In this document: one piece after another, positions 1-64,000 of the stretch
Position numbering within the stretch: position 1 is the first letter of the stretch
How the letters are laid out: the number at the start of each line of letters is the position of its first letter
Translations under genes and position numbers: made by a program
The notes under the pieces: model-generated
Databases searched by the model: none
Seen by the model: only the letters and a program-made list of their open reading frames with translations
What the model was told of the DNA's origin: nothing
NCBI RefSeq assembly: GCF_022180385.2
Contig: NZ_BQME02000001.1
Coordinates: 822,501 to 886,500 of the forward strand
Reading direction: 5' to 3'
DNA from: Paenibacillus sp. L3-i20
GTDB lineage: Bacteria; Bacillota; Bacilli; Paenibacillales; Paenibacillaceae
Length of the DNA stretch: 64,000 nt

Positions 1-615
1 TTTACCATTGCCAGTCATAAAGGAGTCAACTATATACTGCGTTAAAAATGGTGTAAGTAAGCTTATTCCTTGGAAAATGAACGAGAAGAATATTATTGTA
101 TATAGAAGTTTCCTCTCTTGAAGCATATATTTTCCGATTTTTTTAGTTAACCCAATTTCCTTTAGCTGCTTAATTTTTTGCTCGTCCTGCTGCTCAAACT
201 TGCTCTTTTTTAAATCAATAACTACCCCGCTGAAGGATTCTTGAAAGGTTTTTATATCAAGAGCAATTCTTCCAGCTGCTGGATCAATAATGGTCGCTGT
301 ACCTCCTTTCACTCCTTCTAAAATAACGAAGTGATTATTGGTCCAATGAATCATTAATGGAAACTCGAGATCACTTGCTTCGGTTACGTCATTAATTTTG
401 TACCCTTTTAACGCGTATCCATATTCCTCCGAAAGATCCCTTAAATACTTTAGATCCGTTCCTTCTCTTCCTATTAAGCCTTTATCGCCTTTAAGTTTAT
501 TAATATTTACTCGAATACCCTCGGTATGACTCATAATCATTGCAAGGCATGCAAGCCCGCAATCGTATTTGCTCTTTTGCAAAATAATAGGTATTTGCTT
601 TTTGCTTAAACGCAT
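1..615 (-). CDS. lanT: Lantibiotic ABC transporter with C39 peptidase (LanT), partial
   Basis: N-terminal 205 codons of a bifunctional exporter that runs off the left edge. It would cleave the lanthipeptide leader after the double glycine and export the peptide. The C39 peptidase domain is intact: catalytic Cys in YDCGLACLAMIMSH (about residue 17), His in HWTNNHFVILEGV and Asp in IIDPAAGR. Membrane segments begin near residue 165 (KLLYTIIFFSFIFQGISLL). The ATPase part lies outside the window. It starts 14 bases after the lanM stop on the same strand, so it belongs to the lanA-lanM-lanT transcript. Start codon ATG at 615. Confidence 0.9.
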   Translation of the reverse strand, partial: MRLSKKQIPIILQKSKYDCGLACLAMIMSHTEGIRVNINKLKGDKGLIGREGTDLKYLRDLSEEYGYALKGYKINDVTEASDLEFPLMIHWTNNHFVILEGVKGGTATIIDPAAGRIALDIKTFQESFSGVVIDLKKSKFEQQDEQKIKQLKEIGLTKKIGKYMLQERKLLYTIIFFSFIFQGISLLTPFLTQYIVDSFMTGNGK

Positions 616-628
616 CTCATACACCTTC

Positions 629-3600
629 TCATTGTATATTTCCAAATTTTACATTAAGTATGTTTGGAATACGTTCGTCACAAGCAAAGAGAATTCCGTA
701 GATGATACCGGCCATTCCAACCATTAAATTAGGTGTCTCCACATCTTTACCAACACCACATTTAAAGCCTTCATGTTTAGCTTTTTCAATACTTTCCATC
801 AACAGATTTTGCCCAATTCGAATGTATTCGGCATCACCCATCTCCCGTCCATATTCTATCAAGATGACCGCATTCCCTATATCACCGTGACAAAGACTAT
901 GTTCTCTGCCAAATCCGTCATAAAACATATTGTTTAAAGCTTGTTGCAAATCAGATTTTGCTTGCTCAGACACATCAGTATCGTCCGATCGAAGTAGCTC
1001 TAGTCTACTTAATAGAATGCCTGGAGCTCCGTGACACCATGCTGAAGTAGAAGACTCTTTAATCGGCTTTCTATAATCGACCCAGTTATTTTCTATCATG
1101 CTATTATTCTCGAAGTTCATTCCTTGACGAATAATTTCCGTTATATCGTCTCTCTTGGTGTATTTATTTAGTAGAGATAGTGCAAATATAATTCCGGCGT
1201 TACCATGTGAAAATCCTGTTAACGGTTTTTGGGCAATCCCTATCCATGACATTTCATTCGGGTTCACTTGCATAACATTATTAATAATATGTTGGCCACA
1301 TAGCTCTGCAATTTCCAAAAACAGAGGATCCTGATCTTGTTCATAGCTCCGCATTAAAACGCTTATAGCACCAGCAGATCCGCCTATAATGTCATATTCT
1401 TTATCATGTTTAAGCAGCTTCGGAATAAGCAATGCTACCTGTTTGGCTTGTTCTTTATATTTCTCGATGTTGGTGTACTGGTGAAATATCATTAATGTGT
1501 AAACAATTGATGCTACACCTGTAAATGCCCCAACTGAAATATAACTTTCATTTGAATCATTTATTTCCACATTAACAAATCTTGATGTAATATCCTCTAT
1601 CAGATCCTGAGCGATTTCAAGATACTTAGTATTTTCAGTTGCAATCCAAAGAGACAAATAGGTTATAGCCATTCCTGACAGCCCATCATAAAGAGTATCG
1701 CCCATTGCCGCAATATTCCATTGTATTTCCTCTACTCCAACCGGTGTTGAGTTTAACCAGCAGTAATTCGTTCGATTATCTGCCTTACCCTTGAATGCTT
1801 GAGAATAAATATATTCGGCTAATTCTTCAGCCTTTTCCATCAAAATAGGTTGCAACTGAAAATTATCTGTATACATCTCTGGCATTTTTGGAGCAAAATG
1901 TTTAAGAACCTCTTGACGGTCATCTTGTGTTGCATGCATGCATAATTCAATAATATTTAGTTGAAATTCAAGATCAGTTGGACTTAATTGATCTATTTTA
2001 TCTAATACAGTCTGAATAGGACTTTTCTTAAAATAATTATTAATAAGCTTATTTCTGGAAGTTTGTAAGTTTCTTGATTTGACTTCAATTTTAAAATACG
2101 GGATATCACTATTGAGCAAATCATAAAATTCATGTTTGGCTAGAGGGGCATATTGCTCATTGTGCTTTGCTTCTTCCCAAATTTTAGCCAAAAACAATTC
2201 TCTATCCATTGAGTTATGCAAAAAACGAGGATGATAACTGAGTTCCAAAAATGATGAGTATCTTGCTGTGGGTTTAGGAATGAATCTTACATATAGTTTA
2301 TTCGTATTATCTTGAATAAAATTCACTATTGGGGTTGTATGTTGCTGTATAGTCTCATATGTTTTTGTGAATCCATCTTTAATATTTGTTACATAATCAC
2401 GTGCATTAACAAAATTACCATTAAGTTTTGGATGGTTAGTTGAACCTTCCATCATGATATATTCTCTTTCTACCTTCATATCATCTGCAAGTTGATTTCT
2501 AATTTGAGGAATTTTCATAAAGGACTTCACTTCTCCTTTACGACCAATTCCACTAACATCAACTTTACCTTCACCGAAGAAAAATGGAAGTAACCCTAGC
2601 GATCTCACTGATAACCCTAACTTCTTCTCTGCTTGGACGAATGCATCTTCCTTTGTTCTCTCGTCTAAACTTTCATAAGGTACGTGAATGAGCGACTCTA
2701 AGTCAATTAGGACGGGGTGACTGCCATGTGCAATAATATTTTCCGAGTGAAAGTCAACAGCATTCAAAACATATAACAATGCAATTTGACAGCCAACTCT
2801 CGTGTAAAATTGTTTTATATCTTCATGCTCGCTGCATTCCTCATAACAAATGAATTCAGCCCAACCGTAATTATCTTTATTCAATACTTTCGGTGCAATT
2901 GTTATATATTTCTCATCTTTCATTTGTTTATTTATATATGCTGTAATATCGTAGTACAGTTGATCAATACTGAGATCACGAGGTTTATACATTAAAGTCG
3001 TTCCATTAACTTTTATTTTGGAAACTTTTCGCCCATCAGAATGTGCATCACCTAGTCCAAGTTCTACTTCATCGATTTTAGTGTCTATGCTTCCCAGTTG
3101 AAGAAACAGATTAATTTCTCCCTTATCTTTTTCAAATCTATATAGTAATTCAACAATGAATTTTTTTGTTTTTCTCATGTCGTTTGCTATTATTCTTAGC
3201 AAACTCGGATATTGGCTAAAAAATTTATCTATATAAACACTGTTATCTAACAGCACTTCATTATAATACTGATACTTTTCTTCTTTTGTATCCCCTGCCA
3301 AACTGCCATTTTCTCTGTTTACATTTAAGTCTAATACTAGCGTTCGATAAGAAATTTTCAGAACCTGTTTTTGAAATTGTATTGCAAGATCACTTAAAAA
3401 TTGCTTTTCATTTCTAAGGCAACATTTAACCTTTGTATATGACTTTGACTGTTCAAGTAAAGAGATAAAATATGTAGATACTTTTAAGGCAAATGTATGG
3501 AACATAATGTTTTTCATGCGATACTTATGATCAATTTCCATTGATGCAATGTCGTCTTTTATTTTCCTGTACATAACAATTTTAGCTGACGATTTAACTT

Positions 3601-3790
3601 CATTTGTATCATATAACTGATGCACATCATCCAAGGAATCGATGCTTAAAATACGCTTCATACTTTCCTCTGCTAATGCTAAATCACCTTTATATACTAA
3701 CTGTAGGTTTCTATCCAAAAAGGTTTGATTTGTTTTAACACCAGACATTCTTTTTTCTTTACTCGTTAACACATTTGTTATATTATTCAT
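629..3790 (-). CDS. lanM: Class II lanthipeptide synthetase LanM
   Basis: Bifunctional enzyme, about 1053 aa, that dehydrates Ser/Thr in the precursor core and closes thioether rings. The N-terminal half carries the DUF4135 dehydratase fold (for example DFHSENIIAHG and KPRDLS, about residues 270-360). The C-terminal third is LanC-like, with the zinc ligands visible as Cys in SAWCHGAPGI (about 919) and Cys-His in SLCHGDIGN (about 967-968), plus FSHGNAGI. Length is normal for LanM. I chose ATG at 3790 because the GTG 12 bases upstream sits directly on the Shine-Dalgarno GAGGAG. It lies between lanA and lanT and is separated from lanA by a strong hairpin. Confidence 0.96.
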   Translation of the reverse strand: MNNITNVLTSKEKRMSGVKTNQTFLDRNLQLVYKGDLALAEESMKRILSIDSLDDVHQLYDTNEVKSSAKIVMYRKIKDDIASMEIDHKYRMKNIMFHTFALKVSTYFISLLEQSKSYTKVKCCLRNEKQFLSDLAIQFQKQVLKISYRTLVLDLNVNRENGSLAGDTKEEKYQYYNEVLLDNSVYIDKFFSQYPSLLRIIANDMRKTKKFIVELLYRFEKDKGEINLFLQLGSIDTKIDEVELGLGDAHSDGRKVSKIKVNGTTLMYKPRDLSIDQLYYDITAYINKQMKDEKYITIAPKVLNKDNYGWAEFICYEECSEHEDIKQFYTRVGCQIALLYVLNAVDFHSENIIAHGSHPVLIDLESLIHVPYESLDERTKEDAFVQAEKKLGLSVRSLGLLPFFFGEGKVDVSGIGRKGEVKSFMKIPQIRNQLADDMKVEREYIMMEGSTNHPKLNGNFVNARDYVTNIKDGFTKTYETIQQHTTPIVNFIQDNTNKLYVRFIPKPTARYSSFLELSYHPRFLHNSMDRELFLAKIWEEAKHNEQYAPLAKHEFYDLLNSDIPYFKIEVKSRNLQTSRNKLINNYFKKSPIQTVLDKIDQLSPTDLEFQLNIIELCMHATQDDRQEVLKHFAPKMPEMYTDNFQLQPILMEKAEELAEYIYSQAFKGKADNRTNYCWLNSTPVGVEEIQWNIAAMGDTLYDGLSGMAITYLSLWIATENTKYLEIAQDLIEDITSRFVNVEINDSNESYISVGAFTGVASIVYTLMIFHQYTNIEKYKEQAKQVALLIPKLLKHDKEYDIIGGSAGAISVLMRSYEQDQDPLFLEIAELCGQHIINNVMQVNPNEMSWIGIAQKPLTGFSHGNAGIIFALSLLNKYTKRDDITEIIRQGMNFENNSMIENNWVDYRKPIKESSTSAWCHGAPGILLSRLELLRSDDTDVSEQAKSDLQQALNNMFYDGFGREHSLCHGDIGNAVILIEYGREMGDAEYIRIGQNLLMESIEKAKHEGFKCGVGKDVETPNLMVGMAGIIYGILFACDERIPNILNVKFGNIQ

Positions 3791-3830
3791 TAATAAGTTC
3801 ACTCCTCAATCCACTTATTATTCTATATCC

Positions 3831-3858
3831 GGGAGAAAAGACGGCCATCTTTTCTCCC
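3831..3858 (-). terminator. Intercistronic hairpin between lanA and lanM
   Basis: A perfect 11-bp stem (GGGAGAAAAGA with TCTTTTCTCCC) closes a 6-base loop. No run of U follows on the minus strand, so it is more likely a partial terminator or an mRNA-stabilising/processing hairpin than a full stop. Such elements commonly keep lanA mRNA above lanM mRNA in lantibiotic operons; the role here is inferred. Confidence 0.7.
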
Positions 3859-3918
3859 AACGGACATAGACGACTGCTATAACGGATGATTAAGACCAGT
3901 TGTCTATCAAATCAAGTT

Positions 3919-4098
3919 TTAGCACCAGAAACAAGTTAGAGTAGGACATACGCTGCACTCCCAAGTTAGTGTGCAATATTTTCCGTCGTTACCTTGTGAG
4001 ATGCCTCTTTGTTCTGCTCCACCGCTTACTGCTTGTAGAGAGATTTCTTTCATTTCTTCTGTAAAATCTCCAGCCATCGAATATAATCTTTCTTCCAT
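3919..4098 (-). CDS. lanA: Class II lantibiotic precursor peptide (LanA), CTLTxEC type
   Basis: A 59-aa precursor: a 27-aa acidic leader ending in SGG (double-glycine site for the C39 peptidase of LanT) and a 32-aa core. The core contains YCTLTWEC, the motif shared by mersacidin, actagardine, plantaricin C and lacticin 3147 A1/haloduracin alpha, where it makes a lipid-II-binding ring. It is followed by SVCPTLTCFWC. Five Cys and six Ser/Thr allow up to four rings plus one spare Cys or alternative bridge. ATG at 4098 has AGGAGG eight bases upstream; the in-frame GTG at 4107 overlaps that site and is less likely. First gene of the operon. Confidence 0.93.
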   Translation of the reverse strand: MEERLYSMAGDFTEEMKEISLQAVSGGAEQRGISQGNDGKYCTLTWECSVCPTLTCFWC

Positions 4099-4124
4099 TT
4101 TGTTCACCTCCTTTTCTTAACTTA

Positions 4125-4153
4125 ATCATAATCCACAAAATGTCATCCGTCAG
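4125..4153 (-). promoter_or_regulatory. Putative lanA promoter
   Basis: On the minus strand a good -10 TATGAT (4125-4130) lies 17 bases from a poor -35 CTGACG (4148-4153). A weak -35 with paired repeats just upstream (4169-4203) suggests activator-dependent transcription. Inference from sequence only. Confidence 0.55.
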
Positions 4154-4168
4154 CGAAAAGGTATGTTC

Positions 4169-4203
4169 GGAATACCGCATTCCTTTTTGTGGAATACCGC
4201 AAT
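4169..4203 (-). repeat. Paired direct repeats upstream of lanA promoter
   Basis: GGAATACCGCA occurs at 4169-4179 and again at 4191-4201, start-to-start 22 bp, i.e. two helical turns, placed 15 bp upstream of the -35. This geometry resembles the tandem sites of LytTR-type response regulators that control bacteriocin operons. The regulator is not in the window. Confidence 0.6.
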
Positions 4204-4266
4204 ATTTTGCTATTTGTCTACCAATGTACAACAACTGACTCGTCTCACTTTACTTTTCTTCCATAA

Positions 4267-4301
4267 CACAAAAAAACCAGTACCATCATGGCACTGGGTT
4301 T
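4267..4301 (-). terminator. Terminator of the SDR gene
   Basis: On the minus strand CCAGTGCC - loop - GGTACTGG is followed by a run of seven T. It lies about 70 bases past the SDR stop and isolates it from lanA. Confidence 0.8.
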
Positions 4302-4370
4302 CAATTTACGGATATTGTACTCTTTTTGCAGAGTTCTCATTTCAGGAGCCGCTTTTTTGTTTTGCTTCCT

Positions 4371-5126
4371 TTAGCCCCGATGAAACCCGCCCTCGGAATG
4401 AATAATCTGTCCCGTTATCCAGCTTGCTTCATCACTTGCAAGGAATGCCACTACACGAGCTGCATCTTCTGGAGCGCCAATACGCCCCGTTGGAAACTTC
4501 GACAATAAATTGTTTCTTATCTCATCCGTCATCCAGTTGGAATCTGTTGGACCAGGGTTTAATGCGTTTACCGTTATCCCTAATTGTGCCAGCTCTGCTG
4601 ATAATGATTGGCTAAATGCAGAAATAGCACCTTTTGTTGCTACATAAGCTAGGTTTCCAGGCATCGGACCTAATTCCTGACCAGATGTTAAATTAATGAT
4701 GCGACCCCACGATAGCTTCAATTGTTTAAAGCGACGAGCAAATTCTACACAAATGAGAGAGGTTGCTCTTACATTCACAAAGTAATGATCATCCAATGTC
4801 TCTGCATCTAAGTCCATATAATCTGAATCTATCGAGTGGGCTGCACAGTTAATTAGAATGGTTGGGAAACCTAGTTTCTCGATTACCGCATCTAGTAACG
4901 TTAATTGGACATCACGTTCTGATAAATCTATAGATATGCCTACTGAACGAACGCCAGACTCCATTAATTCTTTTTGAAATGTATCTACCCAATCAGAATT
5001 TGACTGCCAGCATGTAAAAAATATATCGACACCTTGAGACGCTAATTTGCGGCAAACAGCAGCAGCAATTCCTCGATCATTGCTTGCTCCAGTAACGACA
5101 GCAATTTTATTCGGCAATTGAACCAT
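4371..5126 (-). CDS. SDR family oxidoreductase
   Basis: A 251-aa classical short-chain dehydrogenase/reductase. The Rossmann nucleotide motif is a variant: VVTGASNDRGIAAAV near residue 10, in place of TGxxxGxG. The active site shows Ser (about 147, NLTSGQE) and Y-x3-K in YVATKGAISAFSQ (about 160). The C-terminus (IIHSEGGFHRG) is typical of FabG-like SDRs. The variant glycine motif is often seen in 3-ketoacyl-reductase-like SDRs of Bacilli. Substrate cannot be told. ATG 5126 with GGGGGAA upstream; monocistronic, with hairpins on both sides. Confidence 0.88.
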   Translation of the reverse strand: MVQLPNKIAVVTGASNDRGIAAAVCRKLASQGVDIFFTCWQSNSDWVDTFQKELMESGVRSVGISIDLSERDVQLTLLDAVIEKLGFPTILINCAAHSIDSDYMDLDAETLDDHYFVNVRATSLICVEFARRFKQLKLSWGRIINLTSGQELGPMPGNLAYVATKGAISAFSQSLSAELAQLGITVNALNPGPTDSNWMTDEIRNNLLSKFPTGRIGAPEDAARVVAFLASDEASWITGQIIHSEGGFHRG

Positions 5127-5200
5127 AAAACATTCCCCCTGTTAATGGAGTGCTGTAGTTGAAGTTTTTCGAGATGTTGTATTCCCATTTGAAACAAAAA

Positions 5201-5227
5201 GCGGATACACAGGGGTATCCGCTTAGT
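5201..5227 (-). terminator. Hairpin terminator upstream of SDR gene
   Basis: AAGCGGATAC / GTATCCGCTT stem followed by TTTTTG on the minus strand. It probably ends transcripts coming from 5446-6057. Confidence 0.65.
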
Positions 5228-5445
5228 AATGGGTTTAAAAACTCCACTCCACGCATTCCTTGTATGATAATAAATAGATACACTACTCCCATACACATGA
5301 ATGGAAATAGCTTGTTATCCACTTAATTAATCATTACAAAGTTATCCGCATGTGAAATTTAAATTCCCCTTCCATTACATCTCTCATCTCATCATATATG
5401 CCGTACCATTCACTTTCAAGCCCACAATTTCATTATATTTGATTT
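5228..5445 (-). other. Gene-free stretch with a possible frameshifted remnant
   Basis: Downstream of the 5446 stop, on the minus strand, one frame reads KIKYNEIVGLKVNG and another reads ESEWYGIYDEMRDVMEGEFK to a stop near 5337. These look protein-like but no start codon or Shine-Dalgarno serves them. It may be a decayed small gene. Nothing else recognisable. Confidence 0.25.
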
Positions 5446-6057
5446 TTACATAGTAAATAAAGCAGGGAACTGTTGAATGATACCATTAGTCATCATATCC
5501 GCCATCTCTAATGCTTGTATCTCGATCTCATCACTTAAAGCAATATTTTCATCATAATTTCCTGCTAATCGGGTAGCAGCCTCGTCCGTAGTCAGCTTAA
5601 GATGCTCATAAAGCATCCTCTGCCATTCTTCTCTTGACCAAAAGGGATTTATTTGGTGCAAAAAGAGCGCAAGAGCATCCGCATTAGCATACCATCGTTT
5701 CTTGGCATCTGCTGCTGCTGCAGTATGTCCATCCCGCAATGCTGTGACCAGCTCAGCGGCAATCGTTAAATGCTCCGTAAACAAGGTGGCGAATTTATGA
5801 GCAATGTCCGCACCATATAAGGGCTGCAATAGTGACGCAAAGTCTGTCGGATTCCTCAGAAGTCTTGCTGTCGTTTGCTTTTCATCTGGAAGTCGTCCCA
5901 CGATACTATTTATCGTTAGTCTAGTCCAGAAGACATGCTGTTCCCACAAGGTGCGCAGCTTCTGATTTAATGCTACTTTTGAAGAAGACCATATAGTCGG
6001 GCTACTCTGCCTTACGTAATAGTAATAATAGTGATAGGGATTTACACTATACATCAT
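5446..6057 (-). CDS. Conserved hypothetical protein (family often mislabelled acetylglutamate kinase)
   Basis: A 203-aa soluble, helix-rich protein with the stretches LRTLWEQHVFWTRLTI, KRWYANADALALFL and INPFWSREEW. I recognise this family from Bacillus and Paenibacillus, where some database entries call it acetylglutamate kinase; no amino-acid-kinase motif (glycine loops, Lys) is present, so that name is not supported. The N-terminus is Tyr-rich (PYHYYYYYV). ATG 6057 has GAGGAG eleven bases upstream. Function unknown. Confidence 0.8.
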   Translation of the reverse strand: MMYSVNPYHYYYYYVRQSSPTIWSSSKVALNQKLRTLWEQHVFWTRLTINSIVGRLPDEKQTTARLLRNPTDFASLLQPLYGADIAHKFATLFTEHLTIAAELVTALRDGHTAAAADAKKRWYANADALALFLHQINPFWSREEWQRMLYEHLKLTTDEAATRLAGNYDENIALSDEIEIQALEMADMMTNGIIQQFPALFTM

Positions 6058-6159
6058 TACTTTGCACGCTCCTCTTGTTCATATATGAACAGTCTATAGG
6101 CGAATAGCTTGTAATGTGCCTTTAAGGAGTGAGCCAACGTACAATTACATTTTTGCAAA

Positions 6160-6198
6160 CAAAAAGCGGCTGCTCGAACCTTCTCAAGCACCGCCCTT
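6160..6198 (-). terminator. Terminator of the ABC/sigma operon
   Basis: On the minus strand GCGGTGCTTGA - loop - TCGAGCAGCCGC followed by TTTTTG. It directly follows the DUF6953-like stop at 6203 and therefore ends the long operon starting at 12209. Confidence 0.8.
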
Positions 6199-6202
6199 TT
6201 AA

Positions 6203-6454
6203 TCATCCCTTTATTGCCGAAGTCCATCCCCAGAAAAATGCATCTCGATCCCATGCCGCTTTGCCGCCATGCAACTTCTTAAACGCTTTTTTGACCTCTT
6301 TATCGATCGAAGTATGCCCTGCATCGTTAACGTAAATATATTGCTCCCCGTAATGACTCTTAATATGCTGAACGGCAGCTTCTTGGTATAACATGCCGGC
6401 ATTCCTAAGCTCGTTAAACATCCATTTTGCAATTTCATTTACTGTTTCGCTCAT
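6203..6454 (-). CDS. DUF6953-like small protein
   Basis: An 83-aa soluble protein beginning with EIAKWMFNELRNAGMLYQ and containing YGEQYIYVNDAGHTSIDKEV, which resembles the DUF6953 family of small Firmicute proteins; function unknown. Its ATG overlaps the TGA of the upstream ABC ATPase (ATGA) and has AGGAGG upstream, so it is the last gene of the operon. Whether it has anything to do with the transporter is not clear. Confidence 0.75.
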   Translation of the reverse strand: MSETVNEIAKWMFNELRNAGMLYQEAAVQHIKSHYGEQYIYVNDAGHTSIDKEVKKAFKKLHGGKAAWDRDAFFWGWTSAIKG

Positions 6455-7188
6455 TGCTTTTCCTCCTGTTCCTTTTGGATAGTTACCATGATATTATCGA
6501 TCCTATCCACTCCACCATAATAACATAGTTGCCCATCTTCAATATGCAATAGACGATCTTGGTCGGATTGTTCAATCTCTTCGATCAGATGTGTGCTTAT
6601 TATAACAATGCTGTGGAAGGAAAGCTTCTGAATAGCTCGTCTAAAATATTGCTTTTCTCGATTATCGAGTCCTTCATATGGCTCGTCCAATATACATAGT
6701 AGCGGCTGATTTAGGAGCGCCTGTATTAACCCAATCTTTTGTAGCTGTCCCCCAGAAAGGGTTCCCAGCTTCTTTCGTTTCAGCTCATAAAGCCCGCTTC
6801 TATTCAGCCATTCCTCGACCATATGCTTCATATGATTTCTCGGAATTCCTTTGTGCAATGCCATATAGGTTAAATATCGTTCAATGCTCATATCTGAATA
6901 CCCAGTAAAACGCTGTGGCATAAATCCGATCGTCTTCCTTACTTCCTCGATACTTAACTGCTTTCGATACGTTCCTACATCGGCTTCTTTCATTAGTCTT
7001 GTATACGTAATACTGCCAGTACTCGGCTTAATCGCTGTAGCAATGAGCTTTAAGAGAGTACTTTTTCCTCCTCCGTTGCTTCCAATCACATACGTTATGC
7101 CGGCGCTGAGTGAACATGACACATCGGATATTCTTTTCTCATTTTTATCCGAATAGTTTACGTTAGTAATGCTGATTCTGAGACTCAT
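6451..7188 (-). CDS. ABC transporter ATP-binding protein (second ATPase of the operon)
   Basis: A 245-aa ATPase with Walker A GSNGGGKSTLLKL (about 38), signature LSGGQLQKIGLIQAL (about 140), Walker B LLCILDEPYEGLD and the H-loop STHL. I moved the start to ATG 7188: it overlaps the TGA of the preceding gene (ATGA) and the 30 residues upstream lie inside that gene. No dedicated permease follows; its likely membrane partner is the 7185-7985 protein or the permeases at 8555-11337. Confidence 0.9.
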   Translation of the reverse strand: MSLRISITNVNYSDKNEKRISDVSCSLSAGITYVIGSNGGGKSTLLKLIATAIKPSTGSITYTRLMKEADVGTYRKQLSIEEVRKTIGFMPQRFTGYSDMSIERYLTYMALHKGIPRNHMKHMVEEWLNRSGLYELKRKKLGTLSGGQLQKIGLIQALLNQPLLCILDEPYEGLDNREKQYFRRAIQKLSFHSIVIISTHLIEEIEQSDQDRLLHIEDGQLCYYGGVDRIDNIMVTIQKEQEEKQ

Positions 7189-7985
7189 GCTACATCCCTC
7201 TTCAAACCCTTTTTGAATAATAGACTGCTCAGCATTAGGTAAGATAATCCAAATAACCCTAGACTCATACCTACCCACTGTTCGTGCTCCGGCAACTGAA
7301 ACAGTGAAAAAGCACGTCCTTGGTCTAACAGAAATTGACTAAACCAAATGAACAGCGCAATCATAATTCCTCCCCGAGATCCGAACCATATCGCACTTAT
7401 AAACCCCACAACTCCAAAAAAGAACAAAGGAGCGAAAGCAGCCAGAACATTTAAAACTGAGCTTTCCTGACCTAGAATAAAGAAGGATAGCGGCAATGCT
7501 ATTGCAACTTGAAACGTTATAATGATAACAAATCTGGCGAACATCTGATGCAGCAATGGATAATAGCTAAGCATTTCTATGATATCGTTTCCTTTATTCC
7601 TCGAACGGAAAGCATACCACATCACGACAACCATCAGGAGCGACATCCACTTCATCCAGACCAATAAACCAGTCATTTCATTATCAACACTTACGTGAAT
7701 GATAACGGTTAACAGTAGCATGACAATGCCGCTTAGCAACCAGCTTCTAGTACCTTGCATATTCCATTGTGATAAAAATAAGTTAACGACTTTGGATGAG
7801 GTAGATTGATCCGCTTGTATAGCCTCCAGCTGGGATCTTGGATCAATCAACTCGGTAACCTCTCTCTCTCTAATCCTCGCTAGCAATTGAAAGGACTGCT
7901 CCCTTGTTGGCTCGGGGGACGTATAACGGTCAAAGCGAGTTTTCCATTCTTTTTCCAAACGTGTAAGCTCCTGATCCTCATTCAT
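7185..7985 (-). CDS. Membrane protein after ECF sigma factor, possible anti-sigma/ABC permease
   Basis: A 266-aa protein: about 85 soluble, charged N-terminal residues (LEKEWKTRFDRY, LLARIRERE) and then six or so hydrophobic segments. It overlaps the sigma-factor stop (start ATG 7985, stop 7978). Position directly behind an ECF gene, with a cytosolic head and membrane body, fits an anti-sigma factor, as in the Bacillus subtilis sigY operon; the polytopic tail also resembles an ABC-2-type permease for the ATPase that follows. No conserved motif decides between them. Confidence 0.6.
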   Translation of the reverse strand: MNEDQELTRLEKEWKTRFDRYTSPEPTREQSFQLLARIREREVTELIDPRSQLEAIQADQSTSSKVVNLFLSQWNMQGTRSWLLSGIVMLLLTVIIHVSVDNEMTGLLVWMKWMSLLMVVVMWYAFRSRNKGNDIIEMLSYYPLLHQMFARFVIIITFQVAIALPLSFFILGQESSVLNVLAAFAPLFFFGVVGFISAIWFGSRGGIMIALFIWFSQFLLDQGRAFSLFQLPEHEQWVGMSLGLFGLSYLMLSSLLFKKGLKRDVA

Positions 7986-8529
7986 TTGCCCCCGCTCCTT
8001 TCCGATCATCTTCTCTTATGATACTCTCCAAATATTTTAACCCGCGCGAAATTCGGACTTTAACTGTATGGATTGGAATATCCAGTGTGAGCGCAATTTC
8101 CGCATATTTCAAATCTTGATAGAAACGTAGAAAGAGAACTGAACGATATTCGAAAGATAATTGATTTAGAGAGTCGATCATCCACTTCCGCTCAAGCTGA
8201 TGGTCGATAATATGATGGATATGTCCAAGCTCTTCCATGTTATGGTCTGTGGACATCTCTTTCTGCGTAGAGGACTTCTTCCAGTAGTCTCTGCAGCAGT
8301 TAGTTGCTATTTTGTACATCCATGGTTTGAACTGTTCTGGGATAAACCCCTTTTTTCCTTGCTGATATATTTTGAAAAAGGTTTCCTGTACAATGTCTTC
8401 TGCCAGTTTCTCATCCTGCAACAATCGGTAGGTATAGCCATACAAAAGTTTGTGATAGCGGAAAACAAGCGTATCCAGCGCCGAGTCGTTCCCATACGAC
8501 AGCTGGTTTATATAATGTTCGTCTTGCAT
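7978..8529 (-). CDS. ECF sigma factor (SigY-like context)
   Basis: A 183-aa RNA polymerase sigma factor of the ECF group. Region 2 is visible as YRLLQDEKLAEDIVQETFFKIYQ (about 35-57) and region 4 as LDIPIHTVKVRISRGLKYLES near the C-terminus. ATG 8529 has GGAGGTGCGGAA upstream; the in-frame codons before it lie in the spacer. It is embedded in an ABC-export operon, as in B. subtilis sigY-yxlCDEFG. The operon promoter at 12243-12269 has ECF form, so positive autoregulation is likely. Confidence 0.9.
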   Translation of the reverse strand: MQDEHYINQLSYGNDSALDTLVFRYHKLLYGYTYRLLQDEKLAEDIVQETFFKIYQQGKKGFIPEQFKPWMYKIATNCCRDYWKKSSTQKEMSTDHNMEELGHIHHIIDHQLERKWMIDSLNQLSFEYRSVLFLRFYQDLKYAEIALTLDIPIHTVKVRISRGLKYLESIIREDDRKGAGANE

Positions 8530-8554
8530 TTCCGCACCTCCATCCTGTCCTCGT

Positions 8555-9232
8555 CTAATCACGTTCAATCTGCCTTATTGCTATCACCCATAATATTACG
8601 CCTAGACTCATATAAAATAATCGGTTATACAAAATCCATTCGTTCGGCGGAGCAAATAGTCCATTTCCACCGCTTAACTCTTCGAAAACGATAGGTAAAT
8701 GCAATAAAGATATACTGGCATGGTGCCATAAAGCATCTCCATCTAGGAATAAAATCCAAATAACCAGTCCGGCAAACAATCCTCCAAGAGAATGTCTGCC
8801 GATTATAGTGGCGAGAACGACGATTCCAGCCATACCCACATAGATTGGAATCGAGAATAGGAGAGCCTTCCCAACAAAGCCGCCAGCAAATAGGGTTAAC
8901 ACAATTGTGATAGCGGCTAACAAACCTATAAAAAGAAGCAAAGACAACACTATTCGCTCGACAACAAGCTTCCACCTGGCAATAGGATACGTCAGTAATT
9001 GCACATAACATTTCGAATCAAAGTCGATGGAGAAGCACCATTGTACAATGAATACGAAGAAGAGTAATGCCGCTTTTTCATAAAATACCGAAGTAAAGGA
9101 TGCGATACTGTGAGATAAAAAAGTGTAACTAACGTATGCAACGATCGGGAACAGCAGCATAAGAATGATAGTCGAAGCAGAAGTTAACCATAGCTTAAGC
9201 CAAAGCTTAAGCCTAATCGAAAATCCGCTCAT
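8555..9232 (-). CDS. ABC-2 type membrane permease subunit
   Basis: A 225-aa integral membrane protein with six predicted segments (for example TIILMLLFPIVAYVSYTFL, LLLFIGLLAAITIVLTLF). No soluble domain. Its ATG overlaps the TGA of the 702-aa protein, so the two are translationally coupled and probably form one complex with the ATPase at 11334-12209. Substrate unknown. Confidence 0.75.
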   Translation of the reverse strand: MSGFSIRLKLWLKLWLTSASTIILMLLFPIVAYVSYTFLSHSIASFTSVFYEKAALLFFVFIVQWCFSIDFDSKCYVQLLTYPIARWKLVVERIVLSLLLFIGLLAAITIVLTLFAGGFVGKALLFSIPIYVGMAGIVVLATIIGRHSLGGLFAGLVIWILFLDGDALWHHASISLLHLPIVFEELSGGNGLFAPPNEWILYNRLFYMSLGVILWVIAIRQIERD

Positions 9233-11337
9233 AGTGTCCTCTTTCCTTCATACGTTAGAAGTGCCGTCTCCAAGCTAAACTCTAATTTATTTACCAGTCC
9301 TGAGTACTCTTTATACAAATATTTGACCGCTTGCCGGAAGTCCTCATCGCCCATCTCATCGTACCGATTTATCAAATCTATTCGGAACCCTACTAATGAG
9401 CGTTTCTCTGATGACAATTGTTTGTCGTACCAGTCTCCGAATTCCTGATATTCCGTTTCAACTCCCATATGCTTCATCAGTTCCCATGTCAACGCATGTT
9501 GCAAAATATCTGCGTCCTCTCCCATCGATGGATTTTCTGGGAATAGATCATCTAGCTGATAAGCCATGACCGACGGATCTACATATTTAAGATCATAATA
9601 GTCCCAAGCAATAAACGCTACGCTGGGTGTATTCACCGTCATTCGGCTATAGTAGTTATCCATCATATAAATTACATCTGGTTTCATCGGCATTTCTAGC
9701 CAATCTTCTAAGTGGGTCCATTGCTTCATATATATTCCCGCAGTCTTTCGGGCACCCTTTAGCACTTCTGGATGACCAACAATTCTAGTTCCGTTAACCT
9801 GAACCTCTTCCAAGTTTCCACCGATTAGAGACAGCCCATACTCCGAAGTCCCCACATAAGAACCATCAGCCGATTGCGGTATAGTCAAAGCTATCGGTAC
9901 ATCAGAAACCTCATCCATTAGCCGAACGACATACGAGGTTGGAAAGTCCTCCCCCAACCCCCCATTGATGAGCCTATACTTTACGTACCTCGGATCTTCT
10001 TGTACTCCTGCCAAGCTCCGTTTCCCTATTAACGGATACCAGCCAGCCTCTTTTGGAAGGTAGATCCGATCAGCTTCAACAAAGGAATGCTGCTGGAGCC
10101 CGTCAGCCCGATATTGCTGTACTTTCCCTTCATAATTCAGTTTCAGTTGGAGACGTTCATTGGGTTTCAATTCGTCTTCTAACTGGATATGAATCCAATC
10201 CTTTTCCCTTTCGCATGTCATCTGCATATCGCTAGAGCAAGCAGAAATTTGAAGTTGATGATGTAGCGTAAGCGATAAATCTTTTGTCGGCTTGTCACCA
10301 TGATAGGTGATCGATAACTCGTTTTGAACGTTAATAATATTTTCAGATGGGAACCCTACATTTAAAACAGAATGATCTAATGAAAAGGGGTATTTCGGAC
10401 GGTCAGTCAAATTTCTATAAAAAGAGAACCCTTCTTCATCGCTCGGAACGTACGTGTTAATGGTGTCGATATATTGTTCAAGTGCTTTGTCATAGGACGA
10501 ATACCGAATTCCGCTCACGATAAGAACAGGAACCAACAGAATAATAATTGGAGTGACCAACATTTTTCTCTCGAAATTTAGTATGCGATGGGAGCGAAAC
10601 AATAATATCGCTGCAATCATAACAATCATACTAACCAAAAAAACACCGAGCTGATGTATGATAGCGTCAGCGAACACATCATTGATTCCCCATATGCTTT
10701 TGTAAGGAGTAGCAATAAACATAGAGTCATAAGGTGTTAATAGATTTAACCTTGGATTAACGAAGGCGAAGCCATAGCTATTCACCTGTGACAAAAATGC
10801 GATTCCAAGCAAAGCGATAATGCACATATACGCCATCATATTTTTGATTAACACACCGAACAAAAATCCGAAAGATACAAGCAAAAAGATTGCACCTTCC
10901 ATTTGGAGAAATACATAAAAAAGATGTCTCGTCCATTCTTCCCAGCCCATACTGCCGCGTACAAACCATATACCTTGAATGAGCAATGTGATGATGGTAA
11001 AACAGAGCCCGTACGTCTGCATGACCAGCCATTTCCCGGTTATCCAATGCGTATTTTCCACCCGATAGGTGATTACAACATGTTCAAACTCGCTATCTCG
11101 GTCTTTGCTAGCCATATAGACAGACATTAAACCTGCTAACAACAGAATCAGCATCATAATCCATTGAAAGTTATTGTAGTAAGCAGACGCAATTTCTTCA
11201 TAATGAATAGACTGACTCTCGTACGAAAAGATAACATACCCAAAACAAATCAATTGGAGCACAAAAGGAAGGGTTGCATAAGGATTCCGGAGTAGTTGCC
11301 GCACTTCATTTCGATAAATAAGTCCGATCTTATTCAA
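9229..11337 (-). CDS. Large ABC-2 type permease with extracytoplasmic domain
   Basis: A 702-aa protein. The first half is a six-segment ABC-2 permease (hydrophobic blocks between residues about 15 and 265). The second half (about 290-700) is a large soluble region outside the membrane, reminiscent of M1-peptidase-like domains fused to ABC permeases, but no HExxH motif is present, so peptidase activity is not supported. TTG start at 11337 overlaps the ATPase stop (TTGA) and has GGGGGTGA upstream. Coupled to the genes on both sides. Confidence 0.75.
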   Translation of the reverse strand: MNKIGLIYRNEVRQLLRNPYATLPFVLQLICFGYVIFSYESQSIHYEEIASAYYNNFQWIMMLILLLAGLMSVYMASKDRDSEFEHVVITYRVENTHWITGKWLVMQTYGLCFTIITLLIQGIWFVRGSMGWEEWTRHLFYVFLQMEGAIFLLVSFGFLFGVLIKNMMAYMCIIALLGIAFLSQVNSYGFAFVNPRLNLLTPYDSMFIATPYKSIWGINDVFADAIIHQLGVFLVSMIVMIAAILLFRSHRILNFERKMLVTPIIILLVPVLIVSGIRYSSYDKALEQYIDTINTYVPSDEEGFSFYRNLTDRPKYPFSLDHSVLNVGFPSENIINVQNELSITYHGDKPTKDLSLTLHHQLQISACSSDMQMTCEREKDWIHIQLEDELKPNERLQLKLNYEGKVQQYRADGLQQHSFVEADRIYLPKEAGWYPLIGKRSLAGVQEDPRYVKYRLINGGLGEDFPTSYVVRLMDEVSDVPIALTIPQSADGSYVGTSEYGLSLIGGNLEEVQVNGTRIVGHPEVLKGARKTAGIYMKQWTHLEDWLEMPMKPDVIYMMDNYYSRMTVNTPSVAFIAWDYYDLKYVDPSVMAYQLDDLFPENPSMGEDADILQHALTWELMKHMGVETEYQEFGDWYDKQLSSEKRSLVGFRIDLINRYDEMGDEDFRQAVKYLYKEYSGLVNKLEFSLETALLTYEGKRTL

Positions 11338-12209
11338 GCCGTCACCCCCTGAATGACCGCCATATATCCGTCTTCAATCGTAGGCTGCACAGCCACAGCA
11401 TTTGTATGAGGAAGAGTTGCTGCAACAACGCGGAAGATCGCATCGTTCATCTCCCTCCTGCTGGAAATAATGACGTATTCCTTCTCTATCTTGTCGTACT
11501 CGGAGTAAGGGACTTGGAACTCCCATATTAGACCTCTCGCTTTGTCAGTCAGTCCAGCAGTAGTTCCTTGGTACATCACATTTCCCCTATTAAGTACAGC
11601 CACCTTCTCACAACTGGATTCGATGTCGCTAATGATGTGGGTAGAGAGAATGATCGTGTAATCTTTGCTCAACCTCTCGATCACATTACGGAAGCGGATT
11701 CGTTCAGACGGATCAAGCCCCGCTGTCGGCTCATCCAAAATGATGAATTGAGGATTGCCTAGCAGTGCTTGTGCGATGCCCAGCCTTCTTGTCATTCCAC
11801 CCGAATAACCTTTTATTTTCTTATCCGCATGTGGAAGCAGATTAACTTCGTCCAGCAGACGTTCCACTTGCTTGGATCTCTCCTGTCGATTCGTTAACCC
11901 CTTCATCGACCCCACATAATGCAGAAACTCTCTGCCTGTAAATGATGTTGGCGCATGGAAATGTTGCGGTAAATAGCCAAGCAGCGTTCGAACCTTGTCC
12001 CCTTCTAGAGCCAAGTCATAATTATAGATGTTTACTTTGCCGTCTTGATAAGGGAGGATGGTGCTCAAAATTTTCATCAACGTCGACTTGCCAGCGCCGT
12101 TTGGTCCAAGGAGACCGAATAGTCCTTTTTCGATTTGAAGATTAATATTCGTTAAAGCCGGAACTTTACGATATGTTTTATGTAGACCTTCAATTTGTAT
12201 CGTATTCAT
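11334..12209 (-). CDS. ABC transporter ATP-binding protein
   Basis: A 291-aa ATPase: Walker A GPNGAGKSTLMKILST (about 36), signature YSGGMTRRLGIAQALLG (about 137), Walker B FIILDEPTAGLDPSERIRF, H-loop STHIISDIE. The C-terminal 70 residues form the extension usual in drug/bacteriocin-type exporters (NatA/CcmA group). I prefer ATG 12209 (GAGGAGAG eight bases upstream) over the ATG two codons earlier, which touches that site. First gene of the operon that also carries permeases, ECF sigma, membrane protein, second ATPase and DUF6953-like protein. Confidence 0.92.
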   Translation of the reverse strand: MNTIQIEGLHKTYRKVPALTNINLQIEKGLFGLLGPNGAGKSTLMKILSTILPYQDGKVNIYNYDLALEGDKVRTLLGYLPQHFHAPTSFTGREFLHYVGSMKGLTNRQERSKQVERLLDEVNLLPHADKKIKGYSGGMTRRLGIAQALLGNPQFIILDEPTAGLDPSERIRFRNVIERLSKDYTIILSTHIISDIESSCEKVAVLNRGNVMYQGTTAGLTDKARGLIWEFQVPYSEYDKIEKEYVIISSRREMNDAIFRVVAATLPHTNAVAVQPTIEDGYMAVIQGVTA

Positions 12210-12242
12210 CTTCATCTCTCCTCATTGCTCTATTAACCATAA

Positions 12243-12269
12243 CACGAGCAAGCGGAGCGAATTGTTACA
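12243..12269 (-). promoter_or_regulatory. ECF-type promoter of the ABC/sigma operon
   Basis: Minus strand TGTAAC (12264-12269), 17 bases, then CGTG (12243-12246), 33 bases from the first start codon. The AAC/CGT pair is the hallmark of ECF promoters. As the operon itself encodes an ECF factor, autoregulation is the simplest reading. Confidence 0.6.
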
Positions 12270-12282
12270 TTCTGTGAAAATT

Positions 12283-12312
12283 AAAAAAACTCAAGCACAT
12301 CAGCGACTTGAG
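12283..12312 (-). terminator. Terminator (second of a pair after the FusB-like gene)
   Basis: Stem CTCAAG / CTTGAG with a run of seven T on the minus strand, just upstream of the ECF promoter. Confidence 0.6.
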
Positions 12313-12366
12313 CTTCAATGTTTTATAACTTTGAACAATTGTTGTTACCTAAGCTCCATGAAAAGC

Positions 12367-12402
12367 CAAAAGAACAGCTCATCACGAGCTGTCCTTTTGA
12401 TT
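12367..12402 (-). terminator. Terminator of the FusB-like gene
   Basis: GGACAGCTC - loop - GAGCTGTTC with flanking A and T runs; works in either direction. It immediately follows the FusB-like stop codon. Confidence 0.7.
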
Positions 12403-12407
12403 TTATA

Positions 12408-13073
12408 CTACAAATATCGATCACCTGTAACAGCGTGGAGAAATGTTTCCAACGCGGCAACATTCGTTATATTCTTGTTACAAGTTTCACTATTCACGCA
12501 TACATAGTTGCCAATTGCTTTATAGTAATCAGGTGATGCATTGGCTGGTTTAAACTTCGTTACCGCCGTATATAATGCAACTTCTTCATGCCGATTGCAT
12601 AGGAAGCATACACTTTTTTTGCTTACCAGTGTAAATCTCCCTTCCGTTCCGACAAGTCGATCATTCAGATGATAAATGATATATTTTCTATTTGTCGCAA
12701 TGTCATTCCACCCTAAATAGGTCACATAACGATAATCAATAGCAGCTAGGTTGGGAGCCTTCAGCTTTTTCACTTTTGGAAACAGTTTCTTAAGCTGCAT
12801 TTCCGTTACGGGTTTAAACATCTCGACATGTTGTTCCAGAGAATTTAAATAATGCTGGAATTCCTCAGCCTTCGTTAACGTTGAAACCTGCTCTACCATT
12901 TGCTTTTGAACATCCATTGCATCATGAAATGTTTCTAAAATTCTTGTCTGTACACTATGCCTCACTGCTTCTACAACCTTTCGGTCAGCAACGGTGTTAC
13001 AAGTGTTCTGCAATTGATTAGCGAGCTTCTTAATTAAATTATATTGATGGTTTCTAATGAATGGTTTGGTCAT
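12408..13073 (-). CDS. FusB/FusC-like EF-G-binding protein
   Basis: A 221-aa protein with a helical N-terminal half and a C-terminal treble-clef zinc finger. The zinc ligands are visible as CFLCNRHE (about 161-164) and C-x4-C in YVCVNSETCNK (about 197-203). FusB-type proteins bind elongation factor G and release it from fusidic-acid-stalled ribosomes; chromosomal homologues in Bacilli are common and do not by themselves prove resistance. ATG 13073; AGGAGC-type site upstream. Monocistronic. Confidence 0.85.
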   Translation of the reverse strand: MTKPFIRNHQYNLIKKLANQLQNTCNTVADRKVVEAVRHSVQTRILETFHDAMDVQKQMVEQVSTLTKAEEFQHYLNSLEQHVEMFKPVTEMQLKKLFPKVKKLKAPNLAAIDYRYVTYLGWNDIATNRKYIIYHLNDRLVGTEGRFTLVSKKSVCFLCNRHEEVALYTAVTKFKPANASPDYYKAIGNYVCVNSETCNKNITNVAALETFLHAVTGDRYL

Positions 13074-13346
13074 AGCTTCTCAGCTCCTTTTTATTATTGG
13101 AAAAATAAACAAGGTAGAGAGCCATTATTAGAAACGATAGAAGCTATATCGGGCGACAATGTAATGTTATGTTGTCCACCCCATGCAAAGTATCGCCCCT
13201 ATATCAGGCTCTGCATGAGTCGTTACTTATTCTGACAAACTGATTTGCCATTGCTACCGACCTCCCCTTTTCCTATCTTTTTCATTATAAAATAAATCCA
13301 AGTATGGGTACATATTATAATCATTTATTACCGTTCGTGTGAAAAA
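13074..13346. other. Intergenic region between FusB-like and sirtuin genes
   Basis: About 270 bases without a supported gene. It should hold the FusB-like promoter on the minus strand. A short plus-strand reading frame (13044-13235) has no ribosome binding site and overlaps the FusB-like start; I do not accept it. Confidence 0.4.
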
Positions 13347-13387
13347 TAAAAAGCACCTCATTCATTGAGAGGCACTTTTTATTTTTT
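13347..13387 (-). terminator. Terminator of the sirtuin gene
   Basis: On the minus strand AAAAAGTGCCTCTC - loop - GAGGTGCTTTTT followed by more T, just after the sirtuin stop. Confidence 0.8.
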
Positions 13388-13388
13388 T

Positions 13389-14126
13389 CTACTGCGATTT
13401 GATTTTATTTAACGCAACGTTAATATCATCGTGAATAACATAATTAAATAGACGGTCATAGCGAGTAGGCTCTTTATTGATTATAACTTTTACAATTTTA
13501 GTTGCATGTTGAACGTAGCTTGGAATATCGCTTACAGGATATACATTTAATGAAGTGCCTAGCGTCAAAAATAAGTCCGACTCCACCGTTTTCTCATACG
13601 CTTTCTCCATATGTTTCACCATCCCGCCGAACAACACAACATCCGGCTTTAGAATGATTGAATCATTGTGACATCTAGGAATTTCCTCTCTAAGCACATC
13701 ATCTAGTGAATATTGTTGATGGCAGTGTGGACAAAATGCTTGTTCGATAGTGCCGTGCAGCTCGAACACATCTTTGCTCCCTGCCTTTCGATGCAGCCCA
13801 TCCACATTTTGTGTGAGAATGGTCACTTCTTTTCCTTGCTCTTCTAATTCTTTTAAGAAACTATGCCCGAAGTTAGGTTCGTATTGATGGGTTAATTTAA
13901 TTTTAAATATTTCTTTATAATATTTCCAAAACAAATCCGGATCTCTTTGGAATTGTCGTTCGGATAACACCGATTCCACATCAATATGGTTGTCATACAA
14001 TCCGTTCCTTGATCGGAAGTCGGGAATTCCGCTTGCTGTACTAATTCCCGCTCCTGTTAAAACGGTTATTTTCTTCGCCTTGTTTATCGCAGATGCGATC
14101 TCCAAATACGTATCCACATGCTTCAC
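13389..14126 (-). CDS. Sir2 family NAD-dependent protein deacylase
   Basis: A 245-aa sirtuin. NAD-binding GAGISTASGIPDFRS (about 22-36), TQNVDGLH with catalytic His in ELHGT (about 123), GTSLNVYP near 190. The zinc module is altered: CPHC (about 132-135) is present, but the second pair, usually C-x2-C before ILKPDVVLFG, reads CHND, so the fourth ligand is Asp. Start is GTG at 14126 or the GTG three codons later. It follows a MerR gene on the same strand by 20 bases, so the two probably share a transcript. Confidence 0.9.
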   Translation of the reverse strand: MKHVDTYLEIASAINKAKKITVLTGAGISTASGIPDFRSRNGLYDNHIDVESVLSERQFQRDPDLFWKYYKEIFKIKLTHQYEPNFGHSFLKELEEQGKEVTILTQNVDGLHRKAGSKDVFELHGTIEQAFCPHCHQQYSLDDVLREEIPRCHNDSIILKPDVVLFGGMVKHMEKAYEKTVESDLFLTLGTSLNVYPVSDIPSYVQHATKIVKVIINKEPTRYDRLFNYVIHDDINVALNKIKSQ

Positions 14127-14146
14127 CGCCCCACTATTGAAATCAT

Positions 14147-14467
14147 TTATGAACGTTTCGCTAATTTAGCAAATGCCTCATTAATGATCTTCATTCTGTC
14201 TTCGACCTTCTTGGCCGCCGCATCGAGTGTATAGCCATCATCCAATAGCTCCTTGATGAGTAGAATTTTTTTCACATTTAAGTAATCGTATTTCCGAGTG
14301 GTACCTTCTGCTTCCTTCGTAGAACTTATAATCCCTTTTTCTTCCCAATAACGAATCTGCCTAGTCGGAACTGTAGTAATCTCCGCTACTTCACCGATAC
14401 CAACAACTAATTTAGTGATCAAATCAACATCTAACAATACGTTTTTTAGCTCTTCATTTGAACTCAT
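14147..14467 (-). CDS. MerR family transcriptional regulator
   Basis: A 106-aa regulator. Winged helix-turn-helix visible as IGEVAEITTVPTRQIRYWEEKGII (split: IGEVAEITTV / RQIRYWEEKGI, about 24-47) followed by a short coiled-coil tail. No effector-binding domain and no metal-binding Cys. It is divergent from the tautomerase/MFS genes, and a palindrome sits in the shared spacer, so it probably controls both directions. ATG 14467 with AAGGTGA upstream. Confidence 0.88.
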   Translation of the reverse strand: MSSNEELKNVLLDVDLITKLVVGIGEVAEITTVPTRQIRYWEEKGIISSTKEAEGTTRKYDYLNVKKILLIKELLDDGYTLDAAAKKVEDRMKIINEAFAKLAKRS

Positions 14468-14544
14468 GTCATCACCTTTACCGAGTATGTCTCATGATGC
14501 CATTTTACTACAATTGCACGTAAGTTACAACAAACAGATACTTA

Positions 14545-14580
14545 TTGACATCCTTTGTAATTTAGTTACAATTAACGTTA
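14545..14580 (+). promoter_or_regulatory. Promoter and MerR-type operator of the tautomerase gene
   Basis: Plus strand TTGACA at 14545-14550, followed by the inverted repeat TTGTAA-TTTAG-TTACAA (14555-14571) and a poor -10 (AATTAA) at a 19-base spacing. A 19-base spacer filled by a dyad is the classic MerR-regulated promoter layout. Confidence 0.6.
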
Positions 14581-14626
14581 TGAGGTTGCATTAACCTTCA
14601 TCATTTAGCCCAAGGGAGATGTTCGT

Positions 14627-14851
14627 ATGCCAATTATTAATGTTGACAGTTGGGAAGGATTTAGTGCCGAGCAAAAAGCGCAATGGATTCAGGAATTAAC
14701 CGCTGTTACAGTAAACCTGTTTAACTTGCCTCCAGACAAAGTTCTCGTTATTTTGAGAGAAACTCCGCTAACAAATTGGGGGCAAGCTGGAGCAATTGCA
14801 ACAGATCCTGATTTTCTTAACAAAAGCCGGATAACAGAAGCATCGAGTTAA
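14627..14851 (+). CDS. 4-oxalocrotonate tautomerase-like protein
   Basis: A 74-aa tautomerase-superfamily protein; after Met removal the catalytic Pro is residue 1 (PIINVDSWEGF). The rest (QWIQELTAVTVNLFNLP, VLVILRETPLTNWGQAG) fits the family. Usual tautomerases of this length form hexamers. GGGAGATGTTCGT precedes ATG 14627. It sits under the MerR-type promoter, directly before a broken MFS gene. Confidence 0.85.
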   Translation: MPIINVDSWEGFSAEQKAQWIQELTAVTVNLFNLPPDKVLVILRETPLTNWGQAGAIATDPDFLNKSRITEASS

Positions 14852-15627
14852 ACAGTCAAACTGGGCTCCACCACGAACACACAATAACAGCCATTTTGAC
14901 GTGTTGCGGTCTAGCAGTTGTATCAGCCCTATATGTTTCCATTCCTTTAGTTCCTGTATTTGTAACATCGTTCCATGCTACACCTGCACAAGCTTCTTGG
15001 GTCAGCAGCTCCTTTTCATTAGCTTATGCGCTTGGGTTTCTTTTCAGTGGAGCCCTTTCCAATAGGCTTGGTAGCAAACAAACGATGCTATACGGATTAA
15101 TTGCATTGTTCATTATTACTCCCCTACTTGGACTCGTTCACAGTCTACCTTGGATAATCGCATTACGAACGATTCAAGGACTTGCAGCTTCTACATTTGC
15201 ACCGGCGGTTCTTACCTACATCGTAGAAATATACCCAGTTGAAAAAAGAGTATCTGCAATCGGTTTTGTTAGTACAGGTTTCCTTCTGGCAGGCATCGTG
15301 GGGCAAGTATTCATCGGGATCATTGCCGAAAATGCTGGCTGGCAGTACGTATTTTATACTCTTGGTGGCATTTATTTTATATTTGCTCTATTGCTCTGGA
15401 GAATGGTGGCGAGAGACAATGTTCCTCAGAGGCAAGCTGCTGCAATTGCAATTCCTAAGCAGATGTTTACTATATTTTTTATACCTTCATTGCGATATTG
15501 TTATGTTGTGACAGTTACTCTTCTCCTGTCTTTTGTAGCGTTGTATGTGTCTTTAGGACATTATTTACTCCATCCACCCTTTGAGCTAAACAATAACCAG
15601 ACTTCTTGGTTCATTAACGTTAAATAA
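14821..15627 (+). pseudogene. Truncated MFS transporter (drug:H+ antiporter type)
   Basis: The N-terminal half of an MFS transporter: about seven membrane segments with the loop LSNRLGSKQTMLYG and RTIQGLAASTFAPAVLTY. It stops after about 245 residues where the family has about 390-400; after NNQTSWFINVK comes a stop and then a terminator-like hairpin. The open frame reads upstream through SIELNSQTGLHHEHTITAIL without any ATG/GTG/TTG, and the only internal start (TTG 14896) has no ribosome binding site. Both ends therefore look damaged. Probably once the efflux pump of the MerR locus. Confidence 0.75.
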
Positions 15628-15628
15628 T

Positions 15629-15674
15629 GGAGGGCGGAAAGACCACATTTCACAGTGATCTTTCCACCCTTGCT
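15629..15674. terminator. Convergent hairpin between MFS remnant and MBL gene
   Basis: GGGCGGAAAGA-CCAC - loop - GTG-A-TCTTTCCACCC, a long imperfect stem between two convergent genes; T runs are weak on both sides. Confidence 0.55.
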
Positions 15675-15681
15675 CTTTATC

Positions 15682-16437
15682 TTAAAAGGCGATTGTTTCC
15701 CCATCCTCAGGTACAATTACATTAACAGTGAGTGCCTTATCTTCGATAAAGTCTTTTAATTCGTTTCTGGTTAAAGAGCAATGATTCACAGCTTCCATAT
15801 GGGCAACAACAATTATAGCGTCAGGTGCTTCCTTATATGTCCGATAGATGTCCTCTTTGTTCATCGTAATGGGATCTCCTTGCAGAAACTGAGCCGCACC
15901 TCCATTTACAACGATTACTTCCGGCTCATGCTCTTCGATTGCCGCTTCTACATCCTCACACCAGATCGTATCACCTGCTATATAAAGCTTCTTTTCATCC
16001 GGATGTTTAAAAACAACACCCGATACTTCTCCCATAATAAGTCCAATTTCGCCTTTCCCATGTTGTCCGCTTGTTTGACTAAGACTAATATTATCTATAG
16101 TAGAAACTTGTCTTAGCGTTTGTACATTGCTGAAACCCTTTTCTCTAATGGATTTTGCATCCGTATCCGACTGGGAAATGACGAGTATATCTTTAGGTAG
16201 AGCTTCTATAGCCGTCGTATCAAAATGATCCAAGTGTAAGTGAGTTACAATAACTGCATCTACCTCTATAATTTCATTAATTGGAGCTGGCAAATGAACA
16301 GTAGGATTGCCAACTTGATTAGCAGTGTTAGGGAAAGAAGCATACGTTCCTTTTGGCGCTAGGAAAGGATCTACCAGAAATGTTTTATCCCCATAATTAA
16401 TAACCAAAGTTGCATTCCGAATTAGTCTAATCCTCAT
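15682..16437 (-). CDS. Metallo-beta-lactamase-fold hydrolase (UlaG-like)
   Basis: A 251-aa protein of the MBL-fold metal-dependent hydrolase group. Metal ligands: THLHLDHFD (about 68-76), Asp in GDTIWCED (about 160) and His in VVAHMEAVNHC (about 217). Length and motif order match UlaG-like/YtnP-like hydrolases; substrate unknown. Three ATG codons follow one another at 16443-16437; the third has the best spacing to AAGGGG. Divergent from an Lrp-type regulator, which may control it. Confidence 0.85.
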   Translation of the reverse strand: MRIRLIRNATLVINYGDKTFLVDPFLAPKGTYASFPNTANQVGNPTVHLPAPINEIIEVDAVIVTHLHLDHFDTTAIEALPKDILVISQSDTDAKSIREKGFSNVQTLRQVSTIDNISLSQTSGQHGKGEIGLIMGEVSGVVFKHPDEKKLYIAGDTIWCEDVEAAIEEHEPEVIVVNGGAAQFLQGDPITMNKEDIYRTYKEAPDAIIVVAHMEAVNHCSLTRNELKDFIEDKALTVNVIVPEDGETIAF

Positions 16438-16571
16438 CATCATTACCCCTTAATAGAAATTAGAATCTATTCATAACCTCCATTTATTATAATATTTGAA
16501 AATAAATATCAACTTACATATAATCAAGAGATTAGGGTAAAAGAATTGAATGATGAAAGAAGTGATTCCAG

Positions 16572-17003
16572 TTGCTCGATCAAACCGATAGAAAAATCGT
16601 AGAGGAACTTAAGAAGAACGCACGGATTTCAATGAAAGAACTTGGAGAAAAAGTTCATATGACGGGACAGGCAACTACTAATCGCGTGCTTAGGTTAGAA
16701 GAGAAAGAAATTATTAAAGGTTATACCACCCTCTTGGATCATAATAAACTAGGGTATGTTGTCCATGCTTTTATTACTATTTTTATGCATGACTTTAACC
16801 ATAAATCTTTTCTTTTGTTTACGGAGAAGCAGGGCCAATTTATTGTGCATAATTTCAAGATTAGCGGTGATGGATGTTATTTAATAGAAGCGAGGTTTCC
16901 TTCTAACGAAGAGCTCGATACCTTTTTAAATGAGTTAAACCAAATAGCTAATTATAAATTGTCTCTTGTTATCAACGATTTGACCGTTAAAAGTAGCCAT
17001 TAA
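16572..17003 (+). CDS. Lrp/AsnC family transcriptional regulator
   Basis: A 143-aa regulator: N-terminal helix-turn-helix (LDQTDRKIVEELKKNARIS, then KELGEKVHMTGQATTNRVLRL) and a RAM/AsnC ligand-binding domain (about 65-143). Start is TTG 16572, because an in-frame stop lies three codons upstream and no ATG is available; GAAAGAAGTG upstream is a modest ribosome binding site. Divergent from the MBL-fold hydrolase. Confidence 0.88.
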   Translation: MLDQTDRKIVEELKKNARISMKELGEKVHMTGQATTNRVLRLEEKEIIKGYTTLLDHNKLGYVVHAFITIFMHDFNHKSFLLFTEKQGQFIVHNFKISGDGCYLIEARFPSNEELDTFLNELNQIANYKLSLVINDLTVKSSH

Positions 17004-17033
17004 GTTATTACATGATTCATAGAGGAGCGTAGA

Positions 17034-17264
17034 ATGATGTTTTCGATTCGTCCATCCAAAGCCGTGTCAGTCTTGATTATGATTGTTGCAGCTTTACTCG
17101 GGATATTGGGGTTAGTATCGATACCAACAGGCGTTGGATTATTTAAATTAATATGGGCAATTATCACTTTTGGAATAGCTATTCTTCATGGTGCCAATGT
17201 CTTTAGTAAAAATGGTATCTCATTTGGTGAAATCAACAGGAAACCTCGAAGGAAATTAAAATAA
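17034..17264 (+). CDS. Small two-segment membrane protein
   Basis: A 76-aa protein with two hydrophobic segments (VSVLIMIVAALLGILGLV and LFKLIWAIITFGIAIL) and a basic tail (NRKPRRKLK). GAGGAGCG precedes ATG 17034, 30 bases after the Lrp gene. Function unknown. Confidence 0.7.
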   Translation: MMFSIRPSKAVSVLIMIVAALLGILGLVSIPTGVGLFKLIWAIITFGIAILHGANVFSKNGISFGEINRKPRRKLK

Positions 17265-17528
17265 GCGATTTATTCAATTGTTACTCACTAGCGTGCGCAG
17301 CATTCTCCCATCTCTAAACCATATGAATATATAATTGTTCAAGCGGTATAGTTACTCAGTTTCCCACCTCTAATATTTGAGAAGTTGTCTATAATATCTT
17401 GTGTGTTGTACTGTTCGCTCATTAGCATAATCACATAATTGAAAATATAAGTACTCTTATTATTGTTAAATCAGATCACACTATATAAAAATATACTATA
17501 AAAAGAACGAACTCATTGGAAGTCTCTT

Positions 17529-17798
17529 ACGTTTGAAATTGGTTATTGGGTGTGTACGTCCTTCGGCAAACAAGTCTATATGTCAGAAGCGGTCGAAACC
17601 ATTACGAACTATGCTATTCGAGAACTATAAGCTTCACGTATGGAAATTCGTTGTGACTCTCGCAATAGTCAAAGTTATCGGGTTGCTGAACGTGCAGGCT
17701 TCGTATTGGAAGGTATTCTTCGTAATGAGAGATGTGATGACGAAGGCTTTTTAAGAGATACGATGGTATTTTCTAAAGTGCGTGGTGTTGAGTTTTAA
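17529..17798 (+). pseudogene. GNAT acetyltransferase remnant with in-frame stop
   Basis: A continuous 90-codon frame reads TFEIGYWVCTSFGKQVYMSE, then AVETITNYAIREL, a TAA (17628-17630), then RMEIRCDSRNSQSYRVAERA and GFVLEGILRNE to a stop at 17796. This is the C-terminal half of a RimJ/RimL-type acetyltransferase (GYWV, EAV..I..YA, N..S..VAE..GF). The start and N-terminal half are gone. Explains most of the 600-base gap 17265-17865. Confidence 0.75.
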
Positions 17799-17833
17799 TA
17801 TTCCATTTATATCCATATAAACGATCCAAAACA

Positions 17834-17860
17834 CAAAAAAGAGGGGTTCAGCAATCCCCC
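17834..17860 (-). terminator. Terminator of the ECF41 operon
   Basis: Minus strand GGGG-ATTGCTGAA-CCCC followed by TCTTTTTTG, five bases after the sigma-factor stop. Confidence 0.75.
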
Positions 17861-17865
17861 TAACT

Positions 17866-18729
17866 CTACAAATGCCTCATTTTATCCGGATTTCTCATGA
17901 AGTATATATTGCGAATTACATTCCCATCGGCATGCAAGAGTGCAATCGTTTCTATACGTTCTCCTGATCGGAAAACAACGCCCGCTTGACCATTTATATT
18001 CATTATGGCAACTTTCAAGCCTTCATTTGTTGCCTCGGTGTGAGTTTTACGAAATAGACCGAGTAGGAAACGTGCGACGTGAATAGATGTTTCGATAGGA
18101 CGAACTGCAGCATGCGCCTTCCCCCCTCCATCTGATACCAATACAACATCTTTGGCTAGCATCGAAACAATCGCATCCACATTGTCCTCTTCAAGAGCAG
18201 CCATAAATCGATACACCCACTGCTCGCTTGATGTATCGGGATGGATTGGCTGATCGACCTCAATCCCCATCTTCCCCCTCGCGCGACTGTTCAGCTTACG
18301 GCAATTCGCCTCACTTTTCCCAATCAACTGGGCGATATCATCATATTCAAAGCTAAGCGCTTCACGAAGTACGAATACTGCCCTTTCTGCAGGGGACAGC
18401 TTCTCCAGCAGTACGAGCATAGCGTAAGACAACAGCTCACCGCGAGCAACGGATTCAAACAATTCATCATTTGCAGTAACGATTGGCTCTGGAAGCCATT
18501 CTCCAAAATATTGCACTCGACGCTTACGTGCGGATTGAAGTAAATCCAAGCAATGATTAGTAACCACCTTGCATAAATATGCCTTTGGCTGAGCCAAACT
18601 CTCCAGATCTATATCATACACCTTCAAAAAAACATCCTGTACAGCATCTTCCGCATCCGAGTTTGAGCCAGTTAGTTGATAAGCAAGTGTAAACAGCAAT
18701 CCTTTATATTGCTCATATAGCTTTTGCAC
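17866..18729 (-). CDS. ECF41-type sigma factor (SigJ family) with SnoaL-like tail
   Basis: A 287-aa sigma factor: region 2 (LTGSNSDAEDAVQDVFLKVY, about 20-40), region 4 (YDDIAQLIGKSEANCRKL, about 128-145) and a C-terminal SnoaL_2-like domain (about 170-287). Family hallmarks of ECF41 are present: WLPEP in the linker (about 73) and a C-terminal NPDKM in place of NPDKL. The tail acts as a built-in anti-sigma and activator. It is downstream of its usual partner class, a pyridine nucleotide-disulfide-type oxidoreductase, on the same transcript. Confidence 0.92.
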   Translation of the reverse strand: MQKLYEQYKGLLFTLAYQLTGSNSDAEDAVQDVFLKVYDIDLESLAQPKAYLCKVVTNHCLDLLQSARKRRVQYFGEWLPEPIVTANDELFESVARGELLSYAMLVLLEKLSPAERAVFVLREALSFEYDDIAQLIGKSEANCRKLNSRARGKMGIEVDQPIHPDTSSEQWVYRFMAALEEDNVDAIVSMLAKDVVLVSDGGGKAHAAVRPIETSIHVARFLLGLFRKTHTEATNEGLKVAIMNINGQAGVVFRSGERIETIALLHADGNVIRNIYFMRNPDKMRHL

Positions 18730-18766
18730 CGTACCACCTCCATTCTTCGTTTATCGTACTATTTTA

Positions 18767-19951
18767 TTATTTTATTAGACTTGCTATATCCCAAGTCCAT
18801 TTTCTTAACCGCCAACCAAGCTTTCCTGTAAATATAACGTCTAATCCCCATTTATGAGTCCACACAAGACCCTGCTCCGGCCCTAGTCCAAAGCAGAAAA
18901 AATCCATAAACCTCTTATGCGTTGGAGCAGGATTACCTGTAAGATCGGCTAACACAATGTTCCCAAGTCTCGCAGCTTGAGCAGATGCTTCCTTACATGT
19001 CATCCCGTCCACAAGTCCGCTTGCTGGATCTACAATTCGAGCACAGTCACCTATACTATATAAACTATGTGCGCCTTGAACGCGATAACTTGCATCTACA
19101 AGTACAAAGCCGTCATCATTAACGGGCAATCCAATGCTGCGTAACATTGGATTCGGCAATAGACCAAGTGTCCAAATACAAAGACCAACTGGTATGGTCT
19201 TGTCACCGAGCAGTGTTACTATTCCATTTTTCTCCTTGAGCACCTTGCTATCATGCACAACAGTAACTCCATGGGTCGCAAGTATATGCGCAAGCTTATC
19301 CCCTAGCTTCGTTGGCCCTTCAGTAAATAACCGCTTATTCATATTAAATAAAATGATTTTCACCGCATTCGGGTCAAGTCCCAATTGCTTTGCTTCTTCT
19401 CGTACAAAGTGAGCTAACTCCGCTGAAGTTTCTATGCCACTTATTCCTGCTCCTGTAACGGCAATCGTCATTAATCTTTGACGTTCATGTACACTTCTCT
19501 CCTTAACAACCCTCACCAAATTCGCTCGCCACATCTCATGGATAATCGAAGCAGCATGAATATTCGTCAATGCCACTCCACCTTGTTCGGCGGTCGTTTG
19601 CCGCACGACGCTGCCAACAGCTACAACGAGAATATCGTATGTTAGCGTACTCTCATTGCCTTTAGCATCCTGACAAAGCAGCCTTTTCTTATCCGAATCA
19701 ATTTGTGTTACTGTCGCTTGAACGAACTCAACCCCAGAAGGAAAAAATTCCATTAAAGGGATAGTAATGTTTTGTGTGATTGCTGCAGGCTTGAATAGAA
19801 GCACCTTGCGTGTATGATATAGGTTTTTGTCAATTAGAATAAGCCGAAGCGTTCGTCCACTTCTCTCGTTCTGCAATGTCTTTTTTATTTCTTTCACCGC
19901 ATTAATGCCTGCATAACCTGCACCAACGACGATACATGTAAGTTGCTCCAT
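18767..19951 (-). CDS. NAD(P)/FAD-dependent oxidoreductase (NDH-2-like), ECF41 target
   Basis: A 394-aa flavoprotein: FAD-binding VVGAGYAGINAVKEI (about 7-21), second dinucleotide fold VTGAGISGIETSAELA (about 155-170), and SIGDCARI (about 295) in the second FAD motif. Resembles type II NADH dehydrogenase/AIF-like enzymes. ATG 19951 has GGAG eight bases upstream; the GTG nine bases earlier overlaps that site. Oxidoreductases are the standard genes next to ECF41 sigma factors, and an ECF41 promoter precedes this gene. Confidence 0.9.
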   Translation of the reverse strand: MEQLTCIVVGAGYAGINAVKEIKKTLQNERSGRTLRLILIDKNLYHTRKVLLFKPAAITQNITIPLMEFFPSGVEFVQATVTQIDSDKKRLLCQDAKGNESTLTYDILVVAVGSVVRQTTAEQGGVALTNIHAASIIHEMWRANLVRVVKERSVHERQRLMTIAVTGAGISGIETSAELAHFVREEAKQLGLDPNAVKIILFNMNKRLFTEGPTKLGDKLAHILATHGVTVVHDSKVLKEKNGIVTLLGDKTIPVGLCIWTLGLLPNPMLRSIGLPVNDDGFVLVDASYRVQGAHSLYSIGDCARIVDPASGLVDGMTCKEASAQAARLGNIVLADLTGNPAPTHKRFMDFFCFGLGPEQGLVWTHKWGLDVIFTGKLGWRLRKWTWDIASLIK

Positions 19952-19981
19952 AATAGTCACTCCTTTTTCGTTTGCTCATAA

Positions 19982-20008
19982 AACGAAATAAGGAATCTCT
20001 TTGTGACA
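19982..20008 (-). promoter_or_regulatory. ECF41-type promoter
   Basis: Minus strand TGTCACA (20002-20008), 16 bases, CGTT (19982-19985). The published ECF41 consensus is TGTCACA-N16-CGTC; seven of seven and three of four bases match at the exact spacing. It drives the oxidoreductase-sigma pair. Confidence 0.75.
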
Positions 20009-20040
20009 TCAATGGAAGTTTATTTAAAATGATTCCTGTT

Positions 20041-20700
20041 TTAAAGCGTCATATTTTGCCCATACGTTGCTAGAAACTGTTCCTTTTCTTTATAATCCGG
20101 CATAATGCTTCCTACTCGTCTCCAAAACGAACGGTCGTGATTCATATGCGTCAGATGGCACAACTCATGAATAATGACATAATCGATAACCTCAATCGGA
20201 GCCATTGCTAAGCGATAATTAAACGTTAACTTTTTGTCTGAGCTGCAGCTTCCCCACTTCGTTCTAGACTCTTCCACTTCAAATGACTTGGCTTTAACTT
20301 TTAACTGCTGCTGATATATTTTTATTCGTTCACCGACTACCTTTTTACAACTTAAGAAATAAAACTTTTTCAGCTTCGCTTTAAGTTCTTCTTCATCCAA
20401 ATCTGTTGTATCTATCAGCTCGTGGAGCAAATAATAGCCGCCTAGATGTAGAAACTTCCCTTCATCCTCATAATCTCTTGTTTTGGGAGGTTCCCCAGCT
20501 TCCTTTATAACACGCAATTGCTCCAATAGCTTTTTCCCATGTCGCTGCACAGCACTCATTATGATTTCTGCACTGGTGTTGTTAGGAGCTTTGACAGTAA
20601 TGTGACCTACAGAATCCATTTTGATCGAAATCTTTTTCCCATTTCCATAGAGGACATTAAAATCTATCGTTTCGTTTTCAACTTGTACCTTCATCATCAT
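20041..20700 (-). CDS. YgjP-like M48/DUF45 metallopeptidase
   Basis: About 219 aa. Zinc motif HELCHLTHMNH (HExxH) near residue 175, followed by SFWRRVGSIMPDY, and the family stretch RTKWGSCSSDKKLTFNYRL. This is the YgjP/SprT-related DUF45 group. Start at the ATG cluster 20700-20694, where AGGAA stands upstream; the longer open frame begins without one. Role unknown. Confidence 0.85.
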   Translation of the reverse strand: MMMKVQVENETIDFNVLYGNGKKISIKMDSVGHITVKAPNNTSAEIIMSAVQRHGKKLLEQLRVIKEAGEPPKTRDYEDEGKFLHLGGYYLLHELIDTTDLDEEELKAKLKKFYFLSCKKVVGERIKIYQQQLKVKAKSFEVEESRTKWGSCSSDKKLTFNYRLAMAPIEVIDYVIIHELCHLTHMNHDRSFWRRVGSIMPDYKEKEQFLATYGQNMTL

Positions 20701-20791
20701 CGTTCCTATCCATCGATATATTAAAGAAGGACATACCATCTTTACGACGGCACGCCCTACGGATTACTCCATAACCATTATTGTAGATTTA

Positions 20792-21268
20792 TTATTGGTA
20801 GGTCATCCACGCTGTAGTGCCCAATACCTCAAAATCTTGTTTAAACCAGAAATTTTGCGATTTATCAATCGAGTATACGTACATCCGTTTGTTCGGATAT
20901 TTAGCTTTCAGCCATTTCATGAAAAAGGCTGCATTGCCTTTGCCTTCATATTCCTTCAATATATCTAACGCTTCAATAAAGATATAGTCGGTTCTGTTTT
21001 TGATATCAATAATGAAATCTCTTTGCATATATTTTTCATCACTTTTGAAATAATCCTTTTCCGCCTTAAGGATTAACTGATTACCGTTACTATACTCCCA
21101 AATAACTGCGTAACCAACCATCATGTCATCATTTTCAATAAGATATATATTTTCGGGCAATTCAGAAGCGTCTTTTTGGCTAAGCTCGCCAGAATGATAT
21201 CCCGAGCTCAATTCACCTAATACTTTTTGCATGTCTTCATTAAAAGGTTTTGCTGTAATTGCAGGCAT
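20792..21268 (-). CDS. GNAT-like acetyltransferase
   Basis: A 158-aa protein with a GNAT outline: FIEALDILKEYEGKGNAAFF carries the acetyl-CoA loop (Y-E-G-K-G-N in place of RGxGxG) and FWFKQDFEVLG the typical C-terminal strand. Substrate unknown. AAGGAG precedes ATG 21268. Confidence 0.7.
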   Translation of the reverse strand: MPAITAKPFNEDMQKVLGELSSGYHSGELSQKDASELPENIYLIENDDMMVGYAVIWEYSNGNQLILKAEKDYFKSDEKYMQRDFIIDIKNRTDYIFIEALDILKEYEGKGNAAFFMKWLKAKYPNKRMYVYSIDKSQNFWFKQDFEVLGTTAWMTYQ

Positions 21269-21302
21269 TGTGTAACTCCTTTTTGCCGTTCATGTTAAGT
21301 TA

Positions 21303-22364
21303 CTATTTGCGATCGTTCGTACGGAATGGGTTCAAAAATAACTTTGGAATATCCGTTTCAAAACGCATAATTTTACCCGTTGTTGGATGTTCAAAAGCTA
21401 GTACTCGTGCATGAAGCCCAAGCCTGCCAATAATTCGTGATTTCGATCCGTACTTTTTGTCCCCGACTATTGGATGACCGATGTCCTCCATATGAACACG
21501 AATTTGATTTTTTCTGCCTGTTTCCAGTATAACTTCAAGCAAAGTAAATGCTTTATTTGTCTGAATCGTTTTGTAATGTGTCACAGCATGCAAACCATCA
21601 TTTGCACGCGAGCTGGAATACATCTTCATCGTGCTACTTTCTCTAAGCCAAGAAGTAATCGTTCCTTCGGACTTCCTAACCCAGCCTTCAACTAGGGCAA
21701 CATAGGAACGCTCCTTTACCGATTCTTGCCATGTCGTCTGAAGCTGCTGCTGTACTTTCTCGCTTTTTGCGAACAACATCACTCCAGATGTATCTCGGTC
21801 TAGGCGATGAACGATAAATATTCTAGCATTGGAATCTTTTGTTCTCACATGAGTCATTAGCTGACGGTAAGCTGTTACTTCCTTTTCTGTATCCGATGCA
21901 ACTGATAATAAACCTGCTTCTTTACGAATAACAATAATGTCTGCATCCTCATGCAGAATATTTAATCCGACAAGCGGCTGTTCTTCCACAACTCGATCCA
22001 TCCGAATCGATACAGTTTGTCCAGCTTCAAGAGGGAAATTGTAAGCTTTCACTACTCGGTCATTAACCGAAACTTGGCCTCGGGCTAAGATTGACTTCAC
22101 CGAGTTACGTCCAAGATCGGATCGCTTGAGCAGCAAAAAGACCAACAATTCGTTTGGCTCACTTACAACATATTGACTCGCATTTGGCCGTGGTGTTTGA
22201 GAACGTGCAGTGTTTGAACGTGTAGTATTCGATCTGGTCGAATTAGATTTTGACGAGCTAGATCTTGTTGAAGCAGCTGCTGACGAACTTGCTTTTTGTC
22301 TATTAGAACGTGGTGCATTAGCGCTCATTGGTTTCAGTGAACTACGTTTCTTGTTCTTTTGCAT
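21303..22364 (-). CDS. RluA family pseudouridine synthase with low-complexity N-terminus
   Basis: A 353-aa enzyme: an S4 RNA-binding domain (about 75-130, LLKRSDLGRNSVKSILARG) and the RluA catalytic domain with HRLDRDTSGVMLFAKS (Asp about 188 catalytic). The first 60 residues are a Ser/Arg/Thr/Asn-rich tract with repeated T/S-R-S-N units (SNTTRSNTARSQT), unusual for the family and likely disordered and RNA-contacting. GGAGG precedes ATG 22364. Confidence 0.92.
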   Translation of the reverse strand: MQKNKKRSSLKPMSANAPRSNRQKASSSAAASTRSSSSKSNSTRSNTTRSNTARSQTPRPNASQYVVSEPNELLVFLLLKRSDLGRNSVKSILARGQVSVNDRVVKAYNFPLEAGQTVSIRMDRVVEEQPLVGLNILHEDADIIVIRKEAGLLSVASDTEKEVTAYRQLMTHVRTKDSNARIFIVHRLDRDTSGVMLFAKSEKVQQQLQTTWQESVKERSYVALVEGWVRKSEGTITSWLRESSTMKMYSSSRANDGLHAVTHYKTIQTNKAFTLLEVILETGRKNQIRVHMEDIGHPIVGDKKYGSKSRIIGRLGLHARVLAFEHPTTGKIMRFETDIPKLFLNPFRTNDRK

Positions 22365-22515
22365 GTGTAATGCCTCCTGCTTGGATCGATCAGAGAAAAT
22401 CGTTTTATATTTCCGTCTTCCTCATCGTATGTCTCACTATATCATAGCACGGCTATTATCCCAACGAAGATAACAAAATACGGGTTTATCCGCTGCTATA
22501 GTTATTTTTAAATTG

Positions 22516-23565
22516 TTATTCCATTATATAGGAAATCAAAAGAGCAGCTGTATTTACAACAGCATCCGCATGTGTACGTTCCATACCATGTGAAGCATGT
22601 ACACCGGGACCTAATAATGCAGCACGGATGTTACTTCCGCCACGAAGTGCAGCTGATGCATCTGAACCATAATTCGGGTAAATGTCTACTGCATAAGGCA
22701 TTTCTTCACGTTTTGCTAGTTCAATGAGCTTGGAGGTCATAGCATAATCATATGGACCAGACGAGTCCTTCGCACAGATGGAGACATCTCTTTCTGTTGC
22801 AGACAAGTCATCTCCAATTGCACCCATATCCACCGCTAGCAACTCTGTTATATCTTCAGGAATATATGCGCAGCCATGACCTACCTCTTCATATGTAGAG
22901 ATTAGCAGCTTGATCGTGTAAGTTGGGGCTTTACCTTCTCTTTTCAACCACTCAAGTAAACCAAGCAACGCCGCTACACTTGCTTTATCATCCAAATGAC
23001 GTGACTTCACCCAGCCATTCGGTAAAATGCGAGTACGAGGATCCCACGAAATGAAATCACCTACCGAAATCCCAAGTTTCTCTGTTTCTTCTTTTGTTGC
23101 TACGAGCTCGTCAATACGGATTTCCATATTGGCTTCTTCACGTTTAAAATCGCGAGCATCATTATAGACATGAACAGAAGGGCGACTGGAAAGGACAGTA
23201 CCCTCATACTTGCGACCATCACGAGTATGTATGAGACAATATTCACCCTCAACTGTCTGCATCGCATATCCACCAATAGGCGTGAAACGAATCATACCAC
23301 TTGATTTAATCGAACGAACCATAGCACCAAGGGTATCTACATGAGCAGATATACCAATGACCTTTCCTGATTTCTGACCAGGTATAACAATGATACCTGT
23401 CCCTTTTGGCGTCTGTTCCATCGAGTAGCCAAGCTTTTCAACTTCGTTTCTCAAATAGTTCATAATATCCATACAAAATCCACTAGGGCTTGGTATACTT
23501 AGAAGTTCATTTAATTGCGTTATCATATAATCTTTATTTAACTGTGGTTTTAAAGGTGTAGACAT
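22516..23565 (-). CDS. M42 family metallopeptidase
   Basis: A 349-aa di-metal aminopeptidase. Ligands visible: SAHVDTLGAMV (His about 74), LDDKAS (Asp about 193), TYEEVGHG (Glu pair about 227), AVDMGAI (Asp about 251) and ASHGMERTH (His about 328). Family length normal. Members cleave N-terminal residues or act as cellulase-associated peptidases. AGGAG upstream of ATG 23565. Divergent from the chitinase across a 675-base gap. Confidence 0.92.
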   Translation of the reverse strand: MSTPLKPQLNKDYMITQLNELLSIPSPSGFCMDIMNYLRNEVEKLGYSMEQTPKGTGIIVIPGQKSGKVIGISAHVDTLGAMVRSIKSSGMIRFTPIGGYAMQTVEGEYCLIHTRDGRKYEGTVLSSRPSVHVYNDARDFKREEANMEIRIDELVATKEETEKLGISVGDFISWDPRTRILPNGWVKSRHLDDKASVAALLGLLEWLKREGKAPTYTIKLLISTYEEVGHGCAYIPEDITELLAVDMGAIGDDLSATERDVSICAKDSSGPYDYAMTSKLIELAKREEMPYAVDIYPNYGSDASAALRGGSNIRAALLGPGVHASHGMERTHADAVVNTAALLISYIME

Positions 23566-24240
23566 AGTCGTATGCTCCTTTTCTTCTTAGCAAGTATGTA
23601 GTCTATCTATCGTAACATGTCATGGGTACTTCTGCACAAATTGCCTTGCGAACTATATCGTCCTTCGCTATCTGATTTATGGCATACATGTGTTACAGAA
23701 ATTTTTACCTCATTCGACTAATAGTCCAGTCTTTCCATGTTAATCGACGATTAATTTCGACAAATTATCAATTTAAGATAAATTTACCCCCTTGATAATA
23801 GAAATTTATCCTTCCTCAAGTATTAGTAACAACTCATGATAGGGATAGCTACACAAATGGCTTACTTCACGAAAGCCGGGGGTGATTTATACATAAAACG
23901 TTAACAATCCGTATTTAATAGGAATTGGTAATCGTTATTTCAGAGGTACCGCCTGCCGGCAATTTTAGAAGACGCTTACATAATTGATTTCATCTATGTA
24001 ACGGACAAGAAATTAGACTTCTATACGGCGAAATAAACCAGCTTCAACAATTATTACGACAACCACACCAAGTTGATTACCTCCCGAATGTCTCTCCTTC
24101 ATAAGTTTACTTACATAATCGCTCCTGAATGATCCAACTAAACTAGAAAATGTAAACGCATCCAAGAACCCGCCGAAACACCTAGATCTCGCAAATCTAT
24201 CCCATGTTTATATGTTCGACTATGAAAATTAGAGGGTGAT
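23566..24240 (+). other. Long gene-free leader upstream of the chitinase
   Basis: No coding frame is convincing here. Between about 23845 and 23965 there is paired sequence: GGCTT/AAGCC around ACTTCACGA and GCCGG (about 23875) with CCGGC (about 23956), which suggests a structured RNA or operator. I compared it by eye with GEMM (c-di-GMP), cobalamin and lysine riboswitch cores and found no match. The chitinase promoter must lie in this region. Confidence 0.35.
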
Positions 24241-27200
24241 ATGGTGTATTTTTCTATGCGTAAAAAAGAAATGAAACTTTTATTTATCGTTTTTTTATCT
24301 TTGGCATTGTTGGTCTCTCCATTATTAAACACAACGGCAACTTACGCCGATAGTTCGGTGGCAACTGAACAAACAGAGCAAAGTAATGAAGTACCTGCTG
24401 AAGGACCGGATGATGTACCTACTGAAGTTCCAACTGAGGTACCGGTCGATGTACCTACTGAAGTTCCAACTGAGGTACCGGTCGATGTACCAACCGAAGG
24501 GCCTGATAAAACACCTGGTGAAAACACTGAAGTGGTTGTACCAAACCCAGAGGTAACAAAACCTCTTGAACCTGCAGCGGACGCTATCAGCCCACTAGCA
24601 CCTCAGAATTTAAGTATCGTAGAAGGCACCCTTACTTATAATAGTGTCCAACTAAAGTGGGATTTTAGAGAAAATTTAGATGATAATGATATTCAAATTT
24701 ATAACGAGATAGTGAATGCAAAAGGTGAGCGTGTGTGGAAAGATCTCATATGGGGAAGTTATTGGTCACGCACCCCCCTATTGAAACCCGAAACGGCATA
24801 TAAGTTGATGATCGTTTGGAATGGCGATTCGAAGCTTGAGCATAAAAGCAATATCATTGAATTTACTACACCTGCAGATGCCAGCCAATATAAAGAACAC
24901 CCTCTGACACCACCACTTAACGTAAGATTATCAAACATTACAGATACAAGTGTCACGTTAAGTTGGAAGGGAAGTACCGATGCAGCTGGATATGACTATT
25001 ACGTAAATGGTGCTTGGATTAGCGGCGTCTGGGATGGCTCCGATACCGTTACTTATACATTCCCTAATGGAGCACCTGCTGCAGGAACCCCTTTCCAATT
25101 TATTGTTGGCTCACAAGCTAAAGGTAAAGATCCCGTAAAAGCTGCGCCCATTTCGATCAAGTGGGGTGAACTAGCGGCTCCTCGGGACCTTCAGGTCATA
25201 ACAGCAAATCGGACAACTGCCGCACTCGGCTGGACTCCTACACATGGGGCAACGAATTACGATATTTACCAAGGAAATACCCTGATTGGTTCCAGTGAAT
25301 CCCCACGTTATGTCGTGAATGGTTTAACGGAGGGGCAGTCTTACAGCTTCACAGTAGTAGCGAAAAATGCGCTGTGGAAATCACCAGCAAGTATTGCTGC
25401 TACTACAGTGCCAGGAGCGGACTACACTAACTTCACTTATTACGGCGCATGGATGGTATATAACCGTAATTATTTGCCTGAAGCTGCTGATTACTCTCAA
25501 ATTACACACATTAATTATGCTTTCTTTGATCTTTGCTGGCTCAAGGTTAATTCCGCTGGTAAACCTTGTGTAAATCCAAAAATCCCTATCATGTCCGACT
25601 ACGTATTTGATGGAGAATTGATACTGGGAGACCAAGAAAAAGATCTCGAAAACCTTGCTAAATTCAAAACAATCAAAGCAAATAATCCGCATCTAAAAGT
25701 AATGGCTTCGGTAGGTGGCTGGAATTCCTCCAACTACTTCTCAGTAATGGCCAAAACGGACGTTACTCGTCGAGCATTTGCTAATTCTGTTATCGAGTAT
25801 TTGCGCGAATTTAATATGGATGGATTAGATATTGACTGGGAATACCCAGTCGAAGGTGGAGCTGAAGATAATACCCGCTCGCCTGATGATAAACAAAACT
25901 TTACTCTTCTGATGAAGACGGTTCGTGAAGCACTAGATGCAGCTGGCGCCGCAGATGGAAAATACTATTTATTAACTATTGCGTCTGGGCAAGGTGATAA
26001 CTTTACTGTTAATGCTGATTATGTGAACTCCGTTCAATACTTGGACATGATTAACATTATGACTTATGACTACAGCGGTAGCTGGGCAACGTTGGCTTAT
26101 CACAATGCACCACTCTATTATGATCCCAACAACACTAGATCTTCTGCAAAACGCAACAATGTTAGAGGTGGCTTACTCGGTCACTTGAACGGCGGCGTGC
26201 CAGACTATAAATTGAATGTCGGCATACCTTATTACGGAGTAGCCTGGGAAGGTTGTCCTGCGACGGGTCAATACCAAACATGCGCATCTACCCCTAAAGG
26301 AACGTGGGGCGATGGCGATGGCAAGTTCGATATTTTCGATATAGAAAACAACATGGTCAATAAAAACGGCTTCACCTATTATTGGAACGAATATGCTAAA
26401 GCCGCTTATGTTTACAATCCTGAGAACGGCAGATTTATTACATTTAATGATCAAACGTCAATGATGTATTTCACCTCATTAGCCAAAACTTTGAACTTGG
26501 CTGGTGTTATGAGCTGGGAAATTAGCGCAGACCGTAACAAAACACTTACAACACAAATCATTAAAGATCTTCCGATTGATGGAAAATTTAATGCAACAGC
26601 CTTAACTGCACCTAAAAACCTTGTAAGCGAATGGATAGAAGATACCCGCATTCAAGTAAAATGGGATGCTGTAGCTGGTGCAGCTGGATATGAGGTATAT
26701 CGTAATCATCAGTATGTGGGTTACACAACTGAAACCAAATACACTCATACTGGAATCATTGCAGCTACTGAATATGAATTTAACGTCCTTGCTGTTAAGA
26801 AAGACACTAATAAAGTCGTTGAAGTATCACCTTCTAGCCAAATACTAAAAGCAACTACTCTAATTAACGCTCCTATAGGGAGTTTTACACCAGCTCCTAT
26901 TAAGGCTAAAGACGAACTAAACACATCAACAAGTAAATCCGATGCTGGATTGACCATCAACATTTTGAAAGATGCTTCTATTCAGACGATCGAATCTGCA
27001 AAAGTAACCTCTTATAAAATTACGATAAACGAGAATGCACAACTTCTCAATATCATAATACCTAAAGGAGTCATTGATGCTATCTTTGTTCAAGGTGAAG
27101 GTGCTCAATTGTCCATTGTCTGGAAGAATATCACTTATGTAGTACCAGCTCATGCTATTCATCTGAATGCCGATATTAAAATATCTATCAAGCCTACAGA

Positions 27201-28086
27201 CTTAACTATTACTGATGAGATTAAGAAATTGGCGCAGGAGCAAGGACTTACTGTAGAAACCCAACCGTTAGACTTCAATATCTTCAAACTTATATCTGGA
27301 AATAACTACGAAGAAGTAACCAATTTCGGTAAATTGAAATTTAATCGTACTTTTAAATTGAATGCCAAAGATATCGATACTAACCGTGCAACTGGAGTTT
27401 TATATTTACCCGATTCAAAAGATTTCCGTCCAGTCTCCACCGTCTTCACAAAAGGCGAAAAAGACGGCATAACTGCGAACTTGGTTACTAACGGTAACAG
27501 CATTTACACCATCGTCGAATCCAATTTCAAATTCAAAGATGTTACTGCCGAGTGGGCTAAGAGCTCTATCGAGCGTGCAACTGCGAGATTGATTGTTTCT
27601 GGAGAAACAAGTGAGCTATTTGGTGCAAGCACCAAAATTACTCGCGCTGAATTTGTCTCTATCATGGTAAGAGGACTTGGCATCATCCCGAATATAAAAG
27701 GTACTGCGTTCGACGATGTAGCTGTTGATTCCAAATATGCTAGAGATATTGCAGTAGCGAAAGAACTAGGAATAGTGACTGGTAAAACAGCTAACACGTT
27801 TAATCCAGAAGGCACGATTACACGTCAAGATATTGCTGTTATATTGGCAAATGTATTGAAGCTTAACAAAGGACTAAAAGATGCTAATGATAACATACTT
27901 AACACATTCCGCGATAAGGATTCCATTGCTTTGTATGCCAAACCTGCAGTCGCTCTATTGGTACATGAGAAAATTATGCAAGGTGTATCTGCTACAAAGT
28001 TTGATCCTAAGTCCAATATATCTAGAGCACAGGCAGTAGTAGCTATCGTTAGATTCCTTGATAATTTGGAGAAAACGAGCAAGTAG
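24241..28086 (+). CDS. SLH-anchored GH18 chitinase, multidomain
   Basis: A 1281-aa secreted enzyme that would hydrolyse chitin at the cell surface. Order: signal peptide (about 1-36), Val-Pro-Thr-Glu repeat linker (about 50-100), two or three fibronectin III-type domains (about 120-385), GH18 domain (about 395-780) with catalytic DGLDIDWEYP (Glu about 535) and YDYSGSW, another FnIII domain (about 785-875), a linker domain, and three SLH repeats at the C-terminus (about 1097-1278; RAEFVSIMVRGLG, RQDIAVILANVL, RAQAVVAIVRFL). AGAGGG precedes ATG 24241. SLH repeats tie it to secondary cell-wall polymer rather than releasing it. Confidence 0.95.
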   Translation: MVYFSMRKKEMKLLFIVFLSLALLVSPLLNTTATYADSSVATEQTEQSNEVPAEGPDDVPTEVPTEVPVDVPTEVPTEVPVDVPTEGPDKTPGENTEVVVPNPEVTKPLEPAADAISPLAPQNLSIVEGTLTYNSVQLKWDFRENLDDNDIQIYNEIVNAKGERVWKDLIWGSYWSRTPLLKPETAYKLMIVWNGDSKLEHKSNIIEFTTPADASQYKEHPLTPPLNVRLSNITDTSVTLSWKGSTDAAGYDYYVNGAWISGVWDGSDTVTYTFPNGAPAAGTPFQFIVGSQAKGKDPVKAAPISIKWGELAAPRDLQVITANRTTAALGWTPTHGATNYDIYQGNTLIGSSESPRYVVNGLTEGQSYSFTVVAKNALWKSPASIAATTVPGADYTNFTYYGAWMVYNRNYLPEAADYSQITHINYAFFDLCWLKVNSAGKPCVNPKIPIMSDYVFDGELILGDQEKDLENLAKFKTIKANNPHLKVMASVGGWNSSNYFSVMAKTDVTRRAFANSVIEYLREFNMDGLDIDWEYPVEGGAEDNTRSPDDKQNFTLLMKTVREALDAAGAADGKYYLLTIASGQGDNFTVNADYVNSVQYLDMINIMTYDYSGSWATLAYHNAPLYYDPNNTRSSAKRNNVRGGLLGHLNGGVPDYKLNVGIPYYGVAWEGCPATGQYQTCASTPKGTWGDGDGKFDIFDIENNMVNKNGFTYYWNEYAKAAYVYNPENGRFITFNDQTSMMYFTSLAKTLNLAGVMSWEISADRNKTLTTQIIKDLPIDGKFNATALTAPKNLVSEWIEDTRIQVKWDAVAGAAGYEVYRNHQYVGYTTETKYTHTGIIAATEYEFNVLAVKKDTNKVVEVSPSSQILKATTLINAPIGSFTPAPIKAKDELNTSTSKSDAGLTINILKDASIQTIESAKVTSYKITINENAQLLNIIIPKGVIDAIFVQGEGAQLSIVWKNITYVVPAHAIHLNADIKISIKPTDLTITDEIKKLAQEQGLTVETQPLDFNIFKLISGNNYEEVTNFGKLKFNRTFKLNAKDIDTNRATGVLYLPDSKDFRPVSTVFTKGEKDGITANLVTNGNSIYTIVESNFKFKDVTAEWAKSSIERATARLIVSGETSELFGASTKITRAEFVSIMVRGLGIIPNIKGTAFDDVAVDSKYARDIAVAKELGIVTGKTANTFNPEGTITRQDIAVILANVLKLNKGLKDANDNILNTFRDKDSIALYAKPAVALLVHEKIMQGVSATKFDPKSNISRAQAVVAIVRFLDNLEKTSK
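24412..24483 (+). repeat. Exact 36-bp tandem repeat in the chitinase linker
   Basis: Two identical 36-bp units (24412-24447 and 24448-24483) encode DVPTEVPTEVPV twice; a third partial unit follows. Exact identity at the DNA level suggests recent slippage. Confidence 0.9.
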
Positions 28087-28105
28087 TATCAATAAAGCAA
28101 GAATG

Positions 28106-28147
28106 AAAAAGGGACTAAGCAAGATTAATCTGCTTAGTCCCTTTTCT
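28106..28147. terminator. Bidirectional terminator after the chitinase
   Basis: AAAAGGGACTAAGCA - loop - TGCTTAGTCCCTTTT, a 15-bp perfect stem with A and T tracts, shared by the chitinase and possibly by the convergent helicase gene. Confidence 0.9.
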
Positions 28148-28273
28148 ATATTTTTTCTATGCTTTTCTGTGCCTTTTGTTTACTCTCCGCCTTGTTTACT
28201 TGTTATGCCTCGTAACATTCCGCCTATCATCGAGAGGAAAATTCCTCATTCGCAATTAAAGTCACTATTTCCC

Positions 28274-30568
28274 CTACTCTAATTCCAACAACCCCATTTC
28301 CAAACACATCGAGATTGCCAGTGTCTTTACATTGCTTGTTCCAAACCGAATCGTAACTCGCTCTCCATCCATCGCTTCTATGACACCTGCGCCAAACACC
28401 CGATGGCGGACCGCCGTTCCTTCTACTAACAATGATTGAGAGCGAATCGCATTCGGATTTACCTCAGCTTGTTTAGCTACTCTACCCGCAGTTATAGATT
28501 TAAACTTCACACCACTAGAAGACTCTTCTCGCATAACTGACATGGATGACACACCTTTACTTCGTTCTAGCGCAGAAGCTTCTTTCCTTTCTCGTCTACT
28601 CGGATCTACAATATCCCGAACTGCTGTCATAAAGGAAGATTCCGACTTTTTCTCCCCATCCCGCTGCTCGTAAGCAACTAGTTCCAGATGTCTTCGCGCA
28701 CGAGTCATCGCTACATAGAACAAGCGGACTGCCTCTTCCATAAGCGGTTGAGTTCCATCTGCTTCACTGGACTTCGTTTCGTCTGATGATGGAATAATAC
28801 CTTCGATAAGATCGACCATGTATACATGATCGAATTCCAAACCCTTTGCGCTGTGGAAGGTCGAGAACGTAACAACATTTTGCCCCCGACGGGACTTTGC
28901 CCCCTTAAGAACTGCCTCCAAATACTTTAATCGATTGGCAAAGTCAGCCATCGTCTCAAGTCCGTCAGCAATATCTTCAAGCGTATTCAAAATACCAATC
29001 AAATACTCCTTGCTGAAGCCGAGCCTTTCACACATTTTTTCGAGCGCTTTCTCATACCCAAGTCTCGATCGGATAACACGTATAGCCTGTTGAGGCGGCA
29101 TGCCACTCATTTGCTGGAACGTTTCCTTTGCTTCCGTAATCGGTTTTCTTTGATATTCCTGAAGCTGAACAATGTTCAGCAGATTATCAAACACTGACTC
29201 GTTATTTTCGATCGTCTTTAGAACTGCCATCTGATGTTTACTTATATATCCGTTGAACTTAAGATGAATATTTTCCAATATATCAGGTCGCTTGTCGGTA
29301 AACGTCATTCGCATGAAATTCAATATGTCTTCAATAACCCAATGCGAGAAAAACCGATTATCAGCATCCTTCATATAGAATGGAATTCCCGCACGGTCAA
29401 ATTCATTCATTAGTCCAATGGAAGATGAATTATTACGATACAAAATAGCTGCCTCAGAAAGCTTGTCCAGCTTCTGCATCTCTCTCGCCACATATTTGGC
29501 CTGCGAACGATAATCCGCTAATCTTTTAAAGGCGACCTCTTCGACTGAAGCATTTTGTGTAAACATATTTTTGTTATACCGATTCTTATTGCGCTTAATA
29601 AATTGGTTCGAGACAGCGACGATCTCTTGTGACGAACGATAGTTTTGTTCCATATAAAGCGTAATTGCGCTTGGGTATGCAGCCTTGAAGTTTAACAAAT
29701 AAGATGGCTCTGCACCCCGCCAGCTATAGATGGATTGATCATCATCCGCTACAACGCATAGGTTCTGATGCTCTCTTGCCAGCTTCTCGATAATGGCGTG
29801 TTGCACCATCGATGTATCCTGACTTTCATCTGTTAACAAATAATCATAGCGGCGCTGGTACTTGCGGAGAACAAACTCGTCCCTTCCCAAAATGTCGTTG
29901 CCGATCGTCAACATATCATCGAAATCGATGAGCAGCTTAGAATGTCCCGTTCGCTTGAACGCCTCGTATTCACGTAATATACGCTCCGCCTGCGGTACAT
30001 CAACCTTTACACGGACCCATTCTTCAGGCGGAATCATTTTATTTTTCACATAACTGATATAGGTCGTTAATGCCTCCATTCCATCATCAGTTGCATTCTC
30101 ACCGACTATTTCTTTAAATAGTCCACGTAAAATAATACGTTTATGAAGTGGCAACCCATTCTCATCGAGTTCCTCACTCGTCGCTCCCTCCGCTTCCGTC
30201 CCACCCTCAATAATGTGATAAGCGGTTCCCGTCTTGCGGAAGTGCTCCCGAACAACTTCATAGGCTAAACTGTGAATCGTAGAGAAATCAACAGCTGGAA
30301 GATGGGGAAAGAACCGTTTGAATCGTTCCTTCATATCTCTAGCAGATGCCCTGCTGAACGTCACGGCCTTTATTCTCGACGGGTTCGCACCCTTCTCTTC
30401 TATTAAATATCCAATCCGCATAATAATTGTTGTTGTCTTACCCGATCCAGGCGAAGCGAGCAGCAGCAGCGGCCCCTCTGTCTGAACGACAGCTTTCGTC
30501 TGAACATCGTTTAGTTTAACGCCAAGCTCTGTTTCTTTCCGTTTCAAAAATTGATCTAACCCGTTCAT
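28274..30568 (-). CDS. UvrD/PcrA-like superfamily 1 DNA helicase
   Basis: A 764-aa ATP-dependent 3'-5' helicase. Motif I ASPGSGKTTTIIMRI (about 36), motif Ia FSRASARDMKERF, motif II LLTDESQDTS (about 245), motif III DDDQSIYSWRGAEPS, motif IV QNYRSSQEIV, motif V TFHSAKGLEFDHVY (about 560), motif VI YVAMTRARRHLEL. The C-terminal 80 residues (KFKSITAGRVAKQAEVNP) match the UvrD-like group that includes B. subtilis YjcD. ATG 30568 preferred; a TTG three codons upstream is the alternative. Confidence 0.92.
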   Translation of the reverse strand: MNGLDQFLKRKETELGVKLNDVQTKAVVQTEGPLLLLASPGSGKTTTIIMRIGYLIEEKGANPSRIKAVTFSRASARDMKERFKRFFPHLPAVDFSTIHSLAYEVVREHFRKTGTAYHIIEGGTEAEGATSEELDENGLPLHKRIILRGLFKEIVGENATDDGMEALTTYISYVKNKMIPPEEWVRVKVDVPQAERILREYEAFKRTGHSKLLIDFDDMLTIGNDILGRDEFVLRKYQRRYDYLLTDESQDTSMVQHAIIEKLAREHQNLCVVADDDQSIYSWRGAEPSYLLNFKAAYPSAITLYMEQNYRSSQEIVAVSNQFIKRNKNRYNKNMFTQNASVEEVAFKRLADYRSQAKYVAREMQKLDKLSEAAILYRNNSSSIGLMNEFDRAGIPFYMKDADNRFFSHWVIEDILNFMRMTFTDKRPDILENIHLKFNGYISKHQMAVLKTIENNESVFDNLLNIVQLQEYQRKPITEAKETFQQMSGMPPQQAIRVIRSRLGYEKALEKMCERLGFSKEYLIGILNTLEDIADGLETMADFANRLKYLEAVLKGAKSRRGQNVVTFSTFHSAKGLEFDHVYMVDLIEGIIPSSDETKSSEADGTQPLMEEAVRLFYVAMTRARRHLELVAYEQRDGEKKSESSFMTAVRDIVDPSRRERKEASALERSKGVSSMSVMREESSSGVKFKSITAGRVAKQAEVNPNAIRSQSLLVEGTAVRHRVFGAGVIEAMDGERVTIRFGTSNVKTLAISMCLEMGLLELE

Positions 30569-30842
30569 ATTACCCAATTCCCTTTTTGTCCGATTGAATC
30601 CATCGCTTCATTATAACATGTCAAAATTCAAAATGATGTGGGGCTTCTACTCCCTTTACAACTGACTTCAAGCACTATCTAACCGTTTGATTATCATGAT
30701 AATACTGCAACTGAAACTATTTTTTTCCTAAATTAACATTCTCAAATACAAAGACATTTAGATAGGTTATAATGACGAAGAAACCGTATACACGATCTTC
30801 CAAATGTACAATATATAGCACTCACAAGGAGGCACTTTACAT

Positions 30843-31421
30843 ATGATAGATAAGTTATTCCTATTATCAAACGAAAAATACGAAGCACTTTCAACCGGCC
30901 TTCAAAAAGATATCTACCAAGAATATTATCAATTTGTGTATTCAGCTATTATTTTCATGGTGAAAAATCATGCAACGACAGAGGATATTATTCAAACCTC
31001 ATTCCTAAAGGTTATAGAAAAAATTCCTCCCGGATTAAGCAATGTCCAATTAAAAAGTTGGATTAAAGTCGTTGTGCGAAATTCGGTCCATAATTATTTT
31101 AGAAAAACGAAAAAAAACCGCAACGACATCGACTCTGATAGTGTTTATATTAATGAGAGCACCGATTACGCTACTGAATCAGCATCTATTGAACGAGAAA
31201 TTGAACTCAAGGTTATGACCGAAACAATCGGTGTATGCTTGAACGAAATGAAACCAGAATATAAAGCATTGATTGAGCTGCGCTGGAAAAAGGACTTAAG
31301 CTATAGAGAAATGGCCGCTGAGCTTGATACAACCGAAGATAAAGTGAAATACAAACTTTACAGAGCAAGGGAAGCGCTCAAGAAAAGACTGTTCAAGAGA
31401 TGGGGTGGTAGCTATGAATAA
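30843..31421 (+). CDS. Sigma-70 family ECF sigma factor
   Basis: A 192-aa sigma factor: region 2 (YYQFVYSAIIFMVKNHATTE then DIIQTSFLKVIEKI, about 24-58) and region 4 (LRWKKDLSYREMAAELDTTE then DKVKYKLYRAREAL, about 140-178). AAGGAGG upstream of ATG 30843. Followed with an 8-base overlap by a DUF4367 membrane protein, the usual anti-sigma arrangement. A TATAAT box at about 30768 suggests housekeeping transcription as well. Confidence 0.92.
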   Translation: MIDKLFLLSNEKYEALSTGLQKDIYQEYYQFVYSAIIFMVKNHATTEDIIQTSFLKVIEKIPPGLSNVQLKSWIKVVVRNSVHNYFRKTKKNRNDIDSDSVYINESTDYATESASIEREIELKVMTETIGVCLNEMKPEYKALIELRWKKDLSYREMAAELDTTEDKVKYKLYRAREALKKRLFKRWGGSYE

Positions 31422-32238
31422 ACAAGAATTCGATCAATTATTTGATAACGCTTTTGATGAAAGTGTCAAAACCCACGAATTTCTACCTGATTCCAGCACA
31501 TCATGGGCCAAGGTTAAGAAGGCACTTGATAAGAAAACGCGAAGAAAACGGACCCTTCGTATCTTGCCTTATATTGCTGCCGCTTTTATATTTGGCGCCG
31601 TTATTTTTGGTACACCAACAGTCACCAATGCATTCCAACCATTCTACCAAGCAATAACAACTATAAAAGACGGTGTAATCAACATCATATTTGGGACTAA
31701 TGCACCCAATCCTACGAAACCTCGTACTGCCCCGCCACCAGATTATACGGGCAATTTATCATATGATCCAACAAGCAACAGTTATGCGGGAAATAACGAT
31801 GAAGATACAAAATACAATAGCAAGGAATTTAACACATGGGAGGAAGCATCTCCTTTTATTGATTTCAATCTTCCAGACAATTTGAATATTCCAGACAATT
31901 ATAAGCTGAAATATGTTCAAACCTTAATTAATGAGAAGACACAGATATCAAGCATTACAACTATAAATTATCGGAAGTCAGATGACGTGGGCTATTTTAT
32001 AACCATACAAAAACTTCGTCCGAATAGTGTACTAAAATCAGGAGCCGATACATCTAATAATGATGTTACATTAGAAACTGTCCATATTGGCGATACTCCA
32101 GCATACCTATTTACTACAATCGATGGAACGACAAGCATTGAATTTCTCAAAATAGATACCCATGTGTCCATAATTGGAGCGCTAAGCAAAGAAGATGCAA
32201 TACTAATTGCAGAAGATTTGACAACAGGAAAATATTAA
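31414..32238 (+). CDS. DUF4367 membrane protein, probable anti-sigma factor
   Basis: A 274-aa protein: about 50 cytosolic residues (a likely sigma-binding region), one membrane segment (ILPYIAAAFIFGAVIFG, about 50-66), and an extracytoplasmic part ending in a DUF4367 domain (about 150-270). Start ATG 31414 overlaps the sigma stop and has GGGGTGG upstream. The external linker contains PRTAPPP, repeated in the neighbouring secreted protein at 32279. Confidence 0.85.
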   Translation: MNKQEFDQLFDNAFDESVKTHEFLPDSSTSWAKVKKALDKKTRRKRTLRILPYIAAAFIFGAVIFGTPTVTNAFQPFYQAITTIKDGVINIIFGTNAPNPTKPRTAPPPDYTGNLSYDPTSNSYAGNNDEDTKYNSKEFNTWEEASPFIDFNLPDNLNIPDNYKLKYVQTLINEKTQISSITTINYRKSDDVGYFITIQKLRPNSVLKSGADTSNNDVTLETVHIGDTPAYLFTTIDGTTSIEFLKIDTHVSIIGALSKEDAILIAEDLTTGKY

Positions 32239-32274
32239 AAAAACGAGCCCCTAACATTCGGGGCTCGTTTTTGT
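32237..32274. terminator. Bidirectional terminator
   Basis: AAAAACGAGCCCC - loop - GGGGCTCGTTTTT, perfect stem between the convergent DUF4367 and secreted-protein genes. Confidence 0.9.
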
Positions 32275-32278
32275 GTAA

Positions 32279-32755
32279 TTAGGCTGCAACAAATGTTTGA
32301 GAATATTCAACTGCTTGTTCAGTTACAGTACCTTGCTTCGCAGTGTGAGTAACTTTGATGCGGAAATAATATCCACTTTCAATCTCTTTTGTTACCTGTT
32401 CGCTCAATGAACTCGTGTTGGATTTATTAATTGTACTTGTGGAACTAAAATCTGTCCAAGCAGATCCTGTCCACTTCTGAGTTACTACAGATATTCCTAA
32501 TTGCTGAACAGATGATTTAGTTTGACTCGTTATGGATATTTCCACCTTTTGATTTTTATTATCGTTAAAATTAATAAGAGAGCTCTGTAAGTATTTATAC
32601 CCGGTGAATGATGCAAACGGTTGTACTATATTAGGTGGTGGAGCTGTTCGAGGCATTGTCTCACTCCTTGCTGAAGCGATTTGTGGCACTAACATAAGTA
32701 CAACCATAATCAACAGACCAATCTTCACTTTTGTAAAACGTCTAATTTTTGTCAT
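32279..32755 (-). CDS. Secreted DUF6147-like protein
   Basis: A 158-aa protein: signal peptide (IGLLIMVVLMLVPQIASARS, about 12-31), then MPRTAPPPN and a beta-rich domain (WTGSAWTDFSSTSTINKS, YYFRIKVTHTAKQGTVTEQA) resembling DUF6147. Function unknown. ATG 32755 has AAAGGGG nine bases upstream; the longer frame has none. Shares the PRTAPPP motif with the anti-sigma-like protein across the terminator, encoded by different codons. Confidence 0.7.
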   Translation of the reverse strand: MTKIRRFTKVKIGLLIMVVLMLVPQIASARSETMPRTAPPPNIVQPFASFTGYKYLQSSLINFNDNKNQKVEISITSQTKSSVQQLGISVVTQKWTGSAWTDFSSTSTINKSNTSSLSEQVTKEIESGYYFRIKVTHTAKQGTVTEQAVEYSQTFVAA

Positions 32756-33005
32756 AGCGGCTATCCCCTTTAATCGATTATGTACTTTCAATCATAATAG
32801 ACTCTTAAATGATTAAAAATGTTTCATAAATTTGAAAAAATGGGATAATTATTTTCCATGCATACTTACTCAAAACTAAATTATTACTGAAGCTTTCTCA
32901 TCGGTTGATATATTAATCTCTTTCTTTCACTTTTTCCTTTTCATAACGATCTATCGCCTCTCGAGCAATAAAAAACAATTAAGAGACCCAATTAAAACTC
33001 CTCCT

Positions 33006-33158
33006 CTACAAATACTTCTTCCGCGTCAAAAGCACAAAAGCAAACAATAAAATTAAACCAACAAAGCCTAGAATTGCCCACTCAGTATCGAGATTTGCAA
33101 TAACCAAAAATACAATACCCATTATAATAACAGTTGTATACCATTGTGATTTTTTCAT
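33006..33158 (-). CDS. Small two-segment membrane protein, 50 aa
   Basis: A 50-aa protein starting MKKSQWYTTVIIMGIVFLV, with hydrophobic segments at about 8-21 and 28-44 and the basic end LTRKKYL. AAAAGGGGAAGCGTTT stands before ATG 33158, a good ribosome binding site. Function unknown. Confidence 0.7.
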   Translation of the reverse strand: MKKSQWYTTVIIMGIVFLVIANLDTEWAILGFVGLILLFAFVLLTRKKYL

Positions 33159-33220
33159 AAACGCTTCCCCTTTTTACTAAGCAGGCATGATTTTAATTTC
33201 AAACAATACTATTTTTTGTA

Positions 33221-33516
33221 CTATGGGAGGTCAGAATTATTTATTTCCCCCACCAGTTTAATATGCGGTCCAAGTAAAATTGCATCAGCACTTACTCCAA
33301 CAATAATTACATTTCGTAATGCTAAATACTTTAAAGTTTCATCGGCATCACTTTTTACGTATGATATAACAAATTAAACAGGTTCCCGCCACTGATATAT
33401 ATTATATCTTTCTGAGTAAGCCGTTCATGGTTTTTGAAACTGACTGGTTTCTCTGTCAATTAGCTTTAAAAAATTGGTTCATAATATCCTCTAGAAGTTA
33501 GTACTAATTTAGTCAT
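33221..33516 (-). pseudogene. Peptidase S51 (dipeptidase E-like) remnant
   Basis: Pieces of one protein in changing frames: MTKLVLTSRGYYEPIF then a stop; LTQKDIIYISGGNLFNLLYH in another frame; then SDADETLKYLALRNVIIVGV and SADAILLGPHIKLVGEIN after a one-base shift, ending at 33221. IYISGGN and the GVSA-(G)-x-I-x-GP region are hallmarks of peptidase E/S51 and DUF-type glutamine amidotransferase-like proteins. The nucleophile elbow reads GVSAD instead of GVSAG, and the internal and C-terminal parts are missing. Non-functional. Confidence 0.7.
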
Positions 33517-33584
33517 AGACAGCCCTCCGCTACTTATTGTACTTACTTTAACAGATTTTGAAGTAATCTTTCCGTTAATTTAAC

Positions 33585-33637
33585 AAAAATAGGCTGTCCC
33601 ATAGTCAACATTGTTGACTTCTGGAACAGCCTTGCAA
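33585..33637 (-). terminator. Terminator of the PepSY/two-component operon
   Basis: Minus strand AGGCTGTTCCAGAAGTCAAC - ATT - GTTGACTATGGGACAGCCT followed by ATTTTTG; a long stem with small mismatches about 60 bases after the 33694 stop. Confidence 0.8.
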
Positions 33638-33693
33638 ACAATAACTTGATCGATACTTATTTCTCGTTTCTTTCAAATTACTTGCAATACTTA

Positions 33694-34389
33694 TTAATCA
33701 CGATCATTGTCGTCATTGTCATCGTCTTGATCGTTAAAATCATCTTGGTCATCATCATTATCATTATCGTTGATGTCATCATGATCATCATCGTTGTCAT
33801 CGTTATCATCATCTCTATCGACATCAATGATCTTGCCACTCACTGCGTTAACTTCAACTTCTGTTTTTACTCCATTTACAACAAGCTTCACTTCATAAGT
33901 AGGTTGCCCATCATCTTGATCACTCTTTACTTTCACGATAGTTCCACCCACATGAGCAACTGCTAGTTTACCTGCTTGATCAGCAGTAATCTTATGTGTT
34001 GCCTTGTTGCTATTTGATGTGTTTCCTGATTGCGCTGGCTTTACAGCAGTAGTCACAACAACGCGATCATCATCATCATTATCATCTAGCTTAGAACTTA
34101 TCGTTGCGCCAGTGTATGCATCAATTAAGACATCATATTCGACACGCTTCGTCGTTTCGATCTCAACTTCGTAATAAACGCGACCGCCTTCTCTCTCAAG
34201 CTCCACGCCTTCTACTCGACCAGCAACAACTTTTGTTGCAGCCTCTTTCGCTTTATTAACCCCAATCAATACTTCTTTTTTTGCTCCGCCACTCGCAGAA
34301 GCAGGCTGTACTGCACTTGCACCAATCACTCCACCAACAAGAACTGCAACTGATAATGCTCCGACCAAAGCTATACGTTTTTTCATCAT
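33694..34389 (-). CDS. Secreted double-PepSY protein with Asp/Asn tail
   Basis: A 231-aa exported protein: signal peptide (about 1-33), two PepSY domains (about 40-100, YYEVEIETTKRVEYDVLIDA, and about 130-193) and a 40-residue tail made almost only of Asp and Asn (DDDNDDNDDDHDD). PepSY proteins next to a sensor kinase recall B. subtilis ykoI/ykoJ with ykoGH. The acidic tail may bind divalent cations. GGAGG eight bases before ATG 34389. Confidence 0.85.
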   Translation of the reverse strand: MMKKRIALVGALSVAVLVGGVIGASAVQPASASGGAKKEVLIGVNKAKEAATKVVAGRVEGVELEREGGRVYYEVEIETTKRVEYDVLIDAYTGATISSKLDDNDDDDRVVVTTAVKPAQSGNTSNSNKATHKITADQAGKLAVAHVGGTIVKVKSDQDDGQPTYEVKLVVNGVKTEVEVNAVSGKIIDVDRDDDNDDNDDDHDDINDNDNDDDQDDFNDQDDDNDDNDRD

Positions 34390-34527
34390 TTTTTAACGCC
34401 TCCTGTTTTTGTTTGTCTCTTGCTTGACTTAAATATAACCATCCCACATGAGAACAACATAAGAGCAACATTAGAATTTGATGAGAAATGAAAGTGAACT
34501 CTCTCATGAATGCGAACCTCTTACTAA

Positions 34528-35169
34528 TTAAGTATCATCATCCTCATCATCTGAGCTATCGTCATCATCCGTAGTAACTGACATAATCGCACCAGAGATT
34601 GCATTTATCTGAACAATAAATTCCTTGCCGTCAGCAGTCTCAACTTCTACTAAGTAATCATCACCGCTTCCTCGCTCAACCTTTTCTACAACACCCTTTA
34701 CATGTTTGGACGCCAGCTTTCCAGCTTCAGCCGATGTTAAAAGAGCTGGTTTTTCTGTCGTTGGCTTCTTCGTCACAGGTGGCTTTGTTTCCTTATCGCC
34801 TGGCTTAGCGCTAGTATTTGGTTCTGTAGGTTTTGGTGTAGCCGAAGGTTTCGGCGTTGCCGTTGGCTTAGGCTTAGGCTTAACAACAGGATCACCTTTT
34901 GCACTAAGACGCGTAACAGAATGAATCGCGCCGTTATTCGCATCTACGATAAGCTCATATACTCCTGTTGCTGATTTAAGACCAATGTAATAAGATGCTC
35001 CCTTCAAGGTAGCTTCTGTAATTTGTCCAGAATACTTAGCACGCACCGCCTCAATTACTTCTTCTTCCGTCCATTTAGGACCGCTTATCCACGGCTTCCA
35101 AACCAGCAAGCCAACTATTAAAGCACTAACCACCGTTACAGCGGTAACAATGGCTATTTTCTTTGACAT
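34528..35169 (-). CDS. Membrane-anchored PepSY protein with Pro/Lys/Thr linker
   Basis: About 213 aa: N-terminal membrane anchor (IAIVTAVTVVSALIVGLLVW), a PepSY domain (about 30-90), a linker of repeated KPTATPKPSA units (about 93-135), a second PepSY domain (about 140-200) and an acidic end (DDDDSSDDEDDDT). Start is ATG 35169 or TTG 35175; the TTG has the better spacing to GGAGG. Paralogous in layout to 33694-34389. It lies 64 bases after the kinase gene, in the same orientation. Confidence 0.8.
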   Translation of the reverse strand: MSKKIAIVTAVTVVSALIVGLLVWKPWISGPKWTEEEVIEAVRAKYSGQITEATLKGASYYIGLKSATGVYELIVDANNGAIHSVTRLSAKGDPVVKPKPKPTATPKPSATPKPTEPNTSAKPGDKETKPPVTKKPTTEKPALLTSAEAGKLASKHVKGVVEKVERGSGDDYLVEVETADGKEFIVQINAISGAIMSVTTDDDDSSDDEDDDT

Positions 35170-35253
35170 ACTCAAAACTGCCACCTCCATCTCGAAAACA
35201 ATTTTAGTTAGTATAAATGATCAAGATTAGAATGGGATGAGAAATGCTGATCT

Positions 35254-36630
35254 CTATTCATCCGTTGTGGCAGTCAATGTTATCGTAACTGTCGTACCGA
35301 CACCTTGAACACTTTCAAGTGTGAGGCGTGCCCCAATCGCATCTGCGATTTCCTTGGCTAATGATAAACCAAGACCTGCGCCACCGCCCTTGCGAGTCCT
35401 TGCTTCATCAACGCGATAGAACCTGTCGAATACTTTCGGTAAATCTTCCTGAGGAATTCCTATGCCACGATCTTTCACCGCAATGATTTGCTCATTCTCA
35501 CTTGCTGCTACAATGATCGCAACTGGATGTTCGCTATATTTTCTAGCGTTGTCAAGAAATATAAATAGCAGCTGCTTTAGCTTATTTTCATCAGTAACTG
35601 TAATAATCCGCTCATTAGGTGCTTCGACTGCAACTTCCCTGCCATAAGCTCTCGTTATCGCCTTTGCAGATTCGATAGCTAATTCACGAAGATCTATGTT
35701 TTTCATAACAATATTCCATTCCTCATTATGTTTAGCTAACATCAGCAACTGTTCGGTCATTTCTTTCATACGAACCGCCTCAGAATGAATCGCATGAAGC
35801 GACTCATCAATGAGCTCTGGACGTTCCTTTCCTCGCCTCATCAGTAAATGCGCGTAACTTTCGATAACGGTTAGAGGCGTTTTGAGTTCATGCGAAGCAT
35901 CCGAAATAAACCTTTTCTGCTTATCAAAGTTGCTCTCAAGCAATTCGATCATATCATTGAAAGTTTCTCCCATCTCATACAGCTCATCCTTTGATCCACC
36001 ATCTTGTTCTAGTCTTTGGAATGTCCCGCTTCGCTTAATATCTTTCATCGTTACCGTCATTGCTGAGATCGGCCGCATAATAAGTTTAGCCAACACTCTA
36101 CTGGACAAGACGGCAGGAACAAGCGCAATTAAAGTTACTACTATTAGAACCATTCGCAATACCTTCAAATGTTCTATCGTTGGATTCAGGCTTTCCGTTA
36201 GTTGCACGTTAACAACTTCTCCATTGCTCCAAATAACAGGCACTGATGAGCTAGCATAACTTTTCCCCTCATGCTTCAATACAAAAATGCGCTTATTTGA
36301 GGAATAAGTAACTTTTTGCTTGCTTAGCGATAACTCCGTAAGGGAAGTAACCGTTGAATTAATTCGATTCGGTTTGCCATTAGTTTCTTGCCCGACAATT
36401 CGGACCATTCCATCAACAGGGACATATGCACGCAGCAAAGCAGCCACCGAAATATCTCCCGCTGACTCCAGCAAATTTTCGGCTGTTGTGATCCCTTGCG
36501 CTTCAGTTTGTTCCAGCTGGCTGTTGATCGACAAACGACTAAACAACAAATAAATAGACACATTCATAAGAATGAGCAACACAGCAAACAATATAGAGGA
36601 GTAGAAATGAATTTTACTTTTTAACTTCAT
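35254..36630 (-). CDS. Two-component sensor histidine kinase (YkoH-like)
   Basis: A 458-aa kinase: membrane segments at about 10-31 and 155-177 flanking an extracytoplasmic sensor, HAMP domain (about 178-235), phospho-acceptor His in RFISDASHELKTPLTVIES (about 248), N box LLFIFLDNARKYSEH, G1 VKDRGIGIP and G2 GGGAGLGLSLAKEI. Overlaps the response regulator gene by four bases (36627-36630). Likely senses an envelope signal and controls the two PepSY genes. Confidence 0.94.
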   Translation of the reverse strand: MKLKSKIHFYSSILFAVLLILMNVSIYLLFSRLSINSQLEQTEAQGITTAENLLESAGDISVAALLRAYVPVDGMVRIVGQETNGKPNRINSTVTSLTELSLSKQKVTYSSNKRIFVLKHEGKSYASSSVPVIWSNGEVVNVQLTESLNPTIEHLKVLRMVLIVVTLIALVPAVLSSRVLAKLIMRPISAMTVTMKDIKRSGTFQRLEQDGGSKDELYEMGETFNDMIELLESNFDKQKRFISDASHELKTPLTVIESYAHLLMRRGKERPELIDESLHAIHSEAVRMKEMTEQLLMLAKHNEEWNIVMKNIDLRELAIESAKAITRAYGREVAVEAPNERIITVTDENKLKQLLFIFLDNARKYSEHPVAIIVAASENEQIIAVKDRGIGIPQEDLPKVFDRFYRVDEARTRKGGGAGLGLSLAKEIADAIGARLTLESVQGVGTTVTITLTATTDE

Positions 36631-37331
36631 ACTTGATCCTTAAGCACGTAACCGACACCTCGAACAGTATGGATCAGCTCCGGTTCGAACTCGCTGTCGA
36701 TTTTTTTGCGCACATATCGGATATAGACATCCACTACATTCGTATCGCCAAAATAATCATAGCCCCATACAGCCTGTACAATTTGATCACGGTTCAACAC
36801 TTGCCGCTTATTTTTGAGCATATACACTAACAAATCAAATTCCCTCGGCGTGAGATCAATAAACGTGTCTGATCGCATAACTTCTCGTGTACTTTCATTC
36901 AACTTCAAATTGGTTGCAAGAAGCCAACCATCATCTTCAGTTACAGCTACTGGAGCTTCGACAACTGGTCGCAAACGGAGTGCTGCTCTAATTCTCGCAA
37001 GCAATTCCTCAATTTGAAATGGCTTCGTCACATAATCATTTGCTCCTTGATCGAGACCTGCTACTTTATCTTCCACAGAACCTTTTGCCGTTAACAAAAT
37101 AACTGGAATAGACGTATCCGATTGACGAACACGGCGTAGTATCTCAAATCCACTCATCCCAGGCAACATCACGTCGAGCAATAAAAGATCCCATCCACCT
37201 TCACGAAACTTCTCCAGCGCTGTTACTCCATTACTTGCCTTTTCTACGCGATATCCTTCACATTCCAGCTCTATTTCCAACAATCTTGCAATCTTGTCTT
37301 CGTCCTCAACAATTAAAATTGATTCCTTCAA
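36627..37331 (-). CDS. OmpR/PhoB family response regulator (YkoG-like)
   Basis: A 234-aa regulator: receiver domain with ILIVEDEDKIA (acidic pocket), phospho-acceptor Asp in LLLLDVMLPGMSG (about 52), Lys in VTKPFQIEE; C-terminal winged helix (about 135-232, TPREFDLLVYMLKNKRQVLN, VDVYIRYVRKKI). I chose the TTG at 37331 (MKESILIVEDE) because GGGGG stands seven bases upstream and residues further up do not belong to the fold. First gene of the operon. Confidence 0.93.
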   Translation of the reverse strand: MKESILIVEDEDKIARLLEIELECEGYRVEKASNGVTALEKFREGGWDLLLLDVMLPGMSGFEILRRVRQSDTSIPVILLTAKGSVEDKVAGLDQGANDYVTKPFQIEELLARIRAALRLRPVVEAPVAVTEDDGWLLATNLKLNESTREVMRSDTFIDLTPREFDLLVYMLKNKRQVLNRDQIVQAVWGYDYFGDTNVVDVYIRYVRKKIDSEFEPELIHTVRGVGYVLKDQV

Positions 37332-37556
37332 AATGCTACCCCCCGCTCGAAACGATATGCCGCTATAGTACCACATTTTGGGTAACATATTCCAAATAAC
37401 TATTTTGGCGTATCATAAACGAACCCTATCGACTTCCCTCCTGCAACTTCTATTTCACCTGTTGAAAGATAGTAACTACCGCCAAAAACTTGACGAAGCT
37501 ACTCACAATCAGACTCGATGGATGCTTAACTTGAATATTAATCTTCTGAAGATTTA

Positions 37557-39884
37557 CTACTTCACTACATGCCTTTTCTGCGCCACAACCAGCACATCCA
37601 TCGCTCTTGCTTCATTTACAACTACATTCATTGTCGACCCGCTGAGCCATCGTTTCCACCATGGTTGCTTCGTTTGTCCGAGCACAAGTTGAGAACAACC
37701 TAACCTATTGGCAATATCGACAATCTCTCGTCCAATCTCGTACCGCATCCCTGCTTCATGCATCACAAATACACCGCCAAGCCGCTCCGTTAATGCTTGA
37801 ATAGCTTCTACTCTTAACTGGTCAATTTCACATTCTTCCTTCCCATAAGGTTGGATATAGACCGTATGCCAAGTTGCCTTCAATCGGTGTGCAATGCGGA
37901 AGCCACGCCTGATTAAACGTTCTGCATGGTCGCTAAGCGATACGAAAACACAGATGGATTCCTTCCGTCTCCATGGTCCACGAAGGGAGCTCGTTCTTTC
38001 CCACGCCTCAAGTCGTTCATCAACATCATCTGCAATTTCCCGAAGGGCCAGCTCTCTTAGTGCAATCAAGTTGCCCACTTTAAAAAAATGATTCAGTGAT
38101 TGTTCTACCTTGTCGAGCGCATACACTTTACCATCCCGCAGCCGCTGCCTAAGCGCAGTTGGGGCAACATCGATCAGCTCAACTTCATCTGCATATCGCA
38201 ATATACTATCTGGAACTGTCTCTCTGACCCTTACACCCGTAACTCCCTCTACAGCATCATTCAAACTTTCTAAATGTTGAACATTCATAGTAGAAATAAC
38301 GGAAATGCCGGCTTGAAGAATTTCAAGCACATCCTCATATCGTTTCTTGTTAATGGAGCTAGGCACATTTGTATGAGCAAGCTCGTCAACAAGTACTACC
38401 TCTGGATGTAGACGTATAATTTCATCCCTATCCATCTCTTGAAGCGTTGCCCCTCTGTAATCGATGACTTTAAGCGGCACTTTGCTAAGTGCTCCAACCT
38501 GCTCTAGTGTTTCTTTTCGTCCATGTGTCTCAAGCAAACCAATGATGACGTTAACACCTTCTTGTAGCAAAGAATTGCCTTCACGCAGCATCGCATAGGT
38601 TTTGCCTACACCTGGTGCAGCACCTATAAATACTTTGAACTTACCTCTTCTAATGGATTGTGTCTTCTCCTCGATCTGCGCAGCACTTAATCTGCGATAA
38701 TGTCCGGTACGATCTTCTGCATCAGCAGTTTTGGCAGGGAGAATACGCTCGCCATCGAGCTCCGCTCGATCCGCTACAATAAAGAGATCCACCTCTCTCA
38801 TCTTCCAGAGAAGCCCATGAATAACGGATCCCCGAATCAAATCTTGCCACGTTGTTTGCTTCGAGTGGCCTAATACGATTCGAGTCGCTTGCACTTCTCG
38901 GGCGTGCTTAAGCAGCTGCTCCGGCAGTTTCCTACGAGAGCGAAAGGGAAGTTCGCTGAACGCAGCATCGATCTTCTTACAGAGCTTCTTCATTGAATGA
39001 CGGAATGCTTCGGATTCGGTTGATAACTTGATCCCCGGCTTAACGAAAGCAACAACCGACAACTCACCATTCAACCGCTTCGCAATTTGTTGTCCTCTGC
39101 GCACGTAGATTGAACCATTCCAATGATATTGCGTGGAAACTAATATACGCTCTGTTACTCCTGACGGTCCCTCTAGTCCCTCTTCCTCTCGATGTCTCTC
39201 AAGCGAATCGTTTACTCCCTCTGCCATTAAACGAAGGGCTAACTCACGAAGGACAGCAAGATTTCCTCTCCGGAAAAGTGTCTTATTCATTACCTCTCCC
39301 AAGCTTCCATCCGACATCCGCTTCAGCATCGTCTCCGGCGATACATCGATCAAGCGCACCTCATCCGCCTGCTCCAAAATATCATCGGGTACCGTCTCTG
39401 CCGCCTCAAGACCTATCCGCTTTTTGGCTAGCTCGCGTACACCTTCAAGGTCATACACGTTGACCGTAACCATGACGCTAATACCAAGTGATTGCAAATA
39501 GCGAATATCTTCGAGACGAGTCGCCCGGGGTGCTCCGTGTCTGTTCCGATGAGCCAAACCATCTGTCAGCACCACTTCTGGATTACGTTCTACAATGGCT
39601 TCGATATTGAGATCCTTTTTCTCTACGCTATTGCAATCCCACTTCATACTATCAATACGCTCTAGTCCCTCTAACTGCTGTACGGTATCCGGTCTGCGCA
39701 GGGTTGATACTGCACAATATACAACATCAACACCGCTTTTCTTAAGCGTATGCCCTTCGCGGAGCATATGATACGTTTTTCCCGATCCGCTAACCGACCC
39801 AATATAAATATTGAGCCGTCCACGATGAAGATCGTGAATGGATCGGAGCAGCTCCTCCGGTGTCTTCCGTCGATATTCGTTCAT
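37557..39884 (-). CDS. Tandem-duplicated KdpD sensor protein without kinase
   Basis: About 775 aa made of two copies of the KdpD N-terminal module: KdpD domain (about 10-215) + USP domain (about 235-370), then KdpD domain (about 400-615) + USP domain (about 635-770). There are no membrane segments and no histidine kinase. Copy 2 is canonical: Walker A GAAPGVGKTYAM, Walker B VVLVDELAHTN, NVQHLESLND. Copy 1 is diverged: GSVSGSGKTYHM, VVLTDGLAHRN (Glu lost), NVYDLEGVRE. In Staphylococcus aureus the KdpD USP domain binds c-di-AMP. Last gene of the kdp operon. ATG 39884 with GGAAGGGG upstream. Confidence 0.93.
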   Translation of the reverse strand: MNEYRRKTPEELLRSIHDLHRGRLNIYIGSVSGSGKTYHMLREGHTLKKSGVDVVYCAVSTLRRPDTVQQLEGLERIDSMKWDCNSVEKKDLNIEAIVERNPEVVLTDGLAHRNRHGAPRATRLEDIRYLQSLGISVMVTVNVYDLEGVRELAKKRIGLEAAETVPDDILEQADEVRLIDVSPETMLKRMSDGSLGEVMNKTLFRRGNLAVLRELALRLMAEGVNDSLERHREEEGLEGPSGVTERILVSTQYHWNGSIYVRRGQQIAKRLNGELSVVAFVKPGIKLSTESEAFRHSMKKLCKKIDAAFSELPFRSRRKLPEQLLKHAREVQATRIVLGHSKQTTWQDLIRGSVIHGLLWKMREVDLFIVADRAELDGERILPAKTADAEDRTGHYRRLSAAQIEEKTQSIRRGKFKVFIGAAPGVGKTYAMLREGNSLLQEGVNVIIGLLETHGRKETLEQVGALSKVPLKVIDYRGATLQEMDRDEIIRLHPEVVLVDELAHTNVPSSINKKRYEDVLEILQAGISVISTMNVQHLESLNDAVEGVTGVRVRETVPDSILRYADEVELIDVAPTALRQRLRDGKVYALDKVEQSLNHFFKVGNLIALRELALREIADDVDERLEAWERTSSLRGPWRRKESICVFVSLSDHAERLIRRGFRIAHRLKATWHTVYIQPYGKEECEIDQLRVEAIQALTERLGGVFVMHEAGMRYEIGREIVDIANRLGCSQLVLGQTKQPWWKRWLSGSTMNVVVNEARAMDVLVVAQKRHVVK

Positions 39885-39902
39885 CCCGTTTTCCCCTTCC
39901 CA

Positions 39903-39942
39903 TAGCAACGCCCCGACGCTCCGTATAGGCTATCGTCAGGGC
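39903..39942 (-). other. Hairpin between kdpC and the KdpD-like gene
   Basis: GCCCTGACG / CGTCGGGGC, a 9-bp stem with one mismatch and a 19-22 base loop in the 70-base spacer. No U run, so more likely an mRNA stability element than a terminator. Confidence 0.5.
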
Positions 39943-39954
39943 TACTTTCTTCTA

Positions 39955-40539
39955 TTATGAAGTTAAAGCTTGCAGATCTTTATTGAGCAACAACACATTT
40001 ACCGTCTTTTCTCCGAACAACCCAAGCAAGCGCCCTTCTGTATGTTTATTTACAAGGGTCTCCACTTCTTCTTCGGACATCCCATTGCTCTCGCTTACTC
40101 TTGGAATTTGCGCCAATGCTGCTTCCACACTAATATGAGGGTCCAGGCCCGAACCCGAGTTAGTAATAAGATCAATTGGAAGCTGATCAACAGGAACGTT
40201 TGGATTGTTCACTTTCCACGCCTCGATAGATTCCTTCGTACGTGCTAATAAATCTGGATTGGAAGGTGCATAGTTTGGTGTTCCAGAGCCATCAGCAGCA
40301 TAATCAATACTGGACACACGTCCGTGGAACAGCTTCGGATCAGAAAAGGATTGACCGATCATCTTCGAACCAATCACTCCGCCTGCCTCGTTATAAACCA
40401 AACTTCCGTCCGCCTTATCCGGCATTATTACTTGCGCAATTCCTGTAACGGCTAAATTGTATATCACTCCGCAGAGTACCATTAGTACAAGGCTAGTTCG
40501 GATAATAATTGAAAACATATTCCCGCTCGCTTTCTCCAT
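39955..40539 (-). CDS. kdpC: Potassium-transporting ATPase subunit KdpC
   Basis: A 194-aa subunit with one N-terminal membrane segment (SLVLMVLCGVIYNLAVTGIAQ, about 11-32) and a periplasm-side-type domain containing GSKMIGQSFSDPKLFHGR and NPNVPVDQLPIDLITNSGSG, plus SGLDPHISVEAA, all KdpC signatures. Stabilises the KdpFABC complex and assists KdpB. 32 bases after kdpB; GAGAGGA upstream. Confidence 0.97.
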   Translation of the reverse strand: MEKASGNMFSIIIRTSLVLMVLCGVIYNLAVTGIAQVIMPDKADGSLVYNEAGGVIGSKMIGQSFSDPKLFHGRVSSIDYAADGSGTPNYAPSNPDLLARTKESIEAWKVNNPNVPVDQLPIDLITNSGSGLDPHISVEAALAQIPRVSESNGMSEEEVETLVNKHTEGRLLGLFGEKTVNVLLLNKDLQALTS

Positions 40540-40571
40540 AGTCTAGCTTCCTCTCTTATCAGTCGTCATCA

Positions 40572-42602
40572 TTACACCCATAGATGTACAATCATGTCGA
40601 TTGCTTTTATTCCTACAAAAGGTACAACAACACCACCAAAGCCATATATAAAGAGATTACGACTAAGCAAACGGGATGATGACATCGGCTTGTAAGATAC
40701 ACCCCTCATAGCAAGTGGGATAAGCAACGGAATAATAACAGCATTAAATATTAATGCAGATAAAATTGCAGATTCAGGTGAACCCAGCTTCATAATATTT
40801 AGCCCGTTCATTTCTGGAATAGCGAGCATAAACATTGCAGGAATGATTGCGAAATATTTAGCAATATCATTTGCTATACTAAACGTCGTTAGTGCGCCTC
40901 TCGTCATAAGAAGCTGCTTGCCTATCGAAACAACCTCAATAATTTTAGAAGGATCGGAGTCCAAATCTACCATATTGGCTGCTTCCTTTGCCGCAGTTGT
41001 ACCGCTATTCATCGCAATTCCTACATCAGCTTGCGCAAGTGCCGGGGCATCATTCGTGCCGTCCCCTGTCATCGCAACGAGCTTCCCTTGAGCTTGCTCC
41101 TTCCGAATTACAGCGATCTTATCCTCTGGAGTGCTCTCAGCAATAAACTCATCTACTCCCGCTTCTCTAGCAATAGTTGCAGCAGTTAGTGGATTATCGC
41201 CTGTACACATCACGGTCTTAATACCCATCTCACGCATCTGCTGGAATCTTTCACGCATACCTGGCTTCACTGTATCTTTCAAATAAATGATGCCGTACAC
41301 GAGTCCGTCAACAGCAACTGCTAGCGGAGTGCCGCCTTGCATGGCAACTGCATCTCCGTGCGTCTTCAAGCTAGCTGGAACTTTGCCGCCTTGAGTTTCC
41401 ACCCATTGACGAATTGCATCCACCGCACCTTTACGAACTTTACGGCCATCCTTCAAATCCAATCCGCTCATTCGCGTCTCTGCTTTGAAATCAACGATTT
41501 CCGCATCTTCCGTAATTTGCGCATCCCATTCCACGCTGAACTTCTTATTCAGTTCCATAACAGATCGACCTTCTGGCGTTTCATCCTTTGATGAGCTAAT
41601 GCCAGCCCAACGAGCAAGCTCTTTCTTTTCCACGCCTTCTACCGGTATAAACTCGCTAGCCATCCGGTTGCCGAACGTAATCGTTCCTGTTTTGTCCAAA
41701 ATAATCGTATTAATGTCGCCAGCAGCTTCGACTGCTTTACCCGACATCGCAAGTACATTAAACTGCGTTACACGGTCCATACCTGCTATACCAATAGCAG
41801 ACAATAACCCGCCGATCGTTGTCGGGATTAAGCAGACTAAGAGTGCAATCAGCACAGGAACTTCAAGTGAAATATTTAAATATTTGCCGAAGAACGGGAG
41901 AGTTACAACGACGATTAAGAAAATTAATGTCAAGCTGATTAGAACCGTAGTCAAGGCGATTTCGTTTGGCGTTTTGCCACGCTTCGCCCCTTCAACTAAT
42001 GAGATCATCCGATCCAAAAACGAGTCGCCAGGATCGCTTGTTATACGCACTTTAATCTGGTCACTTACAACGCGAGTTCCTCCGGTAACGGAGTTGAAGT
42101 CACCGCCCGCTTCTTTAATGACAGGTGCGGATTCACCCGTAATCGCAGATTCATCTACAGATGCCAAACCTTCAATAACTTCTCCGTCGCCAGGGATAAG
42201 CTCCCCTTGCTGCACAAAGACAACGTCGCCTTTGCGAAGGGTGTGAGAAGGTACTGTTTCAACGCGGTTGTTAACAACCTTGCGAGCTGACATTTCTTTC
42301 TTCGCACTTTTTAACGAGTCAGCTTGCGCCTTGCCTCGCCCTTCTGCAAGCGCCTCAGCAAAGTTTGCAAATAAAATCGTCAAGAGCAGAATGAGTGCAA
42401 CGGCTACATTAAACCATGGCTTAACGAGCGACTCGCCGAATATGTCAGGTACAAAAATAAGCAAAACCGTTATTAGAAAACCAATTTCTACAACGAACAT
42501 AATTGGATTTTTTATCATAACGCGGGGATCAAGCTTCAGAAAGGCATCTTTTATCGCCTTGCTCGCAATCGCTCCCGTTATCGTCGATTGATGTTTACTC
42601 AT
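40572..42602 (-). CDS. kdpB: Potassium-transporting P-type ATPase subunit KdpB
   Basis: A 676-aa P-type ATPase that powers K+ import. Motifs: TGES in AITGESAPV (about 158), phosphorylated Asp in [13 protein letters not shown] (about 303), nucleotide-binding KGAVDAI, hinge [17 protein letters not shown] (about 510-526). Membrane helices in the expected places; length matches Escherichia coli KdpB. 22 bases after kdpA. Confidence 0.98.
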
Positions 42603-42624
42603 AAATGAACGTTCCTCTCTTTCA

Positions 42625-44307
42625 TTAAGGCTTCAAGGTTAGCTGCTCAGCAATTGGACCTAGTACAAGCGCTGGGAAGAAGGTTAATGCCCCAACGATC
42701 ACAACAGTTCCGATGAACAGTGTAGCGAACAGCCCATTATCTGTTCGGAATGTACCGCTTGATTCTGGCACTGCCTTCTTAGCAAGCAATGAACCTGCTA
42801 CAGCAAGCAGCGTTACTAGACCGAAGTAACGACCTAAGAACATTACAATTCCCGTCGAAATATTCCAGAATGGCGTATTGTCACCAAGTCCTTCGAAGCC
42901 TGATCCATTATTTGCAGCCGATGATGTATATTCGTAGATTACTTGTGTAATTCCATGGAAACCGCCATTAGATATCGTTTCTGGATACAGAGTGACTGCG
43001 ATAGCAGTTGGCACCAAGATTAGAATCGGCTGTGCCAGTAGAGTGATTGCGATTAGTTTCATCTCTCTGCTCTCGATCTTCTTGCCAAGAAACTCTGGCG
43101 TCCGTCCAACCATTAGACCCGCAAGGAAGACGGCAATGATGGCATACATCAGCACGTTGATGAAGCCTGCACCAATTCCTCCATAAATCGTATTTAGCAT
43201 CATGTTCGCTAAAGGCACAAGACCCCCAATTGGTGTTAATGTATCGTGCATCGTATTAACTCCGCCCGTCTCCGAAGCGGTCGTCACGACAGAATATAAG
43301 GACGATTGTGCAACTCCAAGCCTTACTTCTTTCCCCTCCATACTACCTTGTGAGGCGTCTACTCCTAGTGCATTCAAAACAGGATTTCCTGCATTTTCAG
43401 CGACCAAAGATACGGTTAACATAATGACAAACATAATGCCCATAGCAGCGAACAATACGTTTCCTTGCTTCTTATTGCCGATCATCTTACCGTAAGCAAA
43501 CGGAAGTGATGTCGTTACTAACAGCATTAGCAGCATTTGAAGCATATTGGATAGTACTGTTGGATTTTCAAGTGGGTGAGCAGAGTTTACTCCATAGAAG
43601 CCGCCACCATTATTACCAAGCTCTTTAATCGCTAAGAAGGAACCTACCGGCCCGCGAGCAATCGATTGCTCGGCACCTTCTAATGTTGTTGCCGTTACAG
43701 TTGGTTCAAGTGTTTGCGGAACCCCTTGGGATACAAAAACTAGAGCCGTTACAAATGCAATCGGCATAAGCACACGAGTAATGGATCGTATCATATCGAC
43801 GAAGAAGTTACCGAGCGGCTTACCTGCAAGAGCGCGAATAAAAGCGATAGCCGCTGCAAATGTTGTAGCCGGTGCGGTAAACATCAAAAATACGATAGCG
43901 ATCATCTGTGCTAGATAAGATAGTCCGCTTTCACCGCTATAATGTTGTAGATTCGTATTCGTCATGAAACTGATTGCTGTATTAAAAGCGAGTGTCGGTT
44001 CCATTGCAGCAATATCACTAGGGTTCAGCGGTAAAAGATGCTGAAGTCTGAATATCGCATACACGATTAGTATCATAAAAGCGTTAATACATAGTATCGA
44101 AAGCACATATTGCTTCCAATTTTGATTGTTGTTCTTTATTCCACTAAGCCGCATTAACGGCTTTTCTATCCAGCCGAATACTCTATCCACCCCTGTTGGG
44201 GTATAATCAAACGCTTTTGCAATATATAAACCAACTGGCTTCGCCAGCAGAGCCGCGATCAACAACAAAACAGCTATCGAGACAATCCCTATCATGGTCA
44301 ATTCCAT
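42625..44307 (-). CDS. kdpA: Potassium-transporting ATPase subunit KdpA
   Basis: A 560-aa channel-like subunit with ten or so membrane helices and the four selectivity-filter-type loops, including [20 protein letters not shown] (about 112-130), [20 protein letters not shown] (about 225-245), [18 protein letters not shown] and NNGSGFEGL. Binds and selects K+. ATG 44307 nearly touches GAGGG; the TTG two codons further in has better spacing and may be the true start. Confidence 0.97.
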
Positions 44308-44319
44308 TCCCTCGTTTCG

Positions 44320-44397
44320 TCAAAATTGTTCAGGGTTTACAAGTACATATAATAAATAAACTACTATTGCAGCTATAAGGGGGTACAAGAGCATCAT
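44320..44397 (-). CDS. kdpF: KdpF, small stabilising subunit (25 aa)
   Basis: A 25-aa single-helix peptide, MMLLYPLIAAIVVYLLYVLV ending in NPEQF. The YLLYVLVNPEQF end matches the KdpF pattern YLVYALINAEAF. ATG overlaps the TGA of the preceding small gene (ATGA) and kdpA begins 12 bases after its stop, the classical kdpF position. Small enough to be missed by automatic annotation. Confidence 0.88.
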   Translation of the reverse strand: MMLLYPLIAAIVVYLLYVLVNPEQF

Positions 44398-44504
44398 TGT
44401 TCTTTTCCCCCATCACTTTTCGTTTCTTTTGCGGACCAAGCCGCAAGTCCCCACATCGAGAGAAATAATACGAACAACAATGCAATCATCGCAATGTCTA
44501 GCAT
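44394..44504 (-). CDS. 36-aa membrane peptide upstream of kdpF
   Basis: Reads MLDIAMIALLFVLFLSMWGL then AAWSAKETKSDGGKEQ: one membrane helix and a charged cytosolic-type tail. GGAGGAAGCGGG precedes ATG 44504. It overlaps the 141-aa gene by 7 bases at the start and kdpF by 4 bases at the end, so it is tightly coupled into the kdp operon. I know no name for it; it is a candidate additional small Kdp subunit. Confidence 0.75.
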   Translation of the reverse strand: MLDIAMIALLFVLFLSMWGLAAWSAKETKSDGGKEQ

Positions 44505-44923
44505 CCCGCTTCCTCCTTCATCTTCTCTTCTTCTGCAACGACCAGCTCTGATGGATGATCTGTTGCGTGAAACAATCGATCTGCACCAAGATACCGATAT
44601 AGTCCCGGTATGCCTCCATTTTGCATGACCACAATAATTCGACCAGTAACAAGCGGTCTAAATAATCGAAGATACCTGCAAGTGAGCGGGGTGGAGTCGT
44701 CAAACAAATAAACATCCTCTATCCAGCCCTGCTGTAGCGGGCAATCCGTTGCTTTTGTATCGAGTCGTACGAAATTATTAATACCGAAACCCTCCAGAAC
44801 TCGCTTCTGCCGACCGCTGTTAACGACCGCAGCTACTGGAATTCCTTTGGACATTAGCAATCTCAAAAACTGGCGAGCAGTCTCGTTCGGTGCATAAACA
44901 AGCGTCATCCTTGTGTCGCTCAT
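44498..44923 (-). CDS. Unrecognised Rossmann-like protein, first gene of kdp operon
   Basis: A 141-aa soluble protein: beta-alpha start TLVYAPNETARQFLRLLMSK, then VAAVVNS, VYLFDDSTPLTCRYLRLFRP and GLYRYLGADRLFHATDHP. The alternating pattern looks like a small nucleotide-binding fold but lacks a GxGxxG. A paralogue lies at 58991-59446 with the same APNE, VYLF and Y-R-LGA blocks. ATG 44923 has AAGGAGG seven bases upstream. Directly behind the tandem c-di-AMP riboswitches; overlaps the 36-aa gene. Function unknown, probably tied to K+ homeostasis. Confidence 0.75.
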   Translation of the reverse strand: MSDTRMTLVYAPNETARQFLRLLMSKGIPVAAVVNSGRQKRVLEGFGINNFVRLDTKATDCPLQQGWIEDVYLFDDSTPLTCRYLRLFRPLVTGRIIVVMQNGGIPGLYRYLGADRLFHATDHPSELVVAEEEKMKEEAGC

Positions 44924-44961
44924 CTTAGCAACCTCCTTTGTATATAGAAGCAAATTGGCAC

Positions 44962-45006
44962 AAAAAAAGAAGCCTGTAGAGGAGGGGTTCCTCACGGCTT
45001 CTTAGG
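44962..45006 (-). terminator. Terminator of kdp riboswitch 1 (promoter-distal)
   Basis: Minus strand AAGAAGCC - loop with GAGGAACCCCTC - GGCTTCTT followed by TTTTTGTG, 40 bases before the first kdp-operon start codon. Acts as expression platform. Confidence 0.85.
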
Positions 45007-45059
45007 CATAACGAAATAAGATTCGTGTTATGCATAATGAGCAGCAATTTGCCTCTCTC

Positions 45060-45225
45060 GAGTACGCTTACGAGGTTAGCTGTCGGATTCGGGCGTGAGA
45101 GTCGCCCTACCGGACCTAGCAAGGTCCGGATTCACCCCGGGACTTCTTATCATGTTAATTCATGATTGAAATCCGTTGGTTCCCCCGCTTTCTAATTCAG
45201 AAACTCAGCGTCTTGCATGTAAAAC
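45060..45225 (-). ncRNA. c-di-AMP riboswitch (ydaO/yuaA), kdp copy 1
   Basis: On the minus strand the conserved blocks appear in order: GCGGGGGAACCAA, CGGGGTGAATCC, a variable GGACCTTGC/GGTCC hairpin, GTAGGGCGACTCT, CGCCCGAATCCGACAGC, TAACCTCGTAAGCG. These are the ydaO-type aptamer blocks. c-di-AMP binding normally favours the downstream terminator (44962-45006), turning off K+ import genes. Confidence 0.93.
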
Positions 45226-45238
45226 TCCGAATTTAGAC

Positions 45239-45277
45239 AATAAAAAACCACAGAGGCGTATGTCGCCCTGCGGTCGT
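45239..45277 (-). terminator. Terminator of kdp riboswitch 2 (promoter-proximal)
   Basis: Minus strand ACCGCAGG - GCGACATACG - CCTCTGTGGT followed by TTTTTTATTG. It lies between the two tandem aptamers, so each aptamer has its own terminator. Confidence 0.85.
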
Positions 45278-45299
45278 TATGTTACACGATCACAAGTCA

Positions 45300-45500
45300 C
45301 ATCCTCTCTCTATCAACGCTGACGAGGTTAGCTGTCGGATTCGGGCAGTGAGAGTCGCCCTACGCTTATTCGATCCGTCCATGGCAGGATCGCAAGCGAT
45401 TCACCCCATGTCCCTTGTCCTTTCGGCTCTCACACCGTGCAGACAATTGACGCTTGGGTCCCCCGTATTCCCCTAAGGGAAATTTAGCGATTAAGAACGC
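45300..45500 (-). ncRNA. c-di-AMP riboswitch (ydaO/yuaA), kdp copy 2
   Basis: Minus strand blocks: ACGGGGGACCCAA (CC in place of AACC), ATGGGGTGAATCG, a GCGATCCTG/CAGGATCG-type hairpin, GTAGGGCGACTCT, TGCCCGAATCCGACAGC, TAACCTCGTCAGCG. It precedes copy 1 in the same transcript. The variable arms differ in length from copy 1, so this is not a very recent duplication. Confidence 0.92.
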
Positions 45501-45737
45501 AGTACATTTATTTCATTCGGTAACGTTAATTCATACTCGAATCTTACTCCTGATATTGGTAAAGTGCAAAGGTGATAAAGAACCTTCTTTGCTCCATTTT
45601 CCGTATATTGTAATCGAAATTAGCGTTTACAATGACTATTATCGAAAGAATACTCTTCTTTACTCTAGATTTCTCTATATATCACAAATAAAGATGTATC
45701 TGCCGCTACAGAGGACAAATTTAGGCTAAATTCAATA
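45501..45737. other. Divergent promoter region between riboswitches
   Basis: About 240 bases without a supported gene. It must hold the minus-strand promoter of the kdp transcript (a TTGTAA-type -35 and AATATA near 45600 are possible but weak). A plus-strand frame at 45454-45729 has no ribosome binding site. Confidence 0.4.
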
Positions 45738-45766
45738 TTTACATTAATATACTTAACGAGTAATAT
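45738..45766 (+). promoter_or_regulatory. Promoter of the USP-gene riboswitch transcript
   Basis: TTTACA (45738-45743), 17 bases, TAATAT (45761-45766) on the plus strand; the riboswitch aptamer starts about 15 bases downstream. Confidence 0.7.
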
Positions 45767-45782
45767 GATTAAAAAATAGCTT

Positions 45783-45924
45783 CATTGTCGAATTTCCGCT
45801 TTAGGAAATCGGGGGAACCAATCACCGAATAAGTACAAACTCATCGGTGCGGGGTGAATCTTGGAATCTTCCAAGTAGGGTACTCTCATACCCGAATCCG
45901 TCAGCTAACCTCGTAGACGCAATG
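45783..45924 (+). ncRNA. c-di-AMP riboswitch (ydaO/yuaA) upstream of USP gene
   Basis: Plus strand: TCGGGGGAACCAATC, GCGGGGTGAATCTTGG, GTAGGGTACTCTC, ATACCCGAATCCGTCAGC, TAACCTCGTAGACG. Outer stem CATTG (45783-45787) pairs with CAATG (45920-45924). Third copy in under 900 bases, facing away from the kdp pair. Confidence 0.93.
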
Positions 45925-45925
45925 A

Positions 45926-45959
45926 GAGAGAACCCCTCACAAACTGTGGTCGTTCTCTT
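45926..45959 (+). terminator. Expression-platform hairpin of the USP riboswitch
   Basis: GAGAGAAC / GTTCTCTT outer stem with inner CACA/TGTG; only a poor T tract follows, so termination may be weak or the hairpin may act otherwise. Confidence 0.55.
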
Positions 45960-46003
45960 CCATGGTTATTTGTTATGTTCTCAAACGAAAGGGGTTTTTA
46001 CTA

Positions 46004-46654
46004 ATGAGTGAACGATATCGACAGGAAAATGTATTGGTTTGTGTCCACTATGGACCTAATGGGGAAACGTTAATTCGTCGCGGAGCAAAAATTGCCGTGG
46101 CACTTCAAGCTACTCTTACCATCTTGACGATTAATCCACTCCGAGACGATGAGTACAACGAAACGAAACTGCAATACATGGCAGAATGGAAGCGGCTTGC
46201 GGCGGAGCTCCGAGCGGAATTTGTAACGGAAGAAAGCAAATCTAGACGAATTGCCGATACTATCGTATCTGTAGCCAAGCGTAGACAAATTACACATATC
46301 ATTATGGGGCAATCCGCTCGTACTCGTTGGGAAGAGTTGACGAAGGGATCTATCAGCAATAATATATTGAAACAACTCGAGTTCATAGACTTGCATGTTG
46401 TGTCTGTGCAACGCGAAATGGCTCATATTCAGGACGAATATGAACCAGGGGTTAAAGCTTATTTAGCTCCTGCAGCACACGGCAAAGAACTAAGACTTGG
46501 CTCTGCTCCTAATAATGAAGAAGAAGGCCTGTTCTTCAAAGTGTACGGCACAGATTTCAATAATGGTGTCTTCAAACCATCTAAGCAGACTGAAAATCAG
46601 TATTATAAAATTTATGACGGTGAGGTCGAACCGAAGAATAGCACTAGCAAGTGA
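46004..46654 (+). CDS. Stand-alone KdpD-type universal stress protein
   Basis: A 216-aa protein. Residues about 6-130 form a USP fold of the KdpD kind: NVLVCVHYGPNGETLIRRGA and IIMGQSARTRWEELTKGSIS, close to the USP parts of 37557-39884 (ALVLGHSKQTTWQDL). The last 80 residues have no recognised domain. Start ATG 46004 (AAAGGGG upstream), 14 codons inside the longest frame. It sits behind its own c-di-AMP riboswitch and diverges from kdp, so its job is probably in K+ or c-di-AMP signalling. Confidence 0.85.
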   Translation: MSERYRQENVLVCVHYGPNGETLIRRGAKIAVALQATLTILTINPLRDDEYNETKLQYMAEWKRLAAELRAEFVTEESKSRRIADTIVSVAKRRQITHIIMGQSARTRWEELTKGSISNNILKQLEFIDLHVVSVQREMAHIQDEYEPGVKAYLAPAAHGKELRLGSAPNNEEEGLFFKVYGTDFNNGVFKPSKQTENQYYKIYDGEVEPKNSTSK

Positions 46655-46721
46655 CGAAGCTGTCAGTTGCTTATTCGTGCTGCTTGGATATCTCATTCAC
46701 TATTCGATCAACAAGTCGAAT

Positions 46722-47387
46722 CTAGCGTTTCAGCCGCCCTGTTAGCAGAAGCATGATGAAAGAAATAGCGATCATACCAACCGTCCACGCCCATGCCATC
46801 GGCATGTTTCCTGAATCAACTGCAACATAAATAGCGGTTGGAATCGTTTGCGTCTTGCCTGGAATATTCCCTGCAATCATAAGTGTCGCACCGAATTCGC
46901 CTAAGCCGCGAGCGAAGCCGAGAATATAAGCTGTAATAACTGCACGGTATACAATAGGCAAAGTGATTAGACGAAATACTTGCCACTCACTTGCTCCCGC
47001 AGAACGTGCTGATTCCTCTATCTCTCGTTCTACTGCGGCGAAGCCAACCCTCATCGTCTGATAGACGAGCGGAAATGCTACAACGACTGCAGCAATGACA
47101 GCTGCCCATGGCGAGAATAATACTGGAGCAGAGAATACCCATTCGGCGAACTTGCCGAGCAAGCTGCGCCTGCCTAGCGAAACAAGCAGCAAGAAGCCGA
47201 CAACAGTAGGCGGCAGTACAAGCGGCAGCATAAACAACGTTTCTACCACGATCTTACCTTTAAAATGTTTCTTCGACATCCACCAAGCTGCCGCAATACC
47301 TGCGACAGCCGCTATTACGCTTGCCATTAAAGTTACTTGCAATGATAAGAAAATAGGTGGCCAAAGTTGTTGCCAATTCATACCCAT
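46722..47387 (-). CDS. modB: Molybdate ABC transporter permease ModB
   Basis: A 221-aa permease with five or so membrane segments and the ATPase-docking EAA-type loop EESARSAGASEWQVFRLITL (about 125-144). Typical ModB features: PLVLPPTVVGFLLL and LGFARGLGEFGATLMIAGNIPG. Six bases after modA. No modC ATPase gene follows; the next gene is convergent, so the ATPase must be encoded elsewhere or be shared. Confidence 0.93.
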   Translation of the reverse strand: MGMNWQQLWPPIFLSLQVTLMASVIAAVAGIAAAWWMSKKHFKGKIVVETLFMLPLVLPPTVVGFLLLVSLGRRSLLGKFAEWVFSAPVLFSPWAAVIAAVVVAFPLVYQTMRVGFAAVEREIEESARSAGASEWQVFRLITLPIVYRAVITAYILGFARGLGEFGATLMIAGNIPGKTQTIPTAIYVAVDSGNMPMAWAWTVGMIAISFIMLLLTGRLKR

Positions 47388-47392
47388 AGTCG

Positions 47393-48193
47393 TTATTCGA
47401 CAGCCGAAAAGCCGTATTTTACAAATACGTCCGTTGCTTCTTTGGTCTGTAGAAAGTTGTAGAAGTTCTCTGCTTCTTTAACGTGTTTAGTTGCCTTCAC
47501 AATTCCGACTGGATAAAGTACTGGAGAATAGGCAGCTTTATCAACAGCAAATGCAATCTTAACTGCTTTAGATGCAAGAGCATCCGTCTTGTAGACGAAT
47601 CCAGCTTCCACATTACCTGTCTCTACATATTGGAGTACTCCTCTAACATCCTTTGCTTGAACCGTTTTTGCCACTACTGTATCCCACAAGCTCGCACTAA
47701 TAAGCGCTTCTTTTGCATAATTTCCAGCTGGTACACTTTCTGGTATTCCGATTGCGATCTTACCCACTTCTGCGGGCACCAGATCTTTCATCTCTGCGAG
47801 CTTTACCTGCGAATCCTTTGGCGCAACAACGACAAGCTCATTCGAAAGCAGGTTGCTCTGTTTGCTCTCCTCAACTAATCCTTTTTCAACGAGTGTTTTC
47901 ATATTTTTCACTGCTGCTGATAGAAATAAGTCCGCAGGAGCACCTTGCTCAATCTGTTGTTGCAGTGCACCGGATGCACCATAGTTAAATACGAGATCTA
48001 TTGTTTTATGCTCTTTTTCAAATGTAAGTTCAAGCTCATTCAGCGCGTCTGTTAGACTTGCTGCAGCCGAGATCGTAAGTTCCACCTTTTCTCCACTTGA
48101 AACGTCGGAGCCTTTTGAAGATCCGCAAGCGCTTAAAGTAAAAGCAACGACAGTAGCAGTTACTAATAGGACAGCTTTTTTGAAAAATGTCAT
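47393..48193 (-). CDS. modA: Molybdate-binding lipoprotein ModA
   Basis: A 266-aa solute-binding protein: lipoprotein signal with lipobox FTLSACGS (Cys about 22), then ISAAASLTDALNELE, FNYGASGALQQQIEQGAPADL and GNVEAGFVYKTDA, all ModA-family marks for an oxyanion pocket. I start it at ATG 48193 with AAGGGAG upstream; the longer frame adds 69 unrelated residues. First gene of modAB. Confidence 0.93.
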   Translation of the reverse strand: MTFFKKAVLLVTATVVAFTLSACGSSKGSDVSSGEKVELTISAAASLTDALNELELTFEKEHKTIDLVFNYGASGALQQQIEQGAPADLFLSAAVKNMKTLVEKGLVEESKQSNLLSNELVVVAPKDSQVKLAEMKDLVPAEVGKIAIGIPESVPAGNYAKEALISASLWDTVVAKTVQAKDVRGVLQYVETGNVEAGFVYKTDALASKAVKIAFAVDKAAYSPVLYPVGIVKATKHVKEAENFYNFLQTKEATDVFVKYGFSAVE

Positions 48194-48287
48194 TCTGAAT
48201 TCTCCCTTATCGTTATGTTTAGTTATAAGTAGATATATGTAGTATAGAATAAATGAAATAATTTGTCCTGTTGTACGCAATTTTAAA

Positions 48288-48334
48288 AAAACAAAAAGCT
48301 GATCCCTATTGAGTACAGGAACCAGCTTATTTTG
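48288..48334 (-). terminator. Terminator of the E2-like gene
   Basis: Minus strand AAGCTGGTTCCT - loop - AGGGATCAGCTTTTTG followed by more T, about 30 bases past the stop. Confidence 0.8.
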
Positions 48335-48365
48335 GTCTTGACCAGTTTGGCTACTTTTTCTAACT

Positions 48366-49205
48366 TTAATAAATTTCCGTTCCAACGTGATAAGCTTCAA
48401 GATCCTCTTTTACACGTTGTAAAAATGGACCTGCGATTTGACCTTCCATTATACGACTATCAATAGATAGACAAATGTTAGCAACAGAGCGAACAGCGAT
48501 CATATCATCTACTACCTTCGGTTTTTTTACGATAGATTCAATCGTTAATAGAGCTGCTTGTGGGTAATTAATAGTTGGAAAGGAAAGTATCGAACCAAAA
48601 GCTCCCGTATTGTTAATCGTAAATGTTCCATTCTGCGTGTCGTTGAGCGTTAATTTCCCTGATCTTGCCTTTTGTGTTAATTGGTCGATTTCTAATGCGA
48701 TTTCTGCTATTTTTTTTTGATCTGCAGTTTTAATGACCGGGGCTAGCACTGAGTCTTCGGTACCAATCAGTAATGAGATATTTATATCGTGCTTCACAAT
48801 GATTTGATCTACAGCCCAAACAGAGTTAATAAGGGGGAATTCCTTGATCGCATTGACAACCGTTTTAATGAAAAAAGAAAGATATGTTAAATTAACACCT
48901 TCCTTTTGCCTAAAATCATTTTTTAATCTCGAACGAAGCGTAACCAAATTGGTAACATCAACTTCAGTTGTAAAGAGCATATGTGGGATCTCCCTTACAC
49001 TCTGAAGAGTACGCATCGCAATTGTTCTACGGATTGGAGTAACCGTAATAAAGTTTTCTGGATTACTATTCGTTTTAACTTCCAGTTGCCTAATCGAATC
49101 GGGAGAGCTTTCTGACAAACTATTTCTATCCTTATCCATATTCGTATCTTGGTCTTCTATATTTCTTTCACCACCAAAATGCTTTTCCCCCGCCCCAAAA
49201 CTCAT
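48366..49205 (-). CDS. Stand-alone 2-oxoacid dehydrogenase E2 catalytic domain, motif degenerate
   Basis: A 279-aa protein matching only the acyltransferase domain of E2 (about 50-275: TPIRRTIAMRTLQSVREIPH, GTFTINNTGAFGS, FLQRVKEDLEAY). The lipoyl and subunit-binding domains are absent and replaced by a 50-residue charged start. The catalytic motif, normally DHRxxDG, reads DSRIMEG: the active His and Asp are Ser and Glu. It therefore probably lacks acyltransferase activity. Looks derived from a branched-chain E2 (BkdB). GGTGGGAGATA precedes ATG 49205. No E1 or E3 nearby. Confidence 0.85.
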   Translation of the reverse strand: MSFGAGEKHFGGERNIEDQDTNMDKDRNSLSESSPDSIRQLEVKTNSNPENFITVTPIRRTIAMRTLQSVREIPHMLFTTEVDVTNLVTLRSRLKNDFRQKEGVNLTYLSFFIKTVVNAIKEFPLINSVWAVDQIIVKHDINISLLIGTEDSVLAPVIKTADQKKIAEIALEIDQLTQKARSGKLTLNDTQNGTFTINNTGAFGSILSFPTINYPQAALLTIESIVKKPKVVDDMIAVRSVANICLSIDSRIMEGQIAGPFLQRVKEDLEAYHVGTEIY

Positions 49206-49331
49206 TATCTCCCACCTTTCCTAATCTCAACTTTCAGAATGAATGACGTACGTAGCTAATATGTTGCAGAATGTGTTTTCAAATCATTCACTTAATAAAC
49301 ATGTTACTGAACAACATTAAAGTACAATTTG

Positions 49332-50861
49332 CTAAATGTGTGCAGCACCAGCGTTATTTGTTCTCTTTGATCTGGCCTCGCCCAATCGGCTTGAGCCTAC
49401 AAACATCGCTGTAATGAAACCGATAATACCTACACAAATCGCTAATATAAATCCATGATTAATAGCTGTTGCTAATGCTTCTTGAAGGAATCCTCTAATT
49501 TGTGGAGAAATTTCACCGCCTGCTCGCATAAGCAGCTCAGGGTTCGCTAACGTACTGATTTTATCAGCAGGAATTCCTGCCTCAGCCGCACCTTCCGTAA
49601 TCAATCGATTTAAATTTCCATTCACAATCGTTGCCATAATCGAAGCACCTAATATGCCTCCGATATTCCGCCAAAAGCTCACAACGGAAGAACTTATCCC
49701 CATATATTTAGGATCAACATTTGCCGCAACAGCGTTCTGAGCCATACTCATCAACGGTCCAATTGCACCTACACCGAGTAATATCATTAGTGCAATCATG
49801 TAGCCGTAGGAAGCATTCGAACTAACAACCGATAGAAGCGAAGCCACTATTATAGCCATGGCCATAGTAATAAGCATCAACGTACGGAAGGCAAATTTAG
49901 TTTGGAAAAAACCGAACAAAATAGCTCCTGCAACTATCGATGCCATCATCGGCGTCAGTACACCATTCGCATTGGAATAACCCAAAACCCCTACTGTAAA
50001 GCTTGGTAAATATGTAATGGCTGAGAACATAATGACTCCCTGACAGAGACAAAGTATGCAAATGCCCAGCACCATTCTATTTTTGAAAATAACTAGCGGC
50101 AGTACAGGTTCCGATGCACGCAGCTCGACCAAAATAAACAATGTGCCAACTATTGCAGCGATTGCGAATAGACTAAGCACCTGCCAAGATCCCCAACCTA
50201 ACCCATTGCCGTGTTCGATCCCAAGCATCAAAGCAACTGTTGTAATGATAAGAAATACTGTTCCTAAATAATCAATTTTGGGCTTGCGATCGGAACGTGT
50301 TTCTTTAAGAGCAATCATCAAAATGATCATAGAGGCAATACCAATCGGCACATTAATGTAAAAAATCCATCTCCAGCCGAAATGCTCAGCTATGAAACTG
50401 CCGAGCTGCGGACCTGCTACGGAGGAAATCCCAAATATAGCGCCGAATACACCAGAGATTTTGGCTGCATCCTTTGGATCTTTAAATATCGTGTAAATAA
50501 TTGTGAAGCTGATTGGAAATAGTGCCCCAGATCCAATACCTTGGATCACACGAAACCAAATAAGTTGATCTGCATTCTGCGCAATTCCGCATAGGGCAGA
50601 GCCCACAAGAAATGTTGTAATGCCTATCATGTAGAACAACTTCCTACCGAATAGATCAGACATTTTGCCGAACACTAACATCGTACTTGTTGCTGCCAAC
50701 ACATAAGCTGAAAATATCCAGCTTACTTTATCAAAAATGTGAAAATCCTCGCTCAAATAATTAATACTTGAAGCAATAATCGTATTATCTAGGGAAGACA
50801 TTAACAATCCAAGTGCCATTGCCAAAACAATAAACTTGTTATTCGAACGTGCTTCCGTCAT
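49332..50861 (-). CDS. MFS drug efflux transporter, EmrB/QacA (DHA2, 14-segment) type
   Basis: A 509-aa transporter with about fourteen membrane segments, motif A FGKMSDLFGRKLFYMIG (about 65), motif C-like GAIFGISSVAGPQLGSFI (about 143-160) and start SSLDNTIIASS typical of DHA2 pumps. Its ATG lies 23 bases inside the PadR gene, so the two are co-transcribed and the regulator probably represses its own pump. Substrate unknown. Confidence 0.93.
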   Translation of the reverse strand: MTEARSNNKFIVLAMALGLLMSSLDNTIIASSINYLSEDFHIFDKVSWIFSAYVLAATSTMLVFGKMSDLFGRKLFYMIGITTFLVGSALCGIAQNADQLIWFRVIQGIGSGALFPISFTIIYTIFKDPKDAAKISGVFGAIFGISSVAGPQLGSFIAEHFGWRWIFYINVPIGIASMIILMIALKETRSDRKPKIDYLGTVFLIITTVALMLGIEHGNGLGWGSWQVLSLFAIAAIVGTLFILVELRASEPVLPLVIFKNRMVLGICILCLCQGVIMFSAITYLPSFTVGVLGYSNANGVLTPMMASIVAGAILFGFFQTKFAFRTLMLITMAMAIIVASLLSVVSSNASYGYMIALMILLGVGAIGPLMSMAQNAVAANVDPKYMGISSSVVSFWRNIGGILGASIMATIVNGNLNRLITEGAAEAGIPADKISTLANPELLMRAGGEISPQIRGFLQEALATAINHGFILAICVGIIGFITAMFVGSSRLGEARSKRTNNAGAAHI

Positions 50862-51402
50862 TCTGCTCCCTCTCTTCTTGTACTAGACGCTCCAGTCGAA
50901 CAAGCCCCTCACGAATTGCCTCGAGCTTGGCACTATAACCTTTTATCCCTATTTCCATACAAATAATATGCGGAGGCTGCATGGTATCCTTATTAATGGA
51001 ATACCTTTCACGTAGCGCATCTAATTTGAATTGAATGTGTTCCTCTGTCTGCTTAAGCCATCCGACTACTAAGTCATAGCTTACAAAATGGCCAAAATAC
51101 AATCTCATCAAAAAATCCGATTTCGTGCCTTCATCTGCCTCCAAGGGGCTATTAAGGTAGTTATTAAAACGCTCCTTGCCATATTGCGTTATCGTAAAAA
51201 TATTTTTGTTAGGCTTGCCGCTTTGAATGACAACTTCTTTCTTAATCAAATTTTCCTTTTCCATCCGATTAAGCACGGGATAAATGGTTCCGAAGCTCGA
51301 ACTGTAGAAGAATGAAAATACGTCTTCAAAAAGCCCCTTTATTTCATAGCCTGTTAAAGAACGTTTCATGAGTATGCCAAGTATGACATCCTGGCTGTTC
51401 AA
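50839..51402 (-). CDS. PadR family transcriptional regulator
   Basis: A 187-aa regulator: winged helix-turn-helix (VILGILMKRSLTGYEIKGLF, GTIYPVLNRMEKENLI; about 5-75) and the C-terminal coiled coil of the PadR/Vir-C class. TTG start at 51402 with GGGGGG ten bases upstream. It heads the operon with the MFS pump; a perfect palindrome sits in its promoter. Confidence 0.92.
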   Translation of the reverse strand: MNSQDVILGILMKRSLTGYEIKGLFEDVFSFFYSSSFGTIYPVLNRMEKENLIKKEVVIQSGKPNKNIFTITQYGKERFNNYLNSPLEADEGTKSDFLMRLYFGHFVSYDLVVGWLKQTEEHIQFKLDALRERYSINKDTMQPPHIICMEIGIKGYSAKLEAIREGLVRLERLVQEEREQNDGSTFE

Positions 51403-51462
51403 TTGTGAGCCCCCCTAGTTTTACGAATATCGACATATTTCCAATTATTGTATTACGAATAA

Positions 51463-51491
51463 TCATATATCAGACTGATATATGATGTCAA
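51463..51491 (-). promoter_or_regulatory. PadR-pump promoter with perfect operator palindrome
   Basis: Minus strand TTGACA (51486-51491) and TATGAT near 51462-51467 with the 23-bp palindrome TCATATATCA-GTC-TGATATATGA (51463-51485) filling the space between them. A repressor bound there would block polymerase directly. Confidence 0.75.
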
Positions 51492-51636
51492 TATTTGTTA
51501 CTTATTAAATTTACTATGTTAATTTGTAATGGTTGTCATTTGTTTGATCGGTGCATGTCCAAATAGGGCTGTGCTACAATAATAGCGATAATAGCGATGC
51601 AGAGACTTCCAATTATGTGAATAGAGGCGATATTGA

Positions 51637-52683
51637 ATGTCAGAAGAGGTTTCATATACGGCGGATGAACTAGCGAAGTTGCTGAAGATTTCCAAGCTCA
51701 CCGTTTATGACTTGATCAAGAGAGGCGAGTTATCCTCCTATCGAGTAGGCAAGCAAATGCGGGTCGATGCCTCCGACTTAGAAGCCTACAAGCAAAAAAG
51801 TAAAGGTATGCAAGCACAAATACACAGTCAACGACAGCCATCTCAATTACCTCAGCAATTCGATGAGCCGGTTACGGATATAGCTGCATATGGAGCATCG
51901 GTTGCTTCCTTATATGAACAACCTGTTAAGAGTGAAGCAACTACGCACTTATCCAAACAACATACAGCAACGTCAATAAGTTCTATCGTCATTACAGGGC
52001 AAGATATAAGTTTGGATATTTTGGCACGGCATATGGAGAAGGATCTAAAAGGTATCCGCACACTGCGCTCGAACGCCGGAAGTCTGGACAGTCTAATTAG
52101 TATGTATCAGGGACACTCGGACATTGTCAGTACCCATCTATTAGACGGAGACAGCGGTGAATATAACATCCCGTATATTCGCAAGCTTCTCATTGGCACT
52201 TCATACCTTGTCGTTAATTTGTTAACTCGACCTGCCGGATTGTATGTGGCCAAGGGTAATCCATTCGGCCTTACAAACTGGACCGACCTTCGGCAAAAGG
52301 GACTGCGTCTTGTAAACCGGGAACGCGGCTCCGGTGCACGCGTCCTGCTTGATGAACAGCTTCGTATGCACAACATTAAAGCGGAGGAACTCGTTGGCTA
52401 TACGCGGATCGAAAGCAACCACTTATCCGTCGCTGCCAAGGTAGCTTTTGGAGAAGCAGATGTTGGAATCGGTACAGCGCGTGCGGCTTCCATTGTGGGA
52501 CAAGTTGATTTCATACCGCTTGTACAGGAACGGTACGACCTTGTTATGCTTAAGAAACCGGATAATCAAAAGTGGATCGAAGAACTACTGCAAATTATTC
52601 GTTCAAATCACTTCCAGCAGGAGCTGCGAGCTATTGCTGGCTATGATCTTTCTATGAGCGGACAAATATTATATGAAACCTAA
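51637..52683 (+). CDS. HTH plus PBP-like (ModE/molybdate-type) regulator
   Basis: A 348-aa protein: an excisionase-type helix-turn-helix (SYTADELAKLLKISKLTVYD, about 6-55), a Gln/Ser linker, and a periplasmic-binding-protein-like domain (about 115-345, COG1910 type: GSLDSLISMYQGHSDIVSTH, NRERGSGARVLLDEQL, GIGTARAA). Such regulators stand near modABC in many Firmicutes and read molybdate or similar oxyanions inside the cell. Here it lies 4 kb from modAB, in the opposite direction. Confidence 0.85.
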   Translation: MSEEVSYTADELAKLLKISKLTVYDLIKRGELSSYRVGKQMRVDASDLEAYKQKSKGMQAQIHSQRQPSQLPQQFDEPVTDIAAYGASVASLYEQPVKSEATTHLSKQHTATSISSIVITGQDISLDILARHMEKDLKGIRTLRSNAGSLDSLISMYQGHSDIVSTHLLDGDSGEYNIPYIRKLLIGTSYLVVNLLTRPAGLYVAKGNPFGLTNWTDLRQKGLRLVNRERGSGARVLLDEQLRMHNIKAEELVGYTRIESNHLSVAAKVAFGEADVGIGTARAASIVGQVDFIPLVQERYDLVMLKKPDNQKWIEELLQIIRSNHFQQELRAIAGYDLSMSGQILYET

Positions 52684-52718
52684 CAACTACTTACTAAGGT
52701 TAACTTCAATTCGATTAT

Positions 52719-52770
52719 AAAAGCGGAGTGTTCACTCGGCTTTATCGCCCTGAACACTCCGCTTGTATTT
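52719..52770. terminator. Bidirectional terminator
   Basis: AAGCGGAGTGTTC - loop - GAACACTCCGCTT, a perfect 13-bp stem between the convergent PBP-regulator and MarR genes. Confidence 0.85.
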
Positions 52771-52806
52771 TCATAGCCACTATAAGTAGCTATTCATATA
52801 TCCTTG

Positions 52807-53244
52807 TTACTTCTCCAACCGTAGACGAACCAATTGTTGAATGATTTCGCTTGTACGCTCATTCGGCAGTGCCTCACTTAGGACAGTGCTAAATGTTGCG
52901 TGCGCTTGTTCTACCTTCGCTTGACCGATTGCCGTCAAAGACGTAAAGATGCTCCTGCGATCTGCTTCACATGTGTACCGCTCGAGCGCTCCACAGCCTT
53001 TTGCTTCGAATCGGCTAACGAGTCTCGACATTGCACTTTGACTGAGTCCAACCATTGATTCAAGTTGCTGAAGTCTCAATCTTTTCTCAGGCGTTTCATG
53101 TAAGAAATAAAGTAAATAATATTCCTTCAGCGATAGTCCATGCCGCTCTTGCAGCGCTTGTTCAAGCTCATTCGTAATCGATACATATAAATTCGTCAGC
53201 TCTAGCCAACTATCCGTTAACGTTGCCTTGTGTCCGTTCTCCAT
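52807..53244 (-). CDS. MarR family transcriptional regulator
   Basis: A 145-aa regulator with the winged helix LQQLESMVGLSQSAMSRLVS followed by RFEAKGCGALERYTCEADRR (about 55-95). ATG 53244 has AGGGGA upstream; the longer frame adds unlikely residues. It follows the namA-like gene on the same strand after 205 bases and likely represses it. Confidence 0.88.
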   Translation of the reverse strand: MENGHKATLTDSWLELTNLYVSITNELEQALQERHGLSLKEYYLLYFLHETPEKRLRLQQLESMVGLSQSAMSRLVSRFEAKGCGALERYTCEADRRSIFTSLTAIGQAKVEQAHATFSTVLSEALPNERTSEIIQQLVRLRLEK

Positions 53245-53449
53245 ACAGTAATCCCCTCTCCCAGTCGCTGCAACACACTTGAACATGTTATTGGCAACAT
53301 TCCATGGGATAAACATAATAGAGGTATTATACCATTTCACTATAAAATAAATAAACGGCGGAAGACAGTTTTAAGCTTATAGATAAATAAAGTTCCTCAT
53401 TTGTTTTGAACGTTTGGCGAAAGCTACACCAAGATAACTTAGTTCCTTA

Positions 53450-54496
53450 TTATTCTTTTGCTAATTTCGTAAAAGAAGCCCAATACTGCTTAGGAAAGTC
53501 ACTCTTCTGCCCCAAAGTAAGAGCTGCTTCCAGCGCCCAATATGGATTTTGCAGCATTCCTCTTCCAACAGCAACAAGATCAGCATCTTCGTTGCCAATT
53601 AGCGAATTTGCAAGAACCGGATTATCCAGCCTGCCTACTGCAATGACTGGAACGTTCAGCTCCTGTTTGATTCCTCTAGCTAAAGGCACTTGGTAACCGG
53701 CATGAGAACCCGGCCCACCCATTGGAGAATTGACGGTACTGCCTTCTCCACCGGAACTGACATGGAACATATCGACTCCTGCTTCTTGATACTTTTTGGA
53801 GAAGGCTACACTCTCCTTCAAACCGTATCCGCCCTCAACATATTCCATAGCGGAGATTCTCATAATAAGCAGCATATCGTCAGGCATCTCGCTCTTAACT
53901 GCGCGTACAACTTCTGTTCCGAATAGAGTCAAATCTTTACCATATTGATCCGTTCTTTGATTAGTTAACGGTGAATGGAATTGATGAATTAAGTAACCGT
54001 GCGCGCCATGCAGCTCGATTGCATCAACACCAGCTTCAATTGCACGTCTTGCAGTTGCACGGAACTTCTCAACCATTCCTTGAACCTCAGTCGTATCAAG
54101 TGCTCTTGGTGTCTTGTATTTATCACTGAATGGGATGGCGGAAGGCGCTACTGGAACGTCAGCATCTTCAGCTTTGCGTCCGGCATGTGCAATTTGAATG
54201 GCTACCTTCGCTCCATGCTGATGGCAAGCGTCCACTATTTTCGCTAGGGCAGGAATTTGGTCGTCTGACCATAGTCCAAGATCGAAGTCTGTAATTCGAC
54301 CATCCGGCTCTACATCCGTCATCTCGATGATGATTAGACCTGCTCCACCAACAGCACGACTTACATAATGAGTAAAGTGCCAATCATTAGCTATACCGTC
54401 CTTTTCCGTCACCGAATATTGACACATAGGCGGCATTACCACCCTGTTCTTCAACTCTAGACCTTTCCAAGCAAATGGCGTAAATAAATGGTTCAT
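53450..54496 (-). CDS. namA: NADPH dehydrogenase NamA (YqjM-like old yellow enzyme)
   Basis: A 348-aa FMN enzyme that reduces electrophilic alkenes. MPPMCQYSVTEKDG carries the Cys (about 25) typical of the YqjM subgroup; HAGRKA, ELHGAHGYLIHQFHSPLTNQ (His pair about 170) and VGRGMLQNP complete the active site. Length normal. The upstream promoter overlaps a palindrome, and a MarR regulator follows. Confidence 0.93.
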   Translation of the reverse strand: MNHLFTPFAWKGLELKNRVVMPPMCQYSVTEKDGIANDWHFTHYVSRAVGGAGLIIIEMTDVEPDGRITDFDLGLWSDDQIPALAKIVDACHQHGAKVAIQIAHAGRKAEDADVPVAPSAIPFSDKYKTPRALDTTEVQGMVEKFRATARRAIEAGVDAIELHGAHGYLIHQFHSPLTNQRTDQYGKDLTLFGTEVVRAVKSEMPDDMLLIMRISAMEYVEGGYGLKESVAFSKKYQEAGVDMFHVSSGGEGSTVNSPMGGPGSHAGYQVPLARGIKQELNVPVIAVGRLDNPVLANSLIGNEDADLVAVGRGMLQNPYWALEAALTLGQKSDFPKQYWASFTKLAKE

Positions 54497-54589
54497 CTTT
54501 TCCTCTCCTTTAACCCCGTTAGTTTGAAAAATTTTTATTACATTGGAATATCTTTAATATGTACATTTATGATCGCACATTGAAATTGA

Positions 54590-54637
54590 ATGCATGTGCA
54601 TACATTTATATTAACGGAGCAGCTTTTGCATTGTCAA
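54590..54637 (-). promoter_or_regulatory. namA promoter and candidate MarR operator
   Basis: Minus strand TTGACA (54632-54637), 18 bases, TAATAT (54608-54613), then the palindrome ATGCA-CA-TGCAT (54590-54601) just downstream of the -10, a repression position. Confidence 0.55.
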
Positions 54638-54775
54638 TACATGATTAAGCAGAGCTTGTCTGCATGTTGTTTGGCAACCCCATGAATAGTTTCCATATTT
54701 TTGTACATGATAGAGGTGTTGCCGTCAGTCTGTTGCTTATGTTCAAACTAAATAACTCTACATATGGAGGAAAAA

Positions 54776-55324
54776 ATGAAAAAAATCATTATGTTAGCGG
54801 TGTTGCTAGTAACCATGGTAACCATGAACCCTTCACTTAGTTACGCAGACTCAAATACCAGTGAAGAAAACGAAGAAGCAGGAATTCTAGTGCCAATTAT
54901 CAATAGCAAAGGTAAGGAAATCGGCAGTGCCAAGCTTACCGAGCAAGGTGATAAAGTGATCCTTCATGTAGTAGCAAAAGAGCTTCCAACCGGCGTACAC
55001 GGCATTCATTTCCACAATGTTGGCAAATGCGATACGCCAGACTTTAAAACTGCGGGAGACCATTACAATCCTCATCAAAAACAGCATGGGTTCAACAATC
55101 CAAAAGGATTCCATAGCGGGGATCTGCCTAATATAGAGGTTGGATCGGACGGTACAGTTGATACAAGTATTGAGAGCTCGAACGTAACACTCCAGCGGGG
55201 CAAACCCAACTCCTTGTTAAAAGAGGGTGGTGTAGCAATCATCATTCATGAGAAAGCCGATGATTATGTTACCGACCCATCAGGCAATTCAGGCGCACGC
55301 ATCGCTTGTGCATTTATTAAGTAA
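54776..55324 (+). CDS. Secreted Cu/Zn superoxide dismutase family protein
   Basis: A 182-aa exported enzyme: signal peptide (about 1-25), copper ligands in GIHFHNVGKC, bridging and zinc ligands in GDHYNPHQKQHGF and GFHSGDLPN, copper His in IIIHEKADDY, active-site Arg in SGARIACAFI. All ligands are present, unlike some YojM-type proteins that lack a copper ligand, so activity is plausible. Start ATG 54776 with GGAGG five bases upstream. Confidence 0.92.
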   Translation: MKKIIMLAVLLVTMVTMNPSLSYADSNTSEENEEAGILVPIINSKGKEIGSAKLTEQGDKVILHVVAKELPTGVHGIHFHNVGKCDTPDFKTAGDHYNPHQKQHGFNNPKGFHSGDLPNIEVGSDGTVDTSIESSNVTLQRGKPNSLLKEGGVAIIIHEKADDYVTDPSGNSGARIACAFIK

Positions 55325-55339
55325 CTCCATAAATAATAA

Positions 55340-55385
55340 AGCCCGCCAAAGCCGATAATCGACGTTGGCGGGTGTTGTTTTTTTA
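55340..55385 (+). terminator. Terminator of the SOD gene
   Basis: CCCGCCAA-AGCCGATAATCGACG-TTGGCGGG followed by a T-rich run ending in seven T. Confidence 0.88.
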
Positions 55386-55724
55386 AAATCCTGCACTAGT
55401 AATCGTCATAGATGACAGCGGACCACCATAAGAATACCTAACTTTGTTCGTGTCTTGCGACAATCCACTAAAGCTTATGTTAAAACTTTTTGTACCCGAG
55501 CCGCTGCCAAGCACTCGTGATCCTCTTGCCACATGCTGTTCTACACCGTTTAGGTTATCACTAGAATGGATAATTTCTTCGCTTTCAATACATCCATCCT
55601 TTCGATTCTGAGACTAATAGAAGGTGTCTCTAAGGTGAATGCTGGACTGCACTTTAATCGTTTGAATATTCAGATATTTAAATTGTGAATCTTGACCGTA
55701 ATTTTGTACAGATTCATCACAGCT
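55383..55724 (-). pseudogene. C-terminal fragment of an unrecognised secreted-type protein
   Basis: One frame reads DESVQNYGQDSQFKYLNIQT, IKVQSSIHLRDTFY, an in-frame TAG (55614-55616), then CIESEEIIHSSDNLNGVEQH, GSGSGTKSFNISFSGLSQD and RYSYGGPLSSMTITSAGF to a natural stop at 55383. The beta-rich, Ser/Gly-rich end looks like an extracellular or anti-sigma ectodomain. No start is left; the MFS gene stop cuts into its 5' side. Decayed gene remnant. Confidence 0.6.
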
Positions 55725-55725
55725 A

Positions 55726-56970
55726 CTATGCTGATGGCATTTCAAAATATCGCTTTTTTGATGGAAGCAGTATAATTGTGCATAATAGAACACCAAGTAA
55801 AGCCATTACAACGATGCCCCCCAGCACTGCTGCCCCTATCGAAATCCATTCCGCAGCAACACCTAATATGATCGTAGCTATCATAACGAGTCCTGCTTCA
55901 ATGAACCCATTCATACTGCCCACCCTGCCCATTAACTCAATGGGGATATGGTTTTGGTAGAAAGTAACGTAGCCCGCATTGGCAAACGCAATAAAAAAGG
56001 CGAGTACAAAAAATCCGACAGCAGCAACTGCAAAAGTTCCTGAGAATGCATAGATCAGATAGCCAATACAGACACCAATCGTACCAACCCCGATCATTAT
56101 TGAATTGGCGACTCGTTTTACAATAATGACGTTCAGCGCTGCACCAACAATTATTCCTGCGCCTGCCACGCTCACCAAAATGCCATAGTCACTTTCTGAA
56201 AGCCCCAGCACTACCCTCGCAAACGCAGCTTCGAGTGAGTCAACCGCTGTTGCCATTACGACCATAACGATTCCGAATAATAAACAGACTGCAAGTACAT
56301 AGTACGCTCGTCGATAAAACCCAATGACCACTCCCCAGTCTTGCTTCAGTAGCTTCCAAGACATTCGTTCAACTTCCGCTTCCATGAAAGCATCCTTCTC
56401 TAAGTTTGGCATAAGCAGCATGATAAAACCTGAAAATGCTAACGCAGCTGCGTTAATATAGATAGCAGTAGTAGGTGAACCAATTAAAAAAAGCAGCCCT
56501 GCAATTGCAGGTCCGATCATAAATGCACCCGAACCGATTAAGCTATTCACCGCATTAAACCGTTGTCTCCGTTCCGGTGGAATAAGCTTCGTAATATACG
56601 TACTTGAAGCAGGATAAAAGGCTGAATTACCCATATTTATGAGGAAAACCAGGACATAAATGTAGATTAACGAATCAAAAAGCGGTACGAGAAATATAAG
56701 TGCAGCTCTCGCAAAATCGAGGTAAACCATTAAGCTCCGTTTGTTCATTCGATCAATGAAACTGCCTGCCCAGCTATTCGTAAACATCGTAGCAAGCGGT
56801 CTAATAAGATACAAGATTGACACAGCAAGGGCTGATTCTGTCATATCCAGCACAATTAAGTTCAAAGCGATAAAATAAATCCACGCACCCATATTCGATA
56901 TCCCTATACCGAATAACAAAATAGATGGGTATTTCCACGATTCCAGCACATTTTTCATTTTCATATGCAT
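55726..56970 (-). CDS. MFS transporter under T-box control
   Basis: A 414-aa transporter with about twelve membrane segments and the MFS loop SWAGSFIDRMNKRSLMVYLD (about 65-84); resembles the MFS_3/enterobactin-exporter-like group (YfiS/YttB type). AAGGGAG precedes ATG 56970. A complete T-box leader ends 30 bases upstream, so expression should rise when an aminoacyl-tRNA is uncharged, which suggests amino acid or peptide transport. Substrate not readable. Confidence 0.88.
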   Translation of the reverse strand: MHMKMKNVLESWKYPSILLFGIGISNMGAWIYFIALNLIVLDMTESALAVSILYLIRPLATMFTNSWAGSFIDRMNKRSLMVYLDFARAALIFLVPLFDSLIYIYVLVFLINMGNSAFYPASSTYITKLIPPERRQRFNAVNSLIGSGAFMIGPAIAGLLFLIGSPTTAIYINAAALAFSGFIMLLMPNLEKDAFMEAEVERMSWKLLKQDWGVVIGFYRRAYYVLAVCLLFGIVMVVMATAVDSLEAAFARVVLGLSESDYGILVSVAGAGIIVGAALNVIIVKRVANSIMIGVGTIGVCIGYLIYAFSGTFAVAAVGFFVLAFFIAFANAGYVTFYQNHIPIELMGRVGSMNGFIEAGLVMIATIILGVAAEWISIGAAVLGGIVVMALLGVLLCTIILLPSKKRYFEMPSA

Positions 56971-56999
56971 TTCGGCAGCTCCCTTCTGATGATAAACAA

Positions 57000-57330
57000 A
57001 AAAATCCCACCCCCAAGACCGTAGTCTTGGGGACGAGATTGTTCATCGCGGTGCCACCCCAGATTCGTTAATATGTCACCATATTAACCTCATTAAGTAC
57101 GACATTAACAGGCTTTAAACACTATCGCCGGAATGTTATACTATCGCTCGATAACAGGAGCTACTGTCGGTTCATCTACTCTGGCTGCTAATCCTTAGCC
57201 GCCCGAGTTTCCGAAACGATGCTCAGAGACTTGCTTCAAAAGCGCGTTCCTACCCCTTCCCAGTTACCGGGGCTCCCTGTAAAAAACTAACGCAATTTAC
57301 TCTTCTCTTCTGTGCATTTAAAAGTATTGT
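57000..57330 (-). ncRNA. T-box leader
   Basis: Minus strand: stem I region (about 57330-57220) with CAGGGAGCCCCGGTAACTGG and pairing GCGTT/AACGC, then the T-box AATCTGGGGTGGCACCGCG (57044-57062), then the terminator CCCCAAGAC-TACG-GTCTTGGGG with TTTTTTT (57000-57020). The tRNA-binding TGGC predicts a G at the discriminator position. Specifier candidates in the loop before TCTCTG are AGC (Ser), CAA (Gln) or GAA (Glu); all fit a G discriminator, GCA (Ala) does not. Confidence 0.9.
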
Positions 57331-57416
57331 CGAGAATAATAGCACAGGAAATAATATCTGTAAACTAAAATTATCCATTATTATTTCAATCCGCCGATAC
57401 TACTTCATAGATCCTC

Positions 57417-58907
57417 TTATTGCTCCACACCGATCATACCGTTTAGTTTCGGTGGACTGCGATGTTTTGTTGCCTGCTCATATCCGTAGGCTAACGCGAT
57501 CAACGTTGGCTCGCTGAAAGCTTTTCCCGAGAATACAACTCCGAACGGCCCCTTTGTCGAATCCCCATCACTATCTACAATGCCTTTCTCCACATATCCA
57601 GCAGGTACAGTCACGAGTGGATATCCTAGCCTAGCTGCAACATACATTCCGTCCACATCTCCCGGCAACAGCAACGCATCTAATTTGAAACGATCTAGCG
57701 CATCGTCGATCCCTTTTGTGAGTGCTAGTTCATTATACTTTTTCCGCTTCTCAAGATAGGTCATTTCTGTCAGGTTATTGCTCTGCGCAAATTCTAAAGT
57801 GTCCTGCCCATATTTCAGTGCAACATCCGCATGCGCTTCGTTAAAAGCTATTAATTCCTCCAAGGAATGAACAGGAACGGAGGGATGCAGTCCTGACAAA
57901 TACTGATTAAGTCCCTTTTTGAACTCATAACAAATGACATCATTATTCCACGGAAGATGTTCCACATGGAGGGAGACAGAATCAACTATCGTTACGCCAG
58001 CATCTTTGAGCGTCTGAATCGCATCCTCCATAATAGCGAGTCTCTCCGCATCAAGGTGTTTATAGTAATGTCGAGGTATACCGATTTTTGCCTTCGTTAA
58101 ACTCTCTTCGTCCAGAAAGGATGTATAGTCATTGTAAAAGTGACCTTCACTTCTTGATGTAGCCGCATCCCATTCGTCAATACCAGTTAATGCTCCCAAA
58201 ATAATGGCTGCATCCGTAACCGTCTTAGCGATTGGTCCCGGCGTATCTTGGCTAACCGAGATAGGAATAATGCCAGAGCGACTGACGAGTCCAACTGTCG
58301 GCTTAACGCCCACTAATGCGTGTTGGCTTGCTGGTCCGATAATAGATCCTGCTGTTTCTGTTCCGATCGCTGCCGCTGCCATATCTGCAGCAACCGCAGC
58401 AGCAGATCCTGAACTAGAGCCACTAACGAACAACTCATCTGGACCATAAGGATTTACTACGAGACCGCCTCTTGAACTATATCCAGCTGGCATCTGGGAA
58501 TGCATAAAATTAGACCACTCGGTCATATTCGTTTTCCCAAGTAGTACTGCACCTGCTTTGCGAAGCTGAGCTGCAACGAATGAATCGTGCACCGCTATTG
58601 AATTTTCCAAAGCTATCGATCCCGCACTTGTATGCATACGGTCATGAGTATCAATATTGTCCTTTAGCAAAATAGGAATGCCATGCAACTTGCCCCGACT
58701 ACCCTTATCTTCTCTTTCTATATCTAGATCTCTCGCTATTTGCATTGCTTCCGGATTCAGCTCAAGCACCGCATTAATCGTACCATTGTAGCTTTTAATC
58801 CGCTCTATATACGCCTGTACAAGCTGCTCCGACTTAACAGCTCCACTCTCCATCGCTGTTTGCATATGTGAAATATCTGCATCGACAATCCATAGATTCA
58901 TATTCAT
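57417..58907 (-). CDS. Amidase signature family protein
   Basis: A 496-aa hydrolase. Catalytic triad of the amidase signature: Lys in PILLKDNIDT (about 82), cis-Ser in SGSSSGSAAAVAADM (about 163) and nucleophile Ser in GTETAGSIIGP (about 187). Similar to the peptide-amidase-like/YngJ-type group; GatA is excluded because no gatB/gatC is near and the tail differs. GGAAGTG precedes ATG 58907. Substrate unknown. Confidence 0.92.
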   Translation of the reverse strand: MNMNLWIVDADISHMQTAMESGAVKSEQLVQAYIERIKSYNGTINAVLELNPEAMQIARDLDIEREDKGSRGKLHGIPILLKDNIDTHDRMHTSAGSIALENSIAVHDSFVAAQLRKAGAVLLGKTNMTEWSNFMHSQMPAGYSSRGGLVVNPYGPDELFVSGSSSGSAAAVAADMAAAAIGTETAGSIIGPASQHALVGVKPTVGLVSRSGIIPISVSQDTPGPIAKTVTDAAIILGALTGIDEWDAATSRSEGHFYNDYTSFLDEESLTKAKIGIPRHYYKHLDAERLAIMEDAIQTLKDAGVTIVDSVSLHVEHLPWNNDVICYEFKKGLNQYLSGLHPSVPVHSLEELIAFNEAHADVALKYGQDTLEFAQSNNLTEMTYLEKRKKYNELALTKGIDDALDRFKLDALLLPGDVDGMYVAARLGYPLVTVPAGYVEKGIVDSDGDSTKGPFGVVFSGKAFSEPTLIALAYGYEQATKHRSPPKLNGMIGVEQ

Positions 58908-58990
58908 CTGTCACTTCCACCCCACCAAAACAAATTATTCTTATATAGGATAAACCTACCATAAGCATCTTGTTCGATGACATGTAAAGT

Positions 58991-59446
58991 TTAGTTATAA
59001 ATGAACCGCCCCGCTTCATCAGCCTGGGATTCATACTCTGATCCTAGTAGGAACTTAGTATCATTGCTTGTTGTCAAGAGCACATGATTTGCACCGAGCA
59101 GTCGATAAATAGACGGAATATTAGTTGTTTTGTCAGCTACTGTTTTTATAATAAACACCGCTTTAGTCGTCCAAGGACGACATACCAACAAATATTGACA
59201 TAATGCAGGCATGGATTGTTCGAACAAATACACTTTCCCGATCGCTGCTGGCGGTAAAATCTCCTTGTGTTCGTCACCCTGCGACACCATTATCGTGTTG
59301 TGCAGGCCAATCTCCTCCATATAGTTAACTTGCTCTAATGTGTTCGCGAGGCCAATAACTGGTACGCCTTTTCTAAGCAAAGCATCCAGAAACGACCGTC
59401 CTGCTTCATTCGGAGCAGAAATTAATACGTGTTCTATTTGTTTCAT
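58991..59446 (-). CDS. Paralogue of the kdp-operon Rossmann-like protein
   Basis: A 151-aa protein with the same plan as 44498-44923: VLISAPNEAGRSFLDALLRK, VYLFEQSMPALCQYLLVCRP and IPSIYRLLGANHVLLTTSND. No GxGxxG. Its ATG is preceded by AGGAGA. 83 bases upstream of the amidase on the same strand, so the two may be co-transcribed. No c-di-AMP riboswitch is seen before this copy. Function unknown. Confidence 0.75.
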   Translation of the reverse strand: MKQIEHVLISAPNEAGRSFLDALLRKGVPVIGLANTLEQVNYMEEIGLHNTIMVSQGDEHKEILPPAAIGKVYLFEQSMPALCQYLLVCRPWTTKAVFIIKTVADKTTNIPSIYRLLGANHVLLTTSNDTKFLLGSEYESQADEAGRFIYN

Positions 59447-59823
59447 TGATAATATCTCCTATCCCCATCTACACTCGCTAAGGAACTCCGTGGCCGTAGT
59501 TGTTATGAGCCAAATCATACTCCCGGAAGTTTCAAATCGTAAACGTCATTCTAACGCTTTTAAAGGACAAAAAACGGTCAAATTGGGGAGAAAAGAACAC
59601 CAAATAGGGTCAGCATCAACAAAATGCTCACCCCTTCTATCGTTTGCACGCTTTATCCTATTTTTATGGAATCAAACCTATGTAAGACGAAGTAAATGCC
59701 TTATTTTGCTATGGAAATGGTAGAGAACTTGCGTTTAATAAGCTAATTCCATGCTACATCGTCTAAAATGGGTTAATTCAGCTATCATGCACAGCATGTT
59801 TACTCGCCCGTAGTAAAGCAACC
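59447..59823. other. Gene-free stretch
   Basis: About 380 bases between two minus-strand genes. A plus-strand frame (59340-59723) has no ribosome binding site and starts inside the neighbouring gene. No clear terminator or RNA motif is visible; it should contain the promoter for 58991-59446. Confidence 0.4.
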
Positions 59824-60711
59824 CTATTGGGATGACTCGGATACATCATAATGGAGTGATAAAGTTAACAAAAACTGCTTGTGTGCGGCGGATAGCCACT
59901 TGCCCTTATGATAAGAAACCTGTGCGCAAAAAGTTAGCGGTGCTTCCATAGTCTCGATTACTTTCATCTTGTTATCTTGAAGCAATGATTCCACACTAAT
60001 GGATGGCATAAGACTAATGCCGAGTCCGCTAACTACGCACTGCTTCATCGCTTCCATGCTCGTAAACTCCATCTGATTGCTAACATCGAGACCTCTCTCA
60101 TTCATGTAGTTCTCGAAAAACCGTCTTAACGAGCAGTTTTTCTCGCTGAAGATCATACATTCCCCTGATGTCTCCAAAATAGTTGATCGATTTCGTTCAT
60201 ACCCTCCGACGAAAACGAGTTTCTCCTCAGAAATCATCTCAGTGACCAGTTGAGAGTCGTTTACGGTAGGTTCCAACGTAATCGCAATGTCCAGCTCTCC
60301 CGAATGCAGCTTTTCACGTAATGGCATACAGTTGTCGTTAATTAAAGACAGCTTAACGTATGGGAAACTTTTCTTAAAATGAGACAGCACGGGACCCAGC
60401 TTATAAACGGTCATCGTCTCCGACGCACCAATTCTCAGCTCTCCCCTTACTGACGAGTCGCCGTCTGAAAGATGATTTATTTTGGCATAGGCAGTTAGCA
60501 GTTCCCCGACATATCTATACAGTTCATCCCCGACCGAAGTGAGTCTAATTCGCTTCCCCAAACGATCAAATAACGGGTACCCTATCTCTTGTTCCAACTG
60601 CTGAATATGCGACGTAATCGTTGCTTGCGAATATTGAAGCAGCTTTGCTGCCTTCGTGAAACTATTGGCATCGGCAACTGCTTTAAACGTTTGAAATTGA
60701 CGAATATCGAT
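59824..60711 (-). CDS. LysR family regulator with apparent AUC start codon
   Basis: Full-length LysR regulator (295 aa) only if translation starts at ATC 60711: the frame reads (M)DIRQFQTFKAVADANSFTK, AAKLLQYSQATITSHIQQLE, the complete LysR helix-turn-helix. AGGAGTG stands seven bases before the ATC, and an in-frame TGA lies two codons upstream, so no ATG, GTG or TTG is available; the first standard one (TTG 60597) would remove the DNA-binding domain. The ligand domain (about 90-290) is intact. Divergent from the DJ-1 gene. Confidence 0.82.
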   Translation of the reverse strand: MDIRQFQTFKAVADANSFTKAAKLLQYSQATITSHIQQLEQEIGYPLFDRLGKRIRLTSVGDELYRYVGELLTAYAKINHLSDGDSSVRGELRIGASETMTVYKLGPVLSHFKKSFPYVKLSLINDNCMPLREKLHSGELDIAITLEPTVNDSQLVTEMISEEKLVFVGGYERNRSTILETSGECMIFSEKNCSLRRFFENYMNERGLDVSNQMEFTSMEAMKQCVVSGLGISLMPSISVESLLQDNKMKVIETMEAPLTFCAQVSYHKGKWLSAAHKQFLLTLSLHYDVSESSQ

Positions 60712-60753
60712 ATTGGATCACTCCTTACTGTTATTTTTGTTATCAGAAATACT

Positions 60754-60774
60754 GAATATAATACTTAGATATTC
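60754..60774. promoter_or_regulatory. LysR-type operator between LysR and DJ-1 genes
   Basis: Inverted repeat GAATAT-N9-ATATTC containing the T-N11-A core of LysR sites, midway between the two divergent genes. Confidence 0.6.
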
Positions 60775-60857
60775 CAATTTTACTAATCATATATTCTATC
60801 ATAAGATGAGAGTAGAAACCGACAAAAAAATACAGAAATAGGATAGGAGAACATACG

Positions 60858-61445
60858 ATGAGTAAAGTTTGTTTACTTTTGCCGAATGGATTCGAAGCCC
60901 TCGAAGCAAGTGTATTCACTGATGTTCTAGGATGGAACAAGCTTGAAGGAGATGGGTCTACCGAGCTAATAACAGTAGGTACCAGAGCCGAGTTAAAGTG
61001 TACGTGGAACTTCACAGTCATTCCAGAAAAGGTGCTATCCGAAGTAACAGTAGAGGAATTTGATGCATTAGCGCTTCCTGGCGGATTCAAATCGGCCGGA
61101 TTTTATGAAGATGCGTTTCGCCCAGATGTACTGGCATTCATCCGTGAATTCGATAGACAAGGAAAAGATATCGCATCGATTTGCGTTGGGGCTTTACCCA
61201 TTGGCAAAAGCGGTGCTCTACAAGGCAGAACTGCAACCACGTACAATCTAAACAATGGTCTGCGGCAGACTATGCTTGCTGAAATGGGCGTACAAGTGAT
61301 CCCCGACCAGCCTATCGTTATAGATCGAAACATCATAACTTCCTACAATCCATCTACAGCATTCGATGTCGCTTTCCTATTGCTGGAGAGACTTACTTCC
61401 ACGGATAATGCAAACAATGTGAAGCGGTTAATGGGCTTTCTTTGA
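60858..61445 (+). CDS. DJ-1/PfpI family protein
   Basis: A 195-aa protein. LLPNGFEALEASVFTDVLGW carries the conserved Glu (about 17) and ASICVGALPIGKSGALQGR the nucleophile Cys (about 108); LALPGG (about 75) matches the family. The usual His after the Cys is Val (CVGA instead of C-H/A-G), as in the YajL-like glyoxalase-III/deglycase branch. TAGGAGA precedes ATG 60858. Divergent LysR gene with a T-N11-A site suggests LysR-dependent induction. Confidence 0.9.
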   Translation: MSKVCLLLPNGFEALEASVFTDVLGWNKLEGDGSTELITVGTRAELKCTWNFTVIPEKVLSEVTVEEFDALALPGGFKSAGFYEDAFRPDVLAFIREFDRQGKDIASICVGALPIGKSGALQGRTATTYNLNNGLRQTMLAEMGVQVIPDQPIVIDRNIITSYNPSTAFDVAFLLLERLTSTDNANNVKRLMGFL

Positions 61446-61512
61446 ATCAAATCTGCTAATCATCTATAATTACCCAATCTCAAGGTGGGAGTTTAGTTGC
61501 TTTCGGATTAAA

Positions 61513-61558
61513 AAGACCTCGTTTTGAAAAAGATTGATCAAAACGGGGTCATTCTTTG
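61513..61558 (+). terminator. Terminator of the DJ-1 gene
   Basis: GACCTCGTTTT - loop - AAAACGGGGTC followed by ATTCTTT; stem of eleven pairs including a G-T. Confidence 0.7.
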
Positions 61559-61654
61559 TGAAGTACTATATCATTTCTATTAAAAAGATTGATCATTTTC
61601 TACCTGTGTTGTTCTATAATCGCACCCGACTCTGGAACATACATTATCCTCAAA

Positions 61655-62224
61655 TTAATTTTCTTTTAACGCTGAATACTTTCGATAAGCTTTATAATAA
61701 CTGCAACCACAGAAAACAACCATAAGGAAAGGAAGAAACCTTAAAATGACAAATAGAGTTTCAAATAAAAATGCTTTCCAAAATAATGCACCTTCCATAC
61801 TCCAAAGACCATCAGCTAAATATATACCTGAATCCTTATTAATCATATAATAAAAAAAGAATAACAGTAGACCTCCACCAAATGAATGACCCATCAATCT
61901 TTTATAATAATTACTCTTTGATTGGCGATCCGAGAAGATTTCATTTTGATCATCATCTTCTTTTTGCCAATATCGAATTCCAGCAAGCCAAGGGCCATTT
62001 ATATAAGTCCAGCCAAAGTCTTCATATATCCCTTTGTAATCTTCGAGCTTTTTCTTTGATAAATGCTCTTGATAATCCAGTCGCATCACATATCTTTTAT
62101 CGGTTTTTTCGAAAATGTATCTTCCTAATTCACCAATATTTGTACAACGATAGCCTTTTTGTAATTGCTCGTTCAGCCATTGCTCCTCTTTTTCAATATC
62201 AAAAGATATCTTAAATTTCTTCAT
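61655..62224 (-). CDS. DUF2812 membrane protein
   Basis: A 189-aa protein: an N-terminal DUF2812 domain (KISFDIEKEEQWLNEQLQKG and RYVMRLDYQEH, about 3-95) followed by two membrane segments (LLLFFFYYMI and FVILRFLPFLMVVFCGC). DUF2812 proteins are usually encoded behind a PadR regulator, as here: the start lies 14 bases inside the PadR gene. AAGGAAGTG precedes ATG 62224. Function unknown, possibly co-repressor-like sensing at the membrane. Confidence 0.85.
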   Translation of the reverse strand: MKKFKISFDIEKEEQWLNEQLQKGYRCTNIGELGRYIFEKTDKRYVMRLDYQEHLSKKKLEDYKGIYEDFGWTYINGPWLAGIRYWQKEDDDQNEIFSDRQSKSNYYKRLMGHSFGGGLLLFFFYYMINKDSGIYLADGLWSMEGALFWKAFLFETLFVILRFLPFLMVVFCGCSYYKAYRKYSALKEN

Positions 62225-62528
62225 TCGATTCACTTCCTTCGTACAGGGATAAAATATGCAATAACCTATTTTGTTCCATTTTCAAAATGGCGCCTCCTTC
62301 CGCAGTTATCATATAAACTTTTCTCCGACCCGATTCTCCAACAGGTTCAATCCAACCATGCTTATTCAAGTTTTCAATCGCACCGTATAATGTACCAGCT
62401 GCCAAAATAACAGTGCCGTTACTTATCTCTTCTATTTTTTGCATTGCGGCATAGCCATGGAGTGGCTCACGCAGAGCTAATAAAATATAATGCATCGTTT
62501 CAGACAACGGTAATAATTTATGTTTCAT
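62211..62528 (-). CDS. PadR family transcriptional regulator (short)
   Basis: A 105-aa PadR-type winged helix protein: LPLSETMHYILLALREPLHG, GTLYGAIENLNKHGWIEPVG and SGRRKVYMITAEG. ATG 62528 has GGTGGGGAT upstream. Co-transcribed with the DUF2812 gene; its promoter contains a perfect palindrome, so autorepression is likely. Confidence 0.9.
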   Translation of the reverse strand: MKHKLLPLSETMHYILLALREPLHGYAAMQKIEEISNGTVILAAGTLYGAIENLNKHGWIEPVGESGRRKVYMITAEGGAILKMEQNRLLHILSLYEGSESNEEI

Positions 62529-62550
62529 ATCCCCACCCTTTACTCGGTTC

Positions 62551-62603
62551 AACTATATAGTTCAACTTAATAAAAATATAATTCAGTTCAACTGAATAGT
62601 CAA
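62551..62603 (-). promoter_or_regulatory. PadR/DUF2812 promoter with palindromic spacer
   Basis: Minus strand TTGACT (62598-62603) and TATATT (62575-62580) are separated by exactly 17 bases that form a perfect palindrome, ATTCAGTT-G-AACTGAAT (62581-62597). A second palindrome, AACTATATAGTT, lies downstream at 62551-62562. Confidence 0.8.
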
Positions 62604-62670
62604 CAACATTTTCAAAATTAGCCAAAGGAACGTAAAGTAACATGCTTCATAACAAGAGAACAATCAATCT

Positions 62671-62712
62671 AAAAAGTCGCTTTCCTTATGTAAAGGAAAA
62701 CGACTTTTTGTG
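62671..62712. terminator. Bidirectional terminator
   Basis: AAAAAGTCGCTTTCCTT - ATGT - AAAGGAAAACGACTTTTT, long stem downstream of 62765-63148. Confidence 0.85.
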
Positions 62713-62764
62713 TAGTCTTATTCAATGAAATGGTCCGTTTGTTGAATTATCGCCATTACACTTA

Positions 62765-63148
62765 TTATTTTCTAGTGAATTGGTGGTATGTTTGGCGGTT
62801 GACGAATTTACTCTTAATAAACGCAATCTCATCCTCTGTCAGTCCAACTGGCTCGCCATCTGCATCGGTTCCAGTGAAAACTACGTTTCCACTAACAGAT
62901 ACTTTTGGTTCGTATTCATCTATATTTCTAATTTGAACTTTCTCGGTAAGATTGAAATTGAATGCGGAACTATCTCCCTGAACGTCCAAGTTCAACCACA
63001 AAACGACGTCATTCCATATACTAATGGATTCAACATCGCCATCTGCAATTTCTTCTAATGCGTCGTAAATATTTGCTTTTATTTCGATCTCTCTGACTTC
63101 TATTTCTTCTTTTCCGACTTCCGCAACGATAACTTTTATTATAGCCAT
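62765..63148 (-). CDS. Hypothetical protein
   Basis: A 127-aa acidic soluble protein, beginning MAIIKVIVAEVGKEEIEVRE and containing DALEEIADGDVESISIWNDV. No signal peptide, membrane segment or known motif seen. AAGGCGTG precedes ATG 63148. Followed by a good terminator; apparently monocistronic. Confidence 0.65.
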   Translation of the reverse strand: MAIIKVIVAEVGKEEIEVREIEIKANIYDALEEIADGDVESISIWNDVVLWLNLDVQGDSSAFNFNLTEKVQIRNIDEYEPKVSVSGNVVFTGTDADGEPVGLTEDEIAFIKSKFVNRQTYHQFTRK

Positions 63149-63286
63149 GCAACAACACGCCTTTCATCATACGAATAGTACCGTTTCAATTCACACGTTA
63201 ATAAGAGAATCAACTTGAAGCATTACAAACCTTGGTCCAGCTTTGGATTATTGGGTTGTTTGTGCGAAGCTACAAAATCGACACTA

Positions 63287-64000
63287 TCATTTTATCACAC
63301 TTCTCACTTCGTTAAGCGCTAGCCCTAATCTCCGCACACCTTCTCGAATTTGCTCATCCGTCAGATGCCCATACCCCATTATAATACGATGGGTATGCCT
63401 TCCCTTCACTAGAGTATGCGCTTCTACTGGATATACTTTCACACCGCAGCTTTCGATATACGCAAGTTTCTCATCTGTAAAAGAAACCTCATTCCACTCT
63501 GTAATGAGGTGCAGCCCTGTTGAAAACCCTATAATCGTGACTCTATCGCCAAATAACTCCTTTAAGCTTTGAATGAGAACCTCTCTTCGACTCTTGTAGA
63601 GCTTCTTCATCTTTGCCACATGTTTTTCCAAATAACCTTGCTCGATAAAACGGGCAAGAATCAATTGATCTATAGATGAGGTATGAAGATCCGAAAACCA
63701 CTTTACTTTGCGACATTGCTCGATCAATTGTAGCGGAAGGATGAGATATCCGAGTCTTAGCGCTGGCGATAATATTTTGCTAAAGGAACCAATGTACAAC
63801 ACACGATCTGGTTCTAATCCTTGCAAGGAGCTAACTGGCGGGCCTTCATAACGAAATTCACTGTCATAATCATCCTCCACTAAGTAGCCTTTCGTTTCTC
63901 TAACATAATTAACTAATTGGATACGGCGCTGAATCGGCAATGTGCCTCCTAGTGGGAAGTGATGCGATGGCGTAAGAAAGACACATTGGGGCTGTATATG
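63287..64000 (-). CDS. MocR/PdxR-type regulator, partial (aminotransferase domain)
   Basis: The C-terminal 237 residues of a fold-type I PLP domain; the frame runs off the right edge, reading IQPQCVFLTPSHHFPLGG at the border. VEDDYDSEFRYEG and the PLP Lys in GSFSKILSPALRLGY are typical of GntR/MocR regulators, in which a GntR helix-turn-helix precedes an aminotransferase-like domain; that DNA-binding part would lie outside the window. A plain aminotransferase cannot be fully excluded. Confidence 0.85.
   Translation of the reverse strand, partial: HIQPQCVFLTPSHHFPLGGTLPIQRRIQLVNYVRETKGYLVEDDYDSEFRYEGPPVSSLQGLEPDRVLYIGSFSKILSPALRLGYLILPLQLIEQCRKVKWFSDLHTSSIDQLILARFIEQGYLEKHVAKMKKLYKSRREVLIQSLKELFGDRVTIIGFSTGLHLITEWNEVSFTDEKLAYIESCGVKVYPVEAHTLVKGRHTHRIIMGYGHLTDEQIREGVRRLGLALNEVRSVIK

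Follow-up and report, generated by a model that had tools for sequence, protein, structure and literature searches.

The window analysed here, a stretch of 64,000 nucleotides from Paenibacillus sp. L3-i20, carries a set of kdp genes on the minus strand. Among the best 80 of 381 kdpA places in named genomes, the nearest kdpA to that of the window belongs to Paenibacillus sp. GSMTC-2017 (90%). The first gene 3' of the leader described below is an open reading frame of 141 amino acids without a Pfam match (44498-44923, minus). Then come kdpA (42625-44307, minus; Pfam KdpA), kdpB (40572-42602, minus; E1-E2 ATPase and hydrolase domains), which sits between kdpA and kdpC, kdpC itself (39955-40539, minus; Pfam KdpC) and the gene of a KdpD-like protein (37557-39890, minus). 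This protein has two KdpD sensor domains (matched as two KdpD stretches plus Usp) and no histidine-kinase domain. In the USP module at its C-terminus, we read by eye SLS-X20-WHTVY, which comes close to SXS-X20-FTAXY, the c-di-AMP motif of KdpD (PMC4686210). On the plus strand, at 46004-46654, lies a universal stress protein (USP) gene of 216 amino acids; at 28-30% identity, its product is a relative of each of the two USP modules in the KdpD-like protein. The window also holds a T-box leader (57026-57321, minus; 100.4 bits).

Using cmscan with the Rfam gathering thresholds, we found exactly three matches to the c-di-AMP riboswitch RF00379 in the window, all of full length and with E-values from 3e-21 to 3e-19. 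Laxer filters on 44300-46300 still gave three, and the whole genome has nine. The upstream copy before kdp, A (45301-45499, minus; 89.6 bits), is a structural variant of the c-di-AMP/ydaO type; the downstream copy B (45050-45220, minus; 95.4 bits) and the divergent copy C (45776-45933, plus; 88.4 bits) are canonical. The gathering score is 38. The first-pass annotation of this DNA had placed three complete ydaO-type aptamers here and predicted that an Rfam covariance-model search would return three matches above threshold; both statements were borne out. A, B and C are rows of an alignment of 25 sequences, the invariant columns of which are present in all three. An RNAalifold structure of the 25 aptamers was set aside because its GGGGU pairing departs from Rfam, and the Rfam line was used instead. 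Below, "P6 loop" denotes the loop of the 3' GGGC...GCCC hairpin and "tail" the GAGAG stretch 3' of P1. The P6 loop is complementary to the tail in all three copies, by GAGAG/CUCUC in A and B and by seven pairs in C. Within 45499-44962, A and B follow each other without an open reading frame in between, each with its own terminator-like hairpin, in the order A-T1-B-T2, and their RF00379 matches are 80 bases apart. T1 (45242-45274, minus) has a predicted energy of -18.4 kcal/mol and a U-run at 45242-45247. No sigma-70-like site was seen on the minus strand in the interval between A and B, and a search for the promoter of the kdp leader identified none.

To see how this arrangement is distributed, we assembled a first set from the best 80 of 381 confirmed kdpA places in named genomes plus the window (81 sources). 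A covariance model built from 25 aptamers gave 141 matches in it. Four of them, below 35 bits, were removed before counting (L079:16288, L072:17253, L084:6931 and L068:6549); the last two may be decayed upstream copies. The 24 Bacillus/Brevibacillus-type aptamers were read with a second parser, and the downstream copy of L025 gave an odd parse. In this best-80-of-381 set plus window, a tandem before kdpA, defined as two same-strand copies less than 400 bp apart, occurred in at least 34 of the 81 sources, a lower bound since some kdp loci (e.g., L023) end early upstream. A single copy was present in another 34, and L020 and L086 had other multiples. Fourteen of the 34 tandem loci in the set, counted by hand, have a divergent third copy. 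It had been supposed that tandem ydaO arrays are rare. These counts speak against that, as do the 77 c-di-AMP riboswitch doublets reported as a "pseudo-cooperative" class in the available text of PMC9481103. Locus L086 (6492-7741) has three same-strand aptamers 5' of kdpA, the first two A-type and the third canonical. The single copies L052:7606-7810 and L087:6984-7231 join an A-type aptamer to a B-type platform and look like recombinants of A and B.

The cores of A and B in the window are 65% identical. A recent duplication or gene conversion was considered as their origin and rejected: the distance between A and B of the same locus (0.344) is about that across loci (0.349). In the first set (best 80 of 381 plus window), the nearest neighbour was of the same kind for 35 of 38 A-type and 32 of 35 B-like copies. 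By sequence comparison, A and B are thus separate lineages.

A differs from B and C by a hairpin in variable region 1, CGG-UGUGAGAG-CCG (45424-45437, minus). Its loop contains the 7-mer GUGAGAG (45427-45433), the exact complement of A's own P6-loop heptamer CUCUCAC (45348-45354, minus), which also has 5 nt of complementarity to the tail. The P6 loop of A is predicted to pair with the internal loop at -10.9 kcal/mol and with the tail at -8.0 kcal/mol. The following counts refer to the best 80 of 381 places plus the window. The hairpin was present in 33 of 34 upstream copies (the exception is L027), in 3 of 34 single copies and in two copies of L086, and in none of the 34 downstream or 24 divergent copies. 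The loop octamer was identical in all 38 aligned A-type copies. The P6 loop read CUCUCAC in 38/38 A-type copies versus 23/99 other parsed copies, and GUGAGAG was found in variable region 1 of none of these 99. The stem of the hairpin covaries, with 33 doubly changed cells against a shuffled mean of 12.1 and none of 500 shuffles as high; the closing pair is G-C in 22 and A-U in 12 of the 34 distinct rows. Two of the five covariation measures fell within the shuffle range (80/500 and 79/500). The 7-nt complementarity between this putative decoy and the P6 loop is conserved, and the kissing pair does not covary, since its 7 + 7 nt hardly vary. Two loci, L020 (Bacillus) and L027 (Niallia), combine an A-like platform with an aptamer lacking the hairpin, as though the hairpin had been added to an ordinary switch.

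The loop on the P5 side of A contains the palindrome CCAUGG (45379-45384, minus). In the first set (best 80 of 381 plus window), 23 of 38 A-type copies have CCAUGG, two have CCUAGG and none of the 99 others has CCAUGG; in the second set, described below, the two forms occur in 22 and 6 of 58 A-type copies. Its persistence as a palindrome despite the change suggests, on sequence grounds, a binding site or a kissing dimer. We looked within the same leader for another CCAUGG with which it could pair, and none occurred at a conserved place.

We then searched for the variant with a pattern made of the hairpin loop, its 3' side and GGGGUGAAU, leaving out the P6 loop sequence. Matches were obtained in 77 of 295 genomes sampled from the family and in 73 of 246 from the order, two samples with many genomes in common. 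Of 398 genomes of the phylum, 3 matched; these belong to the family of the window, and one is its own genome. A reversed control pattern had no match in the family, order and phylum samples. In the samples searched, the variant was thus seen only in the order of the window; among the named loci, L061 is labelled Bacillus sp. Sixty matching places were fetched as a second set, some apparently from the same species as the first, so that the two sets are not independent; L138 could not be parsed and L108 had no model match. Although absent from the pattern, CUCUCAC was the P6 loop sequence in 57 of the 58 parsed A-type copies. A KdpA match lay within the fetched region in 46 of 60. At six other places (L099, L100, L101, L117, L145 and L148), the A-type leader precedes an open reading frame that by eye resembles the 141-amino-acid one, and a KdpA match is absent from the regions fetched. 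The A-type copy of L146 precedes what we take, by eye, to be a KimA-like transporter, and that of L149 what is presumably a Ktr-like system.

The expression platform of A has a regular order: the tail GAGAGAGG (45303-45310, minus), a spacer, CUUGUGAUCG, CGACC(A/G)CAGGG and CCUCUGUGG with the U-run. The P6 loop may have its second partner in this tail, which is at the same time the outer strand of a predicted antiterminator, the 5' arm of which, CUUGUGAUCG (45287-45296, minus), pairs with 45268-45276. The 5' arm of T1 pairs with CUUGUGAUCG and its 3' arm can pair with the tail, which makes antiterminator and T1 mutually exclusive. Nine of the 38 A-type copies do not fit the platform pattern and were left out of the antiterminator and T1 alignments. 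In the 29 aligned platforms (26 distinct), the antiterminator arms were 96% and T1 95% paired. Covariation of the antiterminator was weak, as 39 of 500 shuffles reached its count of doubly changed pairs; by eye, the platform helix of L020 is extended by different bases, and a U-A pair is replaced by C-G in L051, L083 and L088. To estimate the effect of the tail on T1, we blocked it in silico in 33 platforms, which include two of the nine non-matching copies as well as L020 and L027. T1 pairing rose by more than 0.05 in 17 platforms, fell by that much in none and changed by 0.05 or less in 16. Blocking the spacer as a control raised T1 pairing in nine. Mean T1 pairing over the 33 platforms was 0.75 with a free tail, 0.92 with the tail blocked and 0.84 with the spacer blocked; in the window it went from 0.48 to 0.87 upon tail blocking. 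With a free tail, the antiterminator of the window is about as stable as T1, which is ahead by 0.4 kcal/mol once 79 nt are out. A leader peptide in the platform (GGAG...AUGAUGAAGCUUGUGAUC, "MMKLVI") was rejected, the frame by eye being broken in the window (AUG UGA), L051 and L083.

B has the same tail GAGAGAGG (45052-45059, minus), complementary to its P6 loop at 45095-45101. T2 (44962-45003, minus; U-run 44962-44968) forms in the fold of B of the window, and that of the close relative L010 has -18.7 kcal/mol. Within 44950-45053 (minus), the tail of B continues as GGCAAAUUG, and CAAUUUGC lies behind T2. By eye, relatives such as L052 have GGCAAC and GUUGCC at these places, which places the entire terminator between two complementary stretches. 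Folded at full length, B and C form their downstream hairpin with the tail either free or engaged, and the folds reveal no antiterminator of B; one is presumed. Switching by B and C would follow from their membership of a known class.

In C, partial-transcript folds predict an alternative hairpin between the tail GAGAGAAC (45926-45933, plus) and GUUCUCUU (45952-45959). The downstream hairpin, AACCCCU:AGGGGUU (45931-45937 with 45990-45996, plus), pairs with the Shine-Dalgarno stretch of the USP gene (45988-45994). It runs into five T, two of them inside the stem, and its homologue in L010 has no U-run. The pairing with the Shine-Dalgarno stretch and the missing U-run in L010 make it look more like a ribosome-site hairpin than a terminator. 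The first-pass annotation had assigned to each aptamer a hairpin of its own downstream, which holds for the two minus copies, with T1, T2 and their U-runs, and for C in this altered sense. It had also read C as tying a USP protein to the c-di-AMP signal. As a general link this was not sustained: by eye, among the divergent copies only those of the window and L010 precede a USP gene, and the USP protein of the window lacks the SXS-X20-FTAXY motif. Other divergent copies precede other small proteins and, in L019, a glutamine-synthetase-like protein (by eye). In five of them (L059, L061, L063, L067 and L077), we saw by eye a tail GGAGAG 6-9 nt 5' of an ATG that opens a frame, of 141-143 amino acids in four of the five. 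Judging from its position, this tail may be the ribosome site itself, in a translational c-di-AMP switch.

We favour, with a probability of about 0.45, a reading in which A and B are two OFF switches in series and the hairpin of A competes with the tail for the P6 loop, which would raise the threshold of A. The three aptamers, the two terminator-like hairpins and the hairpin of A with its complementarity and spread are read from sequence and comparison; from them we infer ligand binding, the exchange of partners and its direction, and the thresholds. An A-type aptamer with T1 is the sole aptamer seen 5' of kdpA in L014, L103, L106, L109 and L114 (in the last four, of the second set, the sequence viewed upstream of the aptamer spans only about 70 bases), which argues that A is an OFF switch. 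Should A be OFF, with a free tail leading to read-through, one would expect the tail on P6 in the bound state and the internal loop there in the ligand-free state. At low c-di-AMP, the internal GUGAGAG loop would hold the P6 loop of A, and the free tail and CUUGUGAUCG would form the antiterminator against T1. Transcription would then continue to B, which would be a usual OFF switch of this class, and kdp would be made. At high c-di-AMP, the ligand would stabilise the form of the A aptamer in which the tail occupies the P6 loop, as in ydaO, and so deprive the antiterminator of its outer strand; T1 would form, or T2 at B. Since the decoy pairing is predicted to be stronger than that with the tail, A should need more c-di-AMP than B, and together they would provide two thresholds and little leak. 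Two terminators in series before kdp had been noted at the outset. Two OFF switches remain the best reading of them; the copies are not equal, A being a variant of a separate lineage, so the tandem may shift the threshold no less than it steepens the response.

In a different reading, which we consider less likely, the hairpin has replaced the tail: it would be the partner of the P6 loop in bound A, the tail would serve only as a strand of the antiterminator, and c-di-AMP would act on T1 in some other way. The stronger pairing of the internal loop is in its favour. So are features of the tail, examined in 94 A-type copies (of 96, two dropped out under a stricter pattern). An additional stem separates P1 from the tail in 36/94 A-type versus 1/78 B-like copies, which fits this reading better than the decoy. 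A purine tail of this kind is present within 110 nt in 91 of the 94 A-type copies and missing from three (from 4/78 B-like copies), and L044 has no tail (nor T1) with the hairpin and P6 loop intact. A test of complementarity to P6 found a displaced tail in 37/94 A-type, 0/78 B-like, 1/24 divergent and 12/31 single non-A copies, the last, mostly of Bacillus type, being taken for a limit of the test. However, the inserted stems are closed in 31 of the 36 cases, and the tail can still adjoin P1. The tail also persists in L054, L065 and the second L086 copy, where T1 is lost. By eye, T1 is absent though the hairpin is kept in L044, L054, L065 and both A-type copies of L086, a point that counts against the decoy reading. 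The tail GGGAGGGG of L053, L058, L080 and L089 does not match T1 and by eye still fits P6 with one G-U pair. Moreover, if the tail were always free, the antiterminator would always compete with T1, and there would be no OFF switch.

It is very unlikely that the GUGAGAG loop of A serves instead to pair with the P6 loop of B and make the aptamers cooperate. The two loops are complementary in the window (-11.2), CUCUCAC occurs in 19 of 34 B copies of the first set (best 80 of 381 plus window), and T1 is absent from some leaders. In most leaders, though, T1 lies between A and B, and the motif is unchanged in the single-copy loci L014, L052 and L087. It is likewise unchanged where the loop of B differs: 15 of 34 B copies in the same best-80-of-381 set lack CUCUCAC in P6, 14 of them in loci with an A-type copy, so that the conserved partner should be A's own loop. 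There is also a slim chance that bound A holds P6 by the hairpin and sets the tail free, with A an ON and B an OFF switch and kdp made only at middle c-di-AMP. This follows from the folds, in which a free tail favours read-through, if the internal pairing belongs to the bound state; but in several loci A is the only copy 5' of kdpA, and there the sign of an ON switch would be wrong. Moreover, the c-di-AMP switches on potassium importers described in the available text of PMC6488665 and PMC9960051 are OFF switches. Least probable of all, we think, is a plain pseudo-cooperative doublet of two equal OFF switches in which the hairpin has no effect on switching. The published class of 77 doublets (PMC9481103, as far as available) provides its precedent; an invariant octamer loop within an otherwise variable region, and the absence of the hairpin from all 34 downstream copies (best 80 of 381 plus window), speak against it.

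Our preferred reading, two serial OFF switches with a decoy in A, has relatives among known systems. The doublets of PMC9481103 share with the window two RF00379-type aptamers per leader, mostly with a terminator between them, and the same ligand class. The available text describes neither an extra hairpin nor a difference between first and second copy, and "kdp" is absent from its main text. The kdpFABC riboswitch of Bacillus thuringiensis (PMC6488665) is likewise a c-di-AMP aptamer with an intrinsic terminator before kdp and an OFF switch; unlike the leader of the window, it is a single copy, and an extra hairpin goes unmentioned in the portion available. As far as these texts go, the reading of two OFF switches fits both the pseudo-cooperative class and this OFF switch. 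The ydaO RNA-Puzzles construct (PMC5393176; PDB 4QLM/4QLN) has, in the part of the paper available, the same core as the aptamers of the window, and a stable pseudoknot is mentioned for it there. By our own reading of its printed sequence, the loop CUCCUUCG and the tail CGAAGGAG are complementary. The tail is the sole partner seen in this construct, without an internal competitor hairpin, whereas A has one. The Na+/c-di-AMP tandem logic gate (PMC9337991) also consists of two serial riboswitches, each with its own terminator; it responds to two ligands, the tandem of the window to one. In the c-di-AMP/ydaO riboswitch literature searched, as far as its text was available, we found no description of the A-type hairpin, which is not proof of its absence.

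What appears to be new here is, on sequence evidence, the upstream copy A as a structural variant; the tandem itself was already known. A wider generalisation, to which we give somewhat less than even odds, is that the upstream kdp aptamers of the Paenibacillus order form a distinct subclass, in which one loop would swap between an internal hairpin and the tail. This exchange, rather than changes in the ligand pocket, would set the threshold, and for potassium uptake the tandem would work as a dimmer with two thresholds. The case bears on the open question of why some genes have a pair of riboswitches for the same ligand: since A and B are separate lineages in fixed order that differ by one separable hairpin, threshold versus steepness can be tested through a few loop bases. 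If true, the proposed mechanism would add to the c-di-AMP class a variant of peripheral architecture that is linked to potassium uptake.
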